A stretch of DNA of 64,000 nt. Source: Salinibacter sp. 10B (GTDB lineage: Bacteria; Bacteroidota; Rhodothermia; Rhodothermales; Salinibacteraceae). Positions 1 through 64,000 of the stretch are shown piece after piece. The notes under the pieces were generated by a model. It did no database searches. It was not told where the DNA came from and saw only the letters and a list, made by a program, of their open reading frames with translations. Position numbers and translations under genes: made by a program. Within the stretch, counting starts at the first letter, position 1. The number at the start of each line of letters is the position of its first letter. The DNA lies in NCBI RefSeq assembly GCF_002954405.1, contig NZ_MQWC01000004.1:3700613-3764612 (forward strand), written 5' to 3'.

Positions 1-1
1 G

Positions 2-283
2 GGGGAGGGGCTCACGGTGCGGGAGGGGTACAACGTGGGGGCGTTCAGTTTTACGCCGGAGGAGTTGGCGGAGTCGATCCGTGGGCACGTGCCGGGATTC
101 CGTTGCAGCTACGCGCCGGACGAGCGTCAGCAGATTGCCGAGGCGTGGCCGTCGTCGGTCGACGATGGGGCGGCTCGTCGGGACTGGGGCTGGGCGCCGG
201 CGTACGACCTGGCGGCGATGACGGAGGACATGCTCGAGCACCTGCGCGAAGGGGAATGGGAGAGCGGAAGCGTGGGGGCATAA
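2..283 (+). CDS. L-threonine 3-dehydrogenase, NAD-dependent epimerase family (3' end only)
   Basis: The reading frame is open from the first base of the window, so only the last 93 residues are present. They match the C-terminal end of the short-chain (epimerase-type) threonine dehydrogenases: GLTV followed by a YN..AFSFTPEELAE block, then a P..RQ.IA..WP.S.DD..AR.DWGW segment and a final MTEDMLEHL helix. Members oxidise L-threonine to 2-amino-3-ketobutyrate with NAD+ in the cytoplasm; related sugar-nucleotide epimerases share the fold, but the SVDD-AR-DWGW pattern favours threonine dehydrogenase. The N-terminal Rossmann domain and catalytic YxxxK lie outside the window. The stop is TAA at 281-283. 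Confidence 0.75.
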   Translation, partial: GEGLTVREGYNVGAFSFTPEELAESIRGHVPGFRCSYAPDERQQIAEAWPSSVDDGAARRDWGWAPAYDLAAMTEDMLEHLREGEWESGSVGA

Positions 284-483
284 AAGGGCGTTCGCCGATG
301 GGGAGGGTCGCCTCCTTTCTGTGCGTTTTTCTCTTTCGCCCGCGCGTTTCCCCTTCCATTTCCTTTGGCACGCCGCTCCAATCTGCTTTTTTCTTCGACG
401 AGAAAAAGCGAACGTTCAGCTCTCGCGGTCTACCCTGAGGAAGCATTGGGCATGCTGTTGAGCGCGGCAGGCGGCCATGAGCG

Positions 484-2703
484 TTACTGCACCACCGTCA
501 ACTTCCGTGTTTTGACGGAATCGCCAGCGTGGAGACGCAGAAAGTAGACCCCACTGGCCAGGTCGGAGACCGAAAGCTGGCGTTCGTGCCGTCCGGCCTC
601 CCCGCTCGTCTGTAGAGTCCGGAGGCGGCGCCCGAGCATGTCATAAAGGGCAAGTTGCACCGCCTCGTCCGTCTGTTGATCGTTGGGGATGGCGTAGCGA
701 ACGGTGGCTTGGGTCGACGCTGGGTTCGGGTACGTCCCAAGTAGCTTTAGGGCATCGATGCTGCCTCGCGACACGGAAATCGGATCGGAGGCGGCTGCGG
801 ATCCCTCTTTTGTCATCGCCTGGAGACGGTACTGGAGCGTGTCGGCTGTGTAGGGCAGATCGGCGTCGGTGAATCGGTAGCGTTGTGGATTGTCGTTGGT
901 TCCGGCCCCTTTGACGTAGCCCACCTGTGTCCACTGGGCTTCTCGTGTCTCACCGCGTCGCTCGATACGGAAGCCGGCGTTCTTTCGCTCGGAAGAGGTC
1001 TTCCAACGGAGAGTCACTTGCTCCCCAGAGGCATTCCCTTCCATGTGGGCCAGGCTCATCGGCGAGGCGTTGCGCTGAAGCTCCAGCCGGAACCGGGCGT
1101 CTTGAGGGCGTGCGAGCGTCGTCCCTTGTTCGAGGTCGAACGTATAATCTCGACGCCGCAGGTTGATCGTGGAGTCGGACTGGGTGTCGTTCAGACGCAC
1201 GGTCCAGTCTTTCGGCACATCTCTTTCGGCGTCATTCGGCCAGGTGAGGGTGGCGGTCCCGCTCGTTTCTACCCCGCGTACAGAGAGGGGAATAGACCGG
1301 TGAAACGACGTATTTTCGATTGGGGGCGGAGCGGCACCGAGGGCACGGTGAAGGACCTCTCCACTGTCCAGGATTGGAAGGGTGACCGACGCGTAGCCGT
1401 CGCTGCTCATCGGCGGAAGTTCCTCTGCGTCGTAGGCATCGTAGCGCGGGGTGGCCCGAGGATCGACTCGGTAGGTGGCCCGATCAGGGGGGACGGAATT
1501 CGCACTGTTGGTTGTGAGTTCAAGCCGAAGACGTACCTCTGCGCTTTGAGTTGCGCCCGAAGGATCGTTGGTCGATATCGCCGTCTTTTTGAACGGAGGC
1601 GTCGTTTGGCGCGATTTGCTTCCAATGAGGAAGCCGGTGCTGTCCGAATTCTGTCCGTCTGGACCGAAGGTAAGGCTCGTTTGTCCTTCGCCAAGCGTCG
1701 AGCGCTGTACGAAGAACCCCTGCCAGGCGGCGATGTTATCTCCGGTGGTTCCCTGTGTGATCAGCCGGTACTGTCCAGCTTCTGGATCCCAGACATGAGC
1801 CGTCGCCTGAAACCCGGCGGACGCTAGGTCGCCATTTGCGAGAGCCCCGAGGTCGAACGATACGGGGAAGGGATTGCCGAGGAGGACCCATTCTTCGCTT
1901 TGATCGAGCCCCCGAACCTTCTCATCCACCGTTGTGTTTTCGGGGCCACGGGCAACATCGAGTGGAAGACCGTCTGCGTTGACGGGATTTGTCTCGCTGT
2001 CGTAGAAGTAGAAAATGAACCCGGTTCCGCGGGAGAGAGTGTCTGAGGACTGCTGGGCCGTCCACTGACCGTCTTCCCACCGACGCACCACCGACCAGGG
2101 CATGACGGAAAAGTCGAGGTCGTCTTCCAGGGAGGCACGGGTAGCCTCGGCCGCCGGAACGGAGAGCATTCGCCAGCCCGCATTGTTGTCTGTGCCGTCG
2201 TCTCCCGTGACGGCCAAGGTATATACGGGATGCTCGAAGGCCTGAAGAATGACGACCGCCCCGTCGGCATAGGTGCCATCATTTTGACACGTGGGGACGG
2301 AGATGGTATCGCACGCGGCATAGGCCACTTGAGACCCAAGGTCGACCACGCTTCCCCTGGAGTTGTCAAACACCGTCCACGACAGAGAATCATTCGGACT
2401 TAGCCCACTTGGGGCTTCGGAAATGCCGGATGGGCCTGCAACAGCAATGGCGAGGTCTTGGCCATCGTTCGTCCAGGCGCCGTATCCGACGCAGTCGCCT
2501 TCGGAATTCTGAACCGCGATCGTGTCGTCGGGGGCGAGGGAGGACCCGTTGGGCAGAGACGGGTCGACGGTGGACGGAATAATCGCCGTGGCGTTGTCGA
2601 CATTCGTGATGCAGTTGTCTGCGTACTGGGGGGACTGTGCTCGTCCGGCTGATACCATCGCCACACAGAAGACGAGGGACAGGAGAAGACTGGTATGACG
2701 CAT
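484..2703 (-). CDS. Secreted protein with type IX secretion C-terminal sorting domain
   Basis: 739 residues. It starts with a clear signal peptide (MRHTSLLLSLVF..., cleavage near GRAQS, about residue 23). The last ~80 residues form a T9SS type A sorting domain: LLGTYPNPASTQA, a LYDMLGRRL strand, SGVYFLRL and a basic KTRKLTVVQ end. A fibronectin-like segment (LRWKTSSERKNAGFRIERR) precedes it at about residues 560-640. The middle is low in recognisable motifs and rich in Asp, Ser and Thr. Known of the family: such domains direct cargo across the outer membrane and are cleaved off. The cargo function is unknown. The 720 bp upstream are gene-free, so it is probably monocistronic. Confidence 0.85.
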   Translation of the reverse strand: MRHTSLLLSLVFCVAMVSAGRAQSPQYADNCITNVDNATAIIPSTVDPSLPNGSSLAPDDTIAVQNSEGDCVGYGAWTNDGQDLAIAVAGPSGISEAPSGLSPNDSLSWTVFDNSRGSVVDLGSQVAYAACDTISVPTCQNDGTYADGAVVILQAFEHPVYTLAVTGDDGTDNNAGWRMLSVPAAEATRASLEDDLDFSVMPWSVVRRWEDGQWTAQQSSDTLSRGTGFIFYFYDSETNPVNADGLPLDVARGPENTTVDEKVRGLDQSEEWVLLGNPFPVSFDLGALANGDLASAGFQATAHVWDPEAGQYRLITQGTTGDNIAAWQGFFVQRSTLGEGQTSLTFGPDGQNSDSTGFLIGSKSRQTTPPFKKTAISTNDPSGATQSAEVRLRLELTTNSANSVPPDRATYRVDPRATPRYDAYDAEELPPMSSDGYASVTLPILDSGEVLHRALGAAPPPIENTSFHRSIPLSVRGVETSGTATLTWPNDAERDVPKDWTVRLNDTQSDSTINLRRRDYTFDLEQGTTLARPQDARFRLELQRNASPMSLAHMEGNASGEQVTLRWKTSSERKNAGFRIERRGETREAQWTQVGYVKGAGTNDNPQRYRFTDADLPYTADTLQYRLQAMTKEGSAAASDPISVSRGSIDALKLLGTYPNPASTQATVRYAIPNDQQTDEAVQLALYDMLGRRLRTLQTSGEAGRHERQLSVSDLASGVYFLRLHAGDSVKTRKLTVVQ

Positions 2704-3261
2704 GAAACTTGAACGGTGGAGGGAAGAACGGAACAGCGTCCGCTATCATCCCAAAGGATATACCAGTATGCACCAAAAGATTAGTTCATGTAATCCATAA
2801 AGTGGGGTATTTAAAGATGTAGGGGGAGAGGGTAAATATAGTAGTTTTTGGTTTTGGGGGAGGAGAAAGTTATACAGAACAATGTTTTTCAGGTGGGTAG
2901 TTTGGCCCGCCCATTTTCTCAGAAAACAGGAAACCAGAATATTTTGCTCCGACTGGAAATCAAGGGACAGCGGTTTGAGAATTCACCGCTCCTGGACGCA
3001 CATTTCCGGTTGTAGAGGAGCAAAGAAGCGTTTCGCGGAGGCGAATCCGGAGCCACCGACATCGGGTGAGATTTCCTTTCCCGGCGGTAAACTTTTCTGC
3101 TTTCGAGGCGAGACGAGCCGACCGCTTAGTGTTCCCCATCCTCGTACCCTCATCTGCTAGATACGATACTGAATCCTGCTGCAGACTTCGGGGAGGAGGT
3201 TCGGCGGTGCAATACGGCAAAAGTCTCTCGTATCGTCGGCGCCGTCAAAGAGGGCACCAGA

Positions 3262-3273
3262 AGCGCCGTTGGA
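3262..3273. repeat. Half copy of CGTTGGA palindrome family
   Basis: AGCGCCGTTGGA is present without its complementary arm. The 5' flank (TCAAAGAGGGCACC, from 3245) matches the flank of the copy at 10487 almost base for base, so the repeat unit is longer than the palindrome and this copy seems truncated. Confidence 0.5.
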
Positions 3274-3355
3274 CTGTGCCGTTACGAGATTAATCGAAGG
3301 GCCGACATGCCGTGACACTGGATCGGTCGTTTTCTACAAAGGTCAATATCCTTGT

Positions 3356-3384
3356 GTAGCGTCGTTGGACTCCAACGACGCTAC
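3356..3384. repeat. Perfect 14-bp inverted repeat, CGTTGGA palindrome family
   Basis: GTAGCGTCGTTGGA, one central C, then its exact reverse complement TCCAACGACGCTAC. It lies 42 bp beyond the stop codon of the leftward FtsX-like permease gene, where it could act as a transcript end or mRNA stabiliser, but no T-run follows on either strand. Its sequence and arm length match the copy at 10484-10512, so it is a member of a dispersed family, not a gene-specific terminator. Confidence 0.7.
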
Positions 3385-3426
3385 GGAAGCCTGCGTCCCA
3401 CCGGAATAGAGCTCTCGGGGGCGGTA

Positions 3427-4779
3427 TTACTGTGTCCGCAGCGCCTCGGCAGGTTTGATCCGAGCCGCTCGGCGGGCGGGGGCCATTCCTGCCAGCAGAC
3501 TGACCAGCACGGCGCCACCCCAGATGCCGAGCGCGACCGACAAGGAGATGTCCAAGAGGGAGAACGGAGGCACACCAAGACTGTCGAGGTAGATCCTGAG
3601 GCCCCAGTTGAGTCCGAGTACCAGCATGCCGCCCAGAAGAAGTCCGACAGCCCCCCCAAGTGCCCCGAGCCCGGCACTTTCCAGCACGAAGAGCCGCTGC
3701 AGGTCGTGCGCATCGCCGCCCAGAGCCATCATGACCCCAATCTCGCGGGTTCGTTCGCGAACGTTCATCATGACAGTGTTGGCGATTCCGAGGACGGCCA
3801 CGAGGAGCGCGATGGAGCCGATGATGCCAAGTGCGAGGTCCAAGATCAGAAAAATCGATTCCAGCCGGTCATACTGTTCCCGGAAGCTTGTGGCGTAGAC
3901 GCCCATGGACTGGAGGGCCCGGCGCACGGAGGAGGGATCGACGGCATCCTCGAGTTGAACGCGTACGGCGGCGTAGCCCTCCTGCGTTCGGGAGTGGCGA
4001 AAGAGGAGATCTGCTGTCGAAAAGAACGGCACTTTGCTGAGGGAGCGCCCAAATTCCAAGGGTAGAAGCACACGCAGGAGACCGGATACGGGTTGGCGGG
4101 AGGTGTCGAGCACACCTGCCACCCGTACGTCGTAGGGCCGCTGTCCCATGGGCAGGGTGCGGAGCCCGTCGCTAAACAGCTCCGACATCCGCCGCAACTT
4201 GTAGAAATTGAGGGACGCCGTGATGAGGTCCACTGTATCGCCGACGGCAGCTTCAGCGGAGGGGTAGCCCAGCCGGTCGGCCATTGACGTGCTAATGAGG
4301 ACAGCCGCCGTATCGGGCTGTTCAAAGAAGTGCCCGTGACGAGGCTGATAGGCCGAGAGTGATTGGAATTGCATCGGAATCCCTTCGGCCGTCACCACCA
4401 GCGTGCGCCCGTTTCCCTTCAGTTTGGCGGGAAACTGCATCTCCGGATAGGCGGCGAATACGCCCTCCAGGGCCTCCATCTGCCGGACGAGACTGTCGGT
4501 GAGGGGCACGCGGTCGCCCCGGCGGCGGAGCGAGTCGACGGGCTGAGAGAGGGCGGCGCCGGTGAGGCCGGGAATGGGGTGGGAGGTGACGCGGAGGGCC
4601 CGATCCAGTTTCAAGGTGCTGAATTCGCGATCGGCCGTCGTTTCCAATCCCGTTCCGTACGCGAGCAGCGTGAGAAGAGCGGCCACCCCAATTGCAATGC
4701 CAGCCCCGGTGAGCAGACTGCGCGTGCGGTTCCGCCACAGGTTCTCCCAGGCCAGCATCAGTAGATCGGCAAAGCGCAT
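3427..4779 (-). CDS. FtsX-like/MacB-type ABC transporter permease
   Basis: 450 residues. Topology is typical of MacB/LolE-family permeases: an N-terminal membrane helix (SLLTGAGIAIGVAALLTLLAYG, about 22-43), a ~250-residue periplasmic domain (MacB periplasmic core), then three C-terminal helices in the FtsX domain (LALGIIGSIALLVAVLGIANTV; GALGGAVGLLLGGMLVLGL; VALGIWGGAVLVSLLAG). The cytoplasmic motif MMNVRERTREIGVMMALG and the ending PARRAARIKPAEALR are family hallmarks. Its natural partner is the ATPase encoded at 6252-6977, with hisE and hisG between them. Family members move lipoproteins, peptides or cell-division signals; the substrate here is unknown. Confidence 0.88.
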   Translation of the reverse strand: MRFADLLMLAWENLWRNRTRSLLTGAGIAIGVAALLTLLAYGTGLETTADREFSTLKLDRALRVTSHPIPGLTGAALSQPVDSLRRRGDRVPLTDSLVRQMEALEGVFAAYPEMQFPAKLKGNGRTLVVTAEGIPMQFQSLSAYQPRHGHFFEQPDTAAVLISTSMADRLGYPSAEAAVGDTVDLITASLNFYKLRRMSELFSDGLRTLPMGQRPYDVRVAGVLDTSRQPVSGLLRVLLPLEFGRSLSKVPFFSTADLLFRHSRTQEGYAAVRVQLEDAVDPSSVRRALQSMGVYATSFREQYDRLESIFLILDLALGIIGSIALLVAVLGIANTVMMNVRERTREIGVMMALGGDAHDLQRLFVLESAGLGALGGAVGLLLGGMLVLGLNWGLRIYLDSLGVPPFSLLDISLSVALGIWGGAVLVSLLAGMAPARRAARIKPAEALRTQ

Positions 4780-4885
4780 GACCCTTTGGGGGATGGACGG
4801 TCGTATGTGTAGAGGTGTGGACGTTTGAAGGAGGAAAGGTTCTCATTTCCGCGCTTCCATGCCTCCGTACGTCCACACCGAACCG

Positions 4886-5737
4886 CTAGATACGACACGT
4901 ACGAATGGTGGTGATAATAATGCCGCGGGCGCCCAAGTCGTGGAGGTCGTCCATGATCTCGTTGGCCCGAGAGCGGCGGACCATTGATTTCACGGCTACC
5001 CATCCGTCCTTGTTGAGCGGCGAGATGGTGGGCGATTCAATCCCCGGCGTGATCTCTCGTGCCTCCGACAGTTGCTCTTCCGGGAGGTCGTACTCCACCA
5101 CGACGTATTCGCGCGCCACAAGAATGCCCTTTACCCGTTCGGCGAAGCGTTGGGCCTTTTCCATCTGGGCTGTTTCGGCGTTTTGGGCCACCAGTACCGC
5201 TTCGGAGCGAAGGATGGGATCGCCAGCAGTTTCGAGACCGGCCTCGTCGATCGTACGTCCCGTCTGTACCACGTCGGCGATGGCGTCGGCTACGCCAAGC
5301 TGGATCGAGATTTCCACGGCCCCGTCGAGCTTGACGACCTGAGCGTCAATGCCGCGCTCCTCTAGGTCCTGACGCACGAGGTTGTCGTAGGAAGTAGCAA
5401 TGCGAGTTTCACTCGTAAAAGTGTCCGGCGTGAGGTCGCTGGATTTGGGGACCGCGTAGCAAAAGCGCGCCTTGCCGAAGCCAAGGTCCATGACGTGCTC
5501 CACGTCGGCACCACTGTCGTACGTGAGGTCGAGGCCGGTGACTCCGAGGTCGATAATGCCTTTGCTCACGTACGTCGCGATGTCACGGGGGCGCAGGAAG
5601 ACAAACTCGACGCCGTGATCGGGGTCGCGAACCGAGAGTTCACGGCCGCGGCGACGGCAATGGTATCCGGCCTCGTCGGCAAGAGTGACAGCTCCGTCCG
5701 AAAGGGCGCCTTTGTTGGGGAGGGCAATCTGTAGCAT
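4886..5737 (-). CDS. hisG: ATP phosphoribosyltransferase, long form
   Basis: 283 residues. First enzyme of histidine biosynthesis: condenses ATP and PRPP to phosphoribosyl-ATP in the cytoplasm. The N-terminus LQIALPNKGALSDGAVTL, the GIIDLGVTGLDL segment and the PRPP-loop region around DAIADVVQTGRTIDEAGL are characteristic. The C-terminal ~75 residues (NKDGWVAVKSMVRRSR..IMDDLHDLGARGIIIT) form the ACT-like regulatory domain of long, self-sufficient HisG proteins that are feedback-inhibited by histidine, so no hisZ is needed. The start was set at the ATG directly before LQIALPNKG; the longer frame adds 17 unlikely residues. It lies 147 bp downstream of hisE, in the same orientation. Confidence 0.95.
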   Translation of the reverse strand: MLQIALPNKGALSDGAVTLADEAGYHCRRRGRELSVRDPDHGVEFVFLRPRDIATYVSKGIIDLGVTGLDLTYDSGADVEHVMDLGFGKARFCYAVPKSSDLTPDTFTSETRIATSYDNLVRQDLEERGIDAQVVKLDGAVEISIQLGVADAIADVVQTGRTIDEAGLETAGDPILRSEAVLVAQNAETAQMEKAQRFAERVKGILVAREYVVVEYDLPEEQLSEAREITPGIESPTISPLNKDGWVAVKSMVRRSRANEIMDDLHDLGARGIIITTIRTCRI

Positions 5738-5812
5738 CCGAAGGGTTGGCTTAATGATTGGGCATAGGTGGCTCCCTGCCCACCTCACACGTAAATGAGA
5801 AGTATGGGATTT

Positions 5813-5876
5813 GGGAGTATGTGCGTGTGGGAGTGGAACCGCGGGTGCTCACAGACTTCCACACGCTCACACTCCC
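5813..5876 (-). promoter_or_regulatory. Long imperfect hairpin between hisE and hisG
   Basis: Bases 5813-5833 and 5856-5876 are reverse complements at 18 of 21 positions, with a 22-nt loop. In the transcript it sits between the hisE stop and the hisG start (about 75 nt before the start). It could be an attenuator, an mRNA-processing site or a mobile palindrome. No leader peptide rich in His codons and no T-run is visible. Confidence 0.5.
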
Positions 5877-5884
5877 ATACGGGG

Positions 5885-6148
5885 TCACAAGTGCTCGTAC
5901 ACGTCCTCCAGGTCCAGGTCGCAGGCAATCATCATCACCTGAAGGTGGTAGAGAAGCTGCGAAATTTCCTCGGCAGTGCGCTCCGCCCCCTCATGCTCAG
6001 CGGCCATCCACACCTCGCCGGCTTCCTCCAAGATCTTCTTTCCGATATCGTGCCGTCCGGCGTTTACCGCCTGGACCGTGCCGGACTCCGGATCCTGCCG
6101 GTCGACCTTTTCTTGCAACTCGGCGAACAATTCCTCAAAGCGTTTCAT
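5885..6148 (-). CDS. hisE: Phosphoribosyl-ATP pyrophosphatase
   Basis: 87 residues, the usual length for stand-alone HisE. It hydrolyses phosphoribosyl-ATP to phosphoribosyl-AMP and pyrophosphate, the second step of histidine synthesis, right after HisG. The helical MazG-like fold is recognisable from [19 protein letters not shown] and [16 protein letters not shown], carrying the EExxE metal-binding pattern, and from the ending DLEDVYEHL. The start is the ATG before [11 protein letters not shown]; a longer frame upstream overlaps the preceding ATPase gene and lacks conserved residues. HisI activity must be encoded elsewhere. Confidence 0.93.
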
Positions 6149-6251
6149 GACGGGGGGGCTTCGGAACGATCGGCCAGAACGTGAGGGAGATACGTAGGAT
6201 AGGGGAGGTCGAACCGCAGCGAAACGGTCGAGTTGGTGATTCCCGGAGAAT

Positions 6252-6977
6252 TCAGTCCGCCTCGACGAGACGTCCATCCCGGAGACGGAAAAGCTGATCG
6301 GATACCGCTTCGATCTCAGCCGGATGGTGAGTCACCACGATGACCGTTCGCTCCTCGGTGTCGTGGAGGCGCGCCAAGAGAGCAATGATCTGCGCCCCTG
6401 TGTCGGCGTCAAGGTTGCCGGTGGGTTCATCCGCTAGCAGGAGCGGCGGGTCGCCGACGAGGGCGCGGGCCGTGGCTACGCGTTGCTGCTCGCCCCCTGA
6501 TAGCTCGGAGGGACGATGATTCATCCGATCGGCTAGACCGACGTCTTCCAACGCGCGAGTGGCTTGCTCCGACCGGGGCGTCGGGGGCACGCCCGCTAGC
6601 ACCAGCGGAAGGGCCACGTTTTCATGGGCCGTCATGGTCGGAATGAGGTGGAACTGCTGGAAGACGAGCCCCACCATCGTACGGCGGTACTGGCTCTCTT
6701 CCGTTGCATCAAGGGCCCCAAGCGTCCAGTCCCCCACCCTGAGGGTGCCGGCGGAGGGGGCGTCGAGCGCCGCCAAAAGGTGCAGGAGCGTCGATTTGCC
6801 CGAGCCACTTGGGCCCGCTATTCCCACGAACTGGCCCTTCGGTACGGACAGCGACACGTCGTGCAGGGCATGGACCGGGGATCCTCCTCGCGCATACGTC
6901 TTCGTGACGTTCTTGACGTGGACGAGAGGGGAGGCAATGGAATTTGGGGAATCGGCCACGAGTACGGGGACGATCAA
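6252..6977 (-). CDS. ABC transporter ATP-binding protein, LolD/MacB family
   Basis: 241 residues. Walker [10 protein letters not shown] (about residues 54-62), Q-loop [10 protein letters not shown], signature LSGGEQQRV, Walker [13 protein letters not shown] and the H-loop VTHH are all intact, so it should be an active ATPase. The sequence type ([21 protein letters not shown]) is that of ATPases energising FtsX-like permeases, and the permease at 3427-4779 is the probable partner. The frame contains no ATG before the conserved core: the start must be TTG at 6977 or GTG at 6959. It begins 18 bp after the S9 peptidase stop codon, which indicates one transcript. Confidence 0.9.
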
Positions 6978-6995
6978 GGAAGTGCGGCGCCGTCG

Positions 6996-9425
6996 TTACT
7001 GCGATCCGGGAGTAGCGTCCGGCCCCACACTCGACTGAATCAGCTCCAGGATGCGGCGGTACTCGTCTGCCCAGCTCGACGGCTCCTCAAAGCCGTGTCC
7101 TTCGACCGGGTAAAGGGCCAATTCCCAGTCCTCTTTGCCCAGCTCAATGAGGCGCTGCGTGAGGCGAAAGATGTCTTGGGGCTGCACGTTCGTATCCACG
7201 AGGCCGTGCGGCATGAGTAGTGGGTCTTCCAATCCCTCCGCGTGGTAGATTGGAGAGGACCGAGCGTAGGCAATCGAGTCGGTCTGTGGGGTATTGAGGA
7301 TGTTGGACGTATACACGTCGTTGTAGTGGGCCCAGTCGGTTACGGAGCGGAGTGCGGCCCCACCTCCAAAGTGGTCGGGTGCGTTGAAGAGGGCCATCAG
7401 TGTCATGAAGCCCCCGTACGATCCGCCGTAGATGAACTGGCGTTCAGGGGGGATATTCTCGGTCTCCGTAAGCCATTCGGAGGCATCCACGTAGTCTTGA
7501 AGGTCGCGCCCACCCATGTGGCGATAAACGGCCGTGCGCCAGTCCCGCCCGTAGCCTGCCGATCCGCGGTAATCGACGTTGAGGACGGTATAGCCCAGGT
7601 CCGTGAGCAGGTTGTGAAACATGTACTCTCGGAAGTAATGGGTCCAATCCTTCACCACGTTTTGCAGGTAGCCCGCGCCGTGGACAAAGAGAACAGCAGA
7701 TCCGTTTGGATTCTCGGGACGGAAGATTTGCAGCGGCACCTCCACCCCGTCCGATGCCTCAAAGCGAGTGATCTCTGGATCCCGCCAGTCGTACTGGCTC
7801 CACTCATCGGTCGGGGAGGCGGTGGCCTGGGACGGGGATGCGTCGGGGGACGCGTCTTTCAGGTAGACCTCGGGCGGTTGGTTTGTGGTGGCGTAGAGCA
7901 GGCCCAGTCGGGTCCCATCGGGCGTTACGGCGGCGTGGTGCGTGCCCGTTTTTGTGGTGAGACGGGTCCTTTCGCCGCCTCCGACCGGCATTCGGTACAG
8001 GTGCCGCTCGTAGGGTGAGTGGGCAGAGCTTGCAAAGATCCAGGTAGAGCCGTCCTTTGAGAGGCGCGGCTCGTATACCTCGAACTCGCCGCTCGTGAGT
8101 TGTTGTTTTTCCCCGGTCTCGACGTTCACAGTGTAGAGGTGGCTCCAGCCGGTGGCCTCGCTCTGGAAGTAAAACCGATCGGTTTCCGGAATCCAGCCGA
8201 CGGTTCCGGGGCCGCCGTATCCACTGATGCCAGGTCCTCCGATCCAGGCCGCGTCGTGCTGACGGTCGAGCACGGTGAGGTCGCCGGTGGTGGGGTCAAG
8301 CCGCACGATCCAGCGGTCCTTGTTGTTGTCGGAGCGGACGACGAGGACCGCGTGGGTCCCATCGGGACTCCAATAGGGACCGTAGCTGTAGAGTGAGCGC
8401 TTGGTTTCACTAGAGTCCAGCTCTGCCTCATTTGCCTGCCGGTAGTCGGGCACCTCGTACGCTCCCGGCAGCTGGTGCAGGTTCACCTCGTAGGTGGTGT
8501 CTCGCTCCAGGTCCTGGATATGCAACGAAAAGTCTTCCGGTGGAATGCCGACCTTCGGACGCGCATCTAGCACCTCGGCGTGGCCGTCGATCGTCACGTA
8601 ATCAATCACCTGTGTTGGGTCAACCGCGTCCGGGGCCGATTGGAGGGCCACGGTTACGAACCGACCGGTCGGGGCAAGGCGCAACTGGTCAATCTCCTTG
8701 TCCTGGGTGTAGAACGGGGGCGGTGGATTGTCGGCCTGCCGGTCTCGCTTCTGGGCCTTCTCCGTACGTTCCTGCTCCTTCTTTTGCTCGCGTAGGGTCC
8801 GGAAAAGTTCGGTCTGCTGGTCCTGGAGAAATTTCTCACGGGGCGTTGGGGGCGGATCGTCCGACTCCGTACCGGCCCGAAGATCCGTACGCTGTCGCAC
8901 GAGGCCTGAGGAAAGGGCCACGGAGAACAAGTTGTTGTCGCGTCGGAAAATCACCGTCTCACCGTCCGGGCCGAAGCGGGGGGAAGTCTCATCGGCGCGC
9001 GTATCCGTGAGGCGGGTCTGCGTATTGGTTTGTCGATTATAAAGGTAGAGGTCCCCGCCGGCCGTGTACACCTTTCGGCGATCGTCGTCGGTGTATACCT
9101 GCTCGCCGTGGTGCCAGCCGTCAAAGAACGGAGGATGTGAGCGACGCTCTTCGGGGGATACCTTGGTGGGCGCACCACCGCTTCGCGGCACCTTGTAGAG
9201 CGAGTCGCTTTCAAATTGGCCGTCTGGGTTCCAGTCGAAGTAGAGCGTCTGGCCGTTTTCATGCCACCGAACATTTTCGGGCCAGTCGCCAACCCAGGTT
9301 TTGGGCTCCTGCATGATCTGATCGACGGACAGGGAAGAGGTGCGCTCGGCGGGCTGTGCCTCGACCGTGGGGATCCATAGAAGAAGAGAGGTGAGGAGGA
9401 AAAGGGGAAAGGCGAAGCGGCGCAT
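6996..9425 (-). CDS. S9 family prolyl oligopeptidase-like serine peptidase, secreted
   Basis: 809 residues with a signal peptide (MRRFAFPLFLLTSLLLWIPTVEA). The N-terminal ~550 residues form a WD40-like/TolB-like beta-propeller with repeats of the type SPDGTHAVLVVRS and LSKDGSTWIFASS. The C-terminal alpha/beta-hydrolase domain carries the catalytic triad: Ser about 669 in GGSYGGF, Asp in LVDTNVQ and His in EGHGFEEP. Such enzymes remove dipeptides or acylated residues from oligopeptides; this one should act in the periplasm or outside. The start was set at the ATG opening the signal peptide; the longest frame adds 59 non-conserved residues. It is the first gene of the leftward run that continues with the ABC ATPase. 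Confidence 0.92.
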   Translation of the reverse strand: MRRFAFPLFLLTSLLLWIPTVEAQPAERTSSLSVDQIMQEPKTWVGDWPENVRWHENGQTLYFDWNPDGQFESDSLYKVPRSGGAPTKVSPEERRSHPPFFDGWHHGEQVYTDDDRRKVYTAGGDLYLYNRQTNTQTRLTDTRADETSPRFGPDGETVIFRRDNNLFSVALSSGLVRQRTDLRAGTESDDPPPTPREKFLQDQQTELFRTLREQKKEQERTEKAQKRDRQADNPPPPFYTQDKEIDQLRLAPTGRFVTVALQSAPDAVDPTQVIDYVTIDGHAEVLDARPKVGIPPEDFSLHIQDLERDTTYEVNLHQLPGAYEVPDYRQANEAELDSSETKRSLYSYGPYWSPDGTHAVLVVRSDNNKDRWIVRLDPTTGDLTVLDRQHDAAWIGGPGISGYGGPGTVGWIPETDRFYFQSEATGWSHLYTVNVETGEKQQLTSGEFEVYEPRLSKDGSTWIFASSAHSPYERHLYRMPVGGGERTRLTTKTGTHHAAVTPDGTRLGLLYATTNQPPEVYLKDASPDASPSQATASPTDEWSQYDWRDPEITRFEASDGVEVPLQIFRPENPNGSAVLFVHGAGYLQNVVKDWTHYFREYMFHNLLTDLGYTVLNVDYRGSAGYGRDWRTAVYRHMGGRDLQDYVDASEWLTETENIPPERQFIYGGSYGGFMTLMALFNAPDHFGGGAALRSVTDWAHYNDVYTSNILNTPQTDSIAYARSSPIYHAEGLEDPLLMPHGLVDTNVQPQDIFRLTQRLIELGKEDWELALYPVEGHGFEEPSSWADEYRRILELIQSSVGPDATPGSQ

Positions 9426-9681
9426 GCAGCGGAATCGGCATTCAAAAACGAGTGATCGCTTTAACATAGGTAGGCACCTGCAGAATGTCGATTCCTTCCC
9501 CTCAGCACACGGCAGTCGCAGGTTCCCGTCCGGCAGTAACAGAGAGGAGAGGGCGTGCGTATTTCTAAGTGAAGTGGAGTGACTCAATACGGGGGACCGC
9601 ACCTGTACGAACAGGGCGGATGCTCAAGGGAGCGGGGGAGAATCAGGTTGCACACTCAGCACCTCTCAGGTACTTGCCAGG

Positions 9682-10014
9682 ATGACAGTTCCAGAATGCG
9701 TGCGTACGGCCGCTCGGGTTCTTCGGGCGTGCCCCGGAGAGGCCTACTTCTGGATGGGCGCCCTTGTCGGAGTGGCCAGCATCGACCCACAGGGGCCGTC
9801 CCTCCTGAACCTCTGCCTAATTGAGAATCTAGGGCTTCCCTGCCCGGGGGATGGGCTTGGTCAATCCATTGCCCATCTCGTGCGTGGACAGTTCAAGGCA
9901 TCATGGAGCGCACACCCACTGGGCGCGCCGGTCGTGGCGGGCTTGGTCTATCACATCGGGGGGCTTTTCCGATCGGCGCCGGTACGGAATGACGACGCCT
10001 TCTCTCATCAGTGA
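9682..10014 (+). CDS. DUF2752 family membrane protein
   Basis: 110 residues. The segment LCLIENLGLPCPGDGLGQSIAHLVRGQF...HPLGAPVVAGLVYHI follows the DUF2752 pattern (a conserved CPxxGL motif, a region equivalent to H.G.....NP, two membrane helices). The usual second cysteine of the CPxCG motif is an Asp here. The function of the family is unknown. Its stop overlaps a possible GTG start of the next gene by four bases, and DUF2752 genes often sit beside TM2-domain genes in this phylum, so the pair is probably co-translated. Confidence 0.75.
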   Translation: MTVPECVRTAARVLRACPGEAYFWMGALVGVASIDPQGPSLLNLCLIENLGLPCPGDGLGQSIAHLVRGQFKASWSAHPLGAPVVAGLVYHIGGLFRSAPVRNDDAFSHQ

Positions 10015-10022
10015 ACACTACC

Positions 10023-10388
10023 ATGTCCAAAATCCTCAAACACCTTCCCGAACTTGAGGGGGACGAGCAGGTCGAAGTGGCGCGTCTTCTTAACAAGATG
10101 AACGACCGGCAGGCCGAGCATTTTGCCCGCATCTACCGGTCCCGTCGTCGGGATCCAATTCACGTTCTCATTCTGGCCGCCGTTGGATTTGTGGGCATTG
10201 CGGGTCTTCAGCGGCTCTATATGGAGGAAATCGGACTCGGGCTCGTGTACGTGTTTACGGCGGGACTCTGCCTCATCGGGACGATCTACGACATCGTCAA
10301 GTACCAGGATCTGGCCTTTCGATACAATCGAGAGGTGGCAATGGAGGTGGCGGAAACGGTTCGGACCGTATATGACGAGGAGGACTGA
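10023..10388 (+). CDS. TM2 domain-containing membrane protein
   Basis: 121 residues. MSKILKHLPELEGDEQ..., then RQAEHFARIYRSRRRDP, followed by the TM2 signature: a glycine-rich first helix (HVLILAAVGFVGIAGLQRLYM), a turn (EEIGLGLVYVFTAGLCLIGTIYDIV) and an acidic tail. TM2 proteins have two membrane helices joined by a short turn; their role is unclear. I chose the ATG at 10023; a GTG at 10011 overlapping the DUF2752 stop adds four residues and is also possible. Confidence 0.85.
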   Translation: MSKILKHLPELEGDEQVEVARLLNKMNDRQAEHFARIYRSRRRDPIHVLILAAVGFVGIAGLQRLYMEEIGLGLVYVFTAGLCLIGTIYDIVKYQDLAFRYNREVAMEVAETVRTVYDEED

Positions 10389-10724
10389 TACCGGGTTCGG
10401 ATGTAGACGTCAGCTATTGAGAGGAACGTCAGCACGAGCGTTCAGAAGTCGAATGCTGCTCGTTCCTTCAAGAGAGGGCACCGGTGGCGCCGTTGGATTC
10501 CAACGGCGCTACGGATTGGGTTCTCATACACACCAATGCTGAAGGATTTAGTAAGACACGCAACGCTACGAGCACCGTCTCTGATCTGTGCGCGGAATCG
10601 AGGGAGGACGAGTGAATCGAGAGGCGGCATCCGCTCTGGTCGCGTGCGTACGCCTTGCGTTTTCGGAGTGCCCCAACAGGGGAGAGCAGAGTCCTCCCGT
10701 TCGCCGAGAGCTGGGCGTGAAAGG
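10389..10724. other. Intergenic region between convergent genes, contains palindrome
   Basis: 336 bp between the rightward TM2 gene and the leftward ppk gene. No coding frame is convincing. Besides the palindrome at 10484-10512 I see nothing that I can name. Confidence 0.5.
10484..10512. repeat. CGTTGGA palindrome family copy
   Basis: GTGGCGCCGTTGGA, one central T, TCCAACGGCGCTAC: a 14-bp stem with one G-T pair. Same arm length, single-base centre and sequence as the copy at 3356-3384; the 5' flank TTCAAGAGAGGGCACC matches the flank of the half copy at 3262. It lies between two convergent genes. Confidence 0.7.
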
Positions 10725-12947
10725 CTACCCGAGCCGTTTCCGGGCCTCTTGCATGAGAGCGTCCTGCAATCCCGGGGTGCCTTCCGCGTCCGGGGTGCGC
10801 TGGACGTAGCGGCCGTCCGGGCGCAGCTCCCAGGCGGTTGCGTCTTCCATGGCGTAGCGGAGCGCCCGGCGGAGCCGCTTCAGGTGAGTTGGGTCCTGCA
10901 CCGGCACTGCGGCTTCCACCCGGTCGTCGAGCCGGCTGCGCTGCCAGTCGCCACTGCCGATGTAGACCTGCGGGTCTCCGGCGTTGTCGAACCAGAAGAC
11001 GCGGTCGTGCTCCAGAAAACGGCCCACGATGCTCACCACGCGAATCGACTCACTGAGGTCCTCCAGGCCCGGCCGCAGCCGACAGATGCCGCGTACGATG
11101 AGGTCGATGTCCACGCCGGCCTGGGCGGCCTCGTATAGGGCACTGATGAGGCGGCGGTCGCCAAGCTCATTCATCTTCGCGATGATACGCCCGTCGTTTC
11201 CGTTTTCCTCATGCTCGATCTCCTGGCGAATGAGACGGAGGAAGGAGTCGCGCATGTCGTGGGGAGCAACGAGCAGGCGGTCGTACGTTTGCTCGGGGGC
11301 GTAGCCGGTCAGGTAGTGGAAGAGGTTGGTAAGGTCGCGCCCGATGGCATTGTTGCAGGTGAGGAGGCCGTAGTCGGTGTAGCGACGGGCCGTCTGCGTG
11401 TTGTAGTTTCCAGTGCTAATGTGGCAGTAGGTTTGTAGAGAGCCGTTTTCGCGTCGCACGACCATGGCTGCCTGGGCGTGCGTTTTGAGGCCCACCAGCC
11501 CGTACGCCACGTGTACGCCGGCGTCTTCCAGCTTGCGTCCCCACTCGATGTTTTCTTCCTCGTCGAATCGGGCCTTCACCTCCACGAGCACGGCCACCTG
11601 CTTGCCCTGTTCGGCTGCCTCTACCAGTGCGGCGACGATGGGGGATTCGGAGGAGGTGCGGTAGAGCGTCTGTTTGATCGCCAAGACCTGCGGGTCCTGC
11701 GCGGCTTCCTCAATGAACCGCTGGACGCTGTTCGTAAACGACTCGTAGGGATGATGAACGAGCAGGTCATCCTCGCAAATGACATCGAAAATCGAGTCTA
11801 CCTCCGGCTCGCCCCGTTCCTGATGCAGCCGTGGAGGCACCACCGGCGTCCACGTTGGAAAGCGGAGATCGCTGCGGTAGCGTTCATCCGGAATGTGGAG
11901 GTCGGCCAAGGCCGTGACGTCCGAGTAGTCGATGGGCCCTTCGGATACGTACACGTCCTGGGAGGTAATCTCGAGCTTCTCTTTCAAGAACGTACGCACT
12001 GACGCTGGAGTGTCGGGCTCCACTTCCAGCCGTACCACGGGCGCAAACCGGCGCTCGCGGAGGCGCTCCGAGATCATCTCCAGCAGGTCGTCAGCTTCTT
12101 CCTCATCCCGTCGCACGTCGGCGTTGCGGGTCACGCGAAAGGCGTAGACCCCTTCAACCTCCATGCCGCGAAACAGCTCGTCGGCGTGGTGAGCGATGAC
12201 TTGCTCAATGGGCACGAACTGTAGTGGGGCGTCCAGCGGCAGCCAGCGTTTGCGGCTGGTGGGCACTTTTACGCGGGCAAAGTGCTGCGAGTCGCGCTTG
12301 GGGTGGCGGAGCAGCACCGCCAGCGAGAGGCTCATGTTGGAGATGAACGGAAAGGGACGTCCCGGATCCACCGCCAGCGGGGTGAGGATGGGAAAAATGT
12401 CTTTGCGGAACGTCGTTTCCAGCTGGGCCTGTTGCTTTGAGGAGAGGGCGTCGTAGTCGCGCACCCGCAGCCCAATTTCACTCTTCAGGGTTGGGGCCAA
12501 CTGCTGTTTCCAGGTGGTGCCCAACGCCTTATAGAGGGGCTGGATGGCGTTCGAAATCAGGTCAAGCTGCTCTTCGGGGGTGCGACCGTCGGGGGAGAGG
12601 GTCGTCACATCCGCCGCGACTTGTCGTTTCAGACCGCCGATCCGCTTGCGTACGAAGCCGTCGAGGTTCGAAGCGGCAATGCCGAGGAAGCGGACGCGCT
12701 CCAGCAGGGGCGTGCGCGGATTTTGGGCAACGTGCAGGACGCGCCAGTTGTAGTCAAGCCAGCTCAGCTCACGATTAAAGAAGAGACTCGGATGGTCCAG
12801 GGGCGGGTCCGACGGAAGGGGTTGCGGGGCGACGGCCCGGGGCAGACGGGCGGTGTCCATTGCCGCCACGCCATCGCCGCGTTCGGGCACCGGACTCGGT
12901 TCGTGGTACACAGGCGCGTCGGACATCGCCGGGGAAGAGGGGGCCAT
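10725..12947 (-). CDS. ppk1: Polyphosphate kinase 1
   Basis: 740 residues, normal for PPK1. It reversibly transfers the terminal phosphate of ATP onto inorganic polyphosphate. The N domain (FFNRELSWLDYNWRVLHVA), head domain and two C-terminal phospholipase-D-like domains are present. The autophosphorylated histidine lies in YCHISTGNYN and the second conserved region is IVRGICRLRPG; FGLVGLKTHAQA-type residues (YGLVGLKTHAQA) are also kept. The N-terminal ~45 residues before PLDHPSLFFNREL are variable, so a start slightly further in is possible. It stands alone, with intergenic regions of over 300 bp on both sides. Confidence 0.96.
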   Translation of the reverse strand: MAPSSPAMSDAPVYHEPSPVPERGDGVAAMDTARLPRAVAPQPLPSDPPLDHPSLFFNRELSWLDYNWRVLHVAQNPRTPLLERVRFLGIAASNLDGFVRKRIGGLKRQVAADVTTLSPDGRTPEEQLDLISNAIQPLYKALGTTWKQQLAPTLKSEIGLRVRDYDALSSKQQAQLETTFRKDIFPILTPLAVDPGRPFPFISNMSLSLAVLLRHPKRDSQHFARVKVPTSRKRWLPLDAPLQFVPIEQVIAHHADELFRGMEVEGVYAFRVTRNADVRRDEEEADDLLEMISERLRERRFAPVVRLEVEPDTPASVRTFLKEKLEITSQDVYVSEGPIDYSDVTALADLHIPDERYRSDLRFPTWTPVVPPRLHQERGEPEVDSIFDVICEDDLLVHHPYESFTNSVQRFIEEAAQDPQVLAIKQTLYRTSSESPIVAALVEAAEQGKQVAVLVEVKARFDEEENIEWGRKLEDAGVHVAYGLVGLKTHAQAAMVVRRENGSLQTYCHISTGNYNTQTARRYTDYGLLTCNNAIGRDLTNLFHYLTGYAPEQTYDRLLVAPHDMRDSFLRLIRQEIEHEENGNDGRIIAKMNELGDRRLISALYEAAQAGVDIDLIVRGICRLRPGLEDLSESIRVVSIVGRFLEHDRVFWFDNAGDPQVYIGSGDWQRSRLDDRVEAAVPVQDPTHLKRLRRALRYAMEDATAWELRPDGRYVQRTPDAEGTPGLQDALMQEARKRLG

Positions 12948-13351
12948 GTGAGAAAGGCAAAAGCAATCGGGGGCACGTGAGCGTCCTACCTAACTGCGGT
13001 CGGGCAGGGATGGATTCCGCAACTCCGTTTGTAGGTGTGGGGGGACCAATGAGGCCGAGTGTACGGATCTGCCTGTCCCGATCCGTGCGAAGCATCTAGA
13101 CCTTCCCAAGTGAACCGAGGAGAACTGTGATGGTGGGAATCTAAACCTCCTAGATCGCCCCTATTTCAGCGGAAACGGTCTTCTTGGATTCTCTTACGGA
13201 TCAGGACAGGCAGATTCGGGGCTCAGGTCTCGTTTCCTCACGCCCCAAAGCTGATACCCAGCACGATCGACCAGGTCTGGCACGACGATGGACCGGAGCA
13301 CCCTGCATGGGGTACCCCTAAACCCGCAGACTTCCCCACGCACAAACGCAA
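12948..13351. other. Intergenic region upstream of ppk1
   Basis: About 400 bp without a credible gene on either strand. It should hold the ppk1 promoter and the 3' end of the dnaG transcript. I see no clear terminator or operator. Confidence 0.4.
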
Positions 13352-15349
13352 TCAGTCCTCAAGGAAGTCGCCACGCTGGACGTGCTTGCGGAGCTCTTGA
13401 AGCGACATCATCTTCTGCTGCAGGCGCTGTACGGTTTCCTCCTTTTCATTTTGACTTGCTTCGTAGATCCGGTCCCGCACCTCTGCAATAGCGTCCTCTA
13501 CGCGGTCGAGTTTGAGCAGCTTCATCGCGCTTTCTGCCGCGGCGTACGGCCGGTCGTTGAGTTTCGGCACCGGGATGTCTTCGCGCTCAGCCCAATTTTC
13601 CGACGCCTCGTGCTCCTCCACCATCACAGAGGCGGCCAGTTGCTGGAGACGGTCGCCGTGTGCCCCGTCCAGAAAGGATTGCGGCCGCACGTTGTTGTTT
13701 TGATACATCTCGACGAGCGCCTGTACGAGCTCGCGGGGCGGCCCCTCCGTAAACTCGTCAAGGGCCATGTGGCCGAGTACGTGCTCCACCATCCGTCGGC
13801 CCTGCTCCAGCATGAGACGCAGAAGCACGCGTTCTTCCGGCAGAGGACGGGCGGGCTCGGACGATTGTTGCTGAGGTGGGGCCTCCGACGTATCGGGGGG
13901 CGGCGGCTGTGGACGATTTGCGCCGCCGTCGGACGCTGATGCCTCGGCGGGCGCGGGAGAGGGGTGGGGCGCCTGTTCTTCTTGGGATTGGCGCTCCTGC
14001 CGCTTGGCCTCCCGCTTCTGGCGGCGGCGGGCCTGCTGCTCTAAGCGCTCGCGCTCTTCTTCTAGCATCCGGAAGAGGTCGGCGTCTGGCACGTTGACGA
14101 CCTCACTCGTACGGGTCACGTACTCGCGCCGCAGGTTGGGGTCGGGAATGTGAGCCACCGACTCAATGATGTCGCGCTGCACTTCCACGCGGTCTTCCGG
14201 TGTCTTCAATTCGCCCTGCCGGCGGGCGCGCTGGTACGCAAAAGAGGGCAAATCCTGCCGGTGCTCCTCTACATATTCGTTGAACGCATCGCCGCCATTT
14301 TCCTGAACGTACTCGTCCGGGTCGTTGCCCTCTGGCAATTCCACGGCGTACGCCCCCATGCCCTGCTCCAGCACACGGTCCATGCCGCGCATGGTGGCCC
14401 GGCTGCCCGCCTCGTCGGCGTCGTAGAGCAGAAGTACTCGCTTGGCGTAGCGGTGGAGCGTTTGCACCTGTCCTTCGGTGAGGGCCGTGCCGCTGGACGC
14501 GACGACATTCTCGACGCCCGCCTGGGAGAGGCTGATGACGTCGGTGTAGCCCTCCACCAGCATCACCTCGTCGGTCTGCCGAATGGCCCGCTTGGCGTGG
14601 TTCAGTCCGTAGAGGACCTCCTTCTTGTGGTAGACCTTCGTCTCCGGCGAGTTGATGTACTTCGGCTGGTCCCGATCGTCATCGGGATCCAGGATGCGCC
14701 CGGCGAAGGCCAGCACTTTGCCGATGTGGGAGAAAATGGGAAAGATGATGCGGCCCCGGTATCGGTCGTAGTAGCCGCTGCCGTCGTTGCGCTCGACCAC
14801 AAGGCCCGCTTTTTCCAGCGTCTCCGGATCCAGTTGTTGGTCCTCGGCCGCCGTGAGGAGCGCGTCCCACTCGTCCGGCGCGTAGCCGAGCCCAAACTGC
14901 TTGATCGTGGACGGCGTGTAGCCACGGTCGCGGAGGTAGTCGAGCGCCGGGCGGCCGCGGTCCGTCTGCGTGAGCTGGTGGTAGAAGAAGCGGGCCGCAA
15001 AGCGGAGGGCGTGGAGAATGGACTCTCGTTCATTTGCCGCCTCCTGGTCGACCTCCTCCTCGGGCAGCGGAATGTTGTAGCGCTCGGCCAGGACGCGCAC
15101 ACCCTCCAAGAAGCCGACGCCTTCAATCTCCTGGACGAATTTGAAGACGTCGCCTCCATTCTGGCAGCCGAAGCAGTAGTAGAGGTTTTTCTCCGGGTCG
15201 ACGCTGAACGAGGGGGTATCCTCGTTGTGGAAGGGGCATAGACCCATAAAGCGGGAGCCGCTCCGCTTCAACTGGACGTAGTCGCCCGCTACGTCCACGA
15301 TGTCGGCCGCGGCACGAACCTCCTCCACCTTTTCGTCCGGGATGGGCAT
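13352..15349 (-). CDS. dnaG: DNA primase
   Basis: 665 residues. Synthesises RNA primers for replication. The N-terminal CHC2 zinc-binding motif is intact (C38, H41, C59, C62 in LCPFHNEDTPSF...YYCFGC). The central RNA polymerase domain contains the TOPRIM motif VMLVEGYTDVISL and LLYDADEAG. A low-complexity linker rich in Gln, Pro, Glu and Ser (about 425-500) separates it from the C-terminal DnaB-interacting helical domain. The ATG at 15349 precedes PIPDEKVEEVR, the usual beginning; a TTG at 15361 would add four residues. rpoD and rpsU, common neighbours elsewhere, are not adjacent. Confidence 0.96.
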   Translation of the reverse strand: MPIPDEKVEEVRAAADIVDVAGDYVQLKRSGSRFMGLCPFHNEDTPSFSVDPEKNLYYCFGCQNGGDVFKFVQEIEGVGFLEGVRVLAERYNIPLPEEEVDQEAANERESILHALRFAARFFYHQLTQTDRGRPALDYLRDRGYTPSTIKQFGLGYAPDEWDALLTAAEDQQLDPETLEKAGLVVERNDGSGYYDRYRGRIIFPIFSHIGKVLAFAGRILDPDDDRDQPKYINSPETKVYHKKEVLYGLNHAKRAIRQTDEVMLVEGYTDVISLSQAGVENVVASSGTALTEGQVQTLHRYAKRVLLLYDADEAGSRATMRGMDRVLEQGMGAYAVELPEGNDPDEYVQENGGDAFNEYVEEHRQDLPSFAYQRARRQGELKTPEDRVEVQRDIIESVAHIPDPNLRREYVTRTSEVVNVPDADLFRMLEEERERLEQQARRRQKREAKRQERQSQEEQAPHPSPAPAEASASDGGANRPQPPPPDTSEAPPQQQSSEPARPLPEERVLLRLMLEQGRRMVEHVLGHMALDEFTEGPPRELVQALVEMYQNNNVRPQSFLDGAHGDRLQQLAASVMVEEHEASENWAEREDIPVPKLNDRPYAAAESAMKLLKLDRVEDAIAEVRDRIYEASQNEKEETVQRLQQKMMSLQELRKHVQRGDFLED

Positions 15350-15487
15350 GGCTGTGATCAATCATACAGTCCCGAGCCGACTGGGGGTATGTGTACAGTA
15401 TGTGCGGGCTCGGGGTTCGAGTCGAAAGGACGATCCTTCTCTCGAAGGGGATCTGGTGTTGACTCAGGTCGCCTGTGCTCTCCGTCT

Positions 15488-15630
15488 GTCAGGGGAGGCA
15501 CCAGAGGTTGTCGGACGCCCAGGACGCTACACAGAAGGGATTGACCGTTGCGGGTGACGGACAATCCAGTGTTTGAGCGCGTCGCTCCTACGGTTCAATC
15601 CGCCAGATCACAGTCCAACGGTGCTACGGA
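15488..15630. repeat. Degenerate CGTTGGA-family remnants
   Basis: TCCAACGGTGCTACGGA at 15614-15630 matches the right arm and 3' flank of the family copies at 3371 and 10499. The stretch from 15488 (TCAGGGGAGGCACC, then AGAGGTTGTCGGA) resembles the 5' flank plus left arm. The two pieces are about 100 bp apart, so this seems a decayed or interrupted copy. Confidence 0.35.
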
Positions 15631-15640
15631 TGCGCGCAGG

Positions 15641-15790
15641 CTAGACCAATCGATCCATTGAGGGCGTCACGTGGTGTTGGGCTTGTGTGTCCTCGCCTTC
15701 GACCGGTCCGATATCCGGCTTGTCGGCGCACTGGCACGAGGAGAGACTGGTGCACAGCACAAGGGCTGCGAAGATCAGAAGGCGCTTCAT
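15641..15790 (-). CDS. Small putative lipoprotein (49 aa)
   Basis: The frame reads MKRLLIFAALVLCTSLSSCQC..., a basic start, a hydrophobic stretch and a lipobox LSSC with the lipidated Cys at residue 19, followed by about 30 polar residues (DKPDIGPVEGEDTQAQ) and a TAG stop. This arrangement is typical of very small outer-membrane lipoproteins. No homologous family is recognised, and the entericidin-like look is only superficial. It lies in a gene-poor stretch between dnaG and dapD. Coding status rests on the signal sequence alone. Confidence 0.5.
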   Translation of the reverse strand: MKRLLIFAALVLCTSLSSCQCADKPDIGPVEGEDTQAQHHVTPSMDRLV

Positions 15791-16484
15791 GACCGCTCTA
15801 AACTATCGTTGAGGAAAGGGCCGAATCGTTGTTCAAGGATAGGAGGAATGCGCACCGGTCGCAAGAGCAGTCCCCCTTGTTTAGAGGACGAGGCGCCGTC
15901 TTTTCGCCATTTTCCCGGATTGCAGAGGGCAAGGCGTTCTCGCACGAAACCGCCCCGTGCTCTTTCGCGGTGGGCAACGCTGCACGGGAACAGGTGGAGG
16001 CATCGTGCTGCGCAAACGAGTCGCACGCACAGTGCAGAAATAATCCCAGCTACCGAGAATTGTTATTCACCGAGTCGTTCGGCGCAAACAGGGAACGGCC
16101 GCAAGGTGCGCCGCATGCCGCGTTCGTTCAGAGCATTCTGGGAGAGCGCGTACAGACAGCGTTGGCATTTGGTATCATTTCCTGATCCTACCGGCTCATG
16201 TTCGATGAATTGCGGGACTGGGAAGACGCAGACCTTTACAATGCGCTCAATGCTTCTCAGCTTCAGACAGAAGAAATACTGCCAGCTTCCGAGGTGGACT
16301 GCGCATCATGCGCGGGAGCGATCGGGGCGAACGTATCGCGAGATGGGACCGATGGTCGTTCCGTGTGGCATCTCGCAACGGTCGTTTCGTCCGGATCCGA
16401 ACCGAGCAAGAGCACACCGATTCTTGGGATCTGGTATTGCGTCCGCCGAATCCGTTTTCGCATCAGACTGACCTTTGACTTCGC
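15791..16484. other. Gene-poor stretch upstream of dapD
   Basis: About 690 bp. Several open frames exist (for example 16198-16488 on the plus strand, beginning MFDELRDWEDADLYNAL, and a 266-residue plus-strand frame from 15671). Their composition is rich in Arg, Ser and Cys, unlike the acidic proteins around them, and none shows a recognisable domain. It may be a decayed gene. The dapD promoter should lie at its right end. Confidence 0.4.
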
Positions 16485-17318
16485 ATGACCGAGCTTCAAG
16501 AACGCATCGAAGACCTCGTTGCTCAAGGGGATGCCGTCAGCCGAGGGGACGCCGGCAACGCCGTGGCCGACCTCGTACAGGCCCTGAACGCCGGGGAAAT
16601 TCGTTCGGCTTCTCCGAACGAGGACGGGGCGTGGACCACCCATGCCTGGGTGAAGCAGGGCATTCTTCTTGGCTTTCAGATCGGCCGTATGGTCGATTAT
16701 TCGAGCGAACGGTTTCCCTTCTACGATAAGAATACGTTTCCCGTCAAGCCCCTGCGCAAAGCCGACAACGTGCGGGTTGTACCAGGGGGGTCTTCAATTC
16801 GCACCGGTAGCTACGTGGCGCCGGGTGTCGTGTGCATGCCGCCAATGTATGTGAACGTGGGGGCGTACGTGGACGAGGACACAATGATTGATTCGCACGC
16901 CCTCGTCGGCAGCTGCGCACAGATTGGCAAGCGGGTGCATCTCTCGGCCTCGGCCCAGGTGGGTGGTGTGCTGGAGCCGGTGCACGCCACCCCCGTGATC
17001 ATTGAGGACGACGTGTTCGTCGGCGGCGGGGCGGGCATCTACGAAGGCTGCATTGTGCGGGAGGGCGCCGTGTTGGCCGCAGGCGTTGACCTGACCTCGT
17101 CCACCCGGCTCTACGACCTCGTGGAGGAGACCGTGCACACCGCTTCCGAGGACGAGGCGCTCGAAGTTCCCAAAGGAGCCGTAGTGGTGCCGGGGTCCCG
17201 AGCGGTCGGGTCCGACTTCGGAGAAGAGCACGGCCTGTCGCTCTACGCGCCCATGATTGTGAAGTACCGCGACGCCAAGACTGACGCCGCTACGGTGCTG
17301 GAAGATGCGCTGCGGTAG
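16485..17318 (+). CDS. dapD: 2,3,4,5-tetrahydropyridine-2,6-dicarboxylate N-succinyltransferase
   Basis: 277 residues, the usual length. Transfers succinyl from succinyl-CoA to tetrahydrodipicolinate in the lysine/diaminopimelate pathway, which feeds peptidoglycan synthesis. The N-terminal helical domain is followed by the left-handed beta-helix of hexapeptide repeats (TGSYVAPGVVCMPPMYVNVGAYVDEDTMIDSHALVG broken over several turns; SCAQIGKRVHLSASAQVGGVLEP; DDVFVGGGAGIYEGCIVREGAVLAAGV). The conserved PLRKADNVRVVPGG and C-terminal YAPMIVKYRDAKTDA segments confirm DapD rather than DapH. It stands alone in rightward orientation. Confidence 0.96.
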   Translation: MTELQERIEDLVAQGDAVSRGDAGNAVADLVQALNAGEIRSASPNEDGAWTTHAWVKQGILLGFQIGRMVDYSSERFPFYDKNTFPVKPLRKADNVRVVPGGSSIRTGSYVAPGVVCMPPMYVNVGAYVDEDTMIDSHALVGSCAQIGKRVHLSASAQVGGVLEPVHATPVIIEDDVFVGGGAGIYEGCIVREGAVLAAGVDLTSSTRLYDLVEETVHTASEDEALEVPKGAVVVPGSRAVGSDFGEEHGLSLYAPMIVKYRDAKTDAATVLEDALR

Positions 17319-17354
17319 TCTACAGTTCGCTCTCCCTCGTCCTTTGCATGTCTC

Positions 17355-18824
17355 ATGCGAATGCATACAGTCCCGCCCCGACATTGCCTCCTGTTCTTGA
17401 TCGTTCTGCTGGCCGCGTCGGCACTCCCAACCCGGGCTCAGCCTGCGGATAGCAGTCCAACGCCCCCGCCGGAGCCGGTCCTTCCCGTCCCGACCGAGCG
17501 GCAGCTGGAGTGGCAGCGCGACGAGTTGAACATGTTCATCCATTTTGGAATCAACACGTTCACTGACCGCGAGTGGGGCACCGGGAATGAGGATCCAGCC
17601 GTTTTTCATCCTTCACGTTTTGCGCCGCACCAGTGGGCGCGAGTAGCGCAGGAGACGGGATTCCAGACGATGATTCTCACGGCCAAGCACCACGACGGCT
17701 TCACGCTGTGGCCGAGTCGATACACCGATCACTCGGTGGAGCAGAGTCCGTGGCGCAATGGAGAGGGCGACGTGGTAAAGGCGTTCGTGGAGGCTGCCCG
17801 CGAGCAAGGACGAAAGGTCGGGCTGTACCTATCTCCATGGGACCGCAACGCGCCCAGCTACGGCGACGAGGACGCCTACAACCAATTGTACCTGGCCCAG
17901 CTGCACGAGCTTCTCACGCAGTACGGGCCGCTGGAAGAGGTCTGGTTTGATGGGGCGAAGGGCGAGGGCGCGAAGGACATGACCTACCACTTCGACGCCT
18001 TTTGGTCGATGGTGCGGCAGCACCAGCCCGGGGCGGTTCTCTTCTCCGATGAAGGACCGGACGTACGGTGGATTGGCAATGAGCACGGCTTTGCGGGCGA
18101 GACGAACTGGTCGACGGTCGATCGCTCCGAGATTGAAATTGGCAGGGCGGGCCAGGGCGACTATTTGAACAGCGGCGAGCGCGGGGCGCCGGACTGGGTC
18201 CCGGGGGAGTGTGACACCTCGCTCCGGCCCGGCTGGTTTTGGCATCCGGACGAGGATCCGAAGTCGGTAGAGCGGCTGCTGGAGATTTACTTCAAGTCCG
18301 TGGGACGCAACTGCGTATTGCTGCTGAATGTGCCGCCAGCTCCGAGCGGTCGGTTTGCGGAGGAGGATGTGGAGCGGCTCTACGACTTTCGCACGGCCCT
18401 CAACGCCATCTTCGATGTCGACCTGACGGCAGGCGCCCGTCCGTCGGCCTCCTCCGTGCGCGGCGGAGCCTCCCGCTTCGGGCCCGCTCAGGTGCTCGAC
18501 GATGATCTCGATACCTACTGGGCGCCCGACGACTCTACCGGAGAGGCATCGCTCACGCTCGCACTCGATTCGGTGCGCACCATCAACGTGATTGAGCTCC
18601 AGGAGCCGATTCAGCTTGGTCAGCGCGTGGCGGCCTACCGGGTAGAGGTGGAGAGGGAGGGAACCTGGTCGACCGTTCATCGCGGCACGACCATCGGGCA
18701 TAAGGGACTGGCCCGGCTTTCTGATTCTATTACGACTCGCCGCGTGCGCGTCGTGATTGAGGACGCCCGCTCCGTTCCACTGCTGGCCGAAATGGCGCTG
18801 TATCGTGCGCCTCGCCGCCACTAA
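17355..18824 (+). CDS. Alpha-L-fucosidase, glycoside hydrolase family 29, with C-terminal F5/8-type domain
   Basis: 489 residues with a signal peptide (MRMHTVPPRHCLLFLIVLLAASALPTRA; cut near AQP). The GH29 barrel begins at LEWQRDELNMFIHFGINTFT; the conserved LTAKHHDGF motif and the catalytic nucleophile Asp about 199 in EEVWFDG are present. The C-terminal ~135 residues (ARPSASSVRGG..FGPAQVLDDDLDTYWAPDD...RVRVVIEDAR) have the pattern of an F5/8-type C (discoidin) carbohydrate-binding domain. It should remove terminal fucose from glycans in the periplasm or outside. The gene lies 36 bp after dapD but has no obvious functional link to it. Confidence 0.9.
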   Translation: MRMHTVPPRHCLLFLIVLLAASALPTRAQPADSSPTPPPEPVLPVPTERQLEWQRDELNMFIHFGINTFTDREWGTGNEDPAVFHPSRFAPHQWARVAQETGFQTMILTAKHHDGFTLWPSRYTDHSVEQSPWRNGEGDVVKAFVEAAREQGRKVGLYLSPWDRNAPSYGDEDAYNQLYLAQLHELLTQYGPLEEVWFDGAKGEGAKDMTYHFDAFWSMVRQHQPGAVLFSDEGPDVRWIGNEHGFAGETNWSTVDRSEIEIGRAGQGDYLNSGERGAPDWVPGECDTSLRPGWFWHPDEDPKSVERLLEIYFKSVGRNCVLLLNVPPAPSGRFAEEDVERLYDFRTALNAIFDVDLTAGARPSASSVRGGASRFGPAQVLDDDLDTYWAPDDSTGEASLTLALDSVRTINVIELQEPIQLGQRVAAYRVEVEREGTWSTVHRGTTIGHKGLARLSDSITTRRVRVVIEDARSVPLLAEMALYRAPRRH

Positions 18825-18927
18825 CGGGAGAGCATGGAGAGGAGGGCAATCGGATCCTACCGCTTCCACAGGGTAGGGGTGGGCCTATCGTTTACTTGCT
18901 TACCATCGATGTACCGGTTCCTTTCTC

Positions 18928-20208
18928 ATGAACACCGTATCTCCTTCTACCGCTGTCTCCGCCATCAACTCCGGGGATCGTGTCTTCGTTCACACCGCAG
19001 CGGCCACCCCTCAGGTGCTCGTCAACGCGATGACCGACCGTGCAGACGAGCTTCGGAACGTGGAGGTTTGTCATCTTCATACCGAGGGAGAGGCCCCATA
19101 CGCGGAGGAGGCGCATGCGGATGCTTTCCACACGAATGCTATGTTCGTTGGAGCCAACGTACGAGAGGCCGTGAACGCGGGAACGGCCGACTACATTCCC
19201 GTCTTTCTCAGTGAGGTCCCCTCTCTCTTCCGCGAGGGCGTCCTTCCGCTCGACGTGGCGTTGCTCCACGTGTCTCCCCCCGACCGGCATGGGTTCTGTT
19301 CGCTCGGCGTTTCCGTCGACGCGTCCAACGCCGCCCTCGAAGGGGCAGACCGTATCGTGGCACAGATCAACCCGCAGATGCCCCGAACCCATGGCGACGG
19401 TCTCATTCACGTCGACGAGATTGACTTCGGAGTTGAGGTCGAGGCTCCGTTGTTCGAAGCGCCCCGTCCGGAGCTATCGGACGTGGAGCGGGCCATCGGG
19501 CGCAACTGTGCACAACTGGTCGATCATGGGGCCACCCTGCAGATGGGCATCGGCGCCATTCCCGATGCTGTCCTCGACGCGCTCGACGACCACGAGAACC
19601 TGGGCGTACACACCGAGATGTTCTCGGACGGAATCATTGACCTGATCGAGCAGGGCGTGATCACGGGAACGAATAAGGCCATCCATCCGGGCAAAGTGGT
19701 GGGCAGTTTTGCGATGGGTACGCGCCGCCTCTACGATTTTATGGACGACAATCCACTGGTGGCGATGCTCGATGTGGCCTACGTGAACGATACCGCCGTC
19801 ATTCGGAGAAATCCGAAGGTGACCGCCATCAACAGTGCGATCGAAGTCGACCTCACCGGCCAGGTGTGTGCCGACACGATCGGGACCTACCAGTATAGTG
19901 GCGTGGGAGGACAAATGGACTTCATTCGTGGGGCCTCTCTGTCTGAAGGCGGAAAGCCAATCATTGCCCTTCCCTCCACGACCCGTTCAGGCATCTCGCG
20001 GATCGTCCCGCACCTCAAGGAAGGCGCCGACGTTGTGACCACGCGGGCCCACGTGCACCACATCGTGACGGAGTACGGCTCCGTAAATCTCTACGGCAAA
20101 AATCTCCGTGAGCGGGCGGAGGCCCTCATCGACATTGCTCATCCCGATCATCGAGAGGATCTACTGGAGGCGGCGCACGAGCGGTTCAACACGATGATTA
20201 CGGCTTGA
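18928..20208 (+). CDS. Acetyl-CoA hydrolase/CoA-transferase family protein (4-hydroxybutyrate CoA-transferase type)
   Basis: 426 residues, the length of family members. The fold is shown by DRVFVHTAAATPQVLVNAM, the ADYIPVFLSEVPSLF and VSPPDRHGFCSLGVSVD motifs, GIGAIPDAVL, and the catalytic Glu about 230 in HTEMFSDG, which forms the acyl-glutamyl-CoA intermediate. C-terminal IVTEYGSVNLYGKNLRERAEALI is standard. It moves CoA between short-chain acyl-CoAs (acetate, propionate, 4-hydroxybutyrate or succinate); the exact substrate cannot be read from sequence. Its 3' end overlaps the end of the leftward methyltransferase gene by 48 bp. Confidence 0.88.
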   Translation: MNTVSPSTAVSAINSGDRVFVHTAAATPQVLVNAMTDRADELRNVEVCHLHTEGEAPYAEEAHADAFHTNAMFVGANVREAVNAGTADYIPVFLSEVPSLFREGVLPLDVALLHVSPPDRHGFCSLGVSVDASNAALEGADRIVAQINPQMPRTHGDGLIHVDEIDFGVEVEAPLFEAPRPELSDVERAIGRNCAQLVDHGATLQMGIGAIPDAVLDALDDHENLGVHTEMFSDGIIDLIEQGVITGTNKAIHPGKVVGSFAMGTRRLYDFMDDNPLVAMLDVAYVNDTAVIRRNPKVTAINSAIEVDLTGQVCADTIGTYQYSGVGGQMDFIRGASLSEGGKPIIALPSTTRSGISRIVPHLKEGADVVTTRAHVHHIVTEYGSVNLYGKNLRERAEALIDIAHPDHREDLLEAAHERFNTMITA

Positions 20209-21039
20209 CTGGGGCTTCCGGGCCACGAGCCAGCCGTACCGCAGCACTCCCATCCACTGGGCGATCCAGATGCGTATGAGGGTCCGGGCAAAGACGCGCT
20301 CCGATTCCGATGAGTCGAGCAGCGTCCGGAGGACGGCAGGGTCGGTGAATACGGCCCTCAGAAATCGCTGGAGCACGATCGACCACGTGCGCCGCACGAG
20401 CGGCGTTACGTCGTCGAGGTGTTCGATCGTGAGTCCGGCCCGGGCGGCCCAGTGGCGGAGGCGCGCGTCGGTCGGGAGGATCGATAGTCGTCCCTCTGTT
20501 TGGATGGGATCGAGAAGATATCGGCGGGCCCATTGCGGGGGCGAGGGAGAAGCCATCCACACGCAGGCCACAAATCGACCGCCGGGCCGAAGAATACGTG
20601 CCACTTCGGTGAAGACGTCTGATGGAGGGTGAATGTGCGTCAGGCTTTCCACGGCCACCGCGGCGTCCATGCTTGCGTCTGGCAGATCGTTCTCCAAAAA
20701 ATCCTGAAGGCGATACTCCGGTACTGGCCCGTCCACGGGCTGTTGGCGGGCAAAAGTGGCCTGTGCTTCCGACACCGTAAAGCCCGTGACGTGTGCGCCA
20801 TACGCCGCTGCCCACAATCGGGCCGGGGCGCCGTATCCGCACCCGATGTCGCACACCCGCGTGCCGTCCTCGATTCGAGCAGAGTGGGCAACTTGGTGGA
20901 CGAGTTCTTGAACGGCTTCGGTCGAAGAGGCGGACGTGTCGGTCCAGAGTCCGTGGTGTACGTGCTCCCCCCAGAGCTGGCGATAGAAGCGGTCGAGGTG
21001 GTCGTAGTGCCCGGCAACGGCGTCGTGAGGCTCGTGCAT
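20161..21039 (-). CDS. SAM-dependent methyltransferase, class I
   Basis: 292 residues starting MHEPHDAVAGHYDHLDRFYRQLWG; the HVHHGLW motif and the glycine-rich motif I VCDIGCGYGAPARLWA place it among the tocopherol/sterol/sarcosine-type methyltransferases. Further motifs are AVAVESLTHIHPPSDVF and RILRPGGRF. The acceptor substrate is unknown; a lipid or quinone-like small molecule is typical of the group. The start is the ATG just before the conserved beginning (a longer frame would run into the divergent galT promoter). The C-terminal 15 residues are encoded within the 48-bp tail-to-tail overlap with the CoA-transferase gene. Confidence 0.82.
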   Translation of the reverse strand: MHEPHDAVAGHYDHLDRFYRQLWGEHVHHGLWTDTSASSTEAVQELVHQVAHSARIEDGTRVCDIGCGYGAPARLWAAAYGAHVTGFTVSEAQATFARQQPVDGPVPEYRLQDFLENDLPDASMDAAVAVESLTHIHPPSDVFTEVARILRPGGRFVACVWMASPSPPQWARRYLLDPIQTEGRLSILPTDARLRHWAARAGLTIEHLDDVTPLVRRTWSIVLQRFLRAVFTDPAVLRTLLDSSESERVFARTLIRIWIAQWMGVLRYGWLVARKPQSSRNHRVEPLVRRLQ

Positions 21040-21173
21040 GATCGAAGGCGTCCGTGAGAGAGTTGGAGAAACGTATCCGATCCGTGAATTACCATCCGTC
21101 CGCTTGACGCCGCCCCGCTCCGGTTCTTTGTTCGGAAACGCCTCCTTTGCTTTCACTCATTCCTTTTTCTGCG

Positions 21174-22199
21174 ATGGCTTCAGAGTACACTCCCGAAACG
21201 CGGCAGGACCGGATCACACAGCAGTGGGTGGCGTGTGCCCCAGAGCGCAGCGGCCGGCCGCACAAGACGGGCGATCGGTCTCCAGATCGAGATCCGACCG
21301 ACGATACGCCGGTGGAGGGGTGTCCGTTCTGTCCCGGCCACGAGGACCTGCTGCCGTCCGTGCTCTGGGAGTTGGACGCGGGACAAGGGCGACCCTGGGA
21401 CGCGCGGGCCGTACCGAACAAATTCTCGGCCCTCACGCCTGCTCCGGCGTTCGAGACGCAGGCGCGCGGCTTGTATCGAACCCGTACCAATCATGGGCGG
21501 CAGGAGGTGATCATCGACTCGCCGTATCACTACCAGGGCCTCGCTCACATGTCGGAATCGCAGATCGATGCGGTGTTGCAGGCGTACCTGGCCCGCTACC
21601 ACGCGCTACGGCGGGCCGAGCCGCCCCTTTATCCGTTTCTCTTTCGGAATCACGGGGCGAAGGCCGGGGCTTCGATTCCACATCCCCACAGTCAGATCAT
21701 TGGCACTCCCTTCGCGCCGCCCCGTATCGAACAGGAAGAAGAGGCAGCCCGCTCGCGCTACGAGGAGACGGGGCAGTGCCCTTACTGCGAAATGATCGAT
21801 GAGGAACTGGAGGCGGAGACGCGGCTCGTGTGGACGAATGACGACTACGTGGTGTTCGTGCCGTTTGCCGCCCGAGTGCCGTATGAACTGTGGATTCTCC
21901 CGCGGACCCACGAGCCGGAGTTTGGTCGGTTAAATGAGGAGCACCGCTCGTCGCTTGCACAGTCGCTCCAGACGGTCGTCAGGCGTCTCTACACGCATCT
22001 CGACGATCCAGACTACAACTTCTTTATACGTACAGCCCTTGAGTACGAGTCCGAGGCCGCGCATCTTCACTGGAGTCTTCGTCTCCAGCCGCGGACCAAC
22101 GTGCAGGCCGGGTTTGAACTGAGTACCGGTGTTCGGATCAATCCATCGATTCCCGAGCGCGACGCCGCTGTGCTTCGGGGGGGCAGGGAAGAGCCCTAA
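21174..22199 (+). CDS. galT: Galactose-1-phosphate uridylyltransferase
   Basis: 341 residues. Exchanges UMP between UDP-glucose and galactose-1-phosphate in the Leloir pathway. The catalytic HPH triad lies at about residues 170-172 in SIPHPHSQIIG, the nucleotide-binding region starts RQDRITQQWVACAPERSGRPH, and the metal-binding CPFC..H and CPYC pairs are conserved. ATG 21174 precedes ASEYTPETRQDRIT; a TTG 27 bp upstream gives no conserved sequence. The gene is divergent from the methyltransferase, with a 134-bp spacer. galK and galE are not in the window. Confidence 0.93.
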   Translation: MASEYTPETRQDRITQQWVACAPERSGRPHKTGDRSPDRDPTDDTPVEGCPFCPGHEDLLPSVLWELDAGQGRPWDARAVPNKFSALTPAPAFETQARGLYRTRTNHGRQEVIIDSPYHYQGLAHMSESQIDAVLQAYLARYHALRRAEPPLYPFLFRNHGAKAGASIPHPHSQIIGTPFAPPRIEQEEEAARSRYEETGQCPYCEMIDEELEAETRLVWTNDDYVVFVPFAARVPYELWILPRTHEPEFGRLNEEHRSSLAQSLQTVVRRLYTHLDDPDYNFFIRTALEYESEAAHLHWSLRLQPRTNVQAGFELSTGVRINPSIPERDAAVLRGGREEP

Positions 22200-22320
22200 G
22201 AGGCTGGTTTGATGTATTGCCGGAGAGGGGGCGAGGGACTGAAGGCTCGTTTGCCGGGTGGACGAAATCCCATCGACAGACCTACCAATTGGGGGGCTCT
22301 TTGCTTGCCCCAAACAGGTG

Positions 22321-24609
22321 CTAAAAGATGCTGGTGGCCCCCGGAAGACGCACCGTCGTGTCTCCGGAGAACGGAACGACGAGACGGTTCTGCTCCGCAT
22401 GGTAATCGTACTCTGAATCCGAGAGGGCATCCCCGTCGCGGATCACGCGGTTGATGCTGTCCACGTAGATCTCCAGTCGGCCGTCATGGTCGAGGGCCTC
22501 GAAGGAGATTGTAATTCCGTTGTTCGTGACGCGGCTGGTAATGGGGCGCACGACGCGCCCGGTGTAGTAGTTGAACGACGTCGTTTCGGAACGAGCCGGA
22601 AAGACCTCAATGCGGAGTCGAGGCTGCCAGTCGGTTTTCCAGGACTGGTTGGCTTCCAAAATGTCTCCCCGGGGAATGATAGCACCTTCTCGTACGAATC
22701 GGGGCACCGTCCCCAGTGGGGCGGGTTCCGTGACGGTCCGATTGCCCTGCTCGACGCTTGTCCGGTCGTTGTAGTTGAGCCAGCGTCCCTCCGGGAGGTA
22801 CACGTCTCGTTCCTCGACACCTTTGCGGGACACCGGGGCCACCAGTAGGTTCGGCCCATAAAAGAACTGGTTCCACATGTCGGATACCGTTGTGTCCGTC
22901 GGGTATTCCAGAAGCAGGGCCCGCATCACCGGTACACCCGTCCGGTGGGCGTGGTGGAGCGCCGACCGTGTGTAGGGGATCAGGTCATGATGCCTCTGTG
23001 TCGCCTCGCGTGTGATGTCGATCACCTGCGGATCGCCTCCATAGTACCACCGGTCGCGCCCATCGATCATGAACTCCATCATGGGAGAGTAGGTACCGAA
23101 CCCGATCCAACGAAGCAGAAGCTCCTTGCTCGGATTCTTGTCGTAGCTGCCGATGTCCGACCCCCACATCGGGAAATTCATGAGTCCGGAGCGCAGGCTG
23201 TTCTTGATCGAGGTCCGCAAGGCCTGAAAGTTATCTCGCGGATCGCCATTCCAGTGGGCCACCCACCGTCGGCTCTTGTCGTGGAGGCTCCGGGCAAAGA
23301 TAAAGAAGTTGTCCCCGTGGTGCGCCGTCATCTGCTCGTGGGCGGCCCGATTGAAGAGCGTCACCTGCGTGTTGATGAGGGAGTCTGGCATCTCGCGCTC
23401 GCCCCCGCGATCAATTTTGTATCCGAAGACGCCGGTTTGTCCGTCGGCAAGCTGCACGTCGCTCGCGAGACTGTCGAGGAAGTCCTTGTAGTACAGGTAC
23501 GCTTCCGTTTGGCGCAGGTCGCCGGACGGATGCTCGGTGTAGCCGTCGAAGAGAAGGCCGCGATCCCTGAGGGGCTCCTTCAGAGTATGGGCCGTGCGCC
23601 CCGTGATCCAGTAGAGCAGGTGCATTCCGTTGTCGCGGAGCGTCTGGGCCATTGCGTCCGGGTCGGGAAAGAAGGAGGCGAACGTTTTTCCGCCCCATCC
23701 CCACTCGCCGGTGGTGAAGGGACGGTCGATCCACATCGTGGAGGCGGGAATTCGGTAGTCCTGCAGCATCTGCACGTCTCGCAGGAGCAGCTCCTGTGCG
23801 TTTGCCGCGTCGACCTGCTCGGGAATGTTGGTATGGTCGTCCCGCCACCAGATCGAGCTCATCGACCAGAGGGGTGGCATGTCCGGCGGACCGGCAAGGC
23901 GATTGTATTCGCGGAGAATGCGCTTGTAGGAAGGGCCGTACAAGAGATGATAGGTGAGCTTTCCAGTCTGGAAGCGAAACTGGGTCGTGTCGGACCGAGC
24001 AATCGAGTAGTGCCCTGCCGCCTGCGTTTCGGCGTAGACCCCGAGTCCATTGGACATCATGTAGAAGGGGGCTCGGATGGAGGCGGCGTACACCTGTTCA
24101 TGTTGATAGTCGCGGCCCACAAACGGATGAGAGGCGCCTCGATTATCGAGGTCACCGCCGTGTGTGTGCTCCCAGATGCCGTAGTAGTGCTGCCCCTTAT
24201 CCGCAAAGGCCACCTGAATCGACGCGTCCGGGAATGGATGGTCTAGGGTGAGGGTCGCACGGCGTTCGCGCGGGAGGGAGAGGCGAAGCGTAGCGGGATG
24301 AGCCAGGTGGGCGAGGTCCAGCTTGGCGGTAAGGACGTTTCCTTGCACCTGCACGTCGTATGCGGCCCGTACATTCTGCGCGTAGATGCCCTGTCGAAAC
24401 GAGGTCGCGGCGTGGGTAAGAAGGACTGTCCCGGATTGGGCGGCACGCACCTCGAAGCTGTACGGGTCTTCTGTAACTGTCACCACCAACTGATTGGACT
24501 CCAGGGTGTGGGACTGCGCTTTTGCATCGGTCGAGGGGACGACGAGCACCGCAGGACCCAGAATCAGAACGAGCCAGAGAACGCGGGGAAAGGAGGACAT
24601 TGGAAGCAT
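22321..24609 (-). CDS. Glycoside hydrolase family 31 alpha-glucosidase, secreted
   Basis: 762 residues with a signal peptide (MLPMSSFPRVLWLVLILGPAVLVVPSTDAKAQ). An N-terminal beta-sandwich precedes the GH31 barrel, which contains PPLWSMSSIWWRDD, the nucleophile Asp about 400 in GYKIDRGGE and the acid/base Asp about 456 in HWNGDPRDN. The GLMNFPMWGSDIGSY motif and the C-terminal LPEGRWLNY sheet domain are also typical. It should hydrolyse alpha-linked glucosides or related sugars (xylosides cannot be excluded) outside the cytoplasm. A 14-bp palindrome of LacI-operator type lies 40 bp upstream of its start, which suggests repression relieved by a sugar. Confidence 0.9.
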   Translation of the reverse strand: MLPMSSFPRVLWLVLILGPAVLVVPSTDAKAQSHTLESNQLVVTVTEDPYSFEVRAAQSGTVLLTHAATSFRQGIYAQNVRAAYDVQVQGNVLTAKLDLAHLAHPATLRLSLPRERRATLTLDHPFPDASIQVAFADKGQHYYGIWEHTHGGDLDNRGASHPFVGRDYQHEQVYAASIRAPFYMMSNGLGVYAETQAAGHYSIARSDTTQFRFQTGKLTYHLLYGPSYKRILREYNRLAGPPDMPPLWSMSSIWWRDDHTNIPEQVDAANAQELLLRDVQMLQDYRIPASTMWIDRPFTTGEWGWGGKTFASFFPDPDAMAQTLRDNGMHLLYWITGRTAHTLKEPLRDRGLLFDGYTEHPSGDLRQTEAYLYYKDFLDSLASDVQLADGQTGVFGYKIDRGGEREMPDSLINTQVTLFNRAAHEQMTAHHGDNFFIFARSLHDKSRRWVAHWNGDPRDNFQALRTSIKNSLRSGLMNFPMWGSDIGSYDKNPSKELLLRWIGFGTYSPMMEFMIDGRDRWYYGGDPQVIDITREATQRHHDLIPYTRSALHHAHRTGVPVMRALLLEYPTDTTVSDMWNQFFYGPNLLVAPVSRKGVEERDVYLPEGRWLNYNDRTSVEQGNRTVTEPAPLGTVPRFVREGAIIPRGDILEANQSWKTDWQPRLRIEVFPARSETTSFNYYTGRVVRPITSRVTNNGITISFEALDHDGRLEIYVDSINRVIRDGDALSDSEYDYHAEQNRLVVPFSGDTTVRLPGATSIF

Positions 24610-24922
24610 CGAGACGGAGCGAAGGGCGAGGCGGGACGATCGACATTGGCTTAACCGGTTAAGTGGGGACTTCGATTCAGAATGTCAAGCGAAGGTGAAT
24701 GTTGGGCTCCTTGTGGAGGGAGAGGATGGGCAGGGGGGCTTCCGCTGGAGGAACGGGCGTCAAGCGGTGGGGGGATGTCCGGGGGAGCGTGGCGTTCTAG
24801 ATTTTCCTCTTTTTCCTATGCGTTCTAGTACTTACGTTACGCGACACGGACCGAACGGTCCGGGGAAACGGATGGATTTTGCTCTCGTCGTTCACTGTTT
24901 TTCGTACCGCCAATCTCGCACA
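24610..24922. other. Divergent promoter region of GH31 and VPS10-like genes
   Basis: 313 bp between divergent start codons. It holds the palindrome at 24650-24663 close to the GH31 start and should contain both promoters. I see no second copy of the palindrome near the rightward gene. Confidence 0.5.
24650..24663. promoter_or_regulatory. Candidate LacI-family operator
   Basis: CTTAACCGGTTAAG is a perfect 14-bp palindrome with the central CG and flanking AA/TT typical of operators bound by LacI/PurR/CcpA-family repressors. It lies 40 bp upstream of the GH31 start codon, a fitting place for a repressor site. No lacI-like gene is in the window. Function is inferred from the pattern. Confidence 0.6.
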
Positions 24923-27900
24923 ATGAGGCGCTTTCGCTTCCTGCTTGGATCTGTTTTTCTTCTGGGAGTTGTGACCGTCATTGGGGTCCTCGCCCCGGAT
25001 TCTGCTTATGGGCAGTCCGACGACGAACATGTCGTCTACCAGCCGACGCATTTCGATGATCTAGAGTATCGAATGATTGGTCCGTATCGGGGAGGGCGTG
25101 TGACGGCCGTGACCGGGATTGCCGATCAGCCGTCGACCTACTTTATGGGCACCACCGGTGGGGGCGTGTGGAAGACGACCAACGATGGGCAGGACTGGCA
25201 CAACATCTCCGACGGAGAGTTCGACGTGGCCTCGATCGGAGGCATAGACGTGGCCAACTCCGATCCCAACGTCATCTACGTGGGCACTGGGTCGGCCTGC
25301 ATGCGCGGAAATATCCAGACGGGACGCGGCGTTTACAAGTCGACCGACGGCGGCAATTCCTGGTCGTTCATGGGCCTGCCAGACGCGGGCCTCATCGGCA
25401 AGGTGGCGGTGCACCCGAAGGATGCCGACGTGGCATACGTGGCAGCGGTCGGGCACCCCTTCGGGGACAACGAGCAGCGCGGCGTCTTTCGCACTACGGA
25501 CGGGGGAGAGAACTGGGAAAAAGTCCTCTACATTTCCGACTCGACGGGAGTTGTTGATCTTGCCCTCAACCCGAACAATCCACGCGAGATTTACGCCGGG
25601 GCGTGGTCCGGTCAGCGCACGCCGTGGACGATGGTCAGCGGGTCAAAGGAGGGGGGCATTTACAAGAGCACTGACGGGGGCGACAACTGGACGGAGCTGA
25701 CGAACGGCCTGCCACAAGGGGTGGTCGGGAAAACGTCGGTCACCGTCTCCCCGGCACAGTCGAGTCGGGTGTGGGCCCTCATCGAAGCGCCGGAGCCGAA
25801 GGGCGGGCTCTACCGATCGGACGACCACGGCGAGACGTGGACGCAGGTGAACGACAACCGGCAGCACCTACAGCGCGCGTGGTACTACACTCACATTTAC
25901 GCCCATCCCACCGATCCGAACACGGTCTACTCGCTCAACACCCGCTTCTACGAGTCCACCGACGGGGGCGAAACGTTCGATTCGTACGGCGTGCCGCATG
26001 GGGACGAGCACGACCTCTGGATCAATCCGAAGCACCCGGAGCACATGGTGCTTGGCAACGATGGTGGCGCACAGGTGACCGTGGATGGCGCGGAAACGTG
26101 GTCTACGATGTACAACCAGCCCACCGCCGAAATCTACAGCGTGACGGTCGACGACGCGTTTCCGTATCACGTCTATGGTCCGCAGCAGGACAATTCCACG
26201 ATCCGCCTGCCTGCCTGGGGAGAGGGGAGCATCCATCCGAAGCGCAACTGGCGATCCGTGGGGGGATGTGAGACGGGTCCTGTGGCCCTGCACCCCGATC
26301 GGCCCTGGCTTCTCTACAGCGGGTGTTACGGGGGACATCTGTCGCGGGTGAACAGGCGCACGGAGCAGACGCGCAACGTGATGGTGTACCCGCAGCTCCA
26401 GCTGGGGCAGGCCCCGCGCACCCTCCGCGAGCGATTTCAGTGGAACGCCCCGATCGAAATCTCGCCCCACGATCCGGACGTCGTGTATCACGCGTCCCAC
26501 CGCGTCTGGCGGTCTACCGACCGGGGCATGTCGTGGAGTCGCATTTCGGGCGATCTGACGACCGACACGGACGCGCACCAGGACTTTGCTGGGGAGCCGA
26601 TTACGAAGGACAACACGGGGGTGGAGGTCTTCAACACCATCTTTTCGCTGCAGGTGAGTCCGCACGCCGCCGAAACCCTGTGGGCTGGGACCGACGACGG
26701 GCGCGTTTGGCTCTCACGGGACAAGGGGGGGAACTGGAACGAGATTACTCCCGACAATCTGCCCCAGTACGGCACGGTGCAGCGCATCGAGATCTCGCCG
26801 CACGATCCGGGGACGGCCTACATCGCGGTGCACCGCTACCGGCTCGACGACTGGCAGCCTTACGTTTTTCGGACCACGAACTACGGCGAGTCGTGGACGC
26901 GTATCGCAACCGGCAATCGCGGCCTTCCCGCCGACTCGCCGGTGTGGGTGGTGCGCGAGGATCCAGAGCGCGAGGGCCTGCTGTACGCTGGCACCGAGTT
27001 CGGCCTCTACGTTTCCTTCAACGACGGTCAGGACTGGCAGTCGCTGCAACAGAATCTGCCGGTGAGCCGCGTGCCCGACCTGAAGGTCAAGGACAATGAC
27101 CTCGTCGTGGCCACGCACGGCCGTTCCTTTTGGATTCTCGACGATCTTGAGCCCCTTCGTCAGCTGGCCGACCGGGCGGCCGACGCCGAGATGCACTTGT
27201 ATTCGCCTCCGGCGGCGCATCTCGTGTCGCCTGCGGGCGCCGACGAGCCCGACCCGGAGGACCGGGAGCCGGCCGGAAAGCCGGGCGGGGCGACGCTCGA
27301 TTACACCTTCGCCGAAACGCCGGACACCACCGTTACGCTCGATGTGCTCGACTCGGCCGGAAATGTGGTACGGCACTTTACCAGCGACTCCGCCGCGGCT
27401 GAAGAGTCCGACCACCGGATTCTCCCCGCTGAGGAGGGCCATAATCGGGTGCAGTGGTCCCTCCGAACGAATGGGGTAGAGGACGTAGACGACGCCATCG
27501 TATGGGGGTACACCGGCGGGCCCAAGGTGCCGCCCGGCACGTACACGGCACGTCTTGCACGGGCCGCCGGCGACACGCTCACCCAGTCGTTCGAGGTGCG
27601 CATGGATCCGCGTCTGAACGACGTGACCCGCGCCGACCTGCAGGCGCAGTACGACCTGGCCACGGAGATCCGGGATTCGACGACGGCCGTGTACGACGCC
27701 ATTCGGACGATCCGGTCGGTTCGTGAGCAGGTTCGCTCGGTGGCCGAACATGCGAACGACGCTGGTCATGAGGGCCTCACGGCTCAGGCCGACTCGATCA
27801 CACAGGAACTGACCTCGATCGAGCAGACGCTCATGCAGACGCGGAATGAGAGCCATCAGGATCCGCTCAACTTCCCGCCGCAGCTCGACAACCAATACGC

Positions 27901-28093
27901 CTACCTGTACGGCTTCGTGGTCGGGCCGGACGGGCCGCCGACCGAGAGTGCGCGCGAGCGGTTCCGAGACCTCAATGAGCAGTGGCGGACGCTTCGGGAC
28001 CGACTGCAGACGGTGCTCGATACCGAGGTCCCGCAGTTCAATGAGCAGGTGCGGGCACTCCAGTCCGATCCGGTATTCGTTCCGACGCGGTAA
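24923..28093 (+). CDS. Secreted VPS10/sortilin-like Asp-box (BNR) repeat protein
   Basis: 1056 residues with a signal peptide (MRRFRFLLGSVFLLGVVTVIGVLAPDSAYGQ). At least ten Asp-box motifs of the form (S/T)xDxGxxW/F occur between about residues 70 and 720 (KTTNDGQDW, KSTDGGNSW, RTTDGGENW, RSDDHGETW, LSRDKGGNW, RTTNYGESW and others), predicting one or two large beta-propellers like those of sortilins, sialidases and photosystem assembly factors. The last ~350 residues form a beta-sandwich-like part (ATLDYTFAETPDTTVTLDVLD) and a helical segment. Catalytic sialidase residues are not apparent. Databases usually call such proteins 'glycosyl hydrolase', which I would not assume. The ATG at 24923 opens the signal peptide. 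Confidence 0.82.
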   Translation: MRRFRFLLGSVFLLGVVTVIGVLAPDSAYGQSDDEHVVYQPTHFDDLEYRMIGPYRGGRVTAVTGIADQPSTYFMGTTGGGVWKTTNDGQDWHNISDGEFDVASIGGIDVANSDPNVIYVGTGSACMRGNIQTGRGVYKSTDGGNSWSFMGLPDAGLIGKVAVHPKDADVAYVAAVGHPFGDNEQRGVFRTTDGGENWEKVLYISDSTGVVDLALNPNNPREIYAGAWSGQRTPWTMVSGSKEGGIYKSTDGGDNWTELTNGLPQGVVGKTSVTVSPAQSSRVWALIEAPEPKGGLYRSDDHGETWTQVNDNRQHLQRAWYYTHIYAHPTDPNTVYSLNTRFYESTDGGETFDSYGVPHGDEHDLWINPKHPEHMVLGNDGGAQVTVDGAETWSTMYNQPTAEIYSVTVDDAFPYHVYGPQQDNSTIRLPAWGEGSIHPKRNWRSVGGCETGPVALHPDRPWLLYSGCYGGHLSRVNRRTEQTRNVMVYPQLQLGQAPRTLRERFQWNAPIEISPHDPDVVYHASHRVWRSTDRGMSWSRISGDLTTDTDAHQDFAGEPITKDNTGVEVFNTIFSLQVSPHAAETLWAGTDDGRVWLSRDKGGNWNEITPDNLPQYGTVQRIEISPHDPGTAYIAVHRYRLDDWQPYVFRTTNYGESWTRIATGNRGLPADSPVWVVREDPEREGLLYAGTEFGLYVSFNDGQDWQSLQQNLPVSRVPDLKVKDNDLVVATHGRSFWILDDLEPLRQLADRAADAEMHLYSPPAAHLVSPAGADEPDPEDREPAGKPGGATLDYTFAETPDTTVTLDVLDSAGNVVRHFTSDSAAAEESDHRILPAEEGHNRVQWSLRTNGVEDVDDAIVWGYTGGPKVPPGTYTARLARAAGDTLTQSFEVRMDPRLNDVTRADLQAQYDLATEIRDSTTAVYDAIRTIRSVREQVRSVAEHANDAGHEGLTAQADSITQELTSIEQTLMQTRNESHQDPLNFPPQLDNQYAYLYGFVVGPDGPPTESARERFRDLNEQWRTLRDRLQTVLDTEVPQFNEQVRALQSDPVFVPTR

Positions 28094-28177
28094 ACGGAAC
28101 TCGAGGTGCGGCGCAGCGACGTTCCCTGACCGACGTCGGTCCAGACATTCGTTATCAACCGCATCGAATGACGCTGT

Positions 28178-29101
28178 ATGCGGACCCATGTGATCGTCAA
28201 TCCGGCGGCTGGAAACGGTCGGGTGCGACGACTCTGGCCTCGGCTGGAGTCGCGGCTGCGGGAGGCCTCTGCGGACCTGTCGGTCGAATGGACCCCGGGA
28301 CCCGGGGCGGCGACGGAACTGGTTCGATCCGCCCTGCGCGACGGCGAGGAGCGGATCGTAGCGGTGGGAGGCGATGGGACACTCCATGAGGTCGTCAATG
28401 GCTTTTTTGCGGCGGACGGCGCCCCGCTCGCTCCCGCTGCCTGCCTCGTTCCGATTCCTTGTGGTACCGGCACTGATTTCCGCCGGGCCTTGAGCATCCC
28501 GACGGGTGTGGAGGCTGTGGAACTGCTTGAGAAGGGGCAGACGGAATGGATCGATCTCCTTCGGCTCCACTATACCGCGCCCGACGGGTCTCGCACTCAG
28601 CGCTACGCCCTCAACATCGCATCCTTCGGTCTCAGCAGCCGTGTGGTACGGGCCGTTGCCCGAAGCTGGAGCGCCCTGCCTGGATCGCTTCGCTATCCTG
28701 TGGCCCTCCTCCGCGCCCTCAGGGCGCACCGCTCGTGTCCCGTCGATCTTACGCTGGACGATACCCCGCTGGAGATATCGGGCATTCACCTCGTCGCGGT
28801 GGCCAACGGTCACGCGTTTGGGGGAGGCATCCAGATTGCGCCCAAAGCGCGATTCGACGACGGGGATCTCGACGTAACGATTCTTCGGGACGTTCCGGTG
28901 TGGACGCTTTTGCGCCGTATATACCGTTTCTATTCGGGGACGCATCTGACTCTGGAGGGGGTGACGGCAGCGCGAGGACAGCACTTTACGGCCCGTCCTC
29001 AAACTGACACGCCGGTGTGGCTGGAGGCCGACGGGGAGCTATTGGGGCAGCTGCCGGTGACAGTAGAAGTGGTGCCCGAGGCTCTTCAGATTCAGTTTTG
29101 A
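28178..29101 (+). CDS. Diacylglycerol kinase family lipid kinase
   Basis: 307 residues. HVIVNPAAGNGR and VAVGGDGTLHEVVNG (GGDGT at about 64-68) are the nucleotide-binding motifs of the DAGK/YegS/sphingosine kinase family; PCGTGTDFRRAL is the third conserved block. The C-terminal beta-sandwich includes ANGHAFGGGIQIAPKARFDDGDLDV. It phosphorylates a lipid (diacylglycerol or a related alcohol) at the inner membrane face, probably recycling lipid for phospholipid synthesis. It lies 84 bp after the VPS10-like gene in the same orientation. Confidence 0.92.
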   Translation: MRTHVIVNPAAGNGRVRRLWPRLESRLREASADLSVEWTPGPGAATELVRSALRDGEERIVAVGGDGTLHEVVNGFFAADGAPLAPAACLVPIPCGTGTDFRRALSIPTGVEAVELLEKGQTEWIDLLRLHYTAPDGSRTQRYALNIASFGLSSRVVRAVARSWSALPGSLRYPVALLRALRAHRSCPVDLTLDDTPLEISGIHLVAVANGHAFGGGIQIAPKARFDDGDLDVTILRDVPVWTLLRRIYRFYSGTHLTLEGVTAARGQHFTARPQTDTPVWLEADGELLGQLPVTVEVVPEALQIQF

Positions 29102-29168
29102 GAATGGGTTGTGCTATATGTCGATAACATGTGCATCTTCCTCCAACCGAGAAAAAATGGACACCACC

Positions 29169-29195
29169 GTCGCTCCAAGCTTGACTTGGAGCGAC
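29169..29195 (+). terminator. 11-bp hairpin after the lipid kinase gene
   Basis: GTCGCTCCAAG, five-base loop, CTTGGAGCGAC. It lies 67 bp beyond the lipid kinase stop, between convergent genes. A short T-run (TTTT) follows 9 bp later on the plus strand and a six-T run 11 bp later on the minus strand, so it could end transcripts from both sides, but neither is a classical intrinsic terminator. Confidence 0.4.
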
Positions 29196-29240
29196 GAAGG
29201 GGGCGTTTTCTTGGAAGGAGATTAGTTCTGAAGCACTGCA

Positions 29241-29276
29241 CATACTTTGCACCATAGCACAAGCCGTTCTGAGACG
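29241..29276. repeat. Dispersed 36-nt segment, copy 1
   Basis: Identical at 29 of 36 positions to 50310-50345, including the run CGTTCTGAGA and GCACAAG. Both copies are intergenic. Nature unknown; possibly remains of the same mobile or regulatory element. Confidence 0.35.
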
Positions 29277-29457
29277 CTGTTTGGCAGACGTGTTGTCCCT
29301 CCGAGCTCATGGCGTGCCAAATGGGGGCTGTATCCGCCTGGTAGTTCCTACAGCAGACCTCCGTCCAGCACTCTCTTGCAACGCGTTGGCCGCTGTGTCT
29401 CTGTGTTTACCTCGATTCCCCAATCACTTCTGAAGGCGCCTTGCATGAGTGAGGAGA

Positions 29458-30237
29458 TCAGTCCACCGTTTGTGGATTTACAGCGTACGTAATCACCGGC
29501 TGCCGGACCCCCTTTACCGGCTCGGGCGGTTGCTCCGTAAGCGCGATCGACGGATCAAGGTCGTCCTTCACGGCATCCGTGATCAGAATGTCGGCCCCGT
29601 GTCGGCGTGTGAGTTCCTCCACGCGAGAGGCGAGATTTACATGCCGTCCCACGACGGTAAACTCCTTCACCTCGAAGCTCCCCACGATGCCGGCCACCAC
29701 GGGGCCGCGGTGGATCCCGATGCTCAGCGAAAGGTCCGGAAGGTCGGGGGCATCGAGGGCCTCGTTGAGGGCGCGAACCTGCCGCTGCATCTTGAGGGCG
29801 GCCTTCACGGCGTCGGTGGACTGCCACGGATTGTGGTGCAACGCGCCGAACAAGACCAGCAGCCCGTCGCCGATGAACTTCGAGATGAACCCGCTGTGCT
29901 CGTCGACCGCCCGGTCCATGCGCTGAAAGTACTTGTTCAGCAGGCGCACGAGATCGTCTGCCTCCAGTTGCTCGCTGATGGCTGTAAAACCGCGGAGGTC
30001 GGCGAAGAGGATCGTGACCTCCCGCGTCTCGGCAATGTCGAGGGAGCGCTTTTCCAGGATGTCGTCCACCACCCGGGCGGGGGCGAACCGGTTGAAGGTG
30101 CGCTGGAGTTGTTCGAGCTCTCGGTTTGCCTCAGAGAGGCGCCGGCGGAGGGTGCGGGTGCGCCGGTAGTAGAACCAGGCGCCGATGGTTGCGCTCACCG
30201 CGATGGCGAGCATAGGAAGAACGATTTCAAGAGCCAT
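29458..30237 (-). CDS. Class III adenylate/guanylate cyclase, membrane-anchored
   Basis: 259 residues. One N-terminal membrane helix (about 4-24) is followed by a short coiled-coil (RRRLSEANRELEQLQRTF) and a class III cyclase domain. The two metal-binding aspartates are present (D80 in FADLRGF, D124 in IGDGLLVLFG), as is Lys120 in the position that selects adenine, and the NLASR motif with the transition-state Asn and Arg. It should therefore be active and make cAMP. There is no extracellular sensor domain, so input must come through the helix or partners. A CRP-type receptor is not in the window. Confidence 0.88.
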   Translation of the reverse strand: MALEIVLPMLAIAVSATIGAWFYYRRTRTLRRRLSEANRELEQLQRTFNRFAPARVVDDILEKRSLDIAETREVTILFADLRGFTAISEQLEADDLVRLLNKYFQRMDRAVDEHSGFISKFIGDGLLVLFGALHHNPWQSTDAVKAALKMQRQVRALNEALDAPDLPDLSLSIGIHRGPVVAGIVGSFEVKEFTVVGRHVNLASRVEELTRRHGADILITDAVKDDLDPSIALTEQPPEPVKGVRQPVITYAVNPQTVD

Positions 30238-30362
30238 CTACGCGTCAAGGGGCGCCAGTGTGCAGAAACGAGAGGACAGTCGACTGCTCAGGGGCTGCAA
30301 TGACGTTGGCCCGAGACCGATCCCGGGCCTGATAGTGCACCTGTGGGCAGGAACGAGGAGCG

Positions 30363-31484
30363 TCAACTCGTCTCGTCGAGCGCAAACAGCGTTTCAAGAC
30401 GAGCCACGGCATTCGCCAAGCTGACGGAAGCAACGGCTTCCAGGGTGCCCTCCCGTTCGAGCCCATCGGTACACTCATAGGCCACGCGTTTGATTGGGCC
30501 GAAGTCGTATCGGATGGAGGCCCGGGCAAAGCGCAAAAGCGGTTCGGTCTCGGCGGAGACGGCGTTGCCGCTCAGGTGGTCGATTGCGGTTTCAAACGCC
30601 TCCGGAGAGACCGAATAGCGAGCCTGGAGGTGGTTGCGCAGGTGGGCTTTCAGGGAGGAGGCCGACAAGCCGTGGGCGACGACCGCCAGCATCAAAAGCT
30701 TCGTTCGCACTGAGAGCGGCCGGGGTTCGGCCAACCACTGGTGCACAAGGCGTTGGAGGAGAGTCCCCACGGGGGTATCCTGAAGTGTGCGGAGCCAGGG
30801 GGCAAGCAGACCGTCGGGTTCTTGCGGAGAGATTCCATTTTGCTCCGTACCCCAGCGTTGAGACAAGCGCAACAGAGGCATCGCCACGGCGCGCCATGGT
30901 CGGAGATACCAGTAGTCGGCGAGGTCTTCGAAGGTGCTTACCGGAATTGACAGCGTCGTTCCAATACGGTTGGCCGCAAGATTGAGCACACTGATGCCGG
31001 CCATTTCGCGAATGGCCTTGTCCGATTGTCCGAGGGCCCGCAGTCGGTCAATGGCGGCCGGCACTTCGGTGCAACGCGAGAGTCGGACCGCCAGCCGCAG
31101 TCCCCACTCTTGGGCTTCATCGAAGTTGCGGGCAGCAAAATGGGTTTCCAGGTCCTGAAGGTCTCTCGGCGAGTAGCTGTATAGACGCAGGAGGGTGCGA
31201 AAGGTGCTGTAGCAGAACCGGCACGAATTATCGCGGGCGATAATGAAAGAGAGGGAGGCAGCGATGTCCTTGTCAATCGCCGAAAGCGTTGGGGTGGAAA
31301 GAAAGAGGAAGGGGCGGTACAGCCAGGGATGCGAGGCGACGTAGGGCACGGCGCCAGACACCATGCCCAGGCGGCGTCGAAACTGCTGTTCAATCTCGGG
31401 GGCCGACTGGGGCTCCACAAGCGGCGTGCCCCACTCTTCTTCGGTAGGGGGACGCGGGTCGTCGAATGTGACGTCGTTGGGCAT
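30363..31484 (-). CDS. Carboxymuconolactone decarboxylase/AhpD-like protein, probable tandem domains
   Basis: 373 residues. The first half contains SLSFIIARDNSCRFCYSTFRTLLRLY, the helix with the CxxC pair of the AhpD/CMD peroxidase-like family. A second, weaker helical domain follows (VRTKLLMLAVVAHGLSASSL at about 260-280; ECTDGLEREGTLEAVASVSLANAVARL at the end) with the CMD-like layout but no CxxC. Family members reduce peroxides or alkylhydroperoxidase partners via the cysteine pair. No alkyl hydroperoxide reductase gene is adjacent. The product is probably cytoplasmic; no signal peptide is seen. Confidence 0.7.
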   Translation of the reverse strand: MPNDVTFDDPRPPTEEEWGTPLVEPQSAPEIEQQFRRRLGMVSGAVPYVASHPWLYRPFLFLSTPTLSAIDKDIAASLSFIIARDNSCRFCYSTFRTLLRLYSYSPRDLQDLETHFAARNFDEAQEWGLRLAVRLSRCTEVPAAIDRLRALGQSDKAIREMAGISVLNLAANRIGTTLSIPVSTFEDLADYWYLRPWRAVAMPLLRLSQRWGTEQNGISPQEPDGLLAPWLRTLQDTPVGTLLQRLVHQWLAEPRPLSVRTKLLMLAVVAHGLSASSLKAHLRNHLQARYSVSPEAFETAIDHLSGNAVSAETEPLLRFARASIRYDFGPIKRVAYECTDGLEREGTLEAVASVSLANAVARLETLFALDETS

Positions 31485-31642
31485 GGGGCGAGGGGAAGTT
31501 CGTCGGCAAATGACGGGAAGTCAGCAGGTCCACTCCGGTTCCTTCGGCGAAAGTGGAGACATGAAAGACGGGACCTTTGGGGGTTTCGTTCTGTTGTTGC
31601 AATCACGTTGCCAACCTAATGAGTGTTCGCGCAAATTTTGCT

Positions 31643-31975
31643 ATGGCGACTCCTCAATTGGATGACGATGGAAGCGTTGTAACCCTTGATTTGCATGGGG
31701 CTACGGTCGACGAGGCGATTGATATGACGTACCGTACGCTCCGCTTGGCGAAGGAGCGGGGGCGCTCTCGGCTCAAACTCATTCACGGATCCTCTACAAC
31801 CGTGAACCGGCATAGCCGCACCATCAAGAGCGCCCTCCACGACCTGCTAGACCGGGGCAAGCTTGGGGCCCACGCGACGAACGTGATTCGTTCTCAGAAT
31901 ACGCTTGTTCTGGCCCTTGACCTGACGGCCTCCACGGACAATACCCTCATTCGGTTGCGAGATGTACAGCCGTAG
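31643..31975 (+). CDS. Smr domain protein
   Basis: 110 residues. VVTLDLHGATVDEAIDMTYRTLRLAKERGRSRLKLIHGSST is the Smr (MutS2 C-terminal-like) signature: the DLHG motif and a LIHG.G-like loop. Stand-alone Smr proteins bind or cut nucleic acids, including RNA in stalled-ribosome rescue. The usual HGxGxG loop is altered to HGSSTT, so nuclease activity is uncertain. The start is placed at ATG 31643; an in-frame ATG at 31619 would add eight residues. Confidence 0.75.
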   Translation: MATPQLDDDGSVVTLDLHGATVDEAIDMTYRTLRLAKERGRSRLKLIHGSSTTVNRHSRTIKSALHDLLDRGKLGAHATNVIRSQNTLVLALDLTASTDNTLIRLRDVQP

Positions 31976-31988
31976 GCGGGATCTACGC

Positions 31989-32151
31989 TTAGAGACTGTT
32001 TTGATTTTTTGATCGGGTTGAGAATCGACGAGAAATTTCGCAGGGGGGATGGACGTCCGTTGCTCAGGCGGTGCCCCCGTTGGATCGAGACGGTCTGCAG
32101 TCGTCGGGCTCTGCCTGAACTGCCATCGTGTGAAATCGAAACAGTCTCTTA
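31989..32151. mobile_element. MITE-like element with terminal inverted repeats and TTA target duplication
   Basis: The element proper is 31992-32148 (157 bp). Its ends are GAGACTGTTTTGATTT and, in inverted form, AAATCGAAACAGTCTC: 15 of 16 bases match. It is flanked by TTA on both sides (31989-31991 and 32149-32151), a direct target duplication inside CTTA/TTAG. GAGACTGTTT-type ends and a TNA duplication are known for IS5-family elements. The interior codes for nothing, so it must have been moved by a transposase from elsewhere. Confidence 0.7.
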
Positions 32152-32301
32152 GGATCGACCTGCTCTGCTCCGTAGGCGCACCGGCAGTGGCGCTCGCCGG
32201 TGTATCTTTTCCGATAGATCGGCAATCTTTTCGTGGGGCGGTGGGTAATAATGGACGTTCTTGTCCCCGGGTTCATTGTACACAATCGCTTTTCTATACA
32301 T

Positions 32302-32994
32302 ATGGCTCCTCGTATTGGCATCACAACTTCGTACGATGAGGGCACGCAGAGCCTGGACCGACGCTACATCACAGCGGTGGAGCGCGCGGGGGGGCAGCCC
32401 CTTCCCCTTCCGATGGGGGAGGCAGAGACCTCCTATGCTGGGCTTGTTGAGGTGCTCAATGGACTCGTAGTGATTGGCGGGCCGGCTGTCACGGAAGGTC
32501 TCGTTGGCACTCTCCCCGATGAGTTGGGCACGCTGGGGTCGGTGCGGGCGGAGTCCGATCGAGAATGGATTGAGCGGGCCTGGGCGGCCGATGTGCCGAT
32601 TCTGGGCATCTGCTACGGGATGCAGCGCCTCAACGCCCTGGCGGGGGGAACCATCTATGGAGACGTAGAACGTGAACAGGAGGGGGCGCAGACCCACAGC
32701 CAGAAGCGTGGCGCTACGACGCACCCCGTCGATATACAGTCGGACCGGCTGCGCGAGTACTTGGGCACCGATACGGTGACCGTCAACACGCGACACCTGC
32801 AGGCCATTGCCGACGTCGGGGCCGGGTTCTCGGTTGCAGCCACAGCACCAGATGGGGTGATCGAGGCCATCGAGCATGAAAGCGGCAAGATTTTTGGCGT
32901 ACAGTTCCATCCTGAGCGCATGGGCGAGGCCATGCAGCCGCTCTTTCAGTGGCTCGTTGCCGAGGCAGTCCCCTCTTCCACTGCTCCTGCATGA
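32302..32994 (+). CDS. Class I glutamine amidotransferase-like gamma-glutamyl hydrolase (PuuD family)
   Basis: 230 residues. The catalytic Cys about 104 sits in the nucleophile elbow PILGICYGMQRLN, and the His/Glu pair in GVQFHPERM. N-terminal PRIGITTSYDEG and INALAGGTIYGDV-type residues (LNALAGGTIY) match the peptidase C26/PuuD group, which hydrolyses gamma-glutamyl-GABA or similar conjugates in the cytoplasm. The start is the ATG directly before APRIGITTS. The gene begins 150 bp after the MITE; the next gene starts 28 bp after its stop and is probably co-transcribed. Confidence 0.85.
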   Translation: MAPRIGITTSYDEGTQSLDRRYITAVERAGGQPLPLPMGEAETSYAGLVEVLNGLVVIGGPAVTEGLVGTLPDELGTLGSVRAESDREWIERAWAADVPILGICYGMQRLNALAGGTIYGDVEREQEGAQTHSQKRGATTHPVDIQSDRLREYLGTDTVTVNTRHLQAIADVGAGFSVAATAPDGVIEAIEHESGKIFGVQFHPERMGEAMQPLFQWLVAEAVPSSTAPA

Positions 32995-33022
32995 CACCTT
33001 TTCGGTATTCTCTCTGGATCCC

Positions 33023-34873
33023 ATGAATCCCTTTCGCTCGTTCAACTTCTTTTCGGGCTCGTCGGAGTGGGGCTCCGACATTTCCATTCGCGCCTCGGCC
33101 AGTCTGATCGGCGGTTCTGCCCTGCTTTTGCTCCTGAGTACAGTGGTGGGCGGAAACAGCCTCAGTAAACAGTGGGTGGACGGAGTGTCGTCGTCCCTTC
33201 GTTCGATTGTGACGGCGGAGGACACGACGGTCCGCACGGTGAGCTACACCACACTGCCGGCGACCCCAGTTCTCCGCGAACTGCCGTCGCATCCGGCAGA
33301 CATGTTGTCTCCCTACATGAATCCGGCTGCGGATCCGTCCTCTGTCGCCAATCCGAATGTGCTCCGGGACTTTCATGACCTGCTGGCCCAGTTTGCTCAG
33401 CGACAGGCGCAGGACGACAACTTTACGGTCCGGGTCATTGACCGACGCACCGACTCCTTGCTGGAGTTGTATGAGTTTCCGGAGCTGCGGTCGCAGTACC
33501 GGCGGGGGGCGTCGATTACGTGGCGCGAGATCGATCAGAAGCGGCGTGCCGCTACGCGCCGGCTCGTGGACAAGTACGAACGGCGAGGGGTGCCGCTCGA
33601 AGACATTATCGTACGCTGGGGGCGGGCCAACCAAGTCGAGCAGGCACAGGCCCGAAACCAGCCCTATCAAGCCTACGAAATACAGCTGGCTCATTACCTC
33701 GGGTTGAGTCTGCTACCCACACAGATGGGGACGGTCGAAACCTTCAATCAGGATGATCTCGTCTCGTCCGTGGGGGCACAGAGCCGCTACCAAATGATGC
33801 CGTGGATTCTTCGGAAGAGCGGGGTGCATGAGTACACGCTCCCCACCGAGGCCGGGGCACGCGTTGAGGTGGAAGAGGCCCATCATCCGCTTCTCACACT
33901 GGAGCCGGCGTACCTACTGCTGCGGGGGTACATCAATGCCGTCGGGCACGAAATCCCCGGCTTGTCGGCGTACCACACCGGGCCCGGTAATATCTGGAAG
34001 CTGTACCGACGGTACTACACGGAGTCCCCGTACTACACCTCAGCGTCGACGGTCGTCGACGCCTACATCTGGGCCGTCAGCACGGGCTTCGACACCGTGC
34101 GGGAAGGGTCGTCCTTCGGCGCCTACTCGCGCGGCTACATTCCCTCTGCCTACGGTGCACTTGTGGCGCAGGACCGGACTCCCCTCAACCTGTCGCAGTC
34201 CATGCAAGCGGAACGCGTTCAGTTGAAGCCGGGGACGCGGGTTTCCCTACAGACGATTCTGACGACGCTCGACACCACGGCGCAGTCCTTCGACTGGACG
34301 CCCGTGACCGACCAGTCCACGACGTATGAGCGCTTCCGGGCGTTTAATGATCACTTCGACCTTCCGGACGCATCCGGCGAAGGGGTGCCCGCCACCGGGA
34401 ACGTCGAACTCGTCTCTACGCTCGATGGCAAAGCCGTGCGATTTTTCCTACCCCTGGGGGCTTCGGAGGCTTTGCGGGACGCGGGGCTCGACGTGATCGA
34501 TCCGGACCTCTCCTTCCGGTTCGACGGATCTACGTACACGCCGCCCGACGAGGAGCAGCGGACGGTGTGGGATCGTCGCTACGACGCACTGGTCGACGAC
34601 ATCAAACACTTCGGCTTTACGCCTGAGAATCGCGACCGACTTCTGGAGCTCCACGACAAGTTTGAAATGCTTGCCGAGGAGAACCCGTCGCGGTACCGAC
34701 GGCGTCAGCTCGACATCATTCAGACGCACCGTCGCCTTTGGCTGTCGGGACCGTGGGAGGAACTGTCGGACCTGACGATGCAAGTGACGGGACGGACGGA
34801 CGTGCCGGTACAACCGCCCATCGAAATTCCGACGGACGACACGACGTCGTTTCTGCAGCGGCTGTTCCCGTAG
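33023..34873 (+). CDS. Membrane-anchored lytic transglycosylase-like protein (diverged)
   Basis: 616 residues. One membrane helix near the N-terminus (SLIGGSALLLLLSTVVGG, about 30-48) would place the rest in the periplasm. About residues 225-340 resemble the lysozyme-like fold of lytic transglycosylases: SSVGAQSRYQMMPWILRKSG parallels the family's GAxGxxQxMPxT block, and GLSAYHTGPGNIWKLYRRY parallels the ASYNAGPG block. The catalytic Glu would be expected shortly before the first block (possibly in GTVETFNQDD), but is not certain. The C-terminal 270 residues are unassigned. It follows the amidotransferase gene by 28 bp. Role in peptidoglycan turnover is inferred. Confidence 0.6.
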   Translation: MNPFRSFNFFSGSSEWGSDISIRASASLIGGSALLLLLSTVVGGNSLSKQWVDGVSSSLRSIVTAEDTTVRTVSYTTLPATPVLRELPSHPADMLSPYMNPAADPSSVANPNVLRDFHDLLAQFAQRQAQDDNFTVRVIDRRTDSLLELYEFPELRSQYRRGASITWREIDQKRRAATRRLVDKYERRGVPLEDIIVRWGRANQVEQAQARNQPYQAYEIQLAHYLGLSLLPTQMGTVETFNQDDLVSSVGAQSRYQMMPWILRKSGVHEYTLPTEAGARVEVEEAHHPLLTLEPAYLLLRGYINAVGHEIPGLSAYHTGPGNIWKLYRRYYTESPYYTSASTVVDAYIWAVSTGFDTVREGSSFGAYSRGYIPSAYGALVAQDRTPLNLSQSMQAERVQLKPGTRVSLQTILTTLDTTAQSFDWTPVTDQSTTYERFRAFNDHFDLPDASGEGVPATGNVELVSTLDGKAVRFFLPLGASEALRDAGLDVIDPDLSFRFDGSTYTPPDEEQRTVWDRRYDALVDDIKHFGFTPENRDRLLELHDKFEMLAEENPSRYRRRQLDIIQTHRRLWLSGPWEELSDLTMQVTGRTDVPVQPPIEIPTDDTTSFLQRLFP

Positions 34874-34910
34874 CCGCTGGTCCGCCGCTCGGGATGTCTT
34901 CCGCGGAATC

Positions 34911-35456
34911 CTATCCGAACAGCAGCTGCACCACGTACACCGATGCCAGAAAGCCGACGAAGTCGGCAAACAACCCGGCGGGCACGGCGTGTCGTGTGTC
35001 GCGAATGTTGACGGCACCGAAGTAGACTGCAATCACGTAGAACGTGGTTTCCGTGGAGCCGAACATGGTGGCGGCCATTTTGACGATCAACGAGTCTTCC
35101 CCGTACTGATTGATCATGTCGGCGACAATGCCGGCCGAGCCGGAGCCCGTGAGTGGGCGTACGATGCCCATGGGAAGGACCTCGGCGGGGATGCCGATGA
35201 TGCTCAAGACCGGGTCGAGCGCATTGACGAGGAAGTCCATGGCACCGGAGGCTCGAAACATGCCGATGGCGAAGAGGATCGCGATGAGGTACGGGATGAT
35301 CGTCACGGCCACGTCGAATCCTTCCTTTGCTCCTTCCACAAATACCTCGTAGACCGGAACGCCTTTGATGAGGCCGTAGAGCGGAAAGCCGACAATCAGG
35401 CTCGGTAGAACGAAGTAGGAGAGGATGCTGACGGTCGAGCGGATCGTTTCAAGCAT
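34911..35456 (-). CDS. spmB: Spore maturation protein B-like nucleoside recognition membrane protein
   Basis: 181 residues, with LETIRSTVSILSYFVLPSLIVGFPLYGLIKG, a VEGAKEGFDVAVTIIPYLIAILFAIGMFR gate-domain segment, PVLSIIGIPAEVLPMGIVRPLTGSGSAG and FGSTETTFYVIAVYFGAV. These are hallmark SpmB motifs. Five or so membrane helices. The pair SpmA/SpmB occurs in many non-sporulating bacteria where its role is unknown. The start is the ATG before LETIRST; the longer frame would overlap spmA. It is 70 bp downstream of spmA. Confidence 0.88.
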   Translation of the reverse strand: MLETIRSTVSILSYFVLPSLIVGFPLYGLIKGVPVYEVFVEGAKEGFDVAVTIIPYLIAILFAIGMFRASGAMDFLVNALDPVLSIIGIPAEVLPMGIVRPLTGSGSAGIVADMINQYGEDSLIVKMAATMFGSTETTFYVIAVYFGAVNIRDTRHAVPAGLFADFVGFLASVYVVQLLFG

Positions 35457-35526
35457 GGGAAGTCGGGGGGATTGGTAGCGCAATTGAGGGGATGCCGGAG
35501 ACGCGCGGGCGAGACAAGAGAGGCCG

Positions 35527-36552
35527 TTAGGAGTCTGGAGGGGGAGAGGGATCTTCGGAGGGAGAAGACATCTCTTCCTGGTTGCGGTGAGGGGCCGAGA
35601 CGCGGAACCACGGCAGCTTGCTGAAGCCATAGGCGCCGAGGATGCCTGCTATGGTCGAGAAGAAGGTGGCGAGGGTAATGGAGAAGATGAGCTGGTTGAT
35701 CTGAAGACCCATGATAGCCACAAGAAGGGAGGGGGGGACTAGCTGGACGCTGGAGGTATTGAGGGCCAGCAGCATCACCATGTCGTCAGACGCCGTATCG
35801 TCGTCCGGATTCAGGTCCTGCAGGTCTTCCATGGCCTTAATCCCCAAGGGCGTAGCAGCATTGCCGAGCCCAAAGACGTTGGCAAGCAGGTTCAGGGTGA
35901 CGTTGGCGAGGGCTGGATGGCCTTCCGGCACGTTCGGGAAAAGAGGGCTCAGCAGCGGACGGACGAAGTCCGCGAGGGCGTGGACGAGCCCGGCCTCTTC
36001 CCCAATTTTGACGAGTCCAAGCATCAGCCCGAGGATGCCGATGAGGCCCAGGGCCAGCGAGGCTGCCGTTTCGGCAAAGTTGAGCGCCGCTTGAGCAATA
36101 TCGTTCAGTTTTCGGAAGCGGACCGGTTCGAACTGCACCGCCGTTTCGAGCCGCGACGTGCCCACCATGAGCGAGGAGTGTGCCTGCAGCGTTCCACGCA
36201 GGGCCTTGTTTTCGTCGCTTGCGTGGAAGGACTGAATCGTTGTTAGTGGGTCAGGAAGGGACGCGTCTGAATGAAACTGGAGCTGGCGACCTTCCTGCGT
36301 TTGCAGCAGCGTGCCGCTGTAGGAGGACTGCGGCGTTTGGGAAACGCCAAAGAACTGCTTGTAGGTCGACGTATCGATGCGGATTGTCACCGGCTGTCGA
36401 CGGGCATCCGGAGCGTAGCCGTCCGGAAATTCAACGACGACGGGTAAGGGCGTGTCATTGCGGAATCGGTTCTCGACCAACTCCTGCGTGTCCACCGCGA
36501 GGGCGAACACCATGCTGAAGATGATAAGCCCGGACCAGATGTAATTGAGCAT
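35527..36552 (-). CDS. spmA: Spore maturation protein A-like nucleoside recognition membrane protein with inserted domain
   Basis: 341 residues against about 200 for Bacillus SpmA. The usual start LNYIWSGLIIFSMVFAL is followed by an insert of ~125 residues (about 30-155), predicted soluble and extracytoplasmic, containing VVVEFPDGYAPDARRQPVTIRID and LQTQEGRQLQFHSDAS. The SpmA core then resumes: AETAASLALGLIGILGLMLGLVKIGEEAG, LLANVFGLGNAATPLGIKAMEDLQ and MLLALNTSSVQLVPPSLLVAI. A charged tail ends the protein. The start is ATG 36552; a GTG at 36570 adds six residues. It is co-transcribed with spmB. Confidence 0.87.
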   Translation of the reverse strand: MLNYIWSGLIIFSMVFALAVDTQELVENRFRNDTPLPVVVEFPDGYAPDARRQPVTIRIDTSTYKQFFGVSQTPQSSYSGTLLQTQEGRQLQFHSDASLPDPLTTIQSFHASDENKALRGTLQAHSSLMVGTSRLETAVQFEPVRFRKLNDIAQAALNFAETAASLALGLIGILGLMLGLVKIGEEAGLVHALADFVRPLLSPLFPNVPEGHPALANVTLNLLANVFGLGNAATPLGIKAMEDLQDLNPDDDTASDDMVMLLALNTSSVQLVPPSLLVAIMGLQINQLIFSITLATFFSTIAGILGAYGFSKLPWFRVSAPHRNQEEMSSPSEDPSPPPDS

Positions 36553-36649
36553 GGAAGATGAGGGCGGCACTCACAGAGAGCGAATCACGCCCTCATCATA
36601 CGAACTGGGGGCCGGAAGAAAAACGATGGATGTACCGCAACCTCCGGGG

Positions 36650-37210
36650 TTATTGAGAGGACCCCGAGCTGCCACTTGACGAGCTGGATCCCCCGTTAAA
36701 GTAGTAACGGAAGCCAATTGCACCATCAAATCGGAGAGAGGCCGGGTCCGTGATCCGCAGGGTCGGGGCGACTTCGACGAACAAATCAATCGGCGACGAC
36801 CCCAGAAGATACGTGACGCCGAGGGGAGCCCGGAGGGAGAACTGATTGCGAGTGTCCTCAAAGACCGTAAATTGTCCCCCCGCGCCGAGGTAGAGAGCGA
36901 GGTAGCCTTCACCGACGTTCAGTTGATTGAAGTTGTGAAAGAGGTAATCGCCCTGCAAGACCCAGTAGGAGGGGGCGGCCGCGTCCGTTCCGCCAATGAA
37001 AAAGGAGGTCATTCCCGACACCGCCTGCCGCTCGGAGAGCCACGCTTTCATGTTGAAGCCAACGGGATTTCGATCAAAGCTGGACGGGCCGTTGCTGACC
37101 CCAATCGAGGCGCCCAGGCCCACGCCCTGTGTTTGTGCGACGAGGGAAGAAGGAAGAAAGAGGGCCGAGCACAGCGCGAGTGTGAGTAGAGCAGGAAGGA
37201 GGCGTTTCAT
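36650..37210 (-). CDS. Putative outer-membrane beta-barrel protein
   Basis: 186 residues with a signal peptide (MKRLLPALLTLALCSALFLPSSLVAQ). Alternating hydrophobic strands with many Gly, Tyr and Phe residues (GEGYLALYLGAGGQFTVF, FSLRAPLGVTYLL, LFVEVAPTLRI, LRFDGAIGFRYYF) predict a small 8-stranded barrel. After the typical terminal aromatic strand FRYYF there is a Ser-rich tail of ~13 residues, unusual because the last strand normally ends the protein. It resembles the BAPKO_0422/OmpA-like small barrels of unknown role. Confidence 0.72.
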   Translation of the reverse strand: MKRLLPALLTLALCSALFLPSSLVAQTQGVGLGASIGVSNGPSSFDRNPVGFNMKAWLSERQAVSGMTSFFIGGTDAAAPSYWVLQGDYLFHNFNQLNVGEGYLALYLGAGGQFTVFEDTRNQFSLRAPLGVTYLLGSSPIDLFVEVAPTLRITDPASLRFDGAIGFRYYFNGGSSSSSGSSGSSQ

Positions 37211-37290
37211 CAAGAAGGGGGCTGGAGGTTCGGAGAATACGGACAATCGGCAACGACCCTATAAGGTGGAAGGGACAGACCGATGAGTCA

Positions 37291-37346
37291 AGCGCCGTTG
37301 GAGGAAGTCCGGTGGGAGAATCGACCCAGGGGGGGCTGCCGTTGGA
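37291..37346. repeat. Two half copies of the CGTTGGA family
   Basis: AGCGCCGTTGGA (37291-37302) and CTGCCGTTGGA (37336-37346) occur 45 bp apart between the barrel gene and the pseudouridine synthase gene. Neither has its full complementary arm, although the second is followed by GCAGTCCA. They look like degenerate members of the dispersed palindrome family. Confidence 0.35.
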
Positions 37347-37404
37347 GCAGTCCAGTCTCGGGGTGGCCTGGGGACCCTTATGTCACATGTAGTGCAGTCT
37401 CACC

Positions 37405-38106
37405 ATGACTTTATTGTACAAAGATGCACAGTTGTTGGTTGTCCAGAAGCCGTCGGGGCTTCTCGCACAGCCAACTCGAACGGGAGATGTCGACGTTTTG
37501 ACGCTTGGGAAACGTCATCTTCGGGAGCAGGGGGAGAGCGATCCCTTTCTTGGACTCGTGCATCGGCTCGACCGGCCCACGTCGGGCATCATGGTTCTTG
37601 CGCGCACCTCGGCAGCGGCCCGCGCGCTGAGCAGACAATTCCGGGAGCGGACGGTGCAGAAGACCTACCTGGCGGTAGTAGAGGGGACGCTTCGCGGCAT
37701 TGGGTCGTGGACGGACTACATTGCGAAGATCAACCGTCAGCCGCAGATCGTGTCTCCGGACCACCCGGAGGGCAAGCGAGCCGTGCTCGACTGGCAGACC
37801 CTTCACACTGAATCCGACCGCACGCTGCTGCGTCTTCAACTGAAAACCGGGCGACCGCACCAGATTCGTCTCCAGGCCGCCGAGCGCAATCACCCTGTCG
37901 TAGGGGATGAACGGTACGGAGCCGAAACGTTATGGCGAACGGGCGAGATTGTGCTCCATCACGCCATTCTGCGTCTCGATCATCCGGAGCATCCGCGTCG
38001 AGAAACGTTCGTTGCGCCCGTCCCCGACGTCTGGTCGTCGGTGCTGACCGAAGACATGCGGGCCGCTATCGATCGCCTATTTCTCCAGGCGCGGCCCCGC
38101 GAGTGA
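37405..38106 (+). CDS. RluA-family pseudouridine synthase
   Basis: 233 residues. The catalytic motif HRLDRPTSGIMVLARTS contains the active Asp (LVHRLDRPTSG). KTYLAVVEG, AVLDWQTL, KTGRPHQIRLQ and PVVGDERYG are also typical. There is no N-terminal S4 domain, so it resembles RluC/TruC-like catalytic-only members that convert uridines in 23S rRNA or tRNA to pseudouridine. The exact target cannot be told. It is separated from hemF by 107 bp. Confidence 0.92.
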   Translation: MTLLYKDAQLLVVQKPSGLLAQPTRTGDVDVLTLGKRHLREQGESDPFLGLVHRLDRPTSGIMVLARTSAAARALSRQFRERTVQKTYLAVVEGTLRGIGSWTDYIAKINRQPQIVSPDHPEGKRAVLDWQTLHTESDRTLLRLQLKTGRPHQIRLQAAERNHPVVGDERYGAETLWRTGEIVLHHAILRLDHPEHPRRETFVAPVPDVWSSVLTEDMRAAIDRLFLQARPRE

Positions 38107-38213
38107 AAAAATAGCCCAGTTTCACCGACGCCCGGGATTCAACGAACGCCTGTCCGCTGCTGCAGTCCAAATAGTACACTCGTTTCTCGTTTATCAACCC
38201 CATCCGAGACCCT

Positions 38214-39200
38214 ATGGGCGACAGCTTTGATCGTGTTGACACCCTCCGTGATGAGCCACGCGAGGATATCCCCATGGCCCATCGCATGAAGCGGTTTGTT
38301 GAAGCGCTCCAGATTCGCATTACCAAGAAGATGGAGGCCCTGGAGGACTCGACTTCGTTTACAGTCGACCGATGGGAGCGTGAGGAGGGAGGGGGTGGTA
38401 TTACGGCGGTCATTGAGGACGGAGAGGTCTTCGAGAAGGCGGGCGTGAACACGTCTGCTGTACACGGCCCACTTCCAGACCGAATGGCAGAGGCCTTTGA
38501 GGTTGATGCGAAGCCCTTCTTTGCAACCGGTCTGTCGCTCGTGATTCACCCCCGGTCGCCGTATGTGCCCACCGTGCACGCGAACTTTCGCTACTTCGCC
38601 CTCGGAGAGGATCTGTTGGCCCCCGAAGATCAGTGGTTCGGCGGTGGGGCCGACCTCACGCCGTATTATCCCCGCCTCGAAGATGCGCAGCACTTTCACC
38701 GCGTGTGGAAGGAGGTCTGTGATCGCCATGACGGAGTGGCCGACTATGAGGCCTTCAAACAGGAGTGCGACGATTACTTCTACGTCGATCATCGAAATGA
38801 AGCGCGAGGCGTCGGGGGCATCTTCTACGACTACCTGCGCGACGATCCGGAGGGCACGTTCTTCTTTACGCGGGAAGCCGGACGCTCCTTTCTCCGGTCG
38901 TACCTGCCCATCGTAGAGCGTCGGAGGACAGAAGAGTGGGGAGAGCGTGAGCGTCGGTTTCAACTCATCCGACGGGGGCGATACGTTGAATTTAATTTGG
39001 TCTATGATCGGGGGACGAAATTCGGCCTTGAAACGGACGGGCGCACGGAGAGCATTCTCATGAGCTTGCCGCCGCATGTGCAGTGGACGTACGATTACCA
39101 GCCGGAGTCAGGCTCCCCGGAGGCCCGAGCGCTCTGGTATTTCGAACCGCGAGATTGGTTGGAACTTTCGGCCGCCGACGTTCCCGACGGGACGGAATAA
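38214..39200 (+). CDS. hemF: Coproporphyrinogen III oxidase, oxygen-dependent
   Basis: 328 residues. Converts coproporphyrinogen III to protoporphyrinogen IX using O2, so heme synthesis here is at least partly aerobic. Conserved blocks are MAHRMKRFVEALQ, VHGPLPDRM, the VPTVHANFRYF stretch, DQWFGGGADLTPYYPRLED, ARGVGGIFYDYL and GRYVEFNLVYDRGTKFGLETDGRTESILMSLPP. All metal/substrate-contacting His and Asp regions appear intact. First of the heme group hemF-hemH-(methyltransferase)-hemL in one orientation. Confidence 0.96.
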   Translation: MGDSFDRVDTLRDEPREDIPMAHRMKRFVEALQIRITKKMEALEDSTSFTVDRWEREEGGGGITAVIEDGEVFEKAGVNTSAVHGPLPDRMAEAFEVDAKPFFATGLSLVIHPRSPYVPTVHANFRYFALGEDLLAPEDQWFGGGADLTPYYPRLEDAQHFHRVWKEVCDRHDGVADYEAFKQECDDYFYVDHRNEARGVGGIFYDYLRDDPEGTFFFTREAGRSFLRSYLPIVERRRTEEWGERERRFQLIRRGRYVEFNLVYDRGTKFGLETDGRTESILMSLPPHVQWTYDYQPESGSPEARALWYFEPRDWLELSAADVPDGTE

Positions 39201-39328
39201 ATCCCCCAGATCTTCGGGCAGCTTTTCGGCAAAGTTCAACCCACGGGAGGAACTGAGAAACGCCCATTTCCGCATAATTCCGTAACATTTCTCGGAGCAG
39301 TTTTCTCTCATTCCGGGCTCCGTGCCTC

Positions 39329-40660
39329 ATGACTCCCTTAGACTTTTTGCGCCGGTACGAATTCGATGACCGGGGCATGCGCGGTGGCTACTATCCGTCG
39401 GCCCCGCTTGAGGTTGAGGAGGGGGACCGCGTGGGCGTCGTTTTGATGAACCATGGAGGGCCGGAGACCCTTGACGACGTCGAGCCGTTTCTCTACAACC
39501 TGCTCATGGACCCAGCCCTTCTGGACCTTCCTGTAGGAGGGTACCTGCGTCGATGGGTGTGCCGGGCCCTTGCCTGGTATCGGGCCGATGCCGTCAAGGA
39601 CGATTATGAATTGATTGGCGGGGGCTCTCCCCTTACCCGACTGACCCAGGAGCAGGCACAGGACCTGGAGACCCACCTGAATGACCATTTTGGCGATCCC
39701 ACCGGGATCGACTTTCGTACCTATGCAGCGATGCGGTATTGGCACCCCTTCAGCGAAGAGGCCGCTGCCCAGATGGAGGCGGATGGTGTCGATCAGGTGG
39801 TGCTGTTGCCCCTCTATCCGCAGTACGCAATGTCGACCAGCGGCTCGTCGCTTGCCTACTGGCACGCGCTCGATGAGGCAGACGAAATTCCGTCGTGGCC
39901 GACGACGTCGGTCGTTGAGTACGCGGCAAACCCGAAGTATGTGCAGGCCCTGTCCGAACGTATCGACGAAGGACTGCAGCGCTTTGCCCGTAATCGACGA
40001 GAAGACGTACAGCTTCTCTTCAGTGCGCACGGCATTCCGATGCGCGACCGCAACCGGCGGGAGGATCCGTACTGCTGTCTCGTTCACACCACCGTGGAGG
40101 AGGTCATGAACCATCGGGGGCGCGACCGGCCCTATCATACGGCGTTCCAGAGCAAGATTGGGCTTACGCGTTGGCTCACCCCCACGACTCCCGATAAGCT
40201 GAACGATCTTGCCCAGGACGGGGCGGATGCGATTCTCGTAGTGCCTGTGACGTTCGTGACGGATCACGTGGAGACCAGCTATGACCTTGACATTCGGGTG
40301 CGAGAGCAGGCCGAGGCGGCCGGAATCACGCACTACGAGGTCACGTCTGGGCTGAACACCCATCCGCTCTTCATTGAGGCCCTCGGCGAGGCCGCGGTGG
40401 CTCAGTTGGAACTGCCCGTCGACGTGGATCAGCTCCGCATTGGCGGCGATGGCCTTTCGCAGGACTATCCGCTTCGGCCTCTGGAGGAACGGCCGCTGTA
40501 CACGCCTGATCAGCACGAGACGCGGTGCCCGCACTGTGACGGAAATCCGAAGGCCCGGCGTTGGACGGAGGAGGACGGATCGGACCAGCGTCCCGTCCAG
40601 ACGGAGCCGGAGGAGCGCGTGGCGTCGGAATCGTCCCAGTCGCCTGCGGCGTCGTCCTGA
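39329..40660 (+). CDS. hemH: Ferrochelatase with C-terminal cysteine-pair extension
   Basis: 443 residues, longer than the usual 310-370. Inserts Fe2+ into protoporphyrin IX. GVVLMNHGGPETLDDVEPFLYNLL opens the domain; the catalytic His lies in LLFSAHGIPMRDR and the conserved Glu in HVETSYDLDI. The last ~70 residues add a segment with CPHC (TRCPHCDGNPKARRW) and then an acidic, Ser-rich tail. A cysteine pair near the C-terminus could bind iron or an Fe-S cluster, as in some known ferrochelatases, but two cysteines are too few alone. It is 128 bp after hemF. Confidence 0.94.
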   Translation: MTPLDFLRRYEFDDRGMRGGYYPSAPLEVEEGDRVGVVLMNHGGPETLDDVEPFLYNLLMDPALLDLPVGGYLRRWVCRALAWYRADAVKDDYELIGGGSPLTRLTQEQAQDLETHLNDHFGDPTGIDFRTYAAMRYWHPFSEEAAAQMEADGVDQVVLLPLYPQYAMSTSGSSLAYWHALDEADEIPSWPTTSVVEYAANPKYVQALSERIDEGLQRFARNRREDVQLLFSAHGIPMRDRNRREDPYCCLVHTTVEEVMNHRGRDRPYHTAFQSKIGLTRWLTPTTPDKLNDLAQDGADAILVVPVTFVTDHVETSYDLDIRVREQAEAAGITHYEVTSGLNTHPLFIEALGEAAVAQLELPVDVDQLRIGGDGLSQDYPLRPLEERPLYTPDQHETRCPHCDGNPKARRWTEEDGSDQRPVQTEPEERVASESSQSPAASS

Positions 40661-40717
40661 CGGAGACCGCTCCCGTGGAGGAGCGTATCGATTGTCCGAA
40701 CGAATACTTGGCCTGCT

Positions 40718-41305
40718 ATGGAATCTGCCGCCCCGAATGCCCCATCCGACCACCTGCTGCGAATGCTCGCCGCCGTCCCGGTGTCGAGCTCCATTTTGGA
40801 TCTCGGATGTGGAGAGGGACGTCACACCGAGCCGCTCCTGCGACTTGGGTTTCCCGTACACGCATGTGATCCCCGCGACGATGCCGTGGCCGCCACTCGC
40901 GACCGCGTGGGCGAATTGCTAGAAGAGGGCACGGCGGAGACCACCGTGCAGGTGACGCCCCTCGACGCCATCGAGTACCCGGATGAAACCTTTAACTGGG
41001 TCGTAGCCGATCGGGCAGAGGTCTACGCGTCGACCGATGAGGCCCTTCGCACGGTCCTGGAGGAAAGCCGACGCATCCTTGCTCCTGGGGGATGGCTGTA
41101 CTTGACCCTGCCGACGCATCCGTCGGAGGAAGATCCCGATTCCCTCACCTCCAACGGGAGTGCATTTTCTATCGAGACGTTGGAGAAGCTTCGCAAGGAG
41201 GCACGGCTGGCCGAAGCGCGCGAGCCGTCCCGAATTGAAGGGGAAGAGGAACCGGCCCGGATCCGAGCCCTCTATCGGCGCGTCGACCCTCAAACTCCGA
41301 TGTAA
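40718..41305 (+). CDS. Class I SAM-dependent methyltransferase
   Basis: 195 residues. Motif I is ILDLGCGEGRHTEPLL, followed by the acidic HACDPRDDAV loop, a post-I segment VTPLDAIEYPDETFNWVV and ESRRILAPGGWLYLTLP. The acceptor is unknown. The gene sits between hemH and hemL, only 57 bp after hemH, so it is probably in the heme transcript; no tetrapyrrole methyltransferase signature (CobA/HemD type) is seen. Confidence 0.8.
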   Translation: MESAAPNAPSDHLLRMLAAVPVSSSILDLGCGEGRHTEPLLRLGFPVHACDPRDDAVAATRDRVGELLEEGTAETTVQVTPLDAIEYPDETFNWVVADRAEVYASTDEALRTVLEESRRILAPGGWLYLTLPTHPSEEDPDSLTSNGSAFSIETLEKLRKEARLAEAREPSRIEGEEEPARIRALYRRVDPQTPM

Positions 41306-41429
41306 CGAGAGACGACGCGTTGGTAACGAGTGGTTCGGTTCGGGGAGAGGACGGGACCATCCGTTACGACTGAGAAGTTTGCATCGTCAGCAACGTTTGG
41401 AGATTTATCCACCAACCCACGCAGGATTC

Positions 41430-42743
41430 ATGGAAGTTGCTCCGTCCAACATTGATCTCCGTCGAAGCAAGCAGTTTTACGATCGCGCCCAAGGATGTAT
41501 CCCCGGGGGCGTAAATTCGCCTGCCCGAGCGTTTGACAGCGTTGGGGGCACCCCGCTCTTCATTGAGGAGGCCGAGGGGGCCTACCTGATGGACGCCGAC
41601 GGGAATCGATATCTCGATTATGTGGGGTCCTGGGGACCGATGATTTTCGGTCACGCTCATCCCGATGTTGTGGACGCCGTGCAGACGCAGGCGGAGGCGT
41701 CTACTTCGTTCGGGGCACCTACGGAGGTGGAAATCGAGGTTGCGGAGCTCGTGTGTGACCTTGTGCCGTCGGTGGAGAAGGTGCGCATGGTGAACTCCGG
41801 TACGGAGGCGACCATGAGTGCAGCCCGCCTTGCGCGCGGGTACACTGGGCGGGATAAGATCATCAAGTTTGAGGGCAACTATCATGGCCACGGCGACTTC
41901 TTCCTGATCGCGGCGGGAAGTGGGCCGATGACGTTGAGTGAACCGGACTCGCCCGGCGTAACGAAGGGCAATGCGAAAGATACTCTGCTCGCCCCTTTCA
42001 ACGATCTGGATCACGTGGAGAAGCTCGTAGAGGCACATGCGGGAGAGGTCGCCTGCATCATTCTGGAGCCGATTGCGGGCAACATGGGATGCATTCCTCC
42101 GGAGCCCGGCTTTCTTGAGGGGCTCCGCGAGATCTGCGATGCCCACGACATCGTTCTCATCTTTGATGAGGTCATGACCGGATTTCGCGTTGCGCCGGGG
42201 GGAGCACAGGAGCGCTACGGGGTGACGCCCGATCTCACCTGCCTTGGCAAAATTATTGGGGGCGGACTGCCGGTGGGGGCCTATGGGGGCAAGAAGGATA
42301 TCATGGACTACATTTCGCCGACGGGGCCGGTTTACCAAGCGGGGACGCTTAGCGGCAATCCGTTGGCCATGCGAGCCGGCCACGCTGTGCTCTCGAAGAT
42401 TGCGGAGAACAAAGACACGATCTACGACGAGTTGGAGGCCTTCGGAGAAGCCCTCGAAGAGGGCATCCACCGCAACCTTGAGGCGCTGGATTTGGACTTC
42501 ACCACGAATCGGGTGGGGGCGATGGCCAGTCTCTTCTTTACCGATCAACGGGTGGTAGACCAGGAGACGGCCAAGACAACCGATACTGATCAGTACGCCG
42601 CGTACTTCCACGCGATGTTGGAGGAAGGCATCTACCTCCCGCCGTCTCAGTTTGAGGCCATCTTTTTCGGCACGTGTCACGGCGAAGCCGAGCTCGACGC
42701 CACACTGAAGGCGCAGCGCGAGGCGCTCAGACGCATCCAATAG
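41430..42743 (+). CDS. hemL: Glutamate-1-semialdehyde 2,1-aminomutase
   Basis: 437 residues, usual length. Makes 5-aminolevulinate in the C5 pathway, using pyridoxal phosphate. Conserved blocks: IPGGVNSPARAFDSVGGTPLF, DYVGSWGPMIFGHAHP, MVNSGTEATMSAARLARG, FEGNYHGHGDFFL, ILEPIAGNMGC, LIFDEVMTGFR, and the PLP-binding Lys about 274 in LGKIIGGGLPVGAYGG. The start is the ATG before EVAPSNIDLRRSKQ; the longer open frame overlaps the preceding methyltransferase and has no conserved residues. hemA is not in the window. Confidence 0.96.
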   Translation: MEVAPSNIDLRRSKQFYDRAQGCIPGGVNSPARAFDSVGGTPLFIEEAEGAYLMDADGNRYLDYVGSWGPMIFGHAHPDVVDAVQTQAEASTSFGAPTEVEIEVAELVCDLVPSVEKVRMVNSGTEATMSAARLARGYTGRDKIIKFEGNYHGHGDFFLIAAGSGPMTLSEPDSPGVTKGNAKDTLLAPFNDLDHVEKLVEAHAGEVACIILEPIAGNMGCIPPEPGFLEGLREICDAHDIVLIFDEVMTGFRVAPGGAQERYGVTPDLTCLGKIIGGGLPVGAYGGKKDIMDYISPTGPVYQAGTLSGNPLAMRAGHAVLSKIAENKDTIYDELEAFGEALEEGIHRNLEALDLDFTTNRVGAMASLFFTDQRVVDQETAKTTDTDQYAAYFHAMLEEGIYLPPSQFEAIFFGTCHGEAELDATLKAQREALRRIQ

Positions 42744-42748
42744 AAAAA

Positions 42749-42771
42749 GCTCGGCGCTTGACGCGCCGAGC
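42749..42771 (-). terminator. Intrinsic terminator of the kinase-WD40 gene
   Basis: A 9-bp GC-rich stem (GCTCGGCGC / GCGCCGAGC) with a 5-nt loop is followed, when read on the minus strand, by TTTTTCTA. This is a classical rho-independent terminator 50 bp downstream of the leftward kinase gene. On the plus strand it directly follows the hemL stop and could also slow that transcript. Confidence 0.8.
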
Positions 42772-42821
42772 CGTTGGTCGCAAAAGGACACTGTCGATGG
42801 ACGACGTCCGTCCTGGGGGGG

Positions 42822-44936
42822 TTACGGAGTCCAGAGCTTCACGTCGTCGTCCTTACTTCCAGAGAGAACGTAGCGGCCGTCAGGAGAGAAGGCAATGGCG
42901 TTGACGCCCTCCGCATCGCCCTCAAAGACGTAGCCGAGATTTCCATCCTCTACCTTCCAGAGTTGGACGGTCATGTCGCTGCTCCCACTCAGAACGTATT
43001 GACCGTCCGGGGAGAAGGCGACGGCAATCACGAGGCCGGAATGGCCCTCAAAGGTGCGAAGTAGCTTTCCAGAGTCGACGTCCCACAGCCGGGCCGTCAT
43101 GTCGTCGCTGCCGGAGAGAGCGTACTCCCCGTTCGGCGAGAATGCGACGGAGAAGACGTACGTGGAGTCCCAGTCGCCCTCGTCGAAGGTGCGCACGACA
43201 CTGCCCGTCTCCACATCCCAGAGCTTAAGGGTGCCGGACTGACCGCTGCCGGAGAGCACGTACTCCCCGTTCGGCGAGAAGGTGACCGAGAAGATTGCTT
43301 CGTTGTTTTCGTCGAAGCGGCGGACGAGGTCGCCCGTATCTACGTCCCAGAGATGAAGGGTGCCGGAGGCGCCGCCGCCAGAGAGCACGTGCTGCCCGTC
43401 GGGCGAAAAGGTGGCCCCCAGTACCGCTTCGGAATTTTCCTCGAAGGTCCGGACGGTGTCCCCGGAATCCACATCCCACAGGCGAACGATGCCGTCAGAC
43501 GTTTCAGAGACGAGACGATCGCCGTCAGGAGAGAGCGCGACCGAAATTGGTTGTTCGGTGAGGCCCTCAAACGTCTGAATTTCGCGACCGGTGACGACCT
43601 CCCACAACTTAATCGTGTTGTTCGGGGCGCCCGAGAGGGCATACTGTCCATCGGGCGAGAAGGAGACCGCATTCACCCAGTCGGCATTCCCCTCCAACGA
43701 TCGCACAATGTGCAGCCGTTGCCGCTGCGGTCCCTCAGAGGCTCCATCCTCCGTGGAAGGGGACGGGGTCATTGCCTCTTGCTCTTCTTCGGTGGCGGTC
43801 GCCGTTTCGGACATTGCGGCGGGACTCGGCTCCGCCTCTCCCTCTTCGGGCCGGTACACCTGGGTTTGGGCCGGTTCGCCCTGTCCTCCGCCGGCATCCA
43901 TCGAGACCTGCTCCTCGGCGTCGGCCGTCCCGTCCCCTGAAGATGGAGAGGGGACTTCGACCTCTTCGCCCGGGTCCTCCGAATGGAGCGCCTCAGCGGC
44001 TTCCTGACCGGTTTGGTAGCGGTCGTTGGGATCTTTCTTGAGCAGCTTTGCAATGACCTGCTCCAACCAGGCGGGGATGCTGTCGTCAATCTGACGGGGA
44101 GGCGTGTAGGATTCGTGCAGCACCTTGTACACGACGCTCATGGGGTGGCCTCCCGTGTGAGGGAGTTTCCCGGTGATCGATTCATAAAGAACGACGCCGA
44201 GGCTGTACAAGTCCCCTCGGGCATCAACATCGTTCCCGCGCGCCTGCTCTGGGCTCATGTATTCCGGGGTGCCCAGTACCGTCCCCGTTTGCGTGAGACG
44301 TGCATCCGAGCCCGCGTAGGCAATGCCAAAGTCCATGAGCACGGGGCGTCCCACGTCGGTCACCATGACGTTCGAGCTTTTCACGTCGCGGTGGACCGTG
44401 CCCTGATTGTGGGCGTAGCCGAGGGCTTCGGCCATGGGGGCGATCAGGCTTACTGCCTGTTCTGGGGAGACCGGTCCTTTCTCCTGGACGATCTCGTGGA
44501 GGTCGCGTCCCTCCAGATACTCCATCGCCATGTAATGAACGCCGTTCAGCTCCCCCTCGTCGAAGATGGTGACGATGTGGGGATGGTTGAGTTGGGCCGC
44601 TGATTGGGCTTCCCGGTGGAAGCGCTCCAGCATCTTCCGGTCGTGGGTCATTCCCTGCGGCAGCACCTTCAGGGCCACCTCTCGTCCCAGGCTTTCTTGA
44701 ACGGCCTTGTAGACGATGGCCATGCCGCCACGGCCCAGTTCCTTTTCAATATTATATTCGGGAGACATCGCATCCCGAACGAGAGTTTCGGGATTGGAGG
44801 AGAGTGATCCAGTCCCGGTTCCCGTAGAGGTCGTTTCAGGAGGATCCTCCAGCCACTCGCCGCAGTGTTTGCACTTGCGGGCAGCTTCCAGGATCTCTTC
44901 GTGACAATACGGACAACGCTTTGTGGCTTCGGACAT
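42822..44936 (-). CDS. Serine/threonine protein kinase with N-terminal zinc ribbon and C-terminal WD40 propeller
   Basis: 704 residues. Residues 8-25 form a zinc ribbon (CPYC...CKHC). The kinase domain (about 61-320) is complete: glycine loop LGRGGMA, ATP Lys90, catalytic HRDVKSSN (182-189), DFG 202-204 and GTPEYMSPEQ. A Ser/Thr/Glu-rich linker (about 320-410) leads to seven WD40 repeats (about 415-704; each with FSPDGxY and a (K/R)LW ending), exactly one propeller. No membrane helix is seen, so it is cytoplasmic. It is the last gene of the leftward island with PP2C, Cache and FHA proteins. Substrates may include the FHA protein's partners. Confidence 0.93.
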   Translation of the reverse strand: MSEATKRCPYCHEEILEAARKCKHCGEWLEDPPETTSTGTGTGSLSSNPETLVRDAMSPEYNIEKELGRGGMAIVYKAVQESLGREVALKVLPQGMTHDRKMLERFHREAQSAAQLNHPHIVTIFDEGELNGVHYMAMEYLEGRDLHEIVQEKGPVSPEQAVSLIAPMAEALGYAHNQGTVHRDVKSSNVMVTDVGRPVLMDFGIAYAGSDARLTQTGTVLGTPEYMSPEQARGNDVDARGDLYSLGVVLYESITGKLPHTGGHPMSVVYKVLHESYTPPRQIDDSIPAWLEQVIAKLLKKDPNDRYQTGQEAAEALHSEDPGEEVEVPSPSSGDGTADAEEQVSMDAGGGQGEPAQTQVYRPEEGEAEPSPAAMSETATATEEEQEAMTPSPSTEDGASEGPQRQRLHIVRSLEGNADWVNAVSFSPDGQYALSGAPNNTIKLWEVVTGREIQTFEGLTEQPISVALSPDGDRLVSETSDGIVRLWDVDSGDTVRTFEENSEAVLGATFSPDGQHVLSGGGASGTLHLWDVDTGDLVRRFDENNEAIFSVTFSPNGEYVLSGSGQSGTLKLWDVETGSVVRTFDEGDWDSTYVFSVAFSPNGEYALSGSDDMTARLWDVDSGKLLRTFEGHSGLVIAVAFSPDGQYVLSGSSDMTVQLWKVEDGNLGYVFEGDAEGVNAIAFSPDGRYVLSGSKDDDVKLWTP

Positions 44937-45352
44937 GTCCTAGGGGCGATTCGTGCACTGCACCTGCTTGGAAGACGGCGTTGCGTCCGATCGGACGTCG
45001 GCCGGCGGGGAGCAGGAATGGAAAGGCCATCGATCGATGCTGTCCGGTAGGAGTGAAACAAGGGGGAGGTTATGACCACATCCAACCCGAACAGCAGAAC
45101 TCATAGGGGATCGTCTTCCCCATACGAACAATGAGCAATAATATTGCCAGGTTCGGGAGAACGACGGTGCAGCGTCTCGGGACAACTTGTGAAGAGCAGA
45201 GGGACATGTTACACGTCCCTGCTGCCCGTTTCCCGACGGGGAGACGCGACGTGCCCGGGCAGGGCGAGCGAGGACCCTCGCCCGTCGGGCGGGACGATCG
45301 ATGAAACGCAGAGATCGCCTCCCGGCCCCGACGGACGCTGCGAATGACCTCC
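44937..45352. other. Intergenic region between FHA and kinase genes, with strong hairpins
   Basis: 416 bp without a gene. It holds two hairpins (45195-45223 and 45254-45289) near the FHA gene end and should contain the kinase promoter at its left. Confidence 0.5.
45195..45289 (-). promoter_or_regulatory. Pair of GC-rich hairpins downstream of the FHA gene
   Basis: Hairpin 1 pairs AGCA and GGGAC (45195-45205) with GTCCC and TGCT (45215-45223). Hairpin 2 pairs GGGCGAG (45262-45268) with CTCGCCC (45277-45283), extended by CCCG/CGGG (45254-45257 with 45286-45289). A weaker CCCGT/ACGGG lies between them. There is no U-run, so these may be factor-dependent transcript ends or a structured RNA. Confidence 0.4.
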
Positions 45353-46444
45353 CTAGTCGCGTTCGTAGCGGAGCATCAGTTCGCCCATCCGGATCATATC
45401 GCCGTCCTGAAGTTCGACGGTATTGCCTTCGGGCACCTGATCCCCATTCACCATCGTCGGGTTGGTTTCGCTCGTGTTCTTCAGCAGAATGGTTTGGTCC
45501 TGCTGAATAATTTCCGCCTGCATACGAGACACCGTGCGGTACGTATCCCCGAGCTGAATATGTGCGAAGGCGCGCTCGCCTTCCACCTCCGCCCGGCCAA
45601 TGGTGACCACATTGCCTTCGGGGGTCGGGCGTCCCGCAATCCGGAACTCTTTGCCCTGGTCCGGCCCGGCCGCGATCACAAGGCGACCCGGCACAAACTT
45701 CATTGTTTTCGGGGGAGCCTTGAATTTCAGCGTCTCGGGCCCTTCCGATTCGTCTTCCGGGGTCTGTGAACTGCTGGACTCGGACTTGATGCGCTGCCCA
45801 GAGGGTTCCGGGAAGCCGGTTTCGGCCCCTTCCCCGTCGCCCCCAAGCTCCGTAGAGGACAGATCGGACGAGGGTGGGTCTGTCCCGGCCGAGCCGTCCT
45901 CCGAAGGAGCAGCGGCTTGCGGAGCGGGCTCATCATCCTGGCTGGCGTACGCGAAGTAGCCTAGAACAACGACGACGAGAACGCCAAGCCCGAGGATCAG
46001 ATAAACGGTGATCGTTGAGAAGCCCTGCCGAAGCGACTCGCTGGAGTCTCCGTTCTGGTTGCCGGACGAGATTTGTGTCCGGCTGGACTCGTCTAGCACG
46101 GGCTTTCGGTTGAACGGGCTGATTTCGATGACCCCTTCCACCCGGTAGCGCTCGCCTGGGGCGGGAGGTTGCTGGCCCGTCCGTGCGCGAATTTCCGCCC
46201 CACTATCGTCCTGAAGAATATAATTTTTCGTCTCCGTGTCGTTGCCACTATCGACCTGGCGGTCGACCGTGCCTTCGATCGTCACACTCTGGCCGCGATA
46301 TTTGCCCGGATTGCCATTGATTTCCTTGATCGTGGGTTGGGCCTGCAGCCCCCAAGCACCAAAAATCAAAAGGAAGCAGATCCAGGCTACAGATCGCACC
46401 GGAGGAGTGAATGTGTTCACGTACCGAGTCATGGGGAAAGTCAT
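45353..46444 (-). CDS. Membrane protein with periplasmic OB-fold domain and cytoplasmic FHA domain
   Basis: 363 residues. A signal peptide (ending near LQAQ, residue 36) is followed by an OB-fold-like domain (TIKEINGNPGKYRGQSVTIEGTVDRQ...NYILQDDSGAEIRART, about 38-125), one membrane helix (about 144-167), a low-complexity acidic linker and a C-terminal FHA domain (about 255-363: VVTIGRAEVEG, TVSRMQAEI, NPTMVNGDQVPEG). FHA domains bind phosphothreonine peptides. This topology would link the periplasm to cytoplasmic kinase signalling. The start could also be ATG 46432. It begins 22 bp after the Cache protein's stop, so the two are co-transcribed. Confidence 0.85.
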   Translation of the reverse strand: MTFPMTRYVNTFTPPVRSVAWICFLLIFGAWGLQAQPTIKEINGNPGKYRGQSVTIEGTVDRQVDSGNDTETKNYILQDDSGAEIRARTGQQPPAPGERYRVEGVIEISPFNRKPVLDESSRTQISSGNQNGDSSESLRQGFSTITVYLILGLGVLVVVVLGYFAYASQDDEPAPQAAAPSEDGSAGTDPPSSDLSSTELGGDGEGAETGFPEPSGQRIKSESSSSQTPEDESEGPETLKFKAPPKTMKFVPGRLVIAAGPDQGKEFRIAGRPTPEGNVVTIGRAEVEGERAFAHIQLGDTYRTVSRMQAEIIQQDQTILLKNTSETNPTMVNGDQVPEGNTVELQDGDMIRMGELMLRYERD

Positions 46445-46466
46445 CGGAGATTGGCTTGCGTTCAAC

Positions 46467-47966
46467 TTAGTTTTGAGCGAGGCCGATACGAACAACCCCA
46501 GTCCAATTTTCGTCAACAAATTTGGGCCATACGACCTCACGCACCGATTGCCCGTTGTACTGGATGTCGTGGTGATACAAGGCAGGCGTGTTGGAGGTGC
46601 GCGTCCATTCGCCTTCCCCGTATCCGAGATTCGATCGGTTGAAGTTGTAGGATTCTTCGATCCCGTCGGAGTCGTTTTGGATACAATAGTAGGTCAAAAT
46701 CGGCGAATCATCAAAGATGGCGTCGAAAACCTCAAAGTCGGCTGAGGCCATCCCGGCTCCGCTGAGAAGTGTGCCGATCGCACTTCCGCTGGCGGGAGAC
46801 GTTTCCGAAAACTCAAGCTGATACAGCTTCTTCCACTGCTCGTCACTGTCGACGTTGTCTTGGATCGTTTCGAGACGAACGTTCTCCTCGGCTGTGGTCG
46901 CAATGCTGAACTCAAGAACCAGATAGCGCGATCCGACGGGACTGACCAACCAGGCCATGTTGGACTGATCGGAGGATCGCAGAAGGGAAACTGACCCAGC
47001 GACCGTTTCCAGAAGGGCATCGCTAGGCTGGTTGGCTTCGCTGCCGTACATTCCGCGAGTGACGCTGCCATCGGAGGCAAGGAGGTAGAAGGCCTTCACG
47101 TAGTTGGGAAAGCTGACGCGTTGCATCTCCGTATCCACGTGATTGAGGGCAGTGTCCGAAGGCTGGTCGTCATAAAATGCTGCCCCTATGCGAAGAAGGG
47201 GGGAGAGAAAGTGACCACGAACCGAGATGAGGGACGAGAGGATCGCCTTCGGCGTTGGGTTGCGAGCGGCCATCTCACGGGCAAGAGTGTACGCCTCACG
47301 GAACCGACCATTCAGAAAATAGAGCTCCTCCAGGGTGTTTGCTGTGTTCTCCCAGGTGGCAAGGGACTGATCGGCAGACCAGTTGGCGAGAAGCCAAGCA
47401 TACGCGTTCATGGCCGTTCGCTGGGCTCCTACCTCCAAAGCTGAGGTTCCACAGTAGTATTCGGCCCGGAAATTTTCGTCTACGTATTTGGGGTACGAGC
47501 GACACAAGCGGTAGGCAGCGTCGTACTCGTCGGCTTCAACCTCTTGTTGAATGAGACTGCGCACGTGCGATTCCACCCGTCCGCTCAGTTGGTCTCGTTG
47601 AGCGGACGTAAGGTACGACTGGTTGGAGAGAACATTGATGTACTGCTGAAGGGCCCCGGAGCCTTGACGTCGGACGGCCCCGAACCATTCTCCGAGCACT
47701 TCGGCAAGCTTCTCCCGGACGAAGTCGCGGTCACAGTTCTGTGCGGTGCTATTGAGCACCTTCACCGCCCGGCTGAAATTCGATTGTTCAAGAAGACGGT
47801 CCGCAAGGCTAATCTGTCGCTGGGCGAAGTCTTCGCAGTACGAAGGAGAGGAAGGGGAAGCAGCTGGCCGAGGACTGGTCGAGGAAAGAGGGCCGGCGTG
47901 GGTCGCAGGGACCAGCAGGACGGCAACGAGGAGAGAAAGAACGGTCATTCGATTACAAAAGGGCAT
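46467..47966 (-). CDS. Secreted protein with TPR-like helices and C-terminal Cache-like sensor domain
   Basis: 499 residues with a signal peptide (MPFCNRMTVLSLLVAVLLVPATHA). About 45-270 is helical with TPR-like pairs (LADRLLEQSNFSRAVKVLN; ADEYDAAYRLCRSYPKY; LYFLNGRFREAYTLAREMA). About 300-499 looks like a Cache domain: FPNYVKAFYLLASDGSV, YLVLEFSIATT, and the ending VREVVWPKFVDENWTGVVRIGLAQ, close to the strand that closes many Cache sensors of kinases and chemoreceptors. No membrane helix beyond the signal is seen, so it should be periplasmic. It lies directly upstream of the FHA gene. Cache assignment is by pattern only. Alternative starts: 47984 or 47948. Confidence 0.65.
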   Translation of the reverse strand: MPFCNRMTVLSLLVAVLLVPATHAGPLSSTSPRPAASPSSPSYCEDFAQRQISLADRLLEQSNFSRAVKVLNSTAQNCDRDFVREKLAEVLGEWFGAVRRQGSGALQQYINVLSNQSYLTSAQRDQLSGRVESHVRSLIQQEVEADEYDAAYRLCRSYPKYVDENFRAEYYCGTSALEVGAQRTAMNAYAWLLANWSADQSLATWENTANTLEELYFLNGRFREAYTLAREMAARNPTPKAILSSLISVRGHFLSPLLRIGAAFYDDQPSDTALNHVDTEMQRVSFPNYVKAFYLLASDGSVTRGMYGSEANQPSDALLETVAGSVSLLRSSDQSNMAWLVSPVGSRYLVLEFSIATTAEENVRLETIQDNVDSDEQWKKLYQLEFSETSPASGSAIGTLLSGAGMASADFEVFDAIFDDSPILTYYCIQNDSDGIEESYNFNRSNLGYGEGEWTRTSNTPALYHHDIQYNGQSVREVVWPKFVDENWTGVVRIGLAQN

Positions 47967-48275
47967 CGGCAAAAGGAGGTGCATCGGCGAGGCCTGCACT
48001 AGATCCGGGGACGAGCAGTGGGGAGACGACCCTTCGGAGACGGGTGAGGAAGAACAATACTCCGAAAGATGGCCGTTTACGCTCGAGTTTACGTATGGTC
48101 GTGACCCGGGATAGATGTCCGTCTCGTGTAGAAACGGCATCCGTGAGTCCCCAATCTATGCGGATGCATCGAGAATTTACATAGATGACCGGACCATGGA
48201 CCTTCCTTTGAAACCTATGGCCGTCTTCGGGGGAATGCAAACGTCGGGGAAAGAGGTGCCTGATTCCCCTGTCCT
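47967..48275. other. Intergenic region between PP2C and Cache-protein genes
   Basis: About 310 bp. No gene is convincing, although the reading frame of the Cache gene stays open upstream to 48140 without conserved sequence. It probably holds the promoter of the Cache-FHA pair. Confidence 0.4.
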
Positions 48276-49106
48276 TTATGCAGGCTCTTCTTCACGAGGG
48301 GGGAAGGGATATGTCCGCACGCGTCCGAGCTCTCGTTCGAGGGTGCCGGCCTCCGCAAGGACGGCAGAGATGTTATCTGTGGAGCCGGAATAGTACGCGA
48401 GGGATACAAGAGATTCCGCGGCCGTCTTCAGGTCGGGGGTTCCGAGCATGTACGATTTGAAGAGCTGTTTCTGGTCCTGCAGCTTGTCCACAATGAGGCC
48501 GTCGGAACAGAGCAGGAAGCCATCTTGCTCAGAAAGCGAATAGGCCGGAGCATCTTTTGGGAAGAAGTCCGGCTCGTCCCCCGTCCCGTCGAGGGTCTTG
48601 TTGATGATGTGCCCGTACTGCTCGATAAATTCGGGATCGATGTTGTCGTCTCCAGCCTCTTTTTCGAATTCGCGCAGGTACGAGTGGTCCTCGGTCACCT
48701 GCTTGATCTCGCCGTCGGTCAGGTAGTAAACGCGACTGTCCCCGAGATTTCCGGCAATAAACTGGTTGTCGCATCCGAGCACGCAGGTGAGCGTGGTGCC
48801 CATCCCGTCGAGCGAGGGATCCTGCTCCGTAATTTCGCGAATCGATTCCTGCGCAGCGTCGAAGGCGTTCTCCAGAATGTCCTTGAGCATGTCCGGAGTG
48901 ACCTCGTCCTCGAACTCGTCTCGGAGGACCGACTCCACCGTCTGCAAAACAGTCTGGCTCGCAATCTGGCCTCCCGCGACGCCTCCCATTCCGTCAGCAA
49001 CGCCTAGGAAAAAGGCGTCCGACGAAGGGTAAAAATGTAAGATGTCGTCCTGATTTACATCCCGGCGACCCGGAAATGTCGTGCCGTGGGCGGAGATCGG
49101 TAGCAT
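48276..49106 (-). CDS. PP2C-family serine/threonine protein phosphatase
   Basis: 276 residues, with all PP2C landmarks: RRDVNQDD near the start, the metal-binding Asp38 in VADGMGGVAGG, the TTLTCVL strand, NLGDSRVYYL, LLCSDGLIVD and the final metal site GSTDNISAVL. It removes phosphates from Ser/Thr residues in the cytoplasm and is the natural counterpart of the kinase at 42822-44936. An acidic loop (about 140-185, including NKTLDGTGDEPDFF) fits the halophilic proteome. First gene of the leftward signalling island. Confidence 0.93.
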   Translation of the reverse strand: MLPISAHGTTFPGRRDVNQDDILHFYPSSDAFFLGVADGMGGVAGGQIASQTVLQTVESVLRDEFEDEVTPDMLKDILENAFDAAQESIREITEQDPSLDGMGTTLTCVLGCDNQFIAGNLGDSRVYYLTDGEIKQVTEDHSYLREFEKEAGDDNIDPEFIEQYGHIINKTLDGTGDEPDFFPKDAPAYSLSEQDGFLLCSDGLIVDKLQDQKQLFKSYMLGTPDLKTAAESLVSLAYYSGSTDNISAVLAEAGTLERELGRVRTYPFPPREEEPA

Positions 49107-49485
49107 TACGATGAGCAGCCGTTCTATTGAATGAACGAGTCAGACGGTAAGAGACGTCCCTTTTCTTGGGGCCTAGGGGAGAAGAGGGCAGAAAAGGGTG
49201 GGCAGTGCGTTTCGCACGGACCGTCTTCTCTCGGAAACGCAAGTCGAAGATGCATTAACACGTTCCCTTCCTCCTTTGTGTTCGACCTCTCGAACGGGGG
49301 AGAGAGAGCATCGTTGCAGAGCCAAAAATCATGAAGGTATGGGAGAAGGCTCAGGAGGAGGCCGAAAGCGTGCCCCCGAGTGTGTTGGGAACAGCAGGTC
49401 GTCGCTGCCGAGAATGTCGTCGGACACGCCCCCTGGTATTCGCTTAAAGATCGTGCCGGTTTTCGAGTCGCCGGACGAAACGGGG
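49107..49485. other. Intergenic region between HAD and PP2C genes
   Basis: 379 bp. I see no gene, repeat or clear terminator; it should contain the PP2C promoter. Confidence 0.4.
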
Positions 49486-50166
49486 TCAGATTTCAAGAAC
49501 TTGTTCAATGAAATGGTGAGGGTCGGCCAGCGTGTCGAGGAGAAGGTCAGGCGTATGAGGAGCCAGTTCAGATCGGGAGAATCGTCCGGTACAGACGGCC
49601 ACTGAACGAGCGCCCGTCGTCTGGGCACAGTGAATGTCGTGGCGCGTGTCTCCGATGATTGCCGTGCGGTCGGCAGAAAAGGAATGCCCGGACTGCTCAG
49701 AAGCGCGCCGGAGCGCCATGGGCGGCAACTCGGTACGATCGGAGTGGTCGTTTCCAAAAGCGCCGATCGGGAAGTAATCGGCCAGATTTGCCCTTCGGAG
49801 CTTGTGGTACGCAATGGCTTCAACATTGCCCGTGACCAAGCCTAAGAACACGTCCTCTCGACGGGCGAGCCGAGGCAGAAGGTCCACAACGCCCGGAAGA
49901 GGATTCACGTGGTGTGACTGTATGGTCTTTTGGGCAGTCTCGGCGTATCGGGCGATCACGTCTTCCAGGTGGGGGGAGGGGTCGGGAATTCCGCTCTCCA
50001 CAAGCACGTCGTGAAAGATCGCGAGATCAGTGCGTCCCGAAAACGGAACGCCGTCGGTCGAGGCGCGCTTTCCCGTTGCACTCGCGACCGCGTGGGTCAC
50101 GGCCGGGCGGACCCCGCCCGTAACGTGAAGGAGCGTCCCGTCAATGTCGAAGAGCAGAAGAGTCAT
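49486..50166 (-). CDS. HAD-superfamily phosphatase (phosphoglycolate phosphatase-like)
   Basis: 226 residues. Motif I LLFDIDGTLL with the nucleophile and acid/base Asp (7 and 9), motif II LVTGN, and motif III/IV IGDTRHDIHCA are intact. The cap is the helical type of the Gph/beta-phosphoglucomutase group. Substrate unknown. The start is the ATG before TLLLFDIDG; the longest frame adds 19 residues with no conservation. Confidence 0.88.
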   Translation of the reverse strand: MTLLLFDIDGTLLHVTGGVRPAVTHAVASATGKRASTDGVPFSGRTDLAIFHDVLVESGIPDPSPHLEDVIARYAETAQKTIQSHHVNPLPGVVDLLPRLARREDVFLGLVTGNVEAIAYHKLRRANLADYFPIGAFGNDHSDRTELPPMALRRASEQSGHSFSADRTAIIGDTRHDIHCAQTTGARSVAVCTGRFSRSELAPHTPDLLLDTLADPHHFIEQVLEI

Positions 50167-50676
50167 GAAGACAAACGGAAGGTCTACGGAGGCGAATGAA
50201 TACGACCCTCTACGTCGCTGCATGATCCTGAGAGTCCGTCTATGCGGTTGTCTTCCTGCCGCTGGAGCACACCGTTATTCTTGGGGAGAGTACTTTTTGG
50301 TGCTGTGTCCATACGCTACACGATCGCACAAGGCGTTCTGAGAGGTCGTCCCCACCTCATGCCCACCACTGCGCGACGGTAGGGGGCATCCGGCGTCTCC
50401 AGTATCTGTTTCCGGGATATGTCAACCGCGACGAGGAGGCGCGTCAGCATCTGGGCCGGGGGCGAGCCGCCCTCGTAGGTGAAATTGAAAGGACAAGAGG
50501 GCGCGTCGATTCACACACTTTCTCACGGTTCGGTAAGAACTAGGGCCCCACTGAAGAATTGAAGACCGACACGTCAGGTCCCCATTCGGAGACCGTCGCT
50601 CAGTGCAACGAGGGCGGCTCCAAGCGGCCGAGTCAGCTCTTCTCGTCACTACTGCTCCCAGCCTACGCTCCATCGA
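50167..50676. other. Intergenic region upstream of polA
   Basis: 510 bp between divergent genes. It contains copy 2 of the 36-nt segment (50310-50345). A 46-codon plus-strand frame across it (MRLSSCRWS...) has a composition unlike local proteins and is not called. Both promoters (HAD, polA) should lie here. Confidence 0.4.
50310..50345. repeat. Dispersed 36-nt segment, copy 2
   Basis: Matches 29241-29276 at 29 of 36 bases in direct orientation. Intergenic, 330 bp upstream of polA. Confidence 0.35.
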
Positions 50677-53466
50677 ATGCCCGAGTCTGTTCCTTCGACC
50701 TCTGAGGAAGAGGAGAAGACCCTCTACCTCATCGATGCGATGTCGCTTGCGTACCGCGCACACTACATCTTCATCAGCCGACCCCTCATCAACTCGAAAG
50801 GGCAGAATACCTCGGCGGCCTACGGATTTACGAACTCGCTCCTCAAACTGATTGACGACCACGACATTGAGCACGCCGCGGTCGTGTTCGACGAGGGGGA
50901 GGAGGACACCTTCCGCAAGGAGATCTACGAAGAGTATAAGGCCCACCGCGATCCGCCCCCGGACGAGCTGCTGGAAAACCTCCCGTTCATCAAGAAGATT
51001 GTGGAGGCGATGGACATTCCGGTGCTGGAGGTGCCGAACGTGGAGGCCGACGACGTCATCGGGACCCTTGCGACGCAGGCGGAAGACGACGGGGCCGACG
51101 TGGTGATTGTGTCGCCGGACAAGGACTTCAAGCAGCTGCTTTCGGAGCACGTCTCCATCTACAAGCCAGCGAAGGGGGATCAGGACTTTGAGATTCTGAC
51201 CGACGAGACGTTTCGGGAGGAGCACGAGCTCGACCCTGTCCAGTTCATCGACATGCTGGCGCTCATGGGCGATAGCAGCGACAACGTGCCAGGCGTCTAC
51301 GGCATTGGCGAGAAGACCGCGCAGAAGCTGCTCCGCGAATACCACTCCGTCGAAAACCTGATCGAGCACGCCGACGACCTCAGTGGGAAGCGGGCGCGCG
51401 AAGGCATGCAGGAGCACGCCGAGGAGGCAAAGCTCAGCAAGCGGCTCGTTCGCATTCGCACCGAGTTGGATGTGGGATTGGACTGGCATCAGCTTCGCCG
51501 CGCCAATCCGGACGAGGACAAGCTGCGGGCGCTCTTCAACGAGCTGGAGTTCGGGTCGCTGCTCGACCGCATGGGCATTGACGGCGAGTCGTCGGAGGAC
51601 GAGGCGAAGGAGCCGACCGAAGATCCGGCCCTCGAATTCGACTTTGGGCCGTACGAGGAGGTGCAGGAGCTCGACCCCGACGCGGTGGACTACGACTTCG
51701 TGCAGAATCGGGGGCAGCTGGAGCAGTTTGTATCCGAGCTGGGGGAGCGCGATCGGTATGCCTTCGACGCGGAGACGACCTCCACCGACCCGATGTACGC
51801 CTCCCTCGTCGGGCTTTCCTTCAGTTGGGCGGACGAACAGGGCGTGTACGTTCCCACCCCGCTTCCCGACGGCATGAGCACGGACGCGGTGCTCGATATG
51901 CTCGGCCCGCTCCTGGAAGCCGACACGACGAAGGTCGGCCACAATCTGAAGTACGACCTCCTGGTACTGCGGCGGCACGGCGTGGAGGTTGGCGGCCCGC
52001 TCGTCGACACCATGGTGGCCCACTACCTGGTGGCGCCGGAGGAGAACCACAACCTCGACGACGTGGCGCGGTCGGTGCTCAACTACAAGATGGTGCCCAT
52101 CTCCGATCTCTTGGGCGACGGGGAGGACATCTCGATGCGCGACGTGGCAGTGGAGGAGACGGCGCCCTACGCCTGCGAAGACGCGGACATCGCGCTTCGC
52201 CTAGCGGATGCTCTGGAAGAGCGCTTAGAAGAGGACGAACTGCAGGAGATTGCAGAAGAGATGGAGTACCCCCTCGTGCGCGTCCTCGCAGAGATGGAGC
52301 ACGTGGGCATCACGGTGGACACCGACGTGCTGGACGAAATCTCGTCCCGGCTGGAGTCGGAGCTCAGTGAGATTGAGTCTGAGATTTATGATCTCGCCGG
52401 AGAGGAGTTTAACATCAACTCTCCTCAGCAACTCGGCGTCATTCTGTTCGAGAAGTTGGACCTGCCGGTGGTGTCGAAAACGCCCACCGGCAATCCGTCG
52501 ACCAAAGAAAGCGTCCTGCAGGAGCTCTCCACCGAGCACGAAATTCCGGGGCTCGTCCTCGACTGGCGCTCCACCTACAAAATTAAAAGTACCTATCTCG
52601 ACGCCCTCGGTGAGCTCGTGCATCCGGAGACGGGCCGCATCCACACCAGTTTCAACCAGACGCGGACCTCGACCGGACGGCTTTCCTCCAGCGATCCCAA
52701 CCTGCAGAACATCCCGATTCGCACCGAGGTGGGGCGCGAGATCCGACGGGCCTTCGTACCGCGCGACGGCTGGAAATTGATGGCGGCGGACTATGCCCAG
52801 ATTGAGCTCCGCATCCTCGCGTCCATGAGCGGCGACGAGGCGATGATCGAGACCTTCCGCGAGGAGGGCGACATTCATACCGACGCCGCCGCGCGCGTGT
52901 ACGACATCGATCCGGATGAGGTAACGTCCGACCAGCGCCGCAAGGCGAAAGAGGTGAACTACGGCATTCCGTACGGCATCTCACCCTGGGGGCTCGCCCA
53001 GCGCCTGCGCATGCCGTTCGACGAGGCCAACGACCTCATCAAGCAGTATCGAAAGTCGTATTCGGGCGTGTCCCGATTGCTGAACGAGCTCGTGGAGCAG
53101 GCCCAGGAGAACGGCTACGCCCAAACGATGCTGGGACGCCGTCGCTACCTGCCGGACATTGACAGCTCCAACAGCAACCAGCGCAGTGCCGCCGAGCGGG
53201 TCGCCGTCAATATGCCGATTCAGGGCACACAGGCGGACATGATCAAGATCGCGATGAATCGCATCCACGAGCGGCTGGCGGACGCGACGTGGGACGCCGA
53301 AATGCTGCTCCAGGTCCACGACGAACTGGTGTTTGAGCTGCCGCCAGACGAGGTTGACGAGGTGCGGTCGATGGTCGAGGCGGAGATGCGCGACGCACTG
53401 CCCCTCGACGACGTGCCGGTTGTGATCGACATCGGCGTGGGCGACCACTGGCTCGATGCGCACTGA
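50677..53466 (+). CDS. polA: DNA polymerase I
   Basis: 929 residues with three domains. The 5'-3' exonuclease is N-terminal (LYLIDAMSLAYRAHY, VEADDVIGTLA, DSSDNVPGVYGIGEKTA). The 3'-5' exonuclease (about 340-560) keeps the DEDDy residues: YAFDAETTS, GHNLKYD and YACEDADIA, so it should proofread. The polymerase has motif A DYAQIELR, the O-helix RRKAKEVNYGIPYG and motif C VHDELVFE. The O-helix has Tyr762 where E. coli Pol I has Phe762. An acidic linker (about 300-335) fits a halophile. It works in Okazaki fragment processing and repair. Confidence 0.97.
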   Translation: MPESVPSTSEEEEKTLYLIDAMSLAYRAHYIFISRPLINSKGQNTSAAYGFTNSLLKLIDDHDIEHAAVVFDEGEEDTFRKEIYEEYKAHRDPPPDELLENLPFIKKIVEAMDIPVLEVPNVEADDVIGTLATQAEDDGADVVIVSPDKDFKQLLSEHVSIYKPAKGDQDFEILTDETFREEHELDPVQFIDMLALMGDSSDNVPGVYGIGEKTAQKLLREYHSVENLIEHADDLSGKRAREGMQEHAEEAKLSKRLVRIRTELDVGLDWHQLRRANPDEDKLRALFNELEFGSLLDRMGIDGESSEDEAKEPTEDPALEFDFGPYEEVQELDPDAVDYDFVQNRGQLEQFVSELGERDRYAFDAETTSTDPMYASLVGLSFSWADEQGVYVPTPLPDGMSTDAVLDMLGPLLEADTTKVGHNLKYDLLVLRRHGVEVGGPLVDTMVAHYLVAPEENHNLDDVARSVLNYKMVPISDLLGDGEDISMRDVAVEETAPYACEDADIALRLADALEERLEEDELQEIAEEMEYPLVRVLAEMEHVGITVDTDVLDEISSRLESELSEIESEIYDLAGEEFNINSPQQLGVILFEKLDLPVVSKTPTGNPSTKESVLQELSTEHEIPGLVLDWRSTYKIKSTYLDALGELVHPETGRIHTSFNQTRTSTGRLSSSDPNLQNIPIRTEVGREIRRAFVPRDGWKLMAADYAQIELRILASMSGDEAMIETFREEGDIHTDAAARVYDIDPDEVTSDQRRKAKEVNYGIPYGISPWGLAQRLRMPFDEANDLIKQYRKSYSGVSRLLNELVEQAQENGYAQTMLGRRRYLPDIDSSNSNQRSAAERVAVNMPIQGTQADMIKIAMNRIHERLADATWDAEMLLQVHDELVFELPPDEVDEVRSMVEAEMRDALPLDDVPVVIDIGVGDHWLDAH

Positions 53467-53474
53467 GAACATTA

Positions 53475-53532
53475 CGTATTCCGTGTTGCGTATTGCGTAG
53501 CCTTGTTTTAGGGATACGAAACACGCAATACG
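53475..53532. repeat. Degenerate CGTATTGCG-type hairpin between polA and M16 gene
   Basis: 53475-53493 and 53514-53532 are reverse complements at 17 of 19 bases, with a 20-nt loop. The arms are built from variants of CGTATTGCG/CGTGTTGCG. A related hairpin lies at 56386-56447, and a tandem GTGATGCGTGAA repeat lies at 54900-54926. Confidence 0.6.
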
Positions 53533-53576
53533 GGACGAACGGCTTTGAATCGAAGAATACTCTCAACCTCAGCTAT

Positions 53577-54896
53577 ATGAACCAGACGACTGTCGCTGAT
53601 TCTTCGCCTGCCATTCCCGCCGCCTTTGAGTTTGAGGAGGGGTCCGACGGCATCGAGTGCTACCGCCTGACCGATAATGGGTTGCGCGTTCTTTTGCTGC
53701 CGCAGGACGGAGCGCCGGTCGCCACGTCGATGGTAACGTATCACGTGGGCAGCCGCAACGAGCGCACGGGTCACACCGGTGCCACTCACATGCTGGAGCA
53801 CCTCATGTTCAAGGGCACGGAGCGCTACCACAAGCGGAAGGGCACCTCGATTTTTGAGACCCTGCAGCGCGTGGGGGCCAAGGTGAACGCCTCCACGTGG
53901 CTGGACCGGACGAACTACTACGAAATGCTACCCACTGAGCACCTGCCGTTGGCGCTCGACATCGAGGCCGACCGAATGCGCGGGGCGCTCCTCGACCCGC
54001 AGGACGTGGAGTCGGAGCGGACGGTGATTCTCAACGAGCGGGATCGCAACCAGAATCAGCCGGTGTCGCGCCTCTTCGACGAAGTGTGGGCGGCCGCATT
54101 TACCGCACATCCCTATCACCACCCGACGATCGGGTGGAAGAGCGACATCGAAACCATCACCGCCGATGGGCTGCGGGAGTACTACGATACGTTCTACTGG
54201 CCGAACAACGCCACCGTCTCCATTGTCGGCAACTTCGATCGTCCCACCGCCCTGAATGAAGTCGCCGATCACTTTGGCAAGCACGACGCAGCGCCGCACG
54301 ACATTCCGCAGGTCACGACGGAGGAGCCCGAGCAGACCGGACAGCGGCGGGTAACGGTGAGGCAGGACGGACAGCTGGGAGCCGTGCTTATGAGCTACAA
54401 GTCCCCGCCGGCCGTGGAGCCAGACTCCGACGCGCTCGATGTGCTGGCCCGCATCCTCGCCTCCGGCAAGGGCAGCCGTCTTTTTCAGCGCTGTACGGAC
54501 CAGGGGCTCACGAGCGACGTGTTCGGCATGAACTTTCGCCTCCGCGATCCGGGGTTGTTTTCGGTCTTCGGGTACTTGGCGCCCGAGACGGATCACGAAA
54601 CGGTGGAGGCAGCCATCCACGAAGAGATTCAGAAGATCCGCGACGAGGGCGTGACGCAGGAGGAGCTCGACCGTGCTCGCAGCCAGCTCCGTGCGCAAAT
54701 CGCGTTCGACCGCGACGGGCCGATGAAGGTAGCCTCTCAGCTCAACGAGGCCCTGGCCGCCGGGGATTGGAAGCTCTACACCCAGTACCTCGATCGTTTG
54801 GGGGAGGTGACGGTAGACGATATTCAGCGGGTCGCCCAGACGTATCTTACCGACGACACCAGCACCGTCGGGTGGTATGTGCCGAGTGCGTCTTGA
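53577..54896 (+). CDS. M16 family zinc metallopeptidase, catalytic subunit
   Basis: 439 residues. The inverted zinc motif HxxEH is present in ATHMLEHLMFKG with the third ligand Glu in ESERTVILNERD about 70 residues later. ASTWLDRTNYYEMLP and the C-terminal SGKGSRLF and LRAQIAF segments are typical of M16B peptidases (processing-peptidase beta-like). No signal peptide is seen. The start ATG 53577 precedes NQTTVADSS; the upstream frame crosses a repeat hairpin. The next gene encodes an inactive homologue, so the two probably form a heterodimer. It degrades or processes peptides. Confidence 0.9.
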   Translation: MNQTTVADSSPAIPAAFEFEEGSDGIECYRLTDNGLRVLLLPQDGAPVATSMVTYHVGSRNERTGHTGATHMLEHLMFKGTERYHKRKGTSIFETLQRVGAKVNASTWLDRTNYYEMLPTEHLPLALDIEADRMRGALLDPQDVESERTVILNERDRNQNQPVSRLFDEVWAAAFTAHPYHHPTIGWKSDIETITADGLREYYDTFYWPNNATVSIVGNFDRPTALNEVADHFGKHDAAPHDIPQVTTEEPEQTGQRRVTVRQDGQLGAVLMSYKSPPAVEPDSDALDVLARILASGKGSRLFQRCTDQGLTSDVFGMNFRLRDPGLFSVFGYLAPETDHETVEAAIHEEIQKIRDEGVTQEELDRARSQLRAQIAFDRDGPMKVASQLNEALAAGDWKLYTQYLDRLGEVTVDDIQRVAQTYLTDDTSTVGWYVPSAS

Positions 54897-54899
54897 AGA

Positions 54900-54926
54900 G
54901 TGATGCGTGAATCGTGATGCGTGAAA
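54900..54926 (+). repeat. Tandem GTGATGCGTGAA repeat
   Basis: GTGATGCGTGAATC followed at once by GTGATGCGTGAAA. Two near-identical 14/13-nt units directly after the first M16 stop codon. Similar in style to the hairpins on either side of the M16 pair. Confidence 0.55.
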
Positions 54927-55066
54927 TCGGGGGCGGGAAGACATGCTCCTGCGTTGGGGCAGCGGGCATGGCAAACGAAATCACGGGTTCCGATTTATGC
55001 CTTCACAGGACCACGCGAAGCGCATGGCCCTTTCCTTCGTATTTCTATTTATCCATCGTGGATCAC

Positions 55067-56356
55067 ATGTCTACTTCTAGTCCGAATCTTGCCTCTCGGG
55101 TTCAGGATCGTGAGGCCGGTCCGGGACGATTGCTCACCCTCCAGACGTCCGTTGACGACATCGTGTCGTGGCGGGGGTCGTTTTTGGCCTACCCCAATCT
55201 TGCCGCCGGCGACGACCTGCTACAAGAATTGACCGTCTCACTTCTCGACAAGGGGACGGAACAGCGGGACCGGTTTGAGCTTGCCCGCGTCCTCGAAGAT
55301 TGCGGCGCAAAGCTTAACCTGTCGAGCGACGGCCTCTACATCGACGTTTCAGGGCGCGCGCTGACAGAAGATCTGCCCCGCGTGATGGATGTGCTGGCGG
55401 AAATGCTGCGAACGCCCTCGTTTCAGCAAGAGGAGTTCGAAAAAGCCCAGGCTCAGGCCCTCGCAGACGTGCAGCGCCGGATGGAAAAGACCAGCGCACA
55501 AGCCTCTGCGGCCCTCACGCGTCGTCTCTTTGGCCGAGGGCATCCCAATTACAGCGAGGCGCCGGAGACGGTGATGCGTGAGCTTCAGCAGATTACGCTC
55601 GACGACGTTCGGGCGTACCACGCCGCTCACTTCGGGGCGACCGAATGGACGTTGGCAGTGGTTGGGGATCTGGAGCACGACGCAGTGGCGTCGGTCGTGG
55701 ACGATACATTTGCGGGGTGGACGCCGCACGACACGGCGCCGAGCCACGACACGGACGGCGTGTCGGAGGCAGACGTTGGAAGAAGCGTGGTCCCGATGCC
55801 CGACAAGTCGAATGTCGATGTACGAATGGGGCACGCCGTTCCGATCCGACGGGACCACGATGACTATCCCGCCCTCTATGTGGGCAACTACATTCTGGGC
55901 GGCGATTTTGCGGCTCGGCTCATGGCGACGGTGCGGGACGAGAAGGGGCTCACCTATCATATCGGCTCAGGGCTTTCGGGCGTCTCCACGCGCTATTCAG
56001 GATACTGGCAGACCAGTGTCACCCTCAGCCACGATGCGTTGGAGGAGGGAATTGCCGCGACAAAGGACGTAATCCGGCAATTTGTGGAGGAGGGGGCGAC
56101 CGAAGACGAGCTGGGAAGCAAGAAAACCACGATTACTGGCTCCTACGCAGTGGGGCTCGCGACGACACAGCGATTGGCCCAGTCCATCCTCACCAATGCT
56201 GAGCGCGGGTTCGATCTTGACTACCTGGATCGCTTTCCCGAAGAGATTGAGGCCCTGACGCTCGACGACGTGAACGAGGCCGTGCGCACGCATCTCCGCC
56301 CGGAGGCGATGCACGAGGCACTGGCGGGGACTCAACCAGAACCGGTTGAGGTATAA
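55067..56356 (+). CDS. M16 family peptidase-like protein, non-catalytic subunit
   Basis: 429 residues. It aligns with M16 peptidases over its whole length (FLAYPNLAAGDDLLQELTVSLLDKGT..., RLFGRGHPNYSEAPETV, LTYHIGSGLSG, SILTNAERGFDLDYLDRFPEEI), but the HxxEH zinc motif is absent: the equivalent position reads ELTVSLLDKGTEQRDR. It matches the alpha-type subunits that bind substrate, including the flexible glycine-rich region. Start ATG 55067 precedes STSSPNLASRVQ. It lies 170 bp after the catalytic subunit. Confidence 0.88.
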   Translation: MSTSSPNLASRVQDREAGPGRLLTLQTSVDDIVSWRGSFLAYPNLAAGDDLLQELTVSLLDKGTEQRDRFELARVLEDCGAKLNLSSDGLYIDVSGRALTEDLPRVMDVLAEMLRTPSFQQEEFEKAQAQALADVQRRMEKTSAQASAALTRRLFGRGHPNYSEAPETVMRELQQITLDDVRAYHAAHFGATEWTLAVVGDLEHDAVASVVDDTFAGWTPHDTAPSHDTDGVSEADVGRSVVPMPDKSNVDVRMGHAVPIRRDHDDYPALYVGNYILGGDFAARLMATVRDEKGLTYHIGSGLSGVSTRYSGYWQTSVTLSHDALEEGIAATKDVIRQFVEEGATEDELGSKKTTITGSYAVGLATTQRLAQSILTNAERGFDLDYLDRFPEEIEALTLDDVNEAVRTHLRPEAMHEALAGTQPEPVEV

Positions 56357-56385
56357 CGGTCGCTGATGCCGGCTGCCTACACGTC

Positions 56386-56447
56386 CGTATTGCATATTTC
56401 GTATTGCGGATCACGCACTTGGGGAGATCCAGGAAATACGCAATCCG
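56386..56447. repeat. Degenerate CGTATTGC-type hairpin after the M16 pair
   Basis: CGTATTGCATATTTC (56386-56400) pairs with GAAATACGCAATCCG (56433-56447) with two mismatches, and GGATC/GATCC-type bases lie in the interior. Related to the hairpin at 53475-53532. It lies between convergent genes and could serve as a transcript end. Confidence 0.5.
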
Positions 56448-56502
56448 ACCTCTTGCGGCGGACGTCTCCGAATAAACGGGGCCTACACATTGAACGCGAG
56501 CA

Positions 56503-57168
56503 TCAGTCATCGTCCCGAATAATGGACAGCCGCTCTTCGGGGGAGAGGGGCTCCTCCTTCGGCATGGCGAAGGCCAGGCCAAAGTAGGCCAGCACCAGCG
56601 GGCCGAACGAACTAATGACCCCGATCACGAACGCGATGCGCACGAGCGTTGGGTCCAGGTTCAGGTACTCGGCGATTCCGCCGCAGACGCCCAGGAACTT
56701 TTTGTCCGTCCGCGACCGTCGGAGACGCTTTTTAGAGGTTTTCTTCGGGCCTTCTACCACTTTCGTCTCGCCGGTATTGGCGTCCACCGCCTTCTGGGTA
56801 GGGCGCTCAGCGTCGTCCGACGAGGACGAGGGGCGCCAGGTGAGTACGCCGAACCCTACGAGAATAACGAAGATACCAATCAGCCAGGGCAGAGCGGCGT
56901 TGAGCCCAAGGAGCGCCGGGTCTGCCCAAACCCCGATCTCCGTAAGCAGGTACACGATGCCTGCCAGGATGAGGCTCAGTCCCGAGATGGTTTGCACGTT
57001 CAGAAGACTCGCCTCGTCCTTCTCATCGTCCTCGAAGTAGAGCGATTCCAGCTCCTCGTCAGAGATGTGTTCGAGGTCGAGGGTCGTGCGTCCTACGTCG
57101 AAGGCATCGTTTTGGGGCGAGGAAGAGTCCGAAGAGGAAGGAGAACGAGTACGTTCGCGGTTGGCCAT
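56503..57168 (-). CDS. PspC domain membrane protein
   Basis: 221 residues. The C-terminal PspC domain is clear: DKKFLGVCGGIAEYLNLDPTLVRIAFVIGVISSFGPLVLAYFGLAFAMP. Two further helices lie at about 64-110 (SGLSLILAGIVYLLTEIGVW; LPWLIGIFVILVGFGVLTW). An acidic, Ser-rich N-terminus precedes them. PspC proteins sense or respond to envelope stress. The start is ATG 57168 before ANRERTRS; the longer frame overlaps the divergent-looking folate gene without conserved residues. No pspA-like gene is adjacent. Confidence 0.85.
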   Translation of the reverse strand: MANRERTRSPSSSDSSSPQNDAFDVGRTTLDLEHISDEELESLYFEDDEKDEASLLNVQTISGLSLILAGIVYLLTEIGVWADPALLGLNAALPWLIGIFVILVGFGVLTWRPSSSSDDAERPTQKAVDANTGETKVVEGPKKTSKKRLRRSRTDKKFLGVCGGIAEYLNLDPTLVRIAFVIGVISSFGPLVLAYFGLAFAMPKEEPLSPEERLSIIRDDD

Positions 57169-57202
57169 GGTCCCGAAGGGAATAACGAAGAGACAACTGG
57201 AG

Positions 57203-57802
57203 TTAGGAGGACGAAAGGGAGAAGCATCGTCGCTCGGTGACGACCGTTGTGACGGGAATGTCGTGCGGGGCAGATGGAAGGTGCGACACGAAGCAGTCGG
57301 CGTATATGAGTGCGATGCAGGGCACGTCCACATGCCGAAGAAACGCGTCGTAGTAGCCGGAGCCGTGTCCAATGCGGTTGCCTCGTTGGTCCACGCCCAG
57401 GGCCGGCACAAGTACGACATCAAGCGCATCGGGGGAGACCTGGGCTGTGTTGGCGGGCTCCCGGATGCCCCACCGGTTCGTTGTCGTGGCGGAATGCCCG
57501 TCGTACCGTCGGTGCTCCATTGTAGGGGCGGCTGGATCGTAACTCGTCACCACGGGGAGCACCACCGTTTTGCCCTGCCCCCGCAGCGCTCCGATGAGTG
57601 GGCGCGTATCGACCTCTCCCTGTTCGGGCAGGGGCCAGTACACGTGCACCACCGACGCCTGAGCCACGGGAGAAAGCGACAGTGCGCGGCTGCCAATGAG
57701 AGTGCCCAGCGCCGCGTATCGGGCAGGGGACAGGCCACGTCGAAGAGTCCGGAAGTGCTCTCGCCACTCATCTTTGGAGCGAGACGCAACAGAGGAGGGC
57801 AT
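57203..57802 (-). CDS. 5-formyltetrahydrofolate cyclo-ligase
   Basis: 199 residues. ATP-dependent conversion of 5-formyl-THF to 5,10-methenyl-THF in one-carbon metabolism. The signature VPALGVDQRGNRIGHGSGYYDAFL is complete, and the substrate-binding start SKDEWREHFRTLRRGLS and RWGIREP are present. It lies 34 bp upstream of the PspC gene, in the same orientation. Confidence 0.92.
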   Translation of the reverse strand: MPSSVASRSKDEWREHFRTLRRGLSPARYAALGTLIGSRALSLSPVAQASVVHVYWPLPEQGEVDTRPLIGALRGQGKTVVLPVVTSYDPAAPTMEHRRYDGHSATTTNRWGIREPANTAQVSPDALDVVLVPALGVDQRGNRIGHGSGYYDAFLRHVDVPCIALIYADCFVSHLPSAPHDIPVTTVVTERRCFSLSSS

Positions 57803-58231
57803 AGCACCCCGTGGATTCTGAAAGGTCCAGTTCCAAGATTGAATGCTTCGAAAGGAGGAAACGATCCTGTCCCTTCCCCCGAACGTCTACCAGCAATCTC
57901 TCAGAAGACGGGAGAGGGTCGTCTCTATAAAGAGCGATCTTCATCGACTTCTCCCCAAGTAGAGGGAATCGATCATGCCGAAGAGGGCTACCACCGGTGG
58001 TCCGATAATGACGCATTCGCACGATGAACTGTTACCAGGGAGCATCGAGGGGGGAGCAGCGAATTATGGATGAACACCCCCTATCGGCAGGATCGTTTTC
58101 GGGTCTCAGTCGCGTATAGGAACCGGATAAGCCGCTTTTTCCCCTAAAAGAAAATGTGAAGGGGGGGCGGTTCTTTTATCCGGAGGGGATAGGCCGTTGG
58201 CACTGCACACTGTTGAAGCGATCGTGGATCT
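57803..58231. other. Intergenic region upstream of ffh
   Basis: 429 bp between divergent genes. It contains the hairpin at 58123-58183. I looked for a signal-recognition-particle RNA core (GGNCCGGAAGG...AGCA) and found none. Confidence 0.5.
58123..58183 (+). promoter_or_regulatory. Long hairpin in the ffh leader
   Basis: CCGGATAA (58123-58130) pairs with TTATCCGG (58176-58183). Inside, CCGC pairs with GCGG and CCCC with the G-run at 58161-58167, around an A-rich loop. It ends 48 bp before the ffh start codon. It may be a leader RNA structure of the ffh-rplS transcript, an upstream terminator (no clean U-run), or a repeat. Confidence 0.5.
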
Positions 58232-59617
58232 ATGTTTGAGAACCTGTCCGAAAAACTTGAGGGGGCGCTGCAGTCCGTGACGGGTCAGGGCCGCATCAAC
58301 GAGGTGAATGTGGCCGAGACGATGCGGGAGATCCGACGTGCGCTTCTGAATGCGGACGTGAACTACCAGGTGGCCAAGGACTTCACGAACAACGTGAAGG
58401 AGGCGGCCACCGGAGAGGATGTCCTCAACTCCGTGACCCCGGGACAGCAGCTCACCAAGATCGTCTACGACGAGCTCGCGCGAGTGCTGGGCGGGGAGCA
58501 CGAGGAGATCGAGATGGCCGAAACGCCGCCAACGGTGATTCTTGTCGCGGGCCTACAGGGGTCCGGCAAGACGACCTTCAGTGCCAAGCTTGCCCGTCAC
58601 CTGCGCAAGCAGGGACACGCACCGCTACTGGCGGCTTCGGACGTGTACCGCCCCGCCGCCGTGGACCAGCTCAAGAAGCTGGCCGATCAGGTGGGTGTGC
58701 CGGTTTATTCCATTGAGGAGGAGGGAGAAATTGTAGAAGATGCGGTTCGTGTCGCCGACGAGGCAGTGGAGGAAGCTCGCGAAACGGCGCGTGACGTAGT
58801 GATTATCGACACGGCCGGCCGAATGCACATCGACGAGCAGATGATGCAGGAGGTGGCTGACATCAAGGGCGCCGTCGAACCAAACGAGACGCTCTTCGTC
58901 GTGGACAGCATGACGGGGCAGGATGCCGTCAATACGGCAAAGGAATTCAACGAGCAGCTCGACTACGACGGCGTCGTCCTTACGAAGCTGGACGGCGACA
59001 CGCGCGGGGGGGCTGCCCTCTCCATCCGCACCGTCGTCAATAAGCCGATCAAGTTTGCCTCTACCGGCGAGAAGCTCGACGCGCTTACGCCGTTTTACCC
59101 CGACCGTATGGCCCAGCGCATCCTGGGGATGGGGGACGTGGTGTCGTTCGTGGAGCGAGCCCAGGAGGAGTACGACCAGAAGGAGGCTGAGCGGCTTCAG
59201 GAAAAGATTCAGTCGGACGACTTTGACCTGCAGGATTTCTACGATCAGCTTCAGCGGATTCAGAACATGGGATCCCTGAAGGATCTGATGGGCATGATTC
59301 CAGGCGTTGGCAACAAGATCAGCGATCTGGACATCGACGAGGATGCCTTTAAGCATATTGAAGCCATGATCCAGTCGATGACGCCAGAGGAGCGGTCGCG
59401 TCCCGAAATTTTGAACGGCATGCGCCGCCGCCGCATTGCTCGGGGAAGCGGCGTCGAGGTTCGAGACGTGAACCAGCTCATCAGCCAGTTCAATGAGATG
59501 AAGAAGATGATGAAGACGATGCAGAAGCTGACGAGTCAGGGGCGGGACGTCAGCATGTCGAACCTCATGGATAAGCTTACTGGGGGCGGGGGCGGGCCCA
59601 GCCCGAGTCCTCGGTAG
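58232..59617 (+). CDS. ffh: Signal recognition particle protein (SRP54 homologue)
   Basis: 461 residues. The NG GTPase domain has the P-loop GLQGSGKTT (107-115), DVYRPAAVDQL, DTAGRMHID, TKLDGDTRGG and the closing GEKLDAL. The C-terminal M domain (about 325-440) is Met-rich (MKKMMKTMQKL; NMGSLKDLMGMIPG) and carries RRRRIARGSG for SRP RNA binding. It targets nascent membrane and secreted proteins to FtsY. First gene of the conserved ffh-rpsP-rimM-trmD-rplS cluster. Confidence 0.97.
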   Translation: MFENLSEKLEGALQSVTGQGRINEVNVAETMREIRRALLNADVNYQVAKDFTNNVKEAATGEDVLNSVTPGQQLTKIVYDELARVLGGEHEEIEMAETPPTVILVAGLQGSGKTTFSAKLARHLRKQGHAPLLAASDVYRPAAVDQLKKLADQVGVPVYSIEEEGEIVEDAVRVADEAVEEARETARDVVIIDTAGRMHIDEQMMQEVADIKGAVEPNETLFVVDSMTGQDAVNTAKEFNEQLDYDGVVLTKLDGDTRGGAALSIRTVVNKPIKFASTGEKLDALTPFYPDRMAQRILGMGDVVSFVERAQEEYDQKEAERLQEKIQSDDFDLQDFYDQLQRIQNMGSLKDLMGMIPGVGNKISDLDIDEDAFKHIEAMIQSMTPEERSRPEILNGMRRRRIARGSGVEVRDVNQLISQFNEMKKMMKTMQKLTSQGRDVSMSNLMDKLTGGGGGPSPSPR

Positions 59618-59712
59618 TTTTTGTTTTGCCTTTGTTGGTGTGTCTTCGGGGAACGGAGGCACCCGCTTGTTTTCCCTAGAACGTTTTTTAGAACACTCGA
59701 CCCTAGACCGAC

Positions 59713-60267
59713 GTGTCCGTCAAACTTCGATTGCGCCGCATAGGGCGCAAAAAAATTCCGGTTTATTCGATCGTTGCCGCCGACTCGCGCAATGCACGAG
59801 ACGGTCGCTACATCGAGGACATTGGCCGCTACTTTCCGCTTCGAGACCCCGCAGAGGTGCGCCTCGACGAAGAGCGAGCCCTCTATTGGCTCGACAACGG
59901 GGCACAGCCCAGCGATACGGTACGGTCAATCCTCTACCGCCGGGGCCTGATGCTGCAGAATCATCTGAAGCAAAAGGGCGAGCCGGCCGACGTAATTGAG
60001 GAGAAAGTGTCCGAGTTTCGGGATCGGATGGCCCAGCAGGGCGACGATTTGAAAATGGCCGTGCAGCCGCAGGGTGCCGACGCGCTGGAAAAGGAGCGTG
60101 AGCGGGCGGAAGACCTTGACAAAGAGGCTCGTCTTCGGGCCCAGGCCACGCCTCTCTCGGGAGTTGAGGACGAGGCCGAAGAGACAGAGGCCGATGCCGA
60201 TGAAGCTGACGCCGAGGCCGACGCGGAAGCGGACGTTGATGAGGAGCCGGACGAAGACGAAGAATAG
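59713..60267 (+). CDS. rpsP: 30S ribosomal protein S16 with long acidic C-terminal extension
   Basis: 184 residues against about 80-90 in most bacteria. The S16 core is at the N-terminus (SVKLRLRRIGRKKIPVYSIVAADSR, RYIEDIGRYFP). The second half is a charged helical extension (about 85-150), then an Ala/Asp/Glu repeat tail (DADEADAEADAEAD). The start codon is GTG at 59713. Halophilic relatives are known for acidic extensions of ribosomal proteins. Part of the ffh-rplS cluster. Confidence 0.95.
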   Translation: MSVKLRLRRIGRKKIPVYSIVAADSRNARDGRYIEDIGRYFPLRDPAEVRLDEERALYWLDNGAQPSDTVRSILYRRGLMLQNHLKQKGEPADVIEEKVSEFRDRMAQQGDDLKMAVQPQGADALEKERERAEDLDKEARLRAQATPLSGVEDEAEETEADADEADAEADAEADVDEEPDEDEE

Positions 60268-60299
60268 CCCTGTCCGTTTTTGCACCGACCCTCTGTTCG

Positions 60300-60890
60300 A
60301 TGCCTTCTTCCTCTGAACCTTCGTCCGACTCGGCTGCGGCGACGCCCGACTACGCCGATGTAGCACCGGAGGCGATGGTACAGATCGGCTTCGTCTTCCG
60401 CCCCCACGGGATCGCGGGGGAGCTCAAGATCAATCCCGAACATACCGACGATCCGGCCCGCTACGAGGAGCTGGACACGGTGTATGTCGGAAAGCATCCG
60501 CACGCCGTCGTTCAGCACACGATTGCGTCGGTGCGCTACCAGCAGACGAAGCGAGGGACGACGGTGATCCTCGGCCTGGCGGACATTGCGTCGCGCACAG
60601 ATGCCGAGGCGGTGATGAAGCAGAAGGTATTTGCCCACGAGGAGGACCTGGAGTTGGAAGACGACGAGGTCTTCATTCATGACCTCGTGGGCCTTTCAGT
60701 CTTGACCGAAGAGGGAGAAGAGCTGGGAACCGTGGCCAACTACATGGAGATGCCTGCGCAAGACGTGTTTGTCGTCACGCGTTCTGATGGCTCGGAGGCC
60801 ATGATTCCGGCCGTAGAGGATTTTATCCTTGAGGTTGACTTGGAAGGCGGCCGGCTCGTGGTGCGTCCCATTGAAGGGCTTCTCGATTAG
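60300..60890 (+). CDS. rimM: Ribosome maturation factor RimM
   Basis: 196 residues. MVQIGFVFRPHGIAGELKINPEHTDDPARYEELDTVYVG is the RimM N-terminal domain; the C-terminal PRC-barrel contains DLVGLSVLTEEGEELGTV and EAMIPAVEDFILEVDLEGGRLVV. It helps assemble the head of the 30S subunit near S19. An acidic N-terminal extension of ~25 residues precedes the core. It starts 32 bp after rpsP. Confidence 0.95.
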   Translation: MPSSSEPSSDSAAATPDYADVAPEAMVQIGFVFRPHGIAGELKINPEHTDDPARYEELDTVYVGKHPHAVVQHTIASVRYQQTKRGTTVILGLADIASRTDAEAVMKQKVFAHEEDLELEDDEVFIHDLVGLSVLTEEGEELGTVANYMEMPAQDVFVVTRSDGSEAMIPAVEDFILEVDLEGGRLVVRPIEGLLD

Positions 60891-61001
60891 CTCTGCATTT
60901 GTTTTCTGTACCCGTACGAATGGCCGGCACTGAGGCAGCACGTCCTCGCTGCGCTCGGTCCTCGGTTGCTCGCATCCCACTTTTGGACGGCCGAATTCGT
61001 C

Positions 61002-61688
61002 ATGCGTATCGATGTCATCACAGCCCTGCCCGGTCTCGTCGACGGTCCGCTGCAGCATAGCATCGTGCGGCGGGCGCAGGACAGTGGGGCCGTTGAGATT
61101 GCCGTGCACGACCTTCGGGAGCACGCCGTGGGGAAGCACCGGCAGATTGACGACTTTCCCTATGGAGGGGGAGCGGGCATGGTGCTCAAGCCTGAGCCGA
61201 TTTTTCGGTGCGTCGAAGCAATCGAAGATGAACACGGCGAGCCCGATGAAGTCATTTTTCTGACCCCGGATGGGGAGCAGATCGATCAGCCGATCGTAAA
61301 CCGGCTGACAATGCATGACCACTTGGTTTTGCTTGCGGGGCATTACAAAGGCATTGACCAGCGGGTGCGTGACGGGCTGGTTACGAGAGAACTTTCGATT
61401 GGTGATTTTGTGCTTAGCGGCGGCGAGCTGCCCGCCCTTGTTCTTATTGACGCGGTGGTGCGGCTGCTGCCCGGGGTGCTCGGCGATGCGTCGTCCGCGC
61501 TGACCGATTCATTCCAGGACGGATTGCTTGATGCCCCCGTCTACACTCGTCCGGCGGAATACCGGGGCCGCTCGGTGCCCGAGGTGCTGCGCTCCGGCGA
61601 TCACCAGCGGGTGGAAGAGTGGAGAGACGAAAAGCGTCTCGAAAAGACGCGCGACCGCCGCCCCGACCTATTGCCGGAGTCGTCATAG
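61002..61688 (+). CDS. trmD: tRNA (guanine-37-N1)-methyltransferase
   Basis: 228 residues. SPOUT-family enzyme that methylates G37 in tRNAs, preventing frameshifts. [57 protein letters not shown] and the trefoil-knot SAM site [29 protein letters not shown] are conserved, as is the C-terminal HQRVEEWR. The ATG at 61002 begins the conserved MRIDV; a TTG-initiated longer frame is unlikely. Confidence 0.96.
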
Positions 61689-61749
61689 GCGATCCGGCGT
61701 CCCTTTGTTTTTTCGACATTCCTTTTGATCGACAACCCAATTGAGAGCC

Positions 61750-62106
61750 ATGTCTACTGATCTAATGAGCGTCGTCGAGGCCACGCAGTTCCGGGACGAC
61801 GTCCCCGACTTCGACGTGGGGGACACTGTGAATGTCCATCTGCGCGTGGTAGAAGGCGAAAAAGAGCGGATCCAGAAGTTTGAGGGCATCTGTCTCAACC
61901 GGCGCGGGTCCGGGTCCAGCGAAACCTTTACGGTTCGAAAGATGACGGAAGGCACCGGCGTCGAGCGAATTTTCCCGATTCACTCTCCTCGGATTGCCGA
62001 GATTGAGGTCACGCGGCGCGGAAAGGTGCGCCGGTCCAACCTCTCGTTCCTTCGGGATCGAGTCGGCAAGTCTGCCCGCGTAAAGGAGCGCGTGCAGGAC
62101 GAGTAG
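61750..62106 (+). CDS. rplS: 50S ribosomal protein L19
   Basis: 118 residues, the usual size. Conserved features: [61 protein letters not shown] and [22 protein letters not shown]. It lies at the 30S-50S interface. Start is ATG 61750; a TTG at 61741 would add three residues. It ends the ffh-rplS cluster. Confidence 0.97.
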
Positions 62107-62162
62107 GAATAGCCATTGGGAGATGATGGCCCGGCACGACCCTGTCATGAATCCAACAGCGT

Positions 62163-62981
62163 ATGGAGCTCGCAACTTGGGATTACCCACCGGCTGAGTT
62201 TCTCATTTCCGGGTTTACCTCGGGCGCGGTCGAGAACCCGTTTTCCATCAAGCGCTACCGCCCGGAGGAGTGCGCGGCGCGGTTCGTGGAGGACGATGTG
62301 GACGTGGCGCTGCTGCCGACGATGCTTGCCCTCCAGGCAAGTGATGCGATCGACGTGATTCCGAGTGTCGGGCTCGTGTCTTGGGACTACCCGTACGCGA
62401 AATTGATATGGAGCGGGGGGCTGCACGACTTTCCCGAAACCATTGCCTACGACCGGCGGGTGGCACAGGAGCGTGTCGTCACTCGCATCATCATGCACGA
62501 ACATTACGGTGTGGACCCGACGTTTGTCCCGTACGACGATCACTCCCCCAAAGAGCTTCTAGAGGTGGACGAGGACGCGTCGCTGCTGGTGGGGCCCAAC
62601 GTGCCGTCGTTTCAGACGGAGCCCTTTACGATTGATGTGGGGCAGGAATGGTACGAGCTCACGAACTACCCGATGGTATGGGGGCTTTATGTCACCAAGC
62701 GCGATCAGGCGTCGGATGAGATGATTGAGGCGCTGATTGCCTCGGCACGTGCGGCGGAAGAGAACCGCGACGTGTGGGTGCAGGCACAGGAGACCTCTAA
62801 GACCCTGAACGCTTTTTACCGGGAAGATCTGCGGACGGGCCTCGACAAATTGGCCATCGCGAGCCTCACGGAGTTTCGGAAGTATCTCTTTTATTACGAC
62901 GTGACGGAAGACGTCCCAGATCTGCCGTTTGTCTTCCTTGATGACGAGGAGGAGGAAGAAGAGGAGGAGTCCGAGTCGTGA
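62163..62981 (+). CDS. MqnA/MqnD family menaquinone biosynthesis protein (futalosine pathway)
   Basis: 272 residues with the periplasmic-binding-protein-like fold of the MqnA/MqnD family: PPAEFLISGFTSG, EDDVDVALLPTMLALQASDAIDVIPSVGLVSW, DRRVAQERVVTRIIMHEHYGVDP and VGQEWYELTNYPMVWGLYV. MqnA dehydrates chorismate to 3-enolpyruvylbenzoate; MqnD cleaves cyclic dehypoxanthine futalosine; the split between the two cannot be made with certainty. There is no signal peptide, so it is not an ABC binding protein. An EEEEEEEE-type tail ends it. It begins 57 bp after rplS. Confidence 0.72.
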   Translation: MELATWDYPPAEFLISGFTSGAVENPFSIKRYRPEECAARFVEDDVDVALLPTMLALQASDAIDVIPSVGLVSWDYPYAKLIWSGGLHDFPETIAYDRRVAQERVVTRIIMHEHYGVDPTFVPYDDHSPKELLEVDEDASLLVGPNVPSFQTEPFTIDVGQEWYELTNYPMVWGLYVTKRDQASDEMIEALIASARAAEENRDVWVQAQETSKTLNAFYREDLRTGLDKLAIASLTEFRKYLFYYDVTEDVPDLPFVFLDDEEEEEEEESES

Positions 62982-63038
62982 ATGCTCAAGGTGTAGGATG
63001 CCACGGTCGTCTCTCTCATTGAGCCCACCAGTGCAGTC

Positions 63039-63503
63039 ATGGCAGAAGGGGTTGAGGTTGTTGAGCGCAATAAAAAAGCGCAGTTTGAGTACGACATTGA
63101 GGAGACGCTGGAGGCGGGGCTCGTCCTCGAGGGGTCCGAGGTGAAGTCGGTGCGCCAGGGCAAGGTCAGCCTCGACGGGGCGTACTGCCAGGTGGATCGG
63201 TACGGCGAGATGAAGATCCACGGGATGTACATCAAGCCGTATGATCAGGCCGGGCCGTTTGGGCACGAGCCGCGCCGTGATCGCAAGCTCCTTATGCACG
63301 ATGAGGAGATTCAGAAGTGGGGGGATATGGCAGAGAAGAAGCGCTACACCATTGTGCCTCTAGAGCTCTACTTTCGCGATGGCTGGGCGAAGTTGAAAAT
63401 TGGGCTCGCAAAGGGCCGAAAAAAGCACGACAAGCGCCAAGCCATCAAGGAGCGAGAAGAGAAGCGGCGCATGGAGCAGACGAAGCGGAAGTACAACCTC
63501 TAG
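63039..63503 (+). CDS. smpB: SsrA-binding protein
   Basis: 154 residues. Binds tmRNA and brings it to stalled ribosomes for trans-translation. [39 protein letters not shown] opens the OB-like barrel; [60 protein letters not shown] and the basic tail [10 protein letters not shown] complete it. The tail is needed inside the decoding centre. I did not find the tmRNA gene next to it. Confidence 0.97.
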
Positions 63504-64000
63504 TGTTGCGTTCGGTAATGGGGGAGGGATGGGTTTGTAGTGGAACTACCGGGCGAACGCAGATGCTCCAAGGCGTAAGATCCACGACGTCACAGGCAGT
63601 GAACGTCTCGCCAACCAGGGTTTGAAGCTGCGATTTCGAACCTCCCAACTTCTGGCCTGTCATCTCGATCAAAAAGCTCTCGGATGTCCCTCGTCGAGTA
63701 CGATTCCTACCGGAGCCGATGATTCCTTGATAGGTGCCTCGACTTGACCCTAGATTGCGCTCGTTCGGAGTACCCCGACGTGGATTTTGAGATCGCTTGA
63801 AACGTGACATACGAAGAGTACGAGCACAGGGTATTCTAGAGAAGGGACGATTGGGACTGCTGACTGCAAACGACCGACTGCTGCCGAAAGGGGGCGGAGG
63901 CGCGTGGGGAGACGCGGTCCATTGTTTGCCGTCAGGGGAGGTCCCCATGGCCCCTATTCAGACATCCCTTTTGTCAGATTCATTTCTCACCACCAGTCGA
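63504..64000. other. Terminal gene-free stretch
   Basis: About 500 bp to the window end. A minus-strand frame (63445-63948) stays open for 167 codons but is basic, Ser/Arg-rich and crosses into smpB; I do not call it. No tRNA cloverleaf, tmRNA ends or repeat could be recognised. Confidence 0.4.

Follow-up and report, generated by a model that had tools for sequence, protein, structure and literature searches.

To our knowledge, few bacterial Ser/Thr kinase circuits have a known input signal. In the GlnH-GlnX-PknG-GarA/OdhI system of Actinobacteria, the genes for an exported ligand-binding protein, a membrane protein and a kinase lie in one operon (PMC8546545). In type VI secretion (T6SS), PpkA, PppA and Fha bring together a kinase, a PP2C phosphatase and an FHA protein that act at the inner membrane by phosphothreonine (pThr) reading (PMC3953482), and the self-reading FHA proteins DgcB, GarA and OdhI carry a threonine with a hydrophobic +3 residue upstream of their FHA domain (PMC6733907). 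PkwA and bacterial WD-repeat kinases unite a kinase and a WD40 propeller in one chain (PMC1262709, PMC6113231), and the accessible part of the account of the GAP1-N2 kinase/PP2C/vWA triads links a zinc-ribbon kinase to PP2C (PMC7159879). Each part of a four-gene cassette in Salinibacter sp. 10B is of a known type; what appears to be new is their combination, for which no described counterpart was found. No published description of the cassette turned up in the literature searched, a set to which subscription papers mostly do not belong.

The cassette comprises four minus-strand ORFs in a row at 42822-49106 of the window, the 64,000-nucleotide stretch of contig NZ_MQWC01000004.1 that was analysed. 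An earlier note had listed its products as a PP2C, a TPR-Cache protein, an OB-FHA protein and a kinase-WD40 protein; the ORF coordinates match, and the ORFs together with Pfam and fold evidence agree with that parts list. The features, all on the minus strand, are:

42822..44936, minus: soluble zinc-ribbon Ser/Thr kinase with seven WD40 repeats, 704 aa (Pkinase, WD40 x7)
43848..43874, minus: kinase linker motif PAQTQVYRP with candidate FHA-docking T358 (conservation in orthologues)
45134..45149, minus: predicted sigma-54-type promoter element TGGCAATATTATTGCT, 213 nt before the kinase ATG (conserved position)
45353..46432, minus: OB-TM-FHA single-pass membrane protein, 359 aa from the likely start (ORF open to 46540)
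45356..45694, minus: FHA domain, residues 247-359 (Pfam FHA 8.1e-13; structural alignment)
45695..45739, minus: juxta-FHA motif PETLKFKAPPKTMKF with candidate phosphothreonines T234 and T243 (conservation)
45944..46015, minus: transmembrane helix, residues 140-163 (AlphaFold model and hydropathy)
46064..46342, minus: extracytoplasmic OB-fold domain, residues 31-123 (pLDDT about 80-90; structural alignment)
46467..47984, minus: exported TPR-like/tandem-Cache protein, 505 aa from the likely start (ORF open to 48140)
46470..46868, minus: Cache-type domain 2, residues 373-505 (structural alignment; conservation)
46869..47261, minus: Cache-type domain 1, residues 242-372 (structural alignment)
47262..47846, minus: TPR-like helical region, residues 47-241 (model secondary structure; weak Pfam TPR_14 match, 6e-4)
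48276..49106, minus: PP2C-type Ser/Thr phosphatase, 276 aa, cytoplasmic (Pfam, NCBIfam, invariant metal Asp)

The true starts of the OB-FHA and TPR-Cache genes are likely, from the orthologue alignments, to lie at 46432 and about 47984, so that the apparent overlap of the two genes disappears. Gaps of 291 and 416 nt remain inside the cassette.

By analogy, and with no homology claimed, the cassette would work most like GlnH-GlnX-PknG-GarA. By sequence and fold it has the same types of part, an exported sensor-like protein, a membrane protein, a soluble kinase and an FHA reader, and its kinase, like most PknG, has an N-terminal metal-binding module, here a zinc ribbon. The parts themselves differ, however: the FHA domain is soluble and free in GarA/OdhI but fused here to a TM and OB membrane protein, a TPR-Cache protein stands where the GlnH system has a solute-binding lipoprotein, and the C-terminal TPR repeats of PknG contrast with a zinc ribbon, a C-terminal WD40 propeller and a PP2C within the cassette. 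The T6SS trio shares kinase, PP2C and FHA, but here no T6SS genes are nearby, the FHA protein is anchored in the membrane and bears an OB ectodomain, and its score falls short of the TagH model. DgcB, GarA and OdhI provide the closest FHA structures, whereas the tail here, preceded by an OB domain and a TM helix, has two motifs. Unlike the PASTA kinase (PknB/Stk1) module, the kinase has no TM segment and scores below the NF033483 cut-off. The window cassette lacks the vWA and GAP1 of the GAP1-N2 triads, and the accessible part of that source describes no FHA, OB or Cache parts; nor do the accessible parts of the WD-repeat kinase papers (PMC1262709, PMC6113231) describe such a kinase together with PP2C, OB-FHA and an exported Cache protein in one cassette. 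Further new findings of the analysis are the paired pre-FHA threonine motifs, the invariant kinase-linker motif and the conserved sigma-54-type promoter ahead of the kinase gene.

Pfam assigns Pkinase (6.5e-51) and, over seven stretches, WD40 (1.8e-67) to the kinase, and PF13672 (2.9e-18) to the phosphatase; hydropathy gives neither a membrane segment. Invariant in ten orthologues are the catalytic residues of the kinase (K90, HRD182-184, N189, DFG202-204), its zinc-ribbon cysteines (C8/C11/C22/C25), the PP2C metal-binding residues (D20, D38-G39, D202, D244) and the FHA pThr-binding residues (G279, R280, S302, N324, N329), which bears out the claim that all catalytic residues are intact. NCBIfam and PADLOC yielded no family assignment beyond domains: the PP2C reaches 155.6 bits against the Stp1/IreP family NF033484 (cut-off 230), residues 60-383 of the kinase alone match the PASTA-kinase model NF033483 (362.4 bits, cut-off 450), the FHA domain scores 35.9 bits against the TagH/VI_FHA equivalog (cut-off 120.25), and hits to many PD-T4-6 models (7.6e-103) cover the kinase domain only. 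These matches could make the cassette a phosphorylation-regulated accessory of type VI secretion, PASTA-kinase cell-wall control or PD-T4-6 anti-phage kinase defence. That is very improbable, as they are domain-level, below the cut-off where one exists, and the flanking genes are hemH, a methyltransferase gene, hemL, a HAD gene, polA and M16 peptidase genes. No T6SS structural, cell-wall or envelope-machine genes adjoin the cassette, and no defence genes were found among the flanking genes examined; with haem, polA and protease genes on its flanks, it does stand alone, as had been supposed. Unlike a mobile defence island, it also occupies a single, fixed housekeeping site and, on the polA tree, is inherited vertically.

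Comparison of relatives points to one functional unit. Conservation of gene order had been set beforehand as the test, and the genes are not scattered: all four occur in identical order and strand in 10 of 27 family genomes (Salinibacteraceae-type halophiles of five genera, including the cultivated Longimonas halophila), and not one of the four orthologues is present in the remaining 17. The full-length kinase orthologue is likewise restricted to the ten cassette genomes, and no TPR-Cache orthologue exists in the order's other 87 genomes; a phylum sample returned the orthologues already known and two weak partial matches. Three changes are needed on the polA tree, where well-supported branches force a single gain and two losses of the entire cassette. 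Could the four genes be mere neighbours, co-inherited from a conserved chromosome segment with products that do not cooperate? The flanking hemL and polA synteny is also kept in most cassette genomes, and the internal gaps and a separate promoter before the kinase would suit such a reading, which nonetheless is hardly credible: HAD and hemL adjoin directly at the cassette site in L079 and L080, so the flanks persist where all four genes have gone, the polA tree calls for no fewer than two losses of the whole unit, and relatives of all four parts are reassembled in a different order in the distant genome L114. Because the genes are inherited and lost together, it is very probable that their products make up a single signalling circuit between the cell exterior and internal phosphorylation.

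The earlier note had proposed an OB and a Cache fold, and the two fared differently. The OB fold is clear: the modelled domain forms a five-stranded barrel that aligns with anticodon-binding, MCM and RPA OB folds (VIA Z about 12-13.8, rmsd about 2 over 82-91 residues). Nucleic-acid binding, suggested by these best matches to anticodon- and ssDNA-binding folds, is not claimed, as the conservation list reveals no evident conserved aromatic or basic surface. The Cache assignment is moderately supported. The exported protein, whose one hydrophobic segment is N-terminal (7-34), has a model of mean pLDDT 79 that appears to carry two tandem Cache/PAS-type domains: residues 240-372 align with KinD 4jgp and vpHK1S 3lid (VIA-align Z 8.3-8.8), and domain 2 (aligned 388-505) with KinD 4jgq, 3lif, YycG and PctB (Z 7.5-9.2). 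This assignment is weaker than those of the OB and FHA folds because Foldseek returned no match below 1e-3 for these regions (E at least 3e-3); together with the Z scores of 7.5-9.2 and the mean pLDDT of 79, that lies near the background for difficult models. Pfam found TPR_14 as its sole match and no Cache, a PDB sequence search gave nothing useful, and no plasmid relative was found. Domain 2 is the best-conserved part of the protein (17% invariant, with W460, TPAL466-469, E483 and VWP485-487), and cysteines C50, C84, C161 and C178 are invariant.

Hydropathy places the hydrophobic segments of the OB-FHA protein at 11-29 and 136-165. Its FHA fold is clear, with the pThr-binding Arg, Ser and Asn in place (VIA Z 12-13 against the FHA domains of DgcB, GarA and OdhI); the SxxH motif here reads SxxQ. 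Between TM helix and FHA domain run about 80 residues (166-247) predicted to be disordered (pLDDT 33-42), at whose end T234, T243 and PKTMKF are identical in all ten orthologues. T358 of the kinase is likewise identical in 10/10 and Q359 in 9/10 within an otherwise variable linker, where the pattern T[QK][VI][YF] is present in all ten. These motifs agree with the hydrophobic +3 residue that FHA domains prefer, as described for DgcB, GarA and OdhI (PMC6733907), and such invariant threonines in both linkers strengthen the earlier idea that the FHA domain may bind kinase-linker phosphopeptides. Paired T-x-[KR]-hydrophobic motifs before the FHA domain recur in most distant OB-FHA relatives, with TLRF as the first in L036 and TIVL/TMKA in L114. 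T243 may be too near FHA strand 1 for binding in the pocket of its own FHA domain, and the conserved motifs could be structural.

An envelope-associated Ser/Thr phosphorylation circuit built from these parts has, in our estimate, about an even chance of being the right explanation. The exported protein would sense a periplasmic or extracellular small molecule or the envelope state and bind the OB ectodomain, thereby clustering or exposing OB-FHA at the inner membrane. The soluble kinase would phosphorylate its own linker at T358 (TQVY) and the juxta-FHA T234 and T243 (TxKF); FHA would read these pThr-x-x-hydrophobic marks and tether the kinase to the membrane, or the tail would, alternatively or in addition, fold back onto FHA as in GarA, OdhI and DgcB. 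The WD40 propeller would hold substrates and PP2C would reset the phosphorylation state, with kinase supply under separate control of the sigma-54-type promoter. The long disordered linker argues against a conformational OB-to-FHA relay, and recruitment or clustering fits it better. The cassette is a compact, co-inherited set of exported sensor-like protein, membrane pThr reader, kinase and phosphatase with three specific threonines, and beside GlnH-GlnX-PknG it would represent a second architecture by which an extracytoplasmic cue might be passed to a soluble Ser/Thr kinase.

Could the signal run the other way? The disordered linker would also be compatible with inside-out signalling, in which kinase and PP2C answer a cytoplasmic cue (via WD40), juxtamembrane phosphorylation of OB-FHA controls whether an OB/TPR-Cache complex with a role in the envelope assembles or is active in the periplasm, and the TPR-Cache protein is effector or scaffold, not sensor. 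The lack of a membrane segment in the kinase and the pairing of related triads with envelope proteins speak for it, and so does a T6SS precedent, where FHA binding to pThr on the inner-membrane TssL drives envelope machine assembly (PMC3953482). Yet Cache-type domains are mostly ligand sensors, conservation in the exported protein peaks in domain 2, and no envelope machine gene adjoins the cassette; we consider inside-out signalling less likely than the outside-in circuit.

Under the preferred outside-in circuit, the kinase gene would have its own input through the predicted promoter, which is conserved in position. Scored over 12 positions against GG-N10-GC and the TGGCAC-N5-TTGC consensus, the element has 10-11 matches in six of the ten orthologous gaps (g1, g2, g4) and 9 in two more, with a chance of 0.2-4% per gap for such a match. 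Apart from it, only the bases beside the start codon are conserved in the 416-nt gap; no conserved small ORF or RNA stood out in the alignment, and a scan for sigma-70-type promoters was negative. Sigma-54 activators are encoded in the genome; among six of them, none has an FHA domain that might close a loop to the kinase promoter.

The core of the cassette extends beyond the family. Adjacent kinase, OB-TM-FHA and PP2C genes occur in the window, the nine orthologous cassettes and five more distant loci of the class, the triads of L041, L081, L115 and L116 and the operon of L114. L114 has a tight operon with a different gene order that encodes OB-FHA, PP2C, a relative of the TPR-Cache protein (113 bits with the A1 profile) and also a PEGA kinase; a 4-nt overlap comes first, followed by gaps of 10 and 12 nt. 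The TPR-Cache relative is absent from the other four loci, so this part is not universal. We suggest, tentatively and as somewhat doubtful, an undescribed class-wide envelope receptor family whose membrane protein has a pThr reader, not a kinase, as its signalling output, and in which Cache and OB domains control docking of the WD40 kinase via pThr-x-x-hydrophobic motifs, the window cassette being its best-defined member. Among the relatives, triads are accompanied by PEGA-TPR lipoproteins and propeller/DUF5683 envelope proteins, and vWA proteins adjoin two of them, L041 (by sequence) and L081 (by Pfam).

The four leftward genes that the earlier note had marked out on the minus strand at 42822-49106 are all present: a PP2C phosphatase, TPR-Cache (an exported TPR-like protein with two Cache-type domains), OB-FHA (a single-pass membrane protein) and a zinc-ribbon kinase-WD40. 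Full-length orthologues of all four are found in 10 of the 27 genomes of this family of Salinibacteraceae-type halophiles, and none of the four in the remaining 17. Conservation of gene order had been set beforehand as the observation on which the unit would stand or fall; strand and order are identical in all ten carriers, which span five genera. Several cassette-negative genomes are incomplete, but nine genomes without the cassette reach 90% completeness or more, with contamination no higher than 5%. The flanks are mostly common to the ten carriers, with hemL on one side and HAD/polA on the other, and in two genomes without the cassette (G013 and G014; loci L079 and L080) HAD directly abuts hemL. 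G015 and G021 offer no readable empty site, as the segment is rearranged or split over separate contigs. On a polA tree of 24 of the 27 genomes the presence label changes three times, each change forced by well-supported branches, and this is most simply read as a single acquisition at the root of the carrier clade plus two whole-cassette losses. hemL and polA, neighbours in most cassette genomes, lie roughly 114-116 kb apart in G015 (L084, L085) and G016, so the segment is rearranged in that clade. A second, different kinase-FHA gene pair also seems family-conserved (L088 4975-8426 in G003; by position in G005, G006 and G019).

Pfam assigns the PP2C, FHA and protein kinase domains and seven WD40 repeats, and gives TPR-Cache a weak TPR match only. 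Across the ten orthologues the kinase and phosphatase catalytic residues are invariant, and so are the ligand residues of the zinc ribbon and the FHA domain. For OB-FHA and TPR-Cache the true start codons probably lie downstream of those listed, near 46432 and 47984 respectively to judge from the alignments, leaving intergenic gaps of 291, 34 and 416 nt. Both domains proposed for OB-FHA are recovered in a structure model built together with seven relatives: residues 31-123 match anticodon-binding, MCM and RPA OB folds (Z about 12-13.8), and residues 247-359 the FHA domains of DgcB, GarA and OdhI (Z 12-13). A membrane-spanning helix is predicted at residues 140-163, and residues 166-247 are modelled as disordered. 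In the TPR-Cache model (mean pLDDT 79) two alpha/beta domains come after a region of helical repeats. Each of the two can be aligned with extracytoplasmic Cache/PAS sensors, KinD and PctB among them (Z 7.5-9.2), as the proposed Cache fold would have it, but Foldseek alone returned no match with E < 1e-3, so the Cache domains are likely rather than proven. This exported protein has four invariant Cys, spaced so that two disulphides (C50-C84 and C161-C178) could form, which would fit with export.

Conservation is higher than expected in two linkers, those of OB-FHA and the kinase. In OB-FHA the block PETLKFKAPPKTMKF, which directly precedes the FHA domain, hardly varies; distant OB-FHA relatives also have paired T-x-[KR]-hydrophobic motifs, with variants at L036 and L114. 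In the kinase, T358 is invariant within T[QK][VI][YF], in a linker that is otherwise variable. DgcB, GarA and OdhI each have an FHA domain that recognises, in the protein's own tail, a phosphothreonine followed at +3 by a hydrophobic residue (PMC6733907). In the simplest model the kinase would mark its own linker and the juxta-FHA tail of OB-FHA, the FHA domain would read these marks and PP2C would strip them. Because the tail is disordered, OB-FHA more likely recruits or clusters partners than relays a shape change. Could the exported Cache protein itself be under control, with the kinase and PP2C answering a cytoplasmic cue and governing a periplasmic OB/TPR-Cache complex? We prefer the opposite direction, in which the exported Cache protein would feed the signal in.

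The closest working analogue appears to be GlnH-GlnX-PknG-GarA, which combines an exported sensor, a membrane protein, a soluble kinase with a metal-binding module and an FHA reader (PMC8546545); the likeness is one of part types, the architectures are different, and we make no claim of homology. Tests for membership of a T6SS or a PASTA-kinase system came out negative. Zinc-ribbon kinase/PP2C/vWA triads have been described around GAP1-N2 systems (PMC7159879), and the cassette has two part types in common with them. A literature search, its coverage of subscription papers slight, found no description of the cassette.

Beyond the family, 87 further genomes of the order hold no TPR-Cache orthologue. 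Distant OB-FHA relatives exist elsewhere in the class, and all five whose neighbourhoods were examined (L041, L081, L114, L115, L116) cluster with a kinase and PP2C. The most telling is L114, which runs OB-FHA, PP2C, TPR-Cache relative and PEGA-bearing kinase, with a 4-nt overlap and then gaps of 10 and 12 nt; its TPR-Cache relative, 792 aa long, begins with a lipobox-like segment and scores 113 bits against the TPR-Cache profile (positions 132-508). A second, differently ordered operon thus brings together relatives of all four parts. Downstream of the kinase/OB-FHA/PP2C triads at L115 and L116 lie PEGA/TPR lipoprotein-like and DUF5683 proteins (L115 11263-14941, L116 5456-8916), the DUF5683 protein of L116 bearing a PD40 propeller, suggesting a recurring envelope partner set. 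The cassette-negative G014 has a different set at another place, L041 (5868-11233), where a PEGA/TM kinase, an OB-TM-FHA protein and a TM-bearing PP2C are followed by a protein with vWA-like sequence.

One candidate regulatory element lies within the 416-nt gap 5' of the kinase:

45149-45134, minus strand: sigma-54-type promoter element TGGCAATATTATTGCT, with exact GG-N10-GC spacing

Six of the ten orthologous gaps, from three genera, score 10 or 11 of 12 for this element and two more score 9, the chance of such a score being 0.2-4% per gap; the remainder of the gap is poorly conserved. In the two Longimonas-type genomes (g5) the gap measures 111-131 nt and the element is absent. Sigma-54 activators are encoded in the genome, and those examined lack an FHA domain. 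The conserved element points to possible RpoN control of part of the cassette, and the kinase gene may thus have a transcript of its own. Elsewhere in the window, a 312-aa protein without Pfam match (38139-39077, minus strand) is kept beside ferrochelatase in several family genomes.
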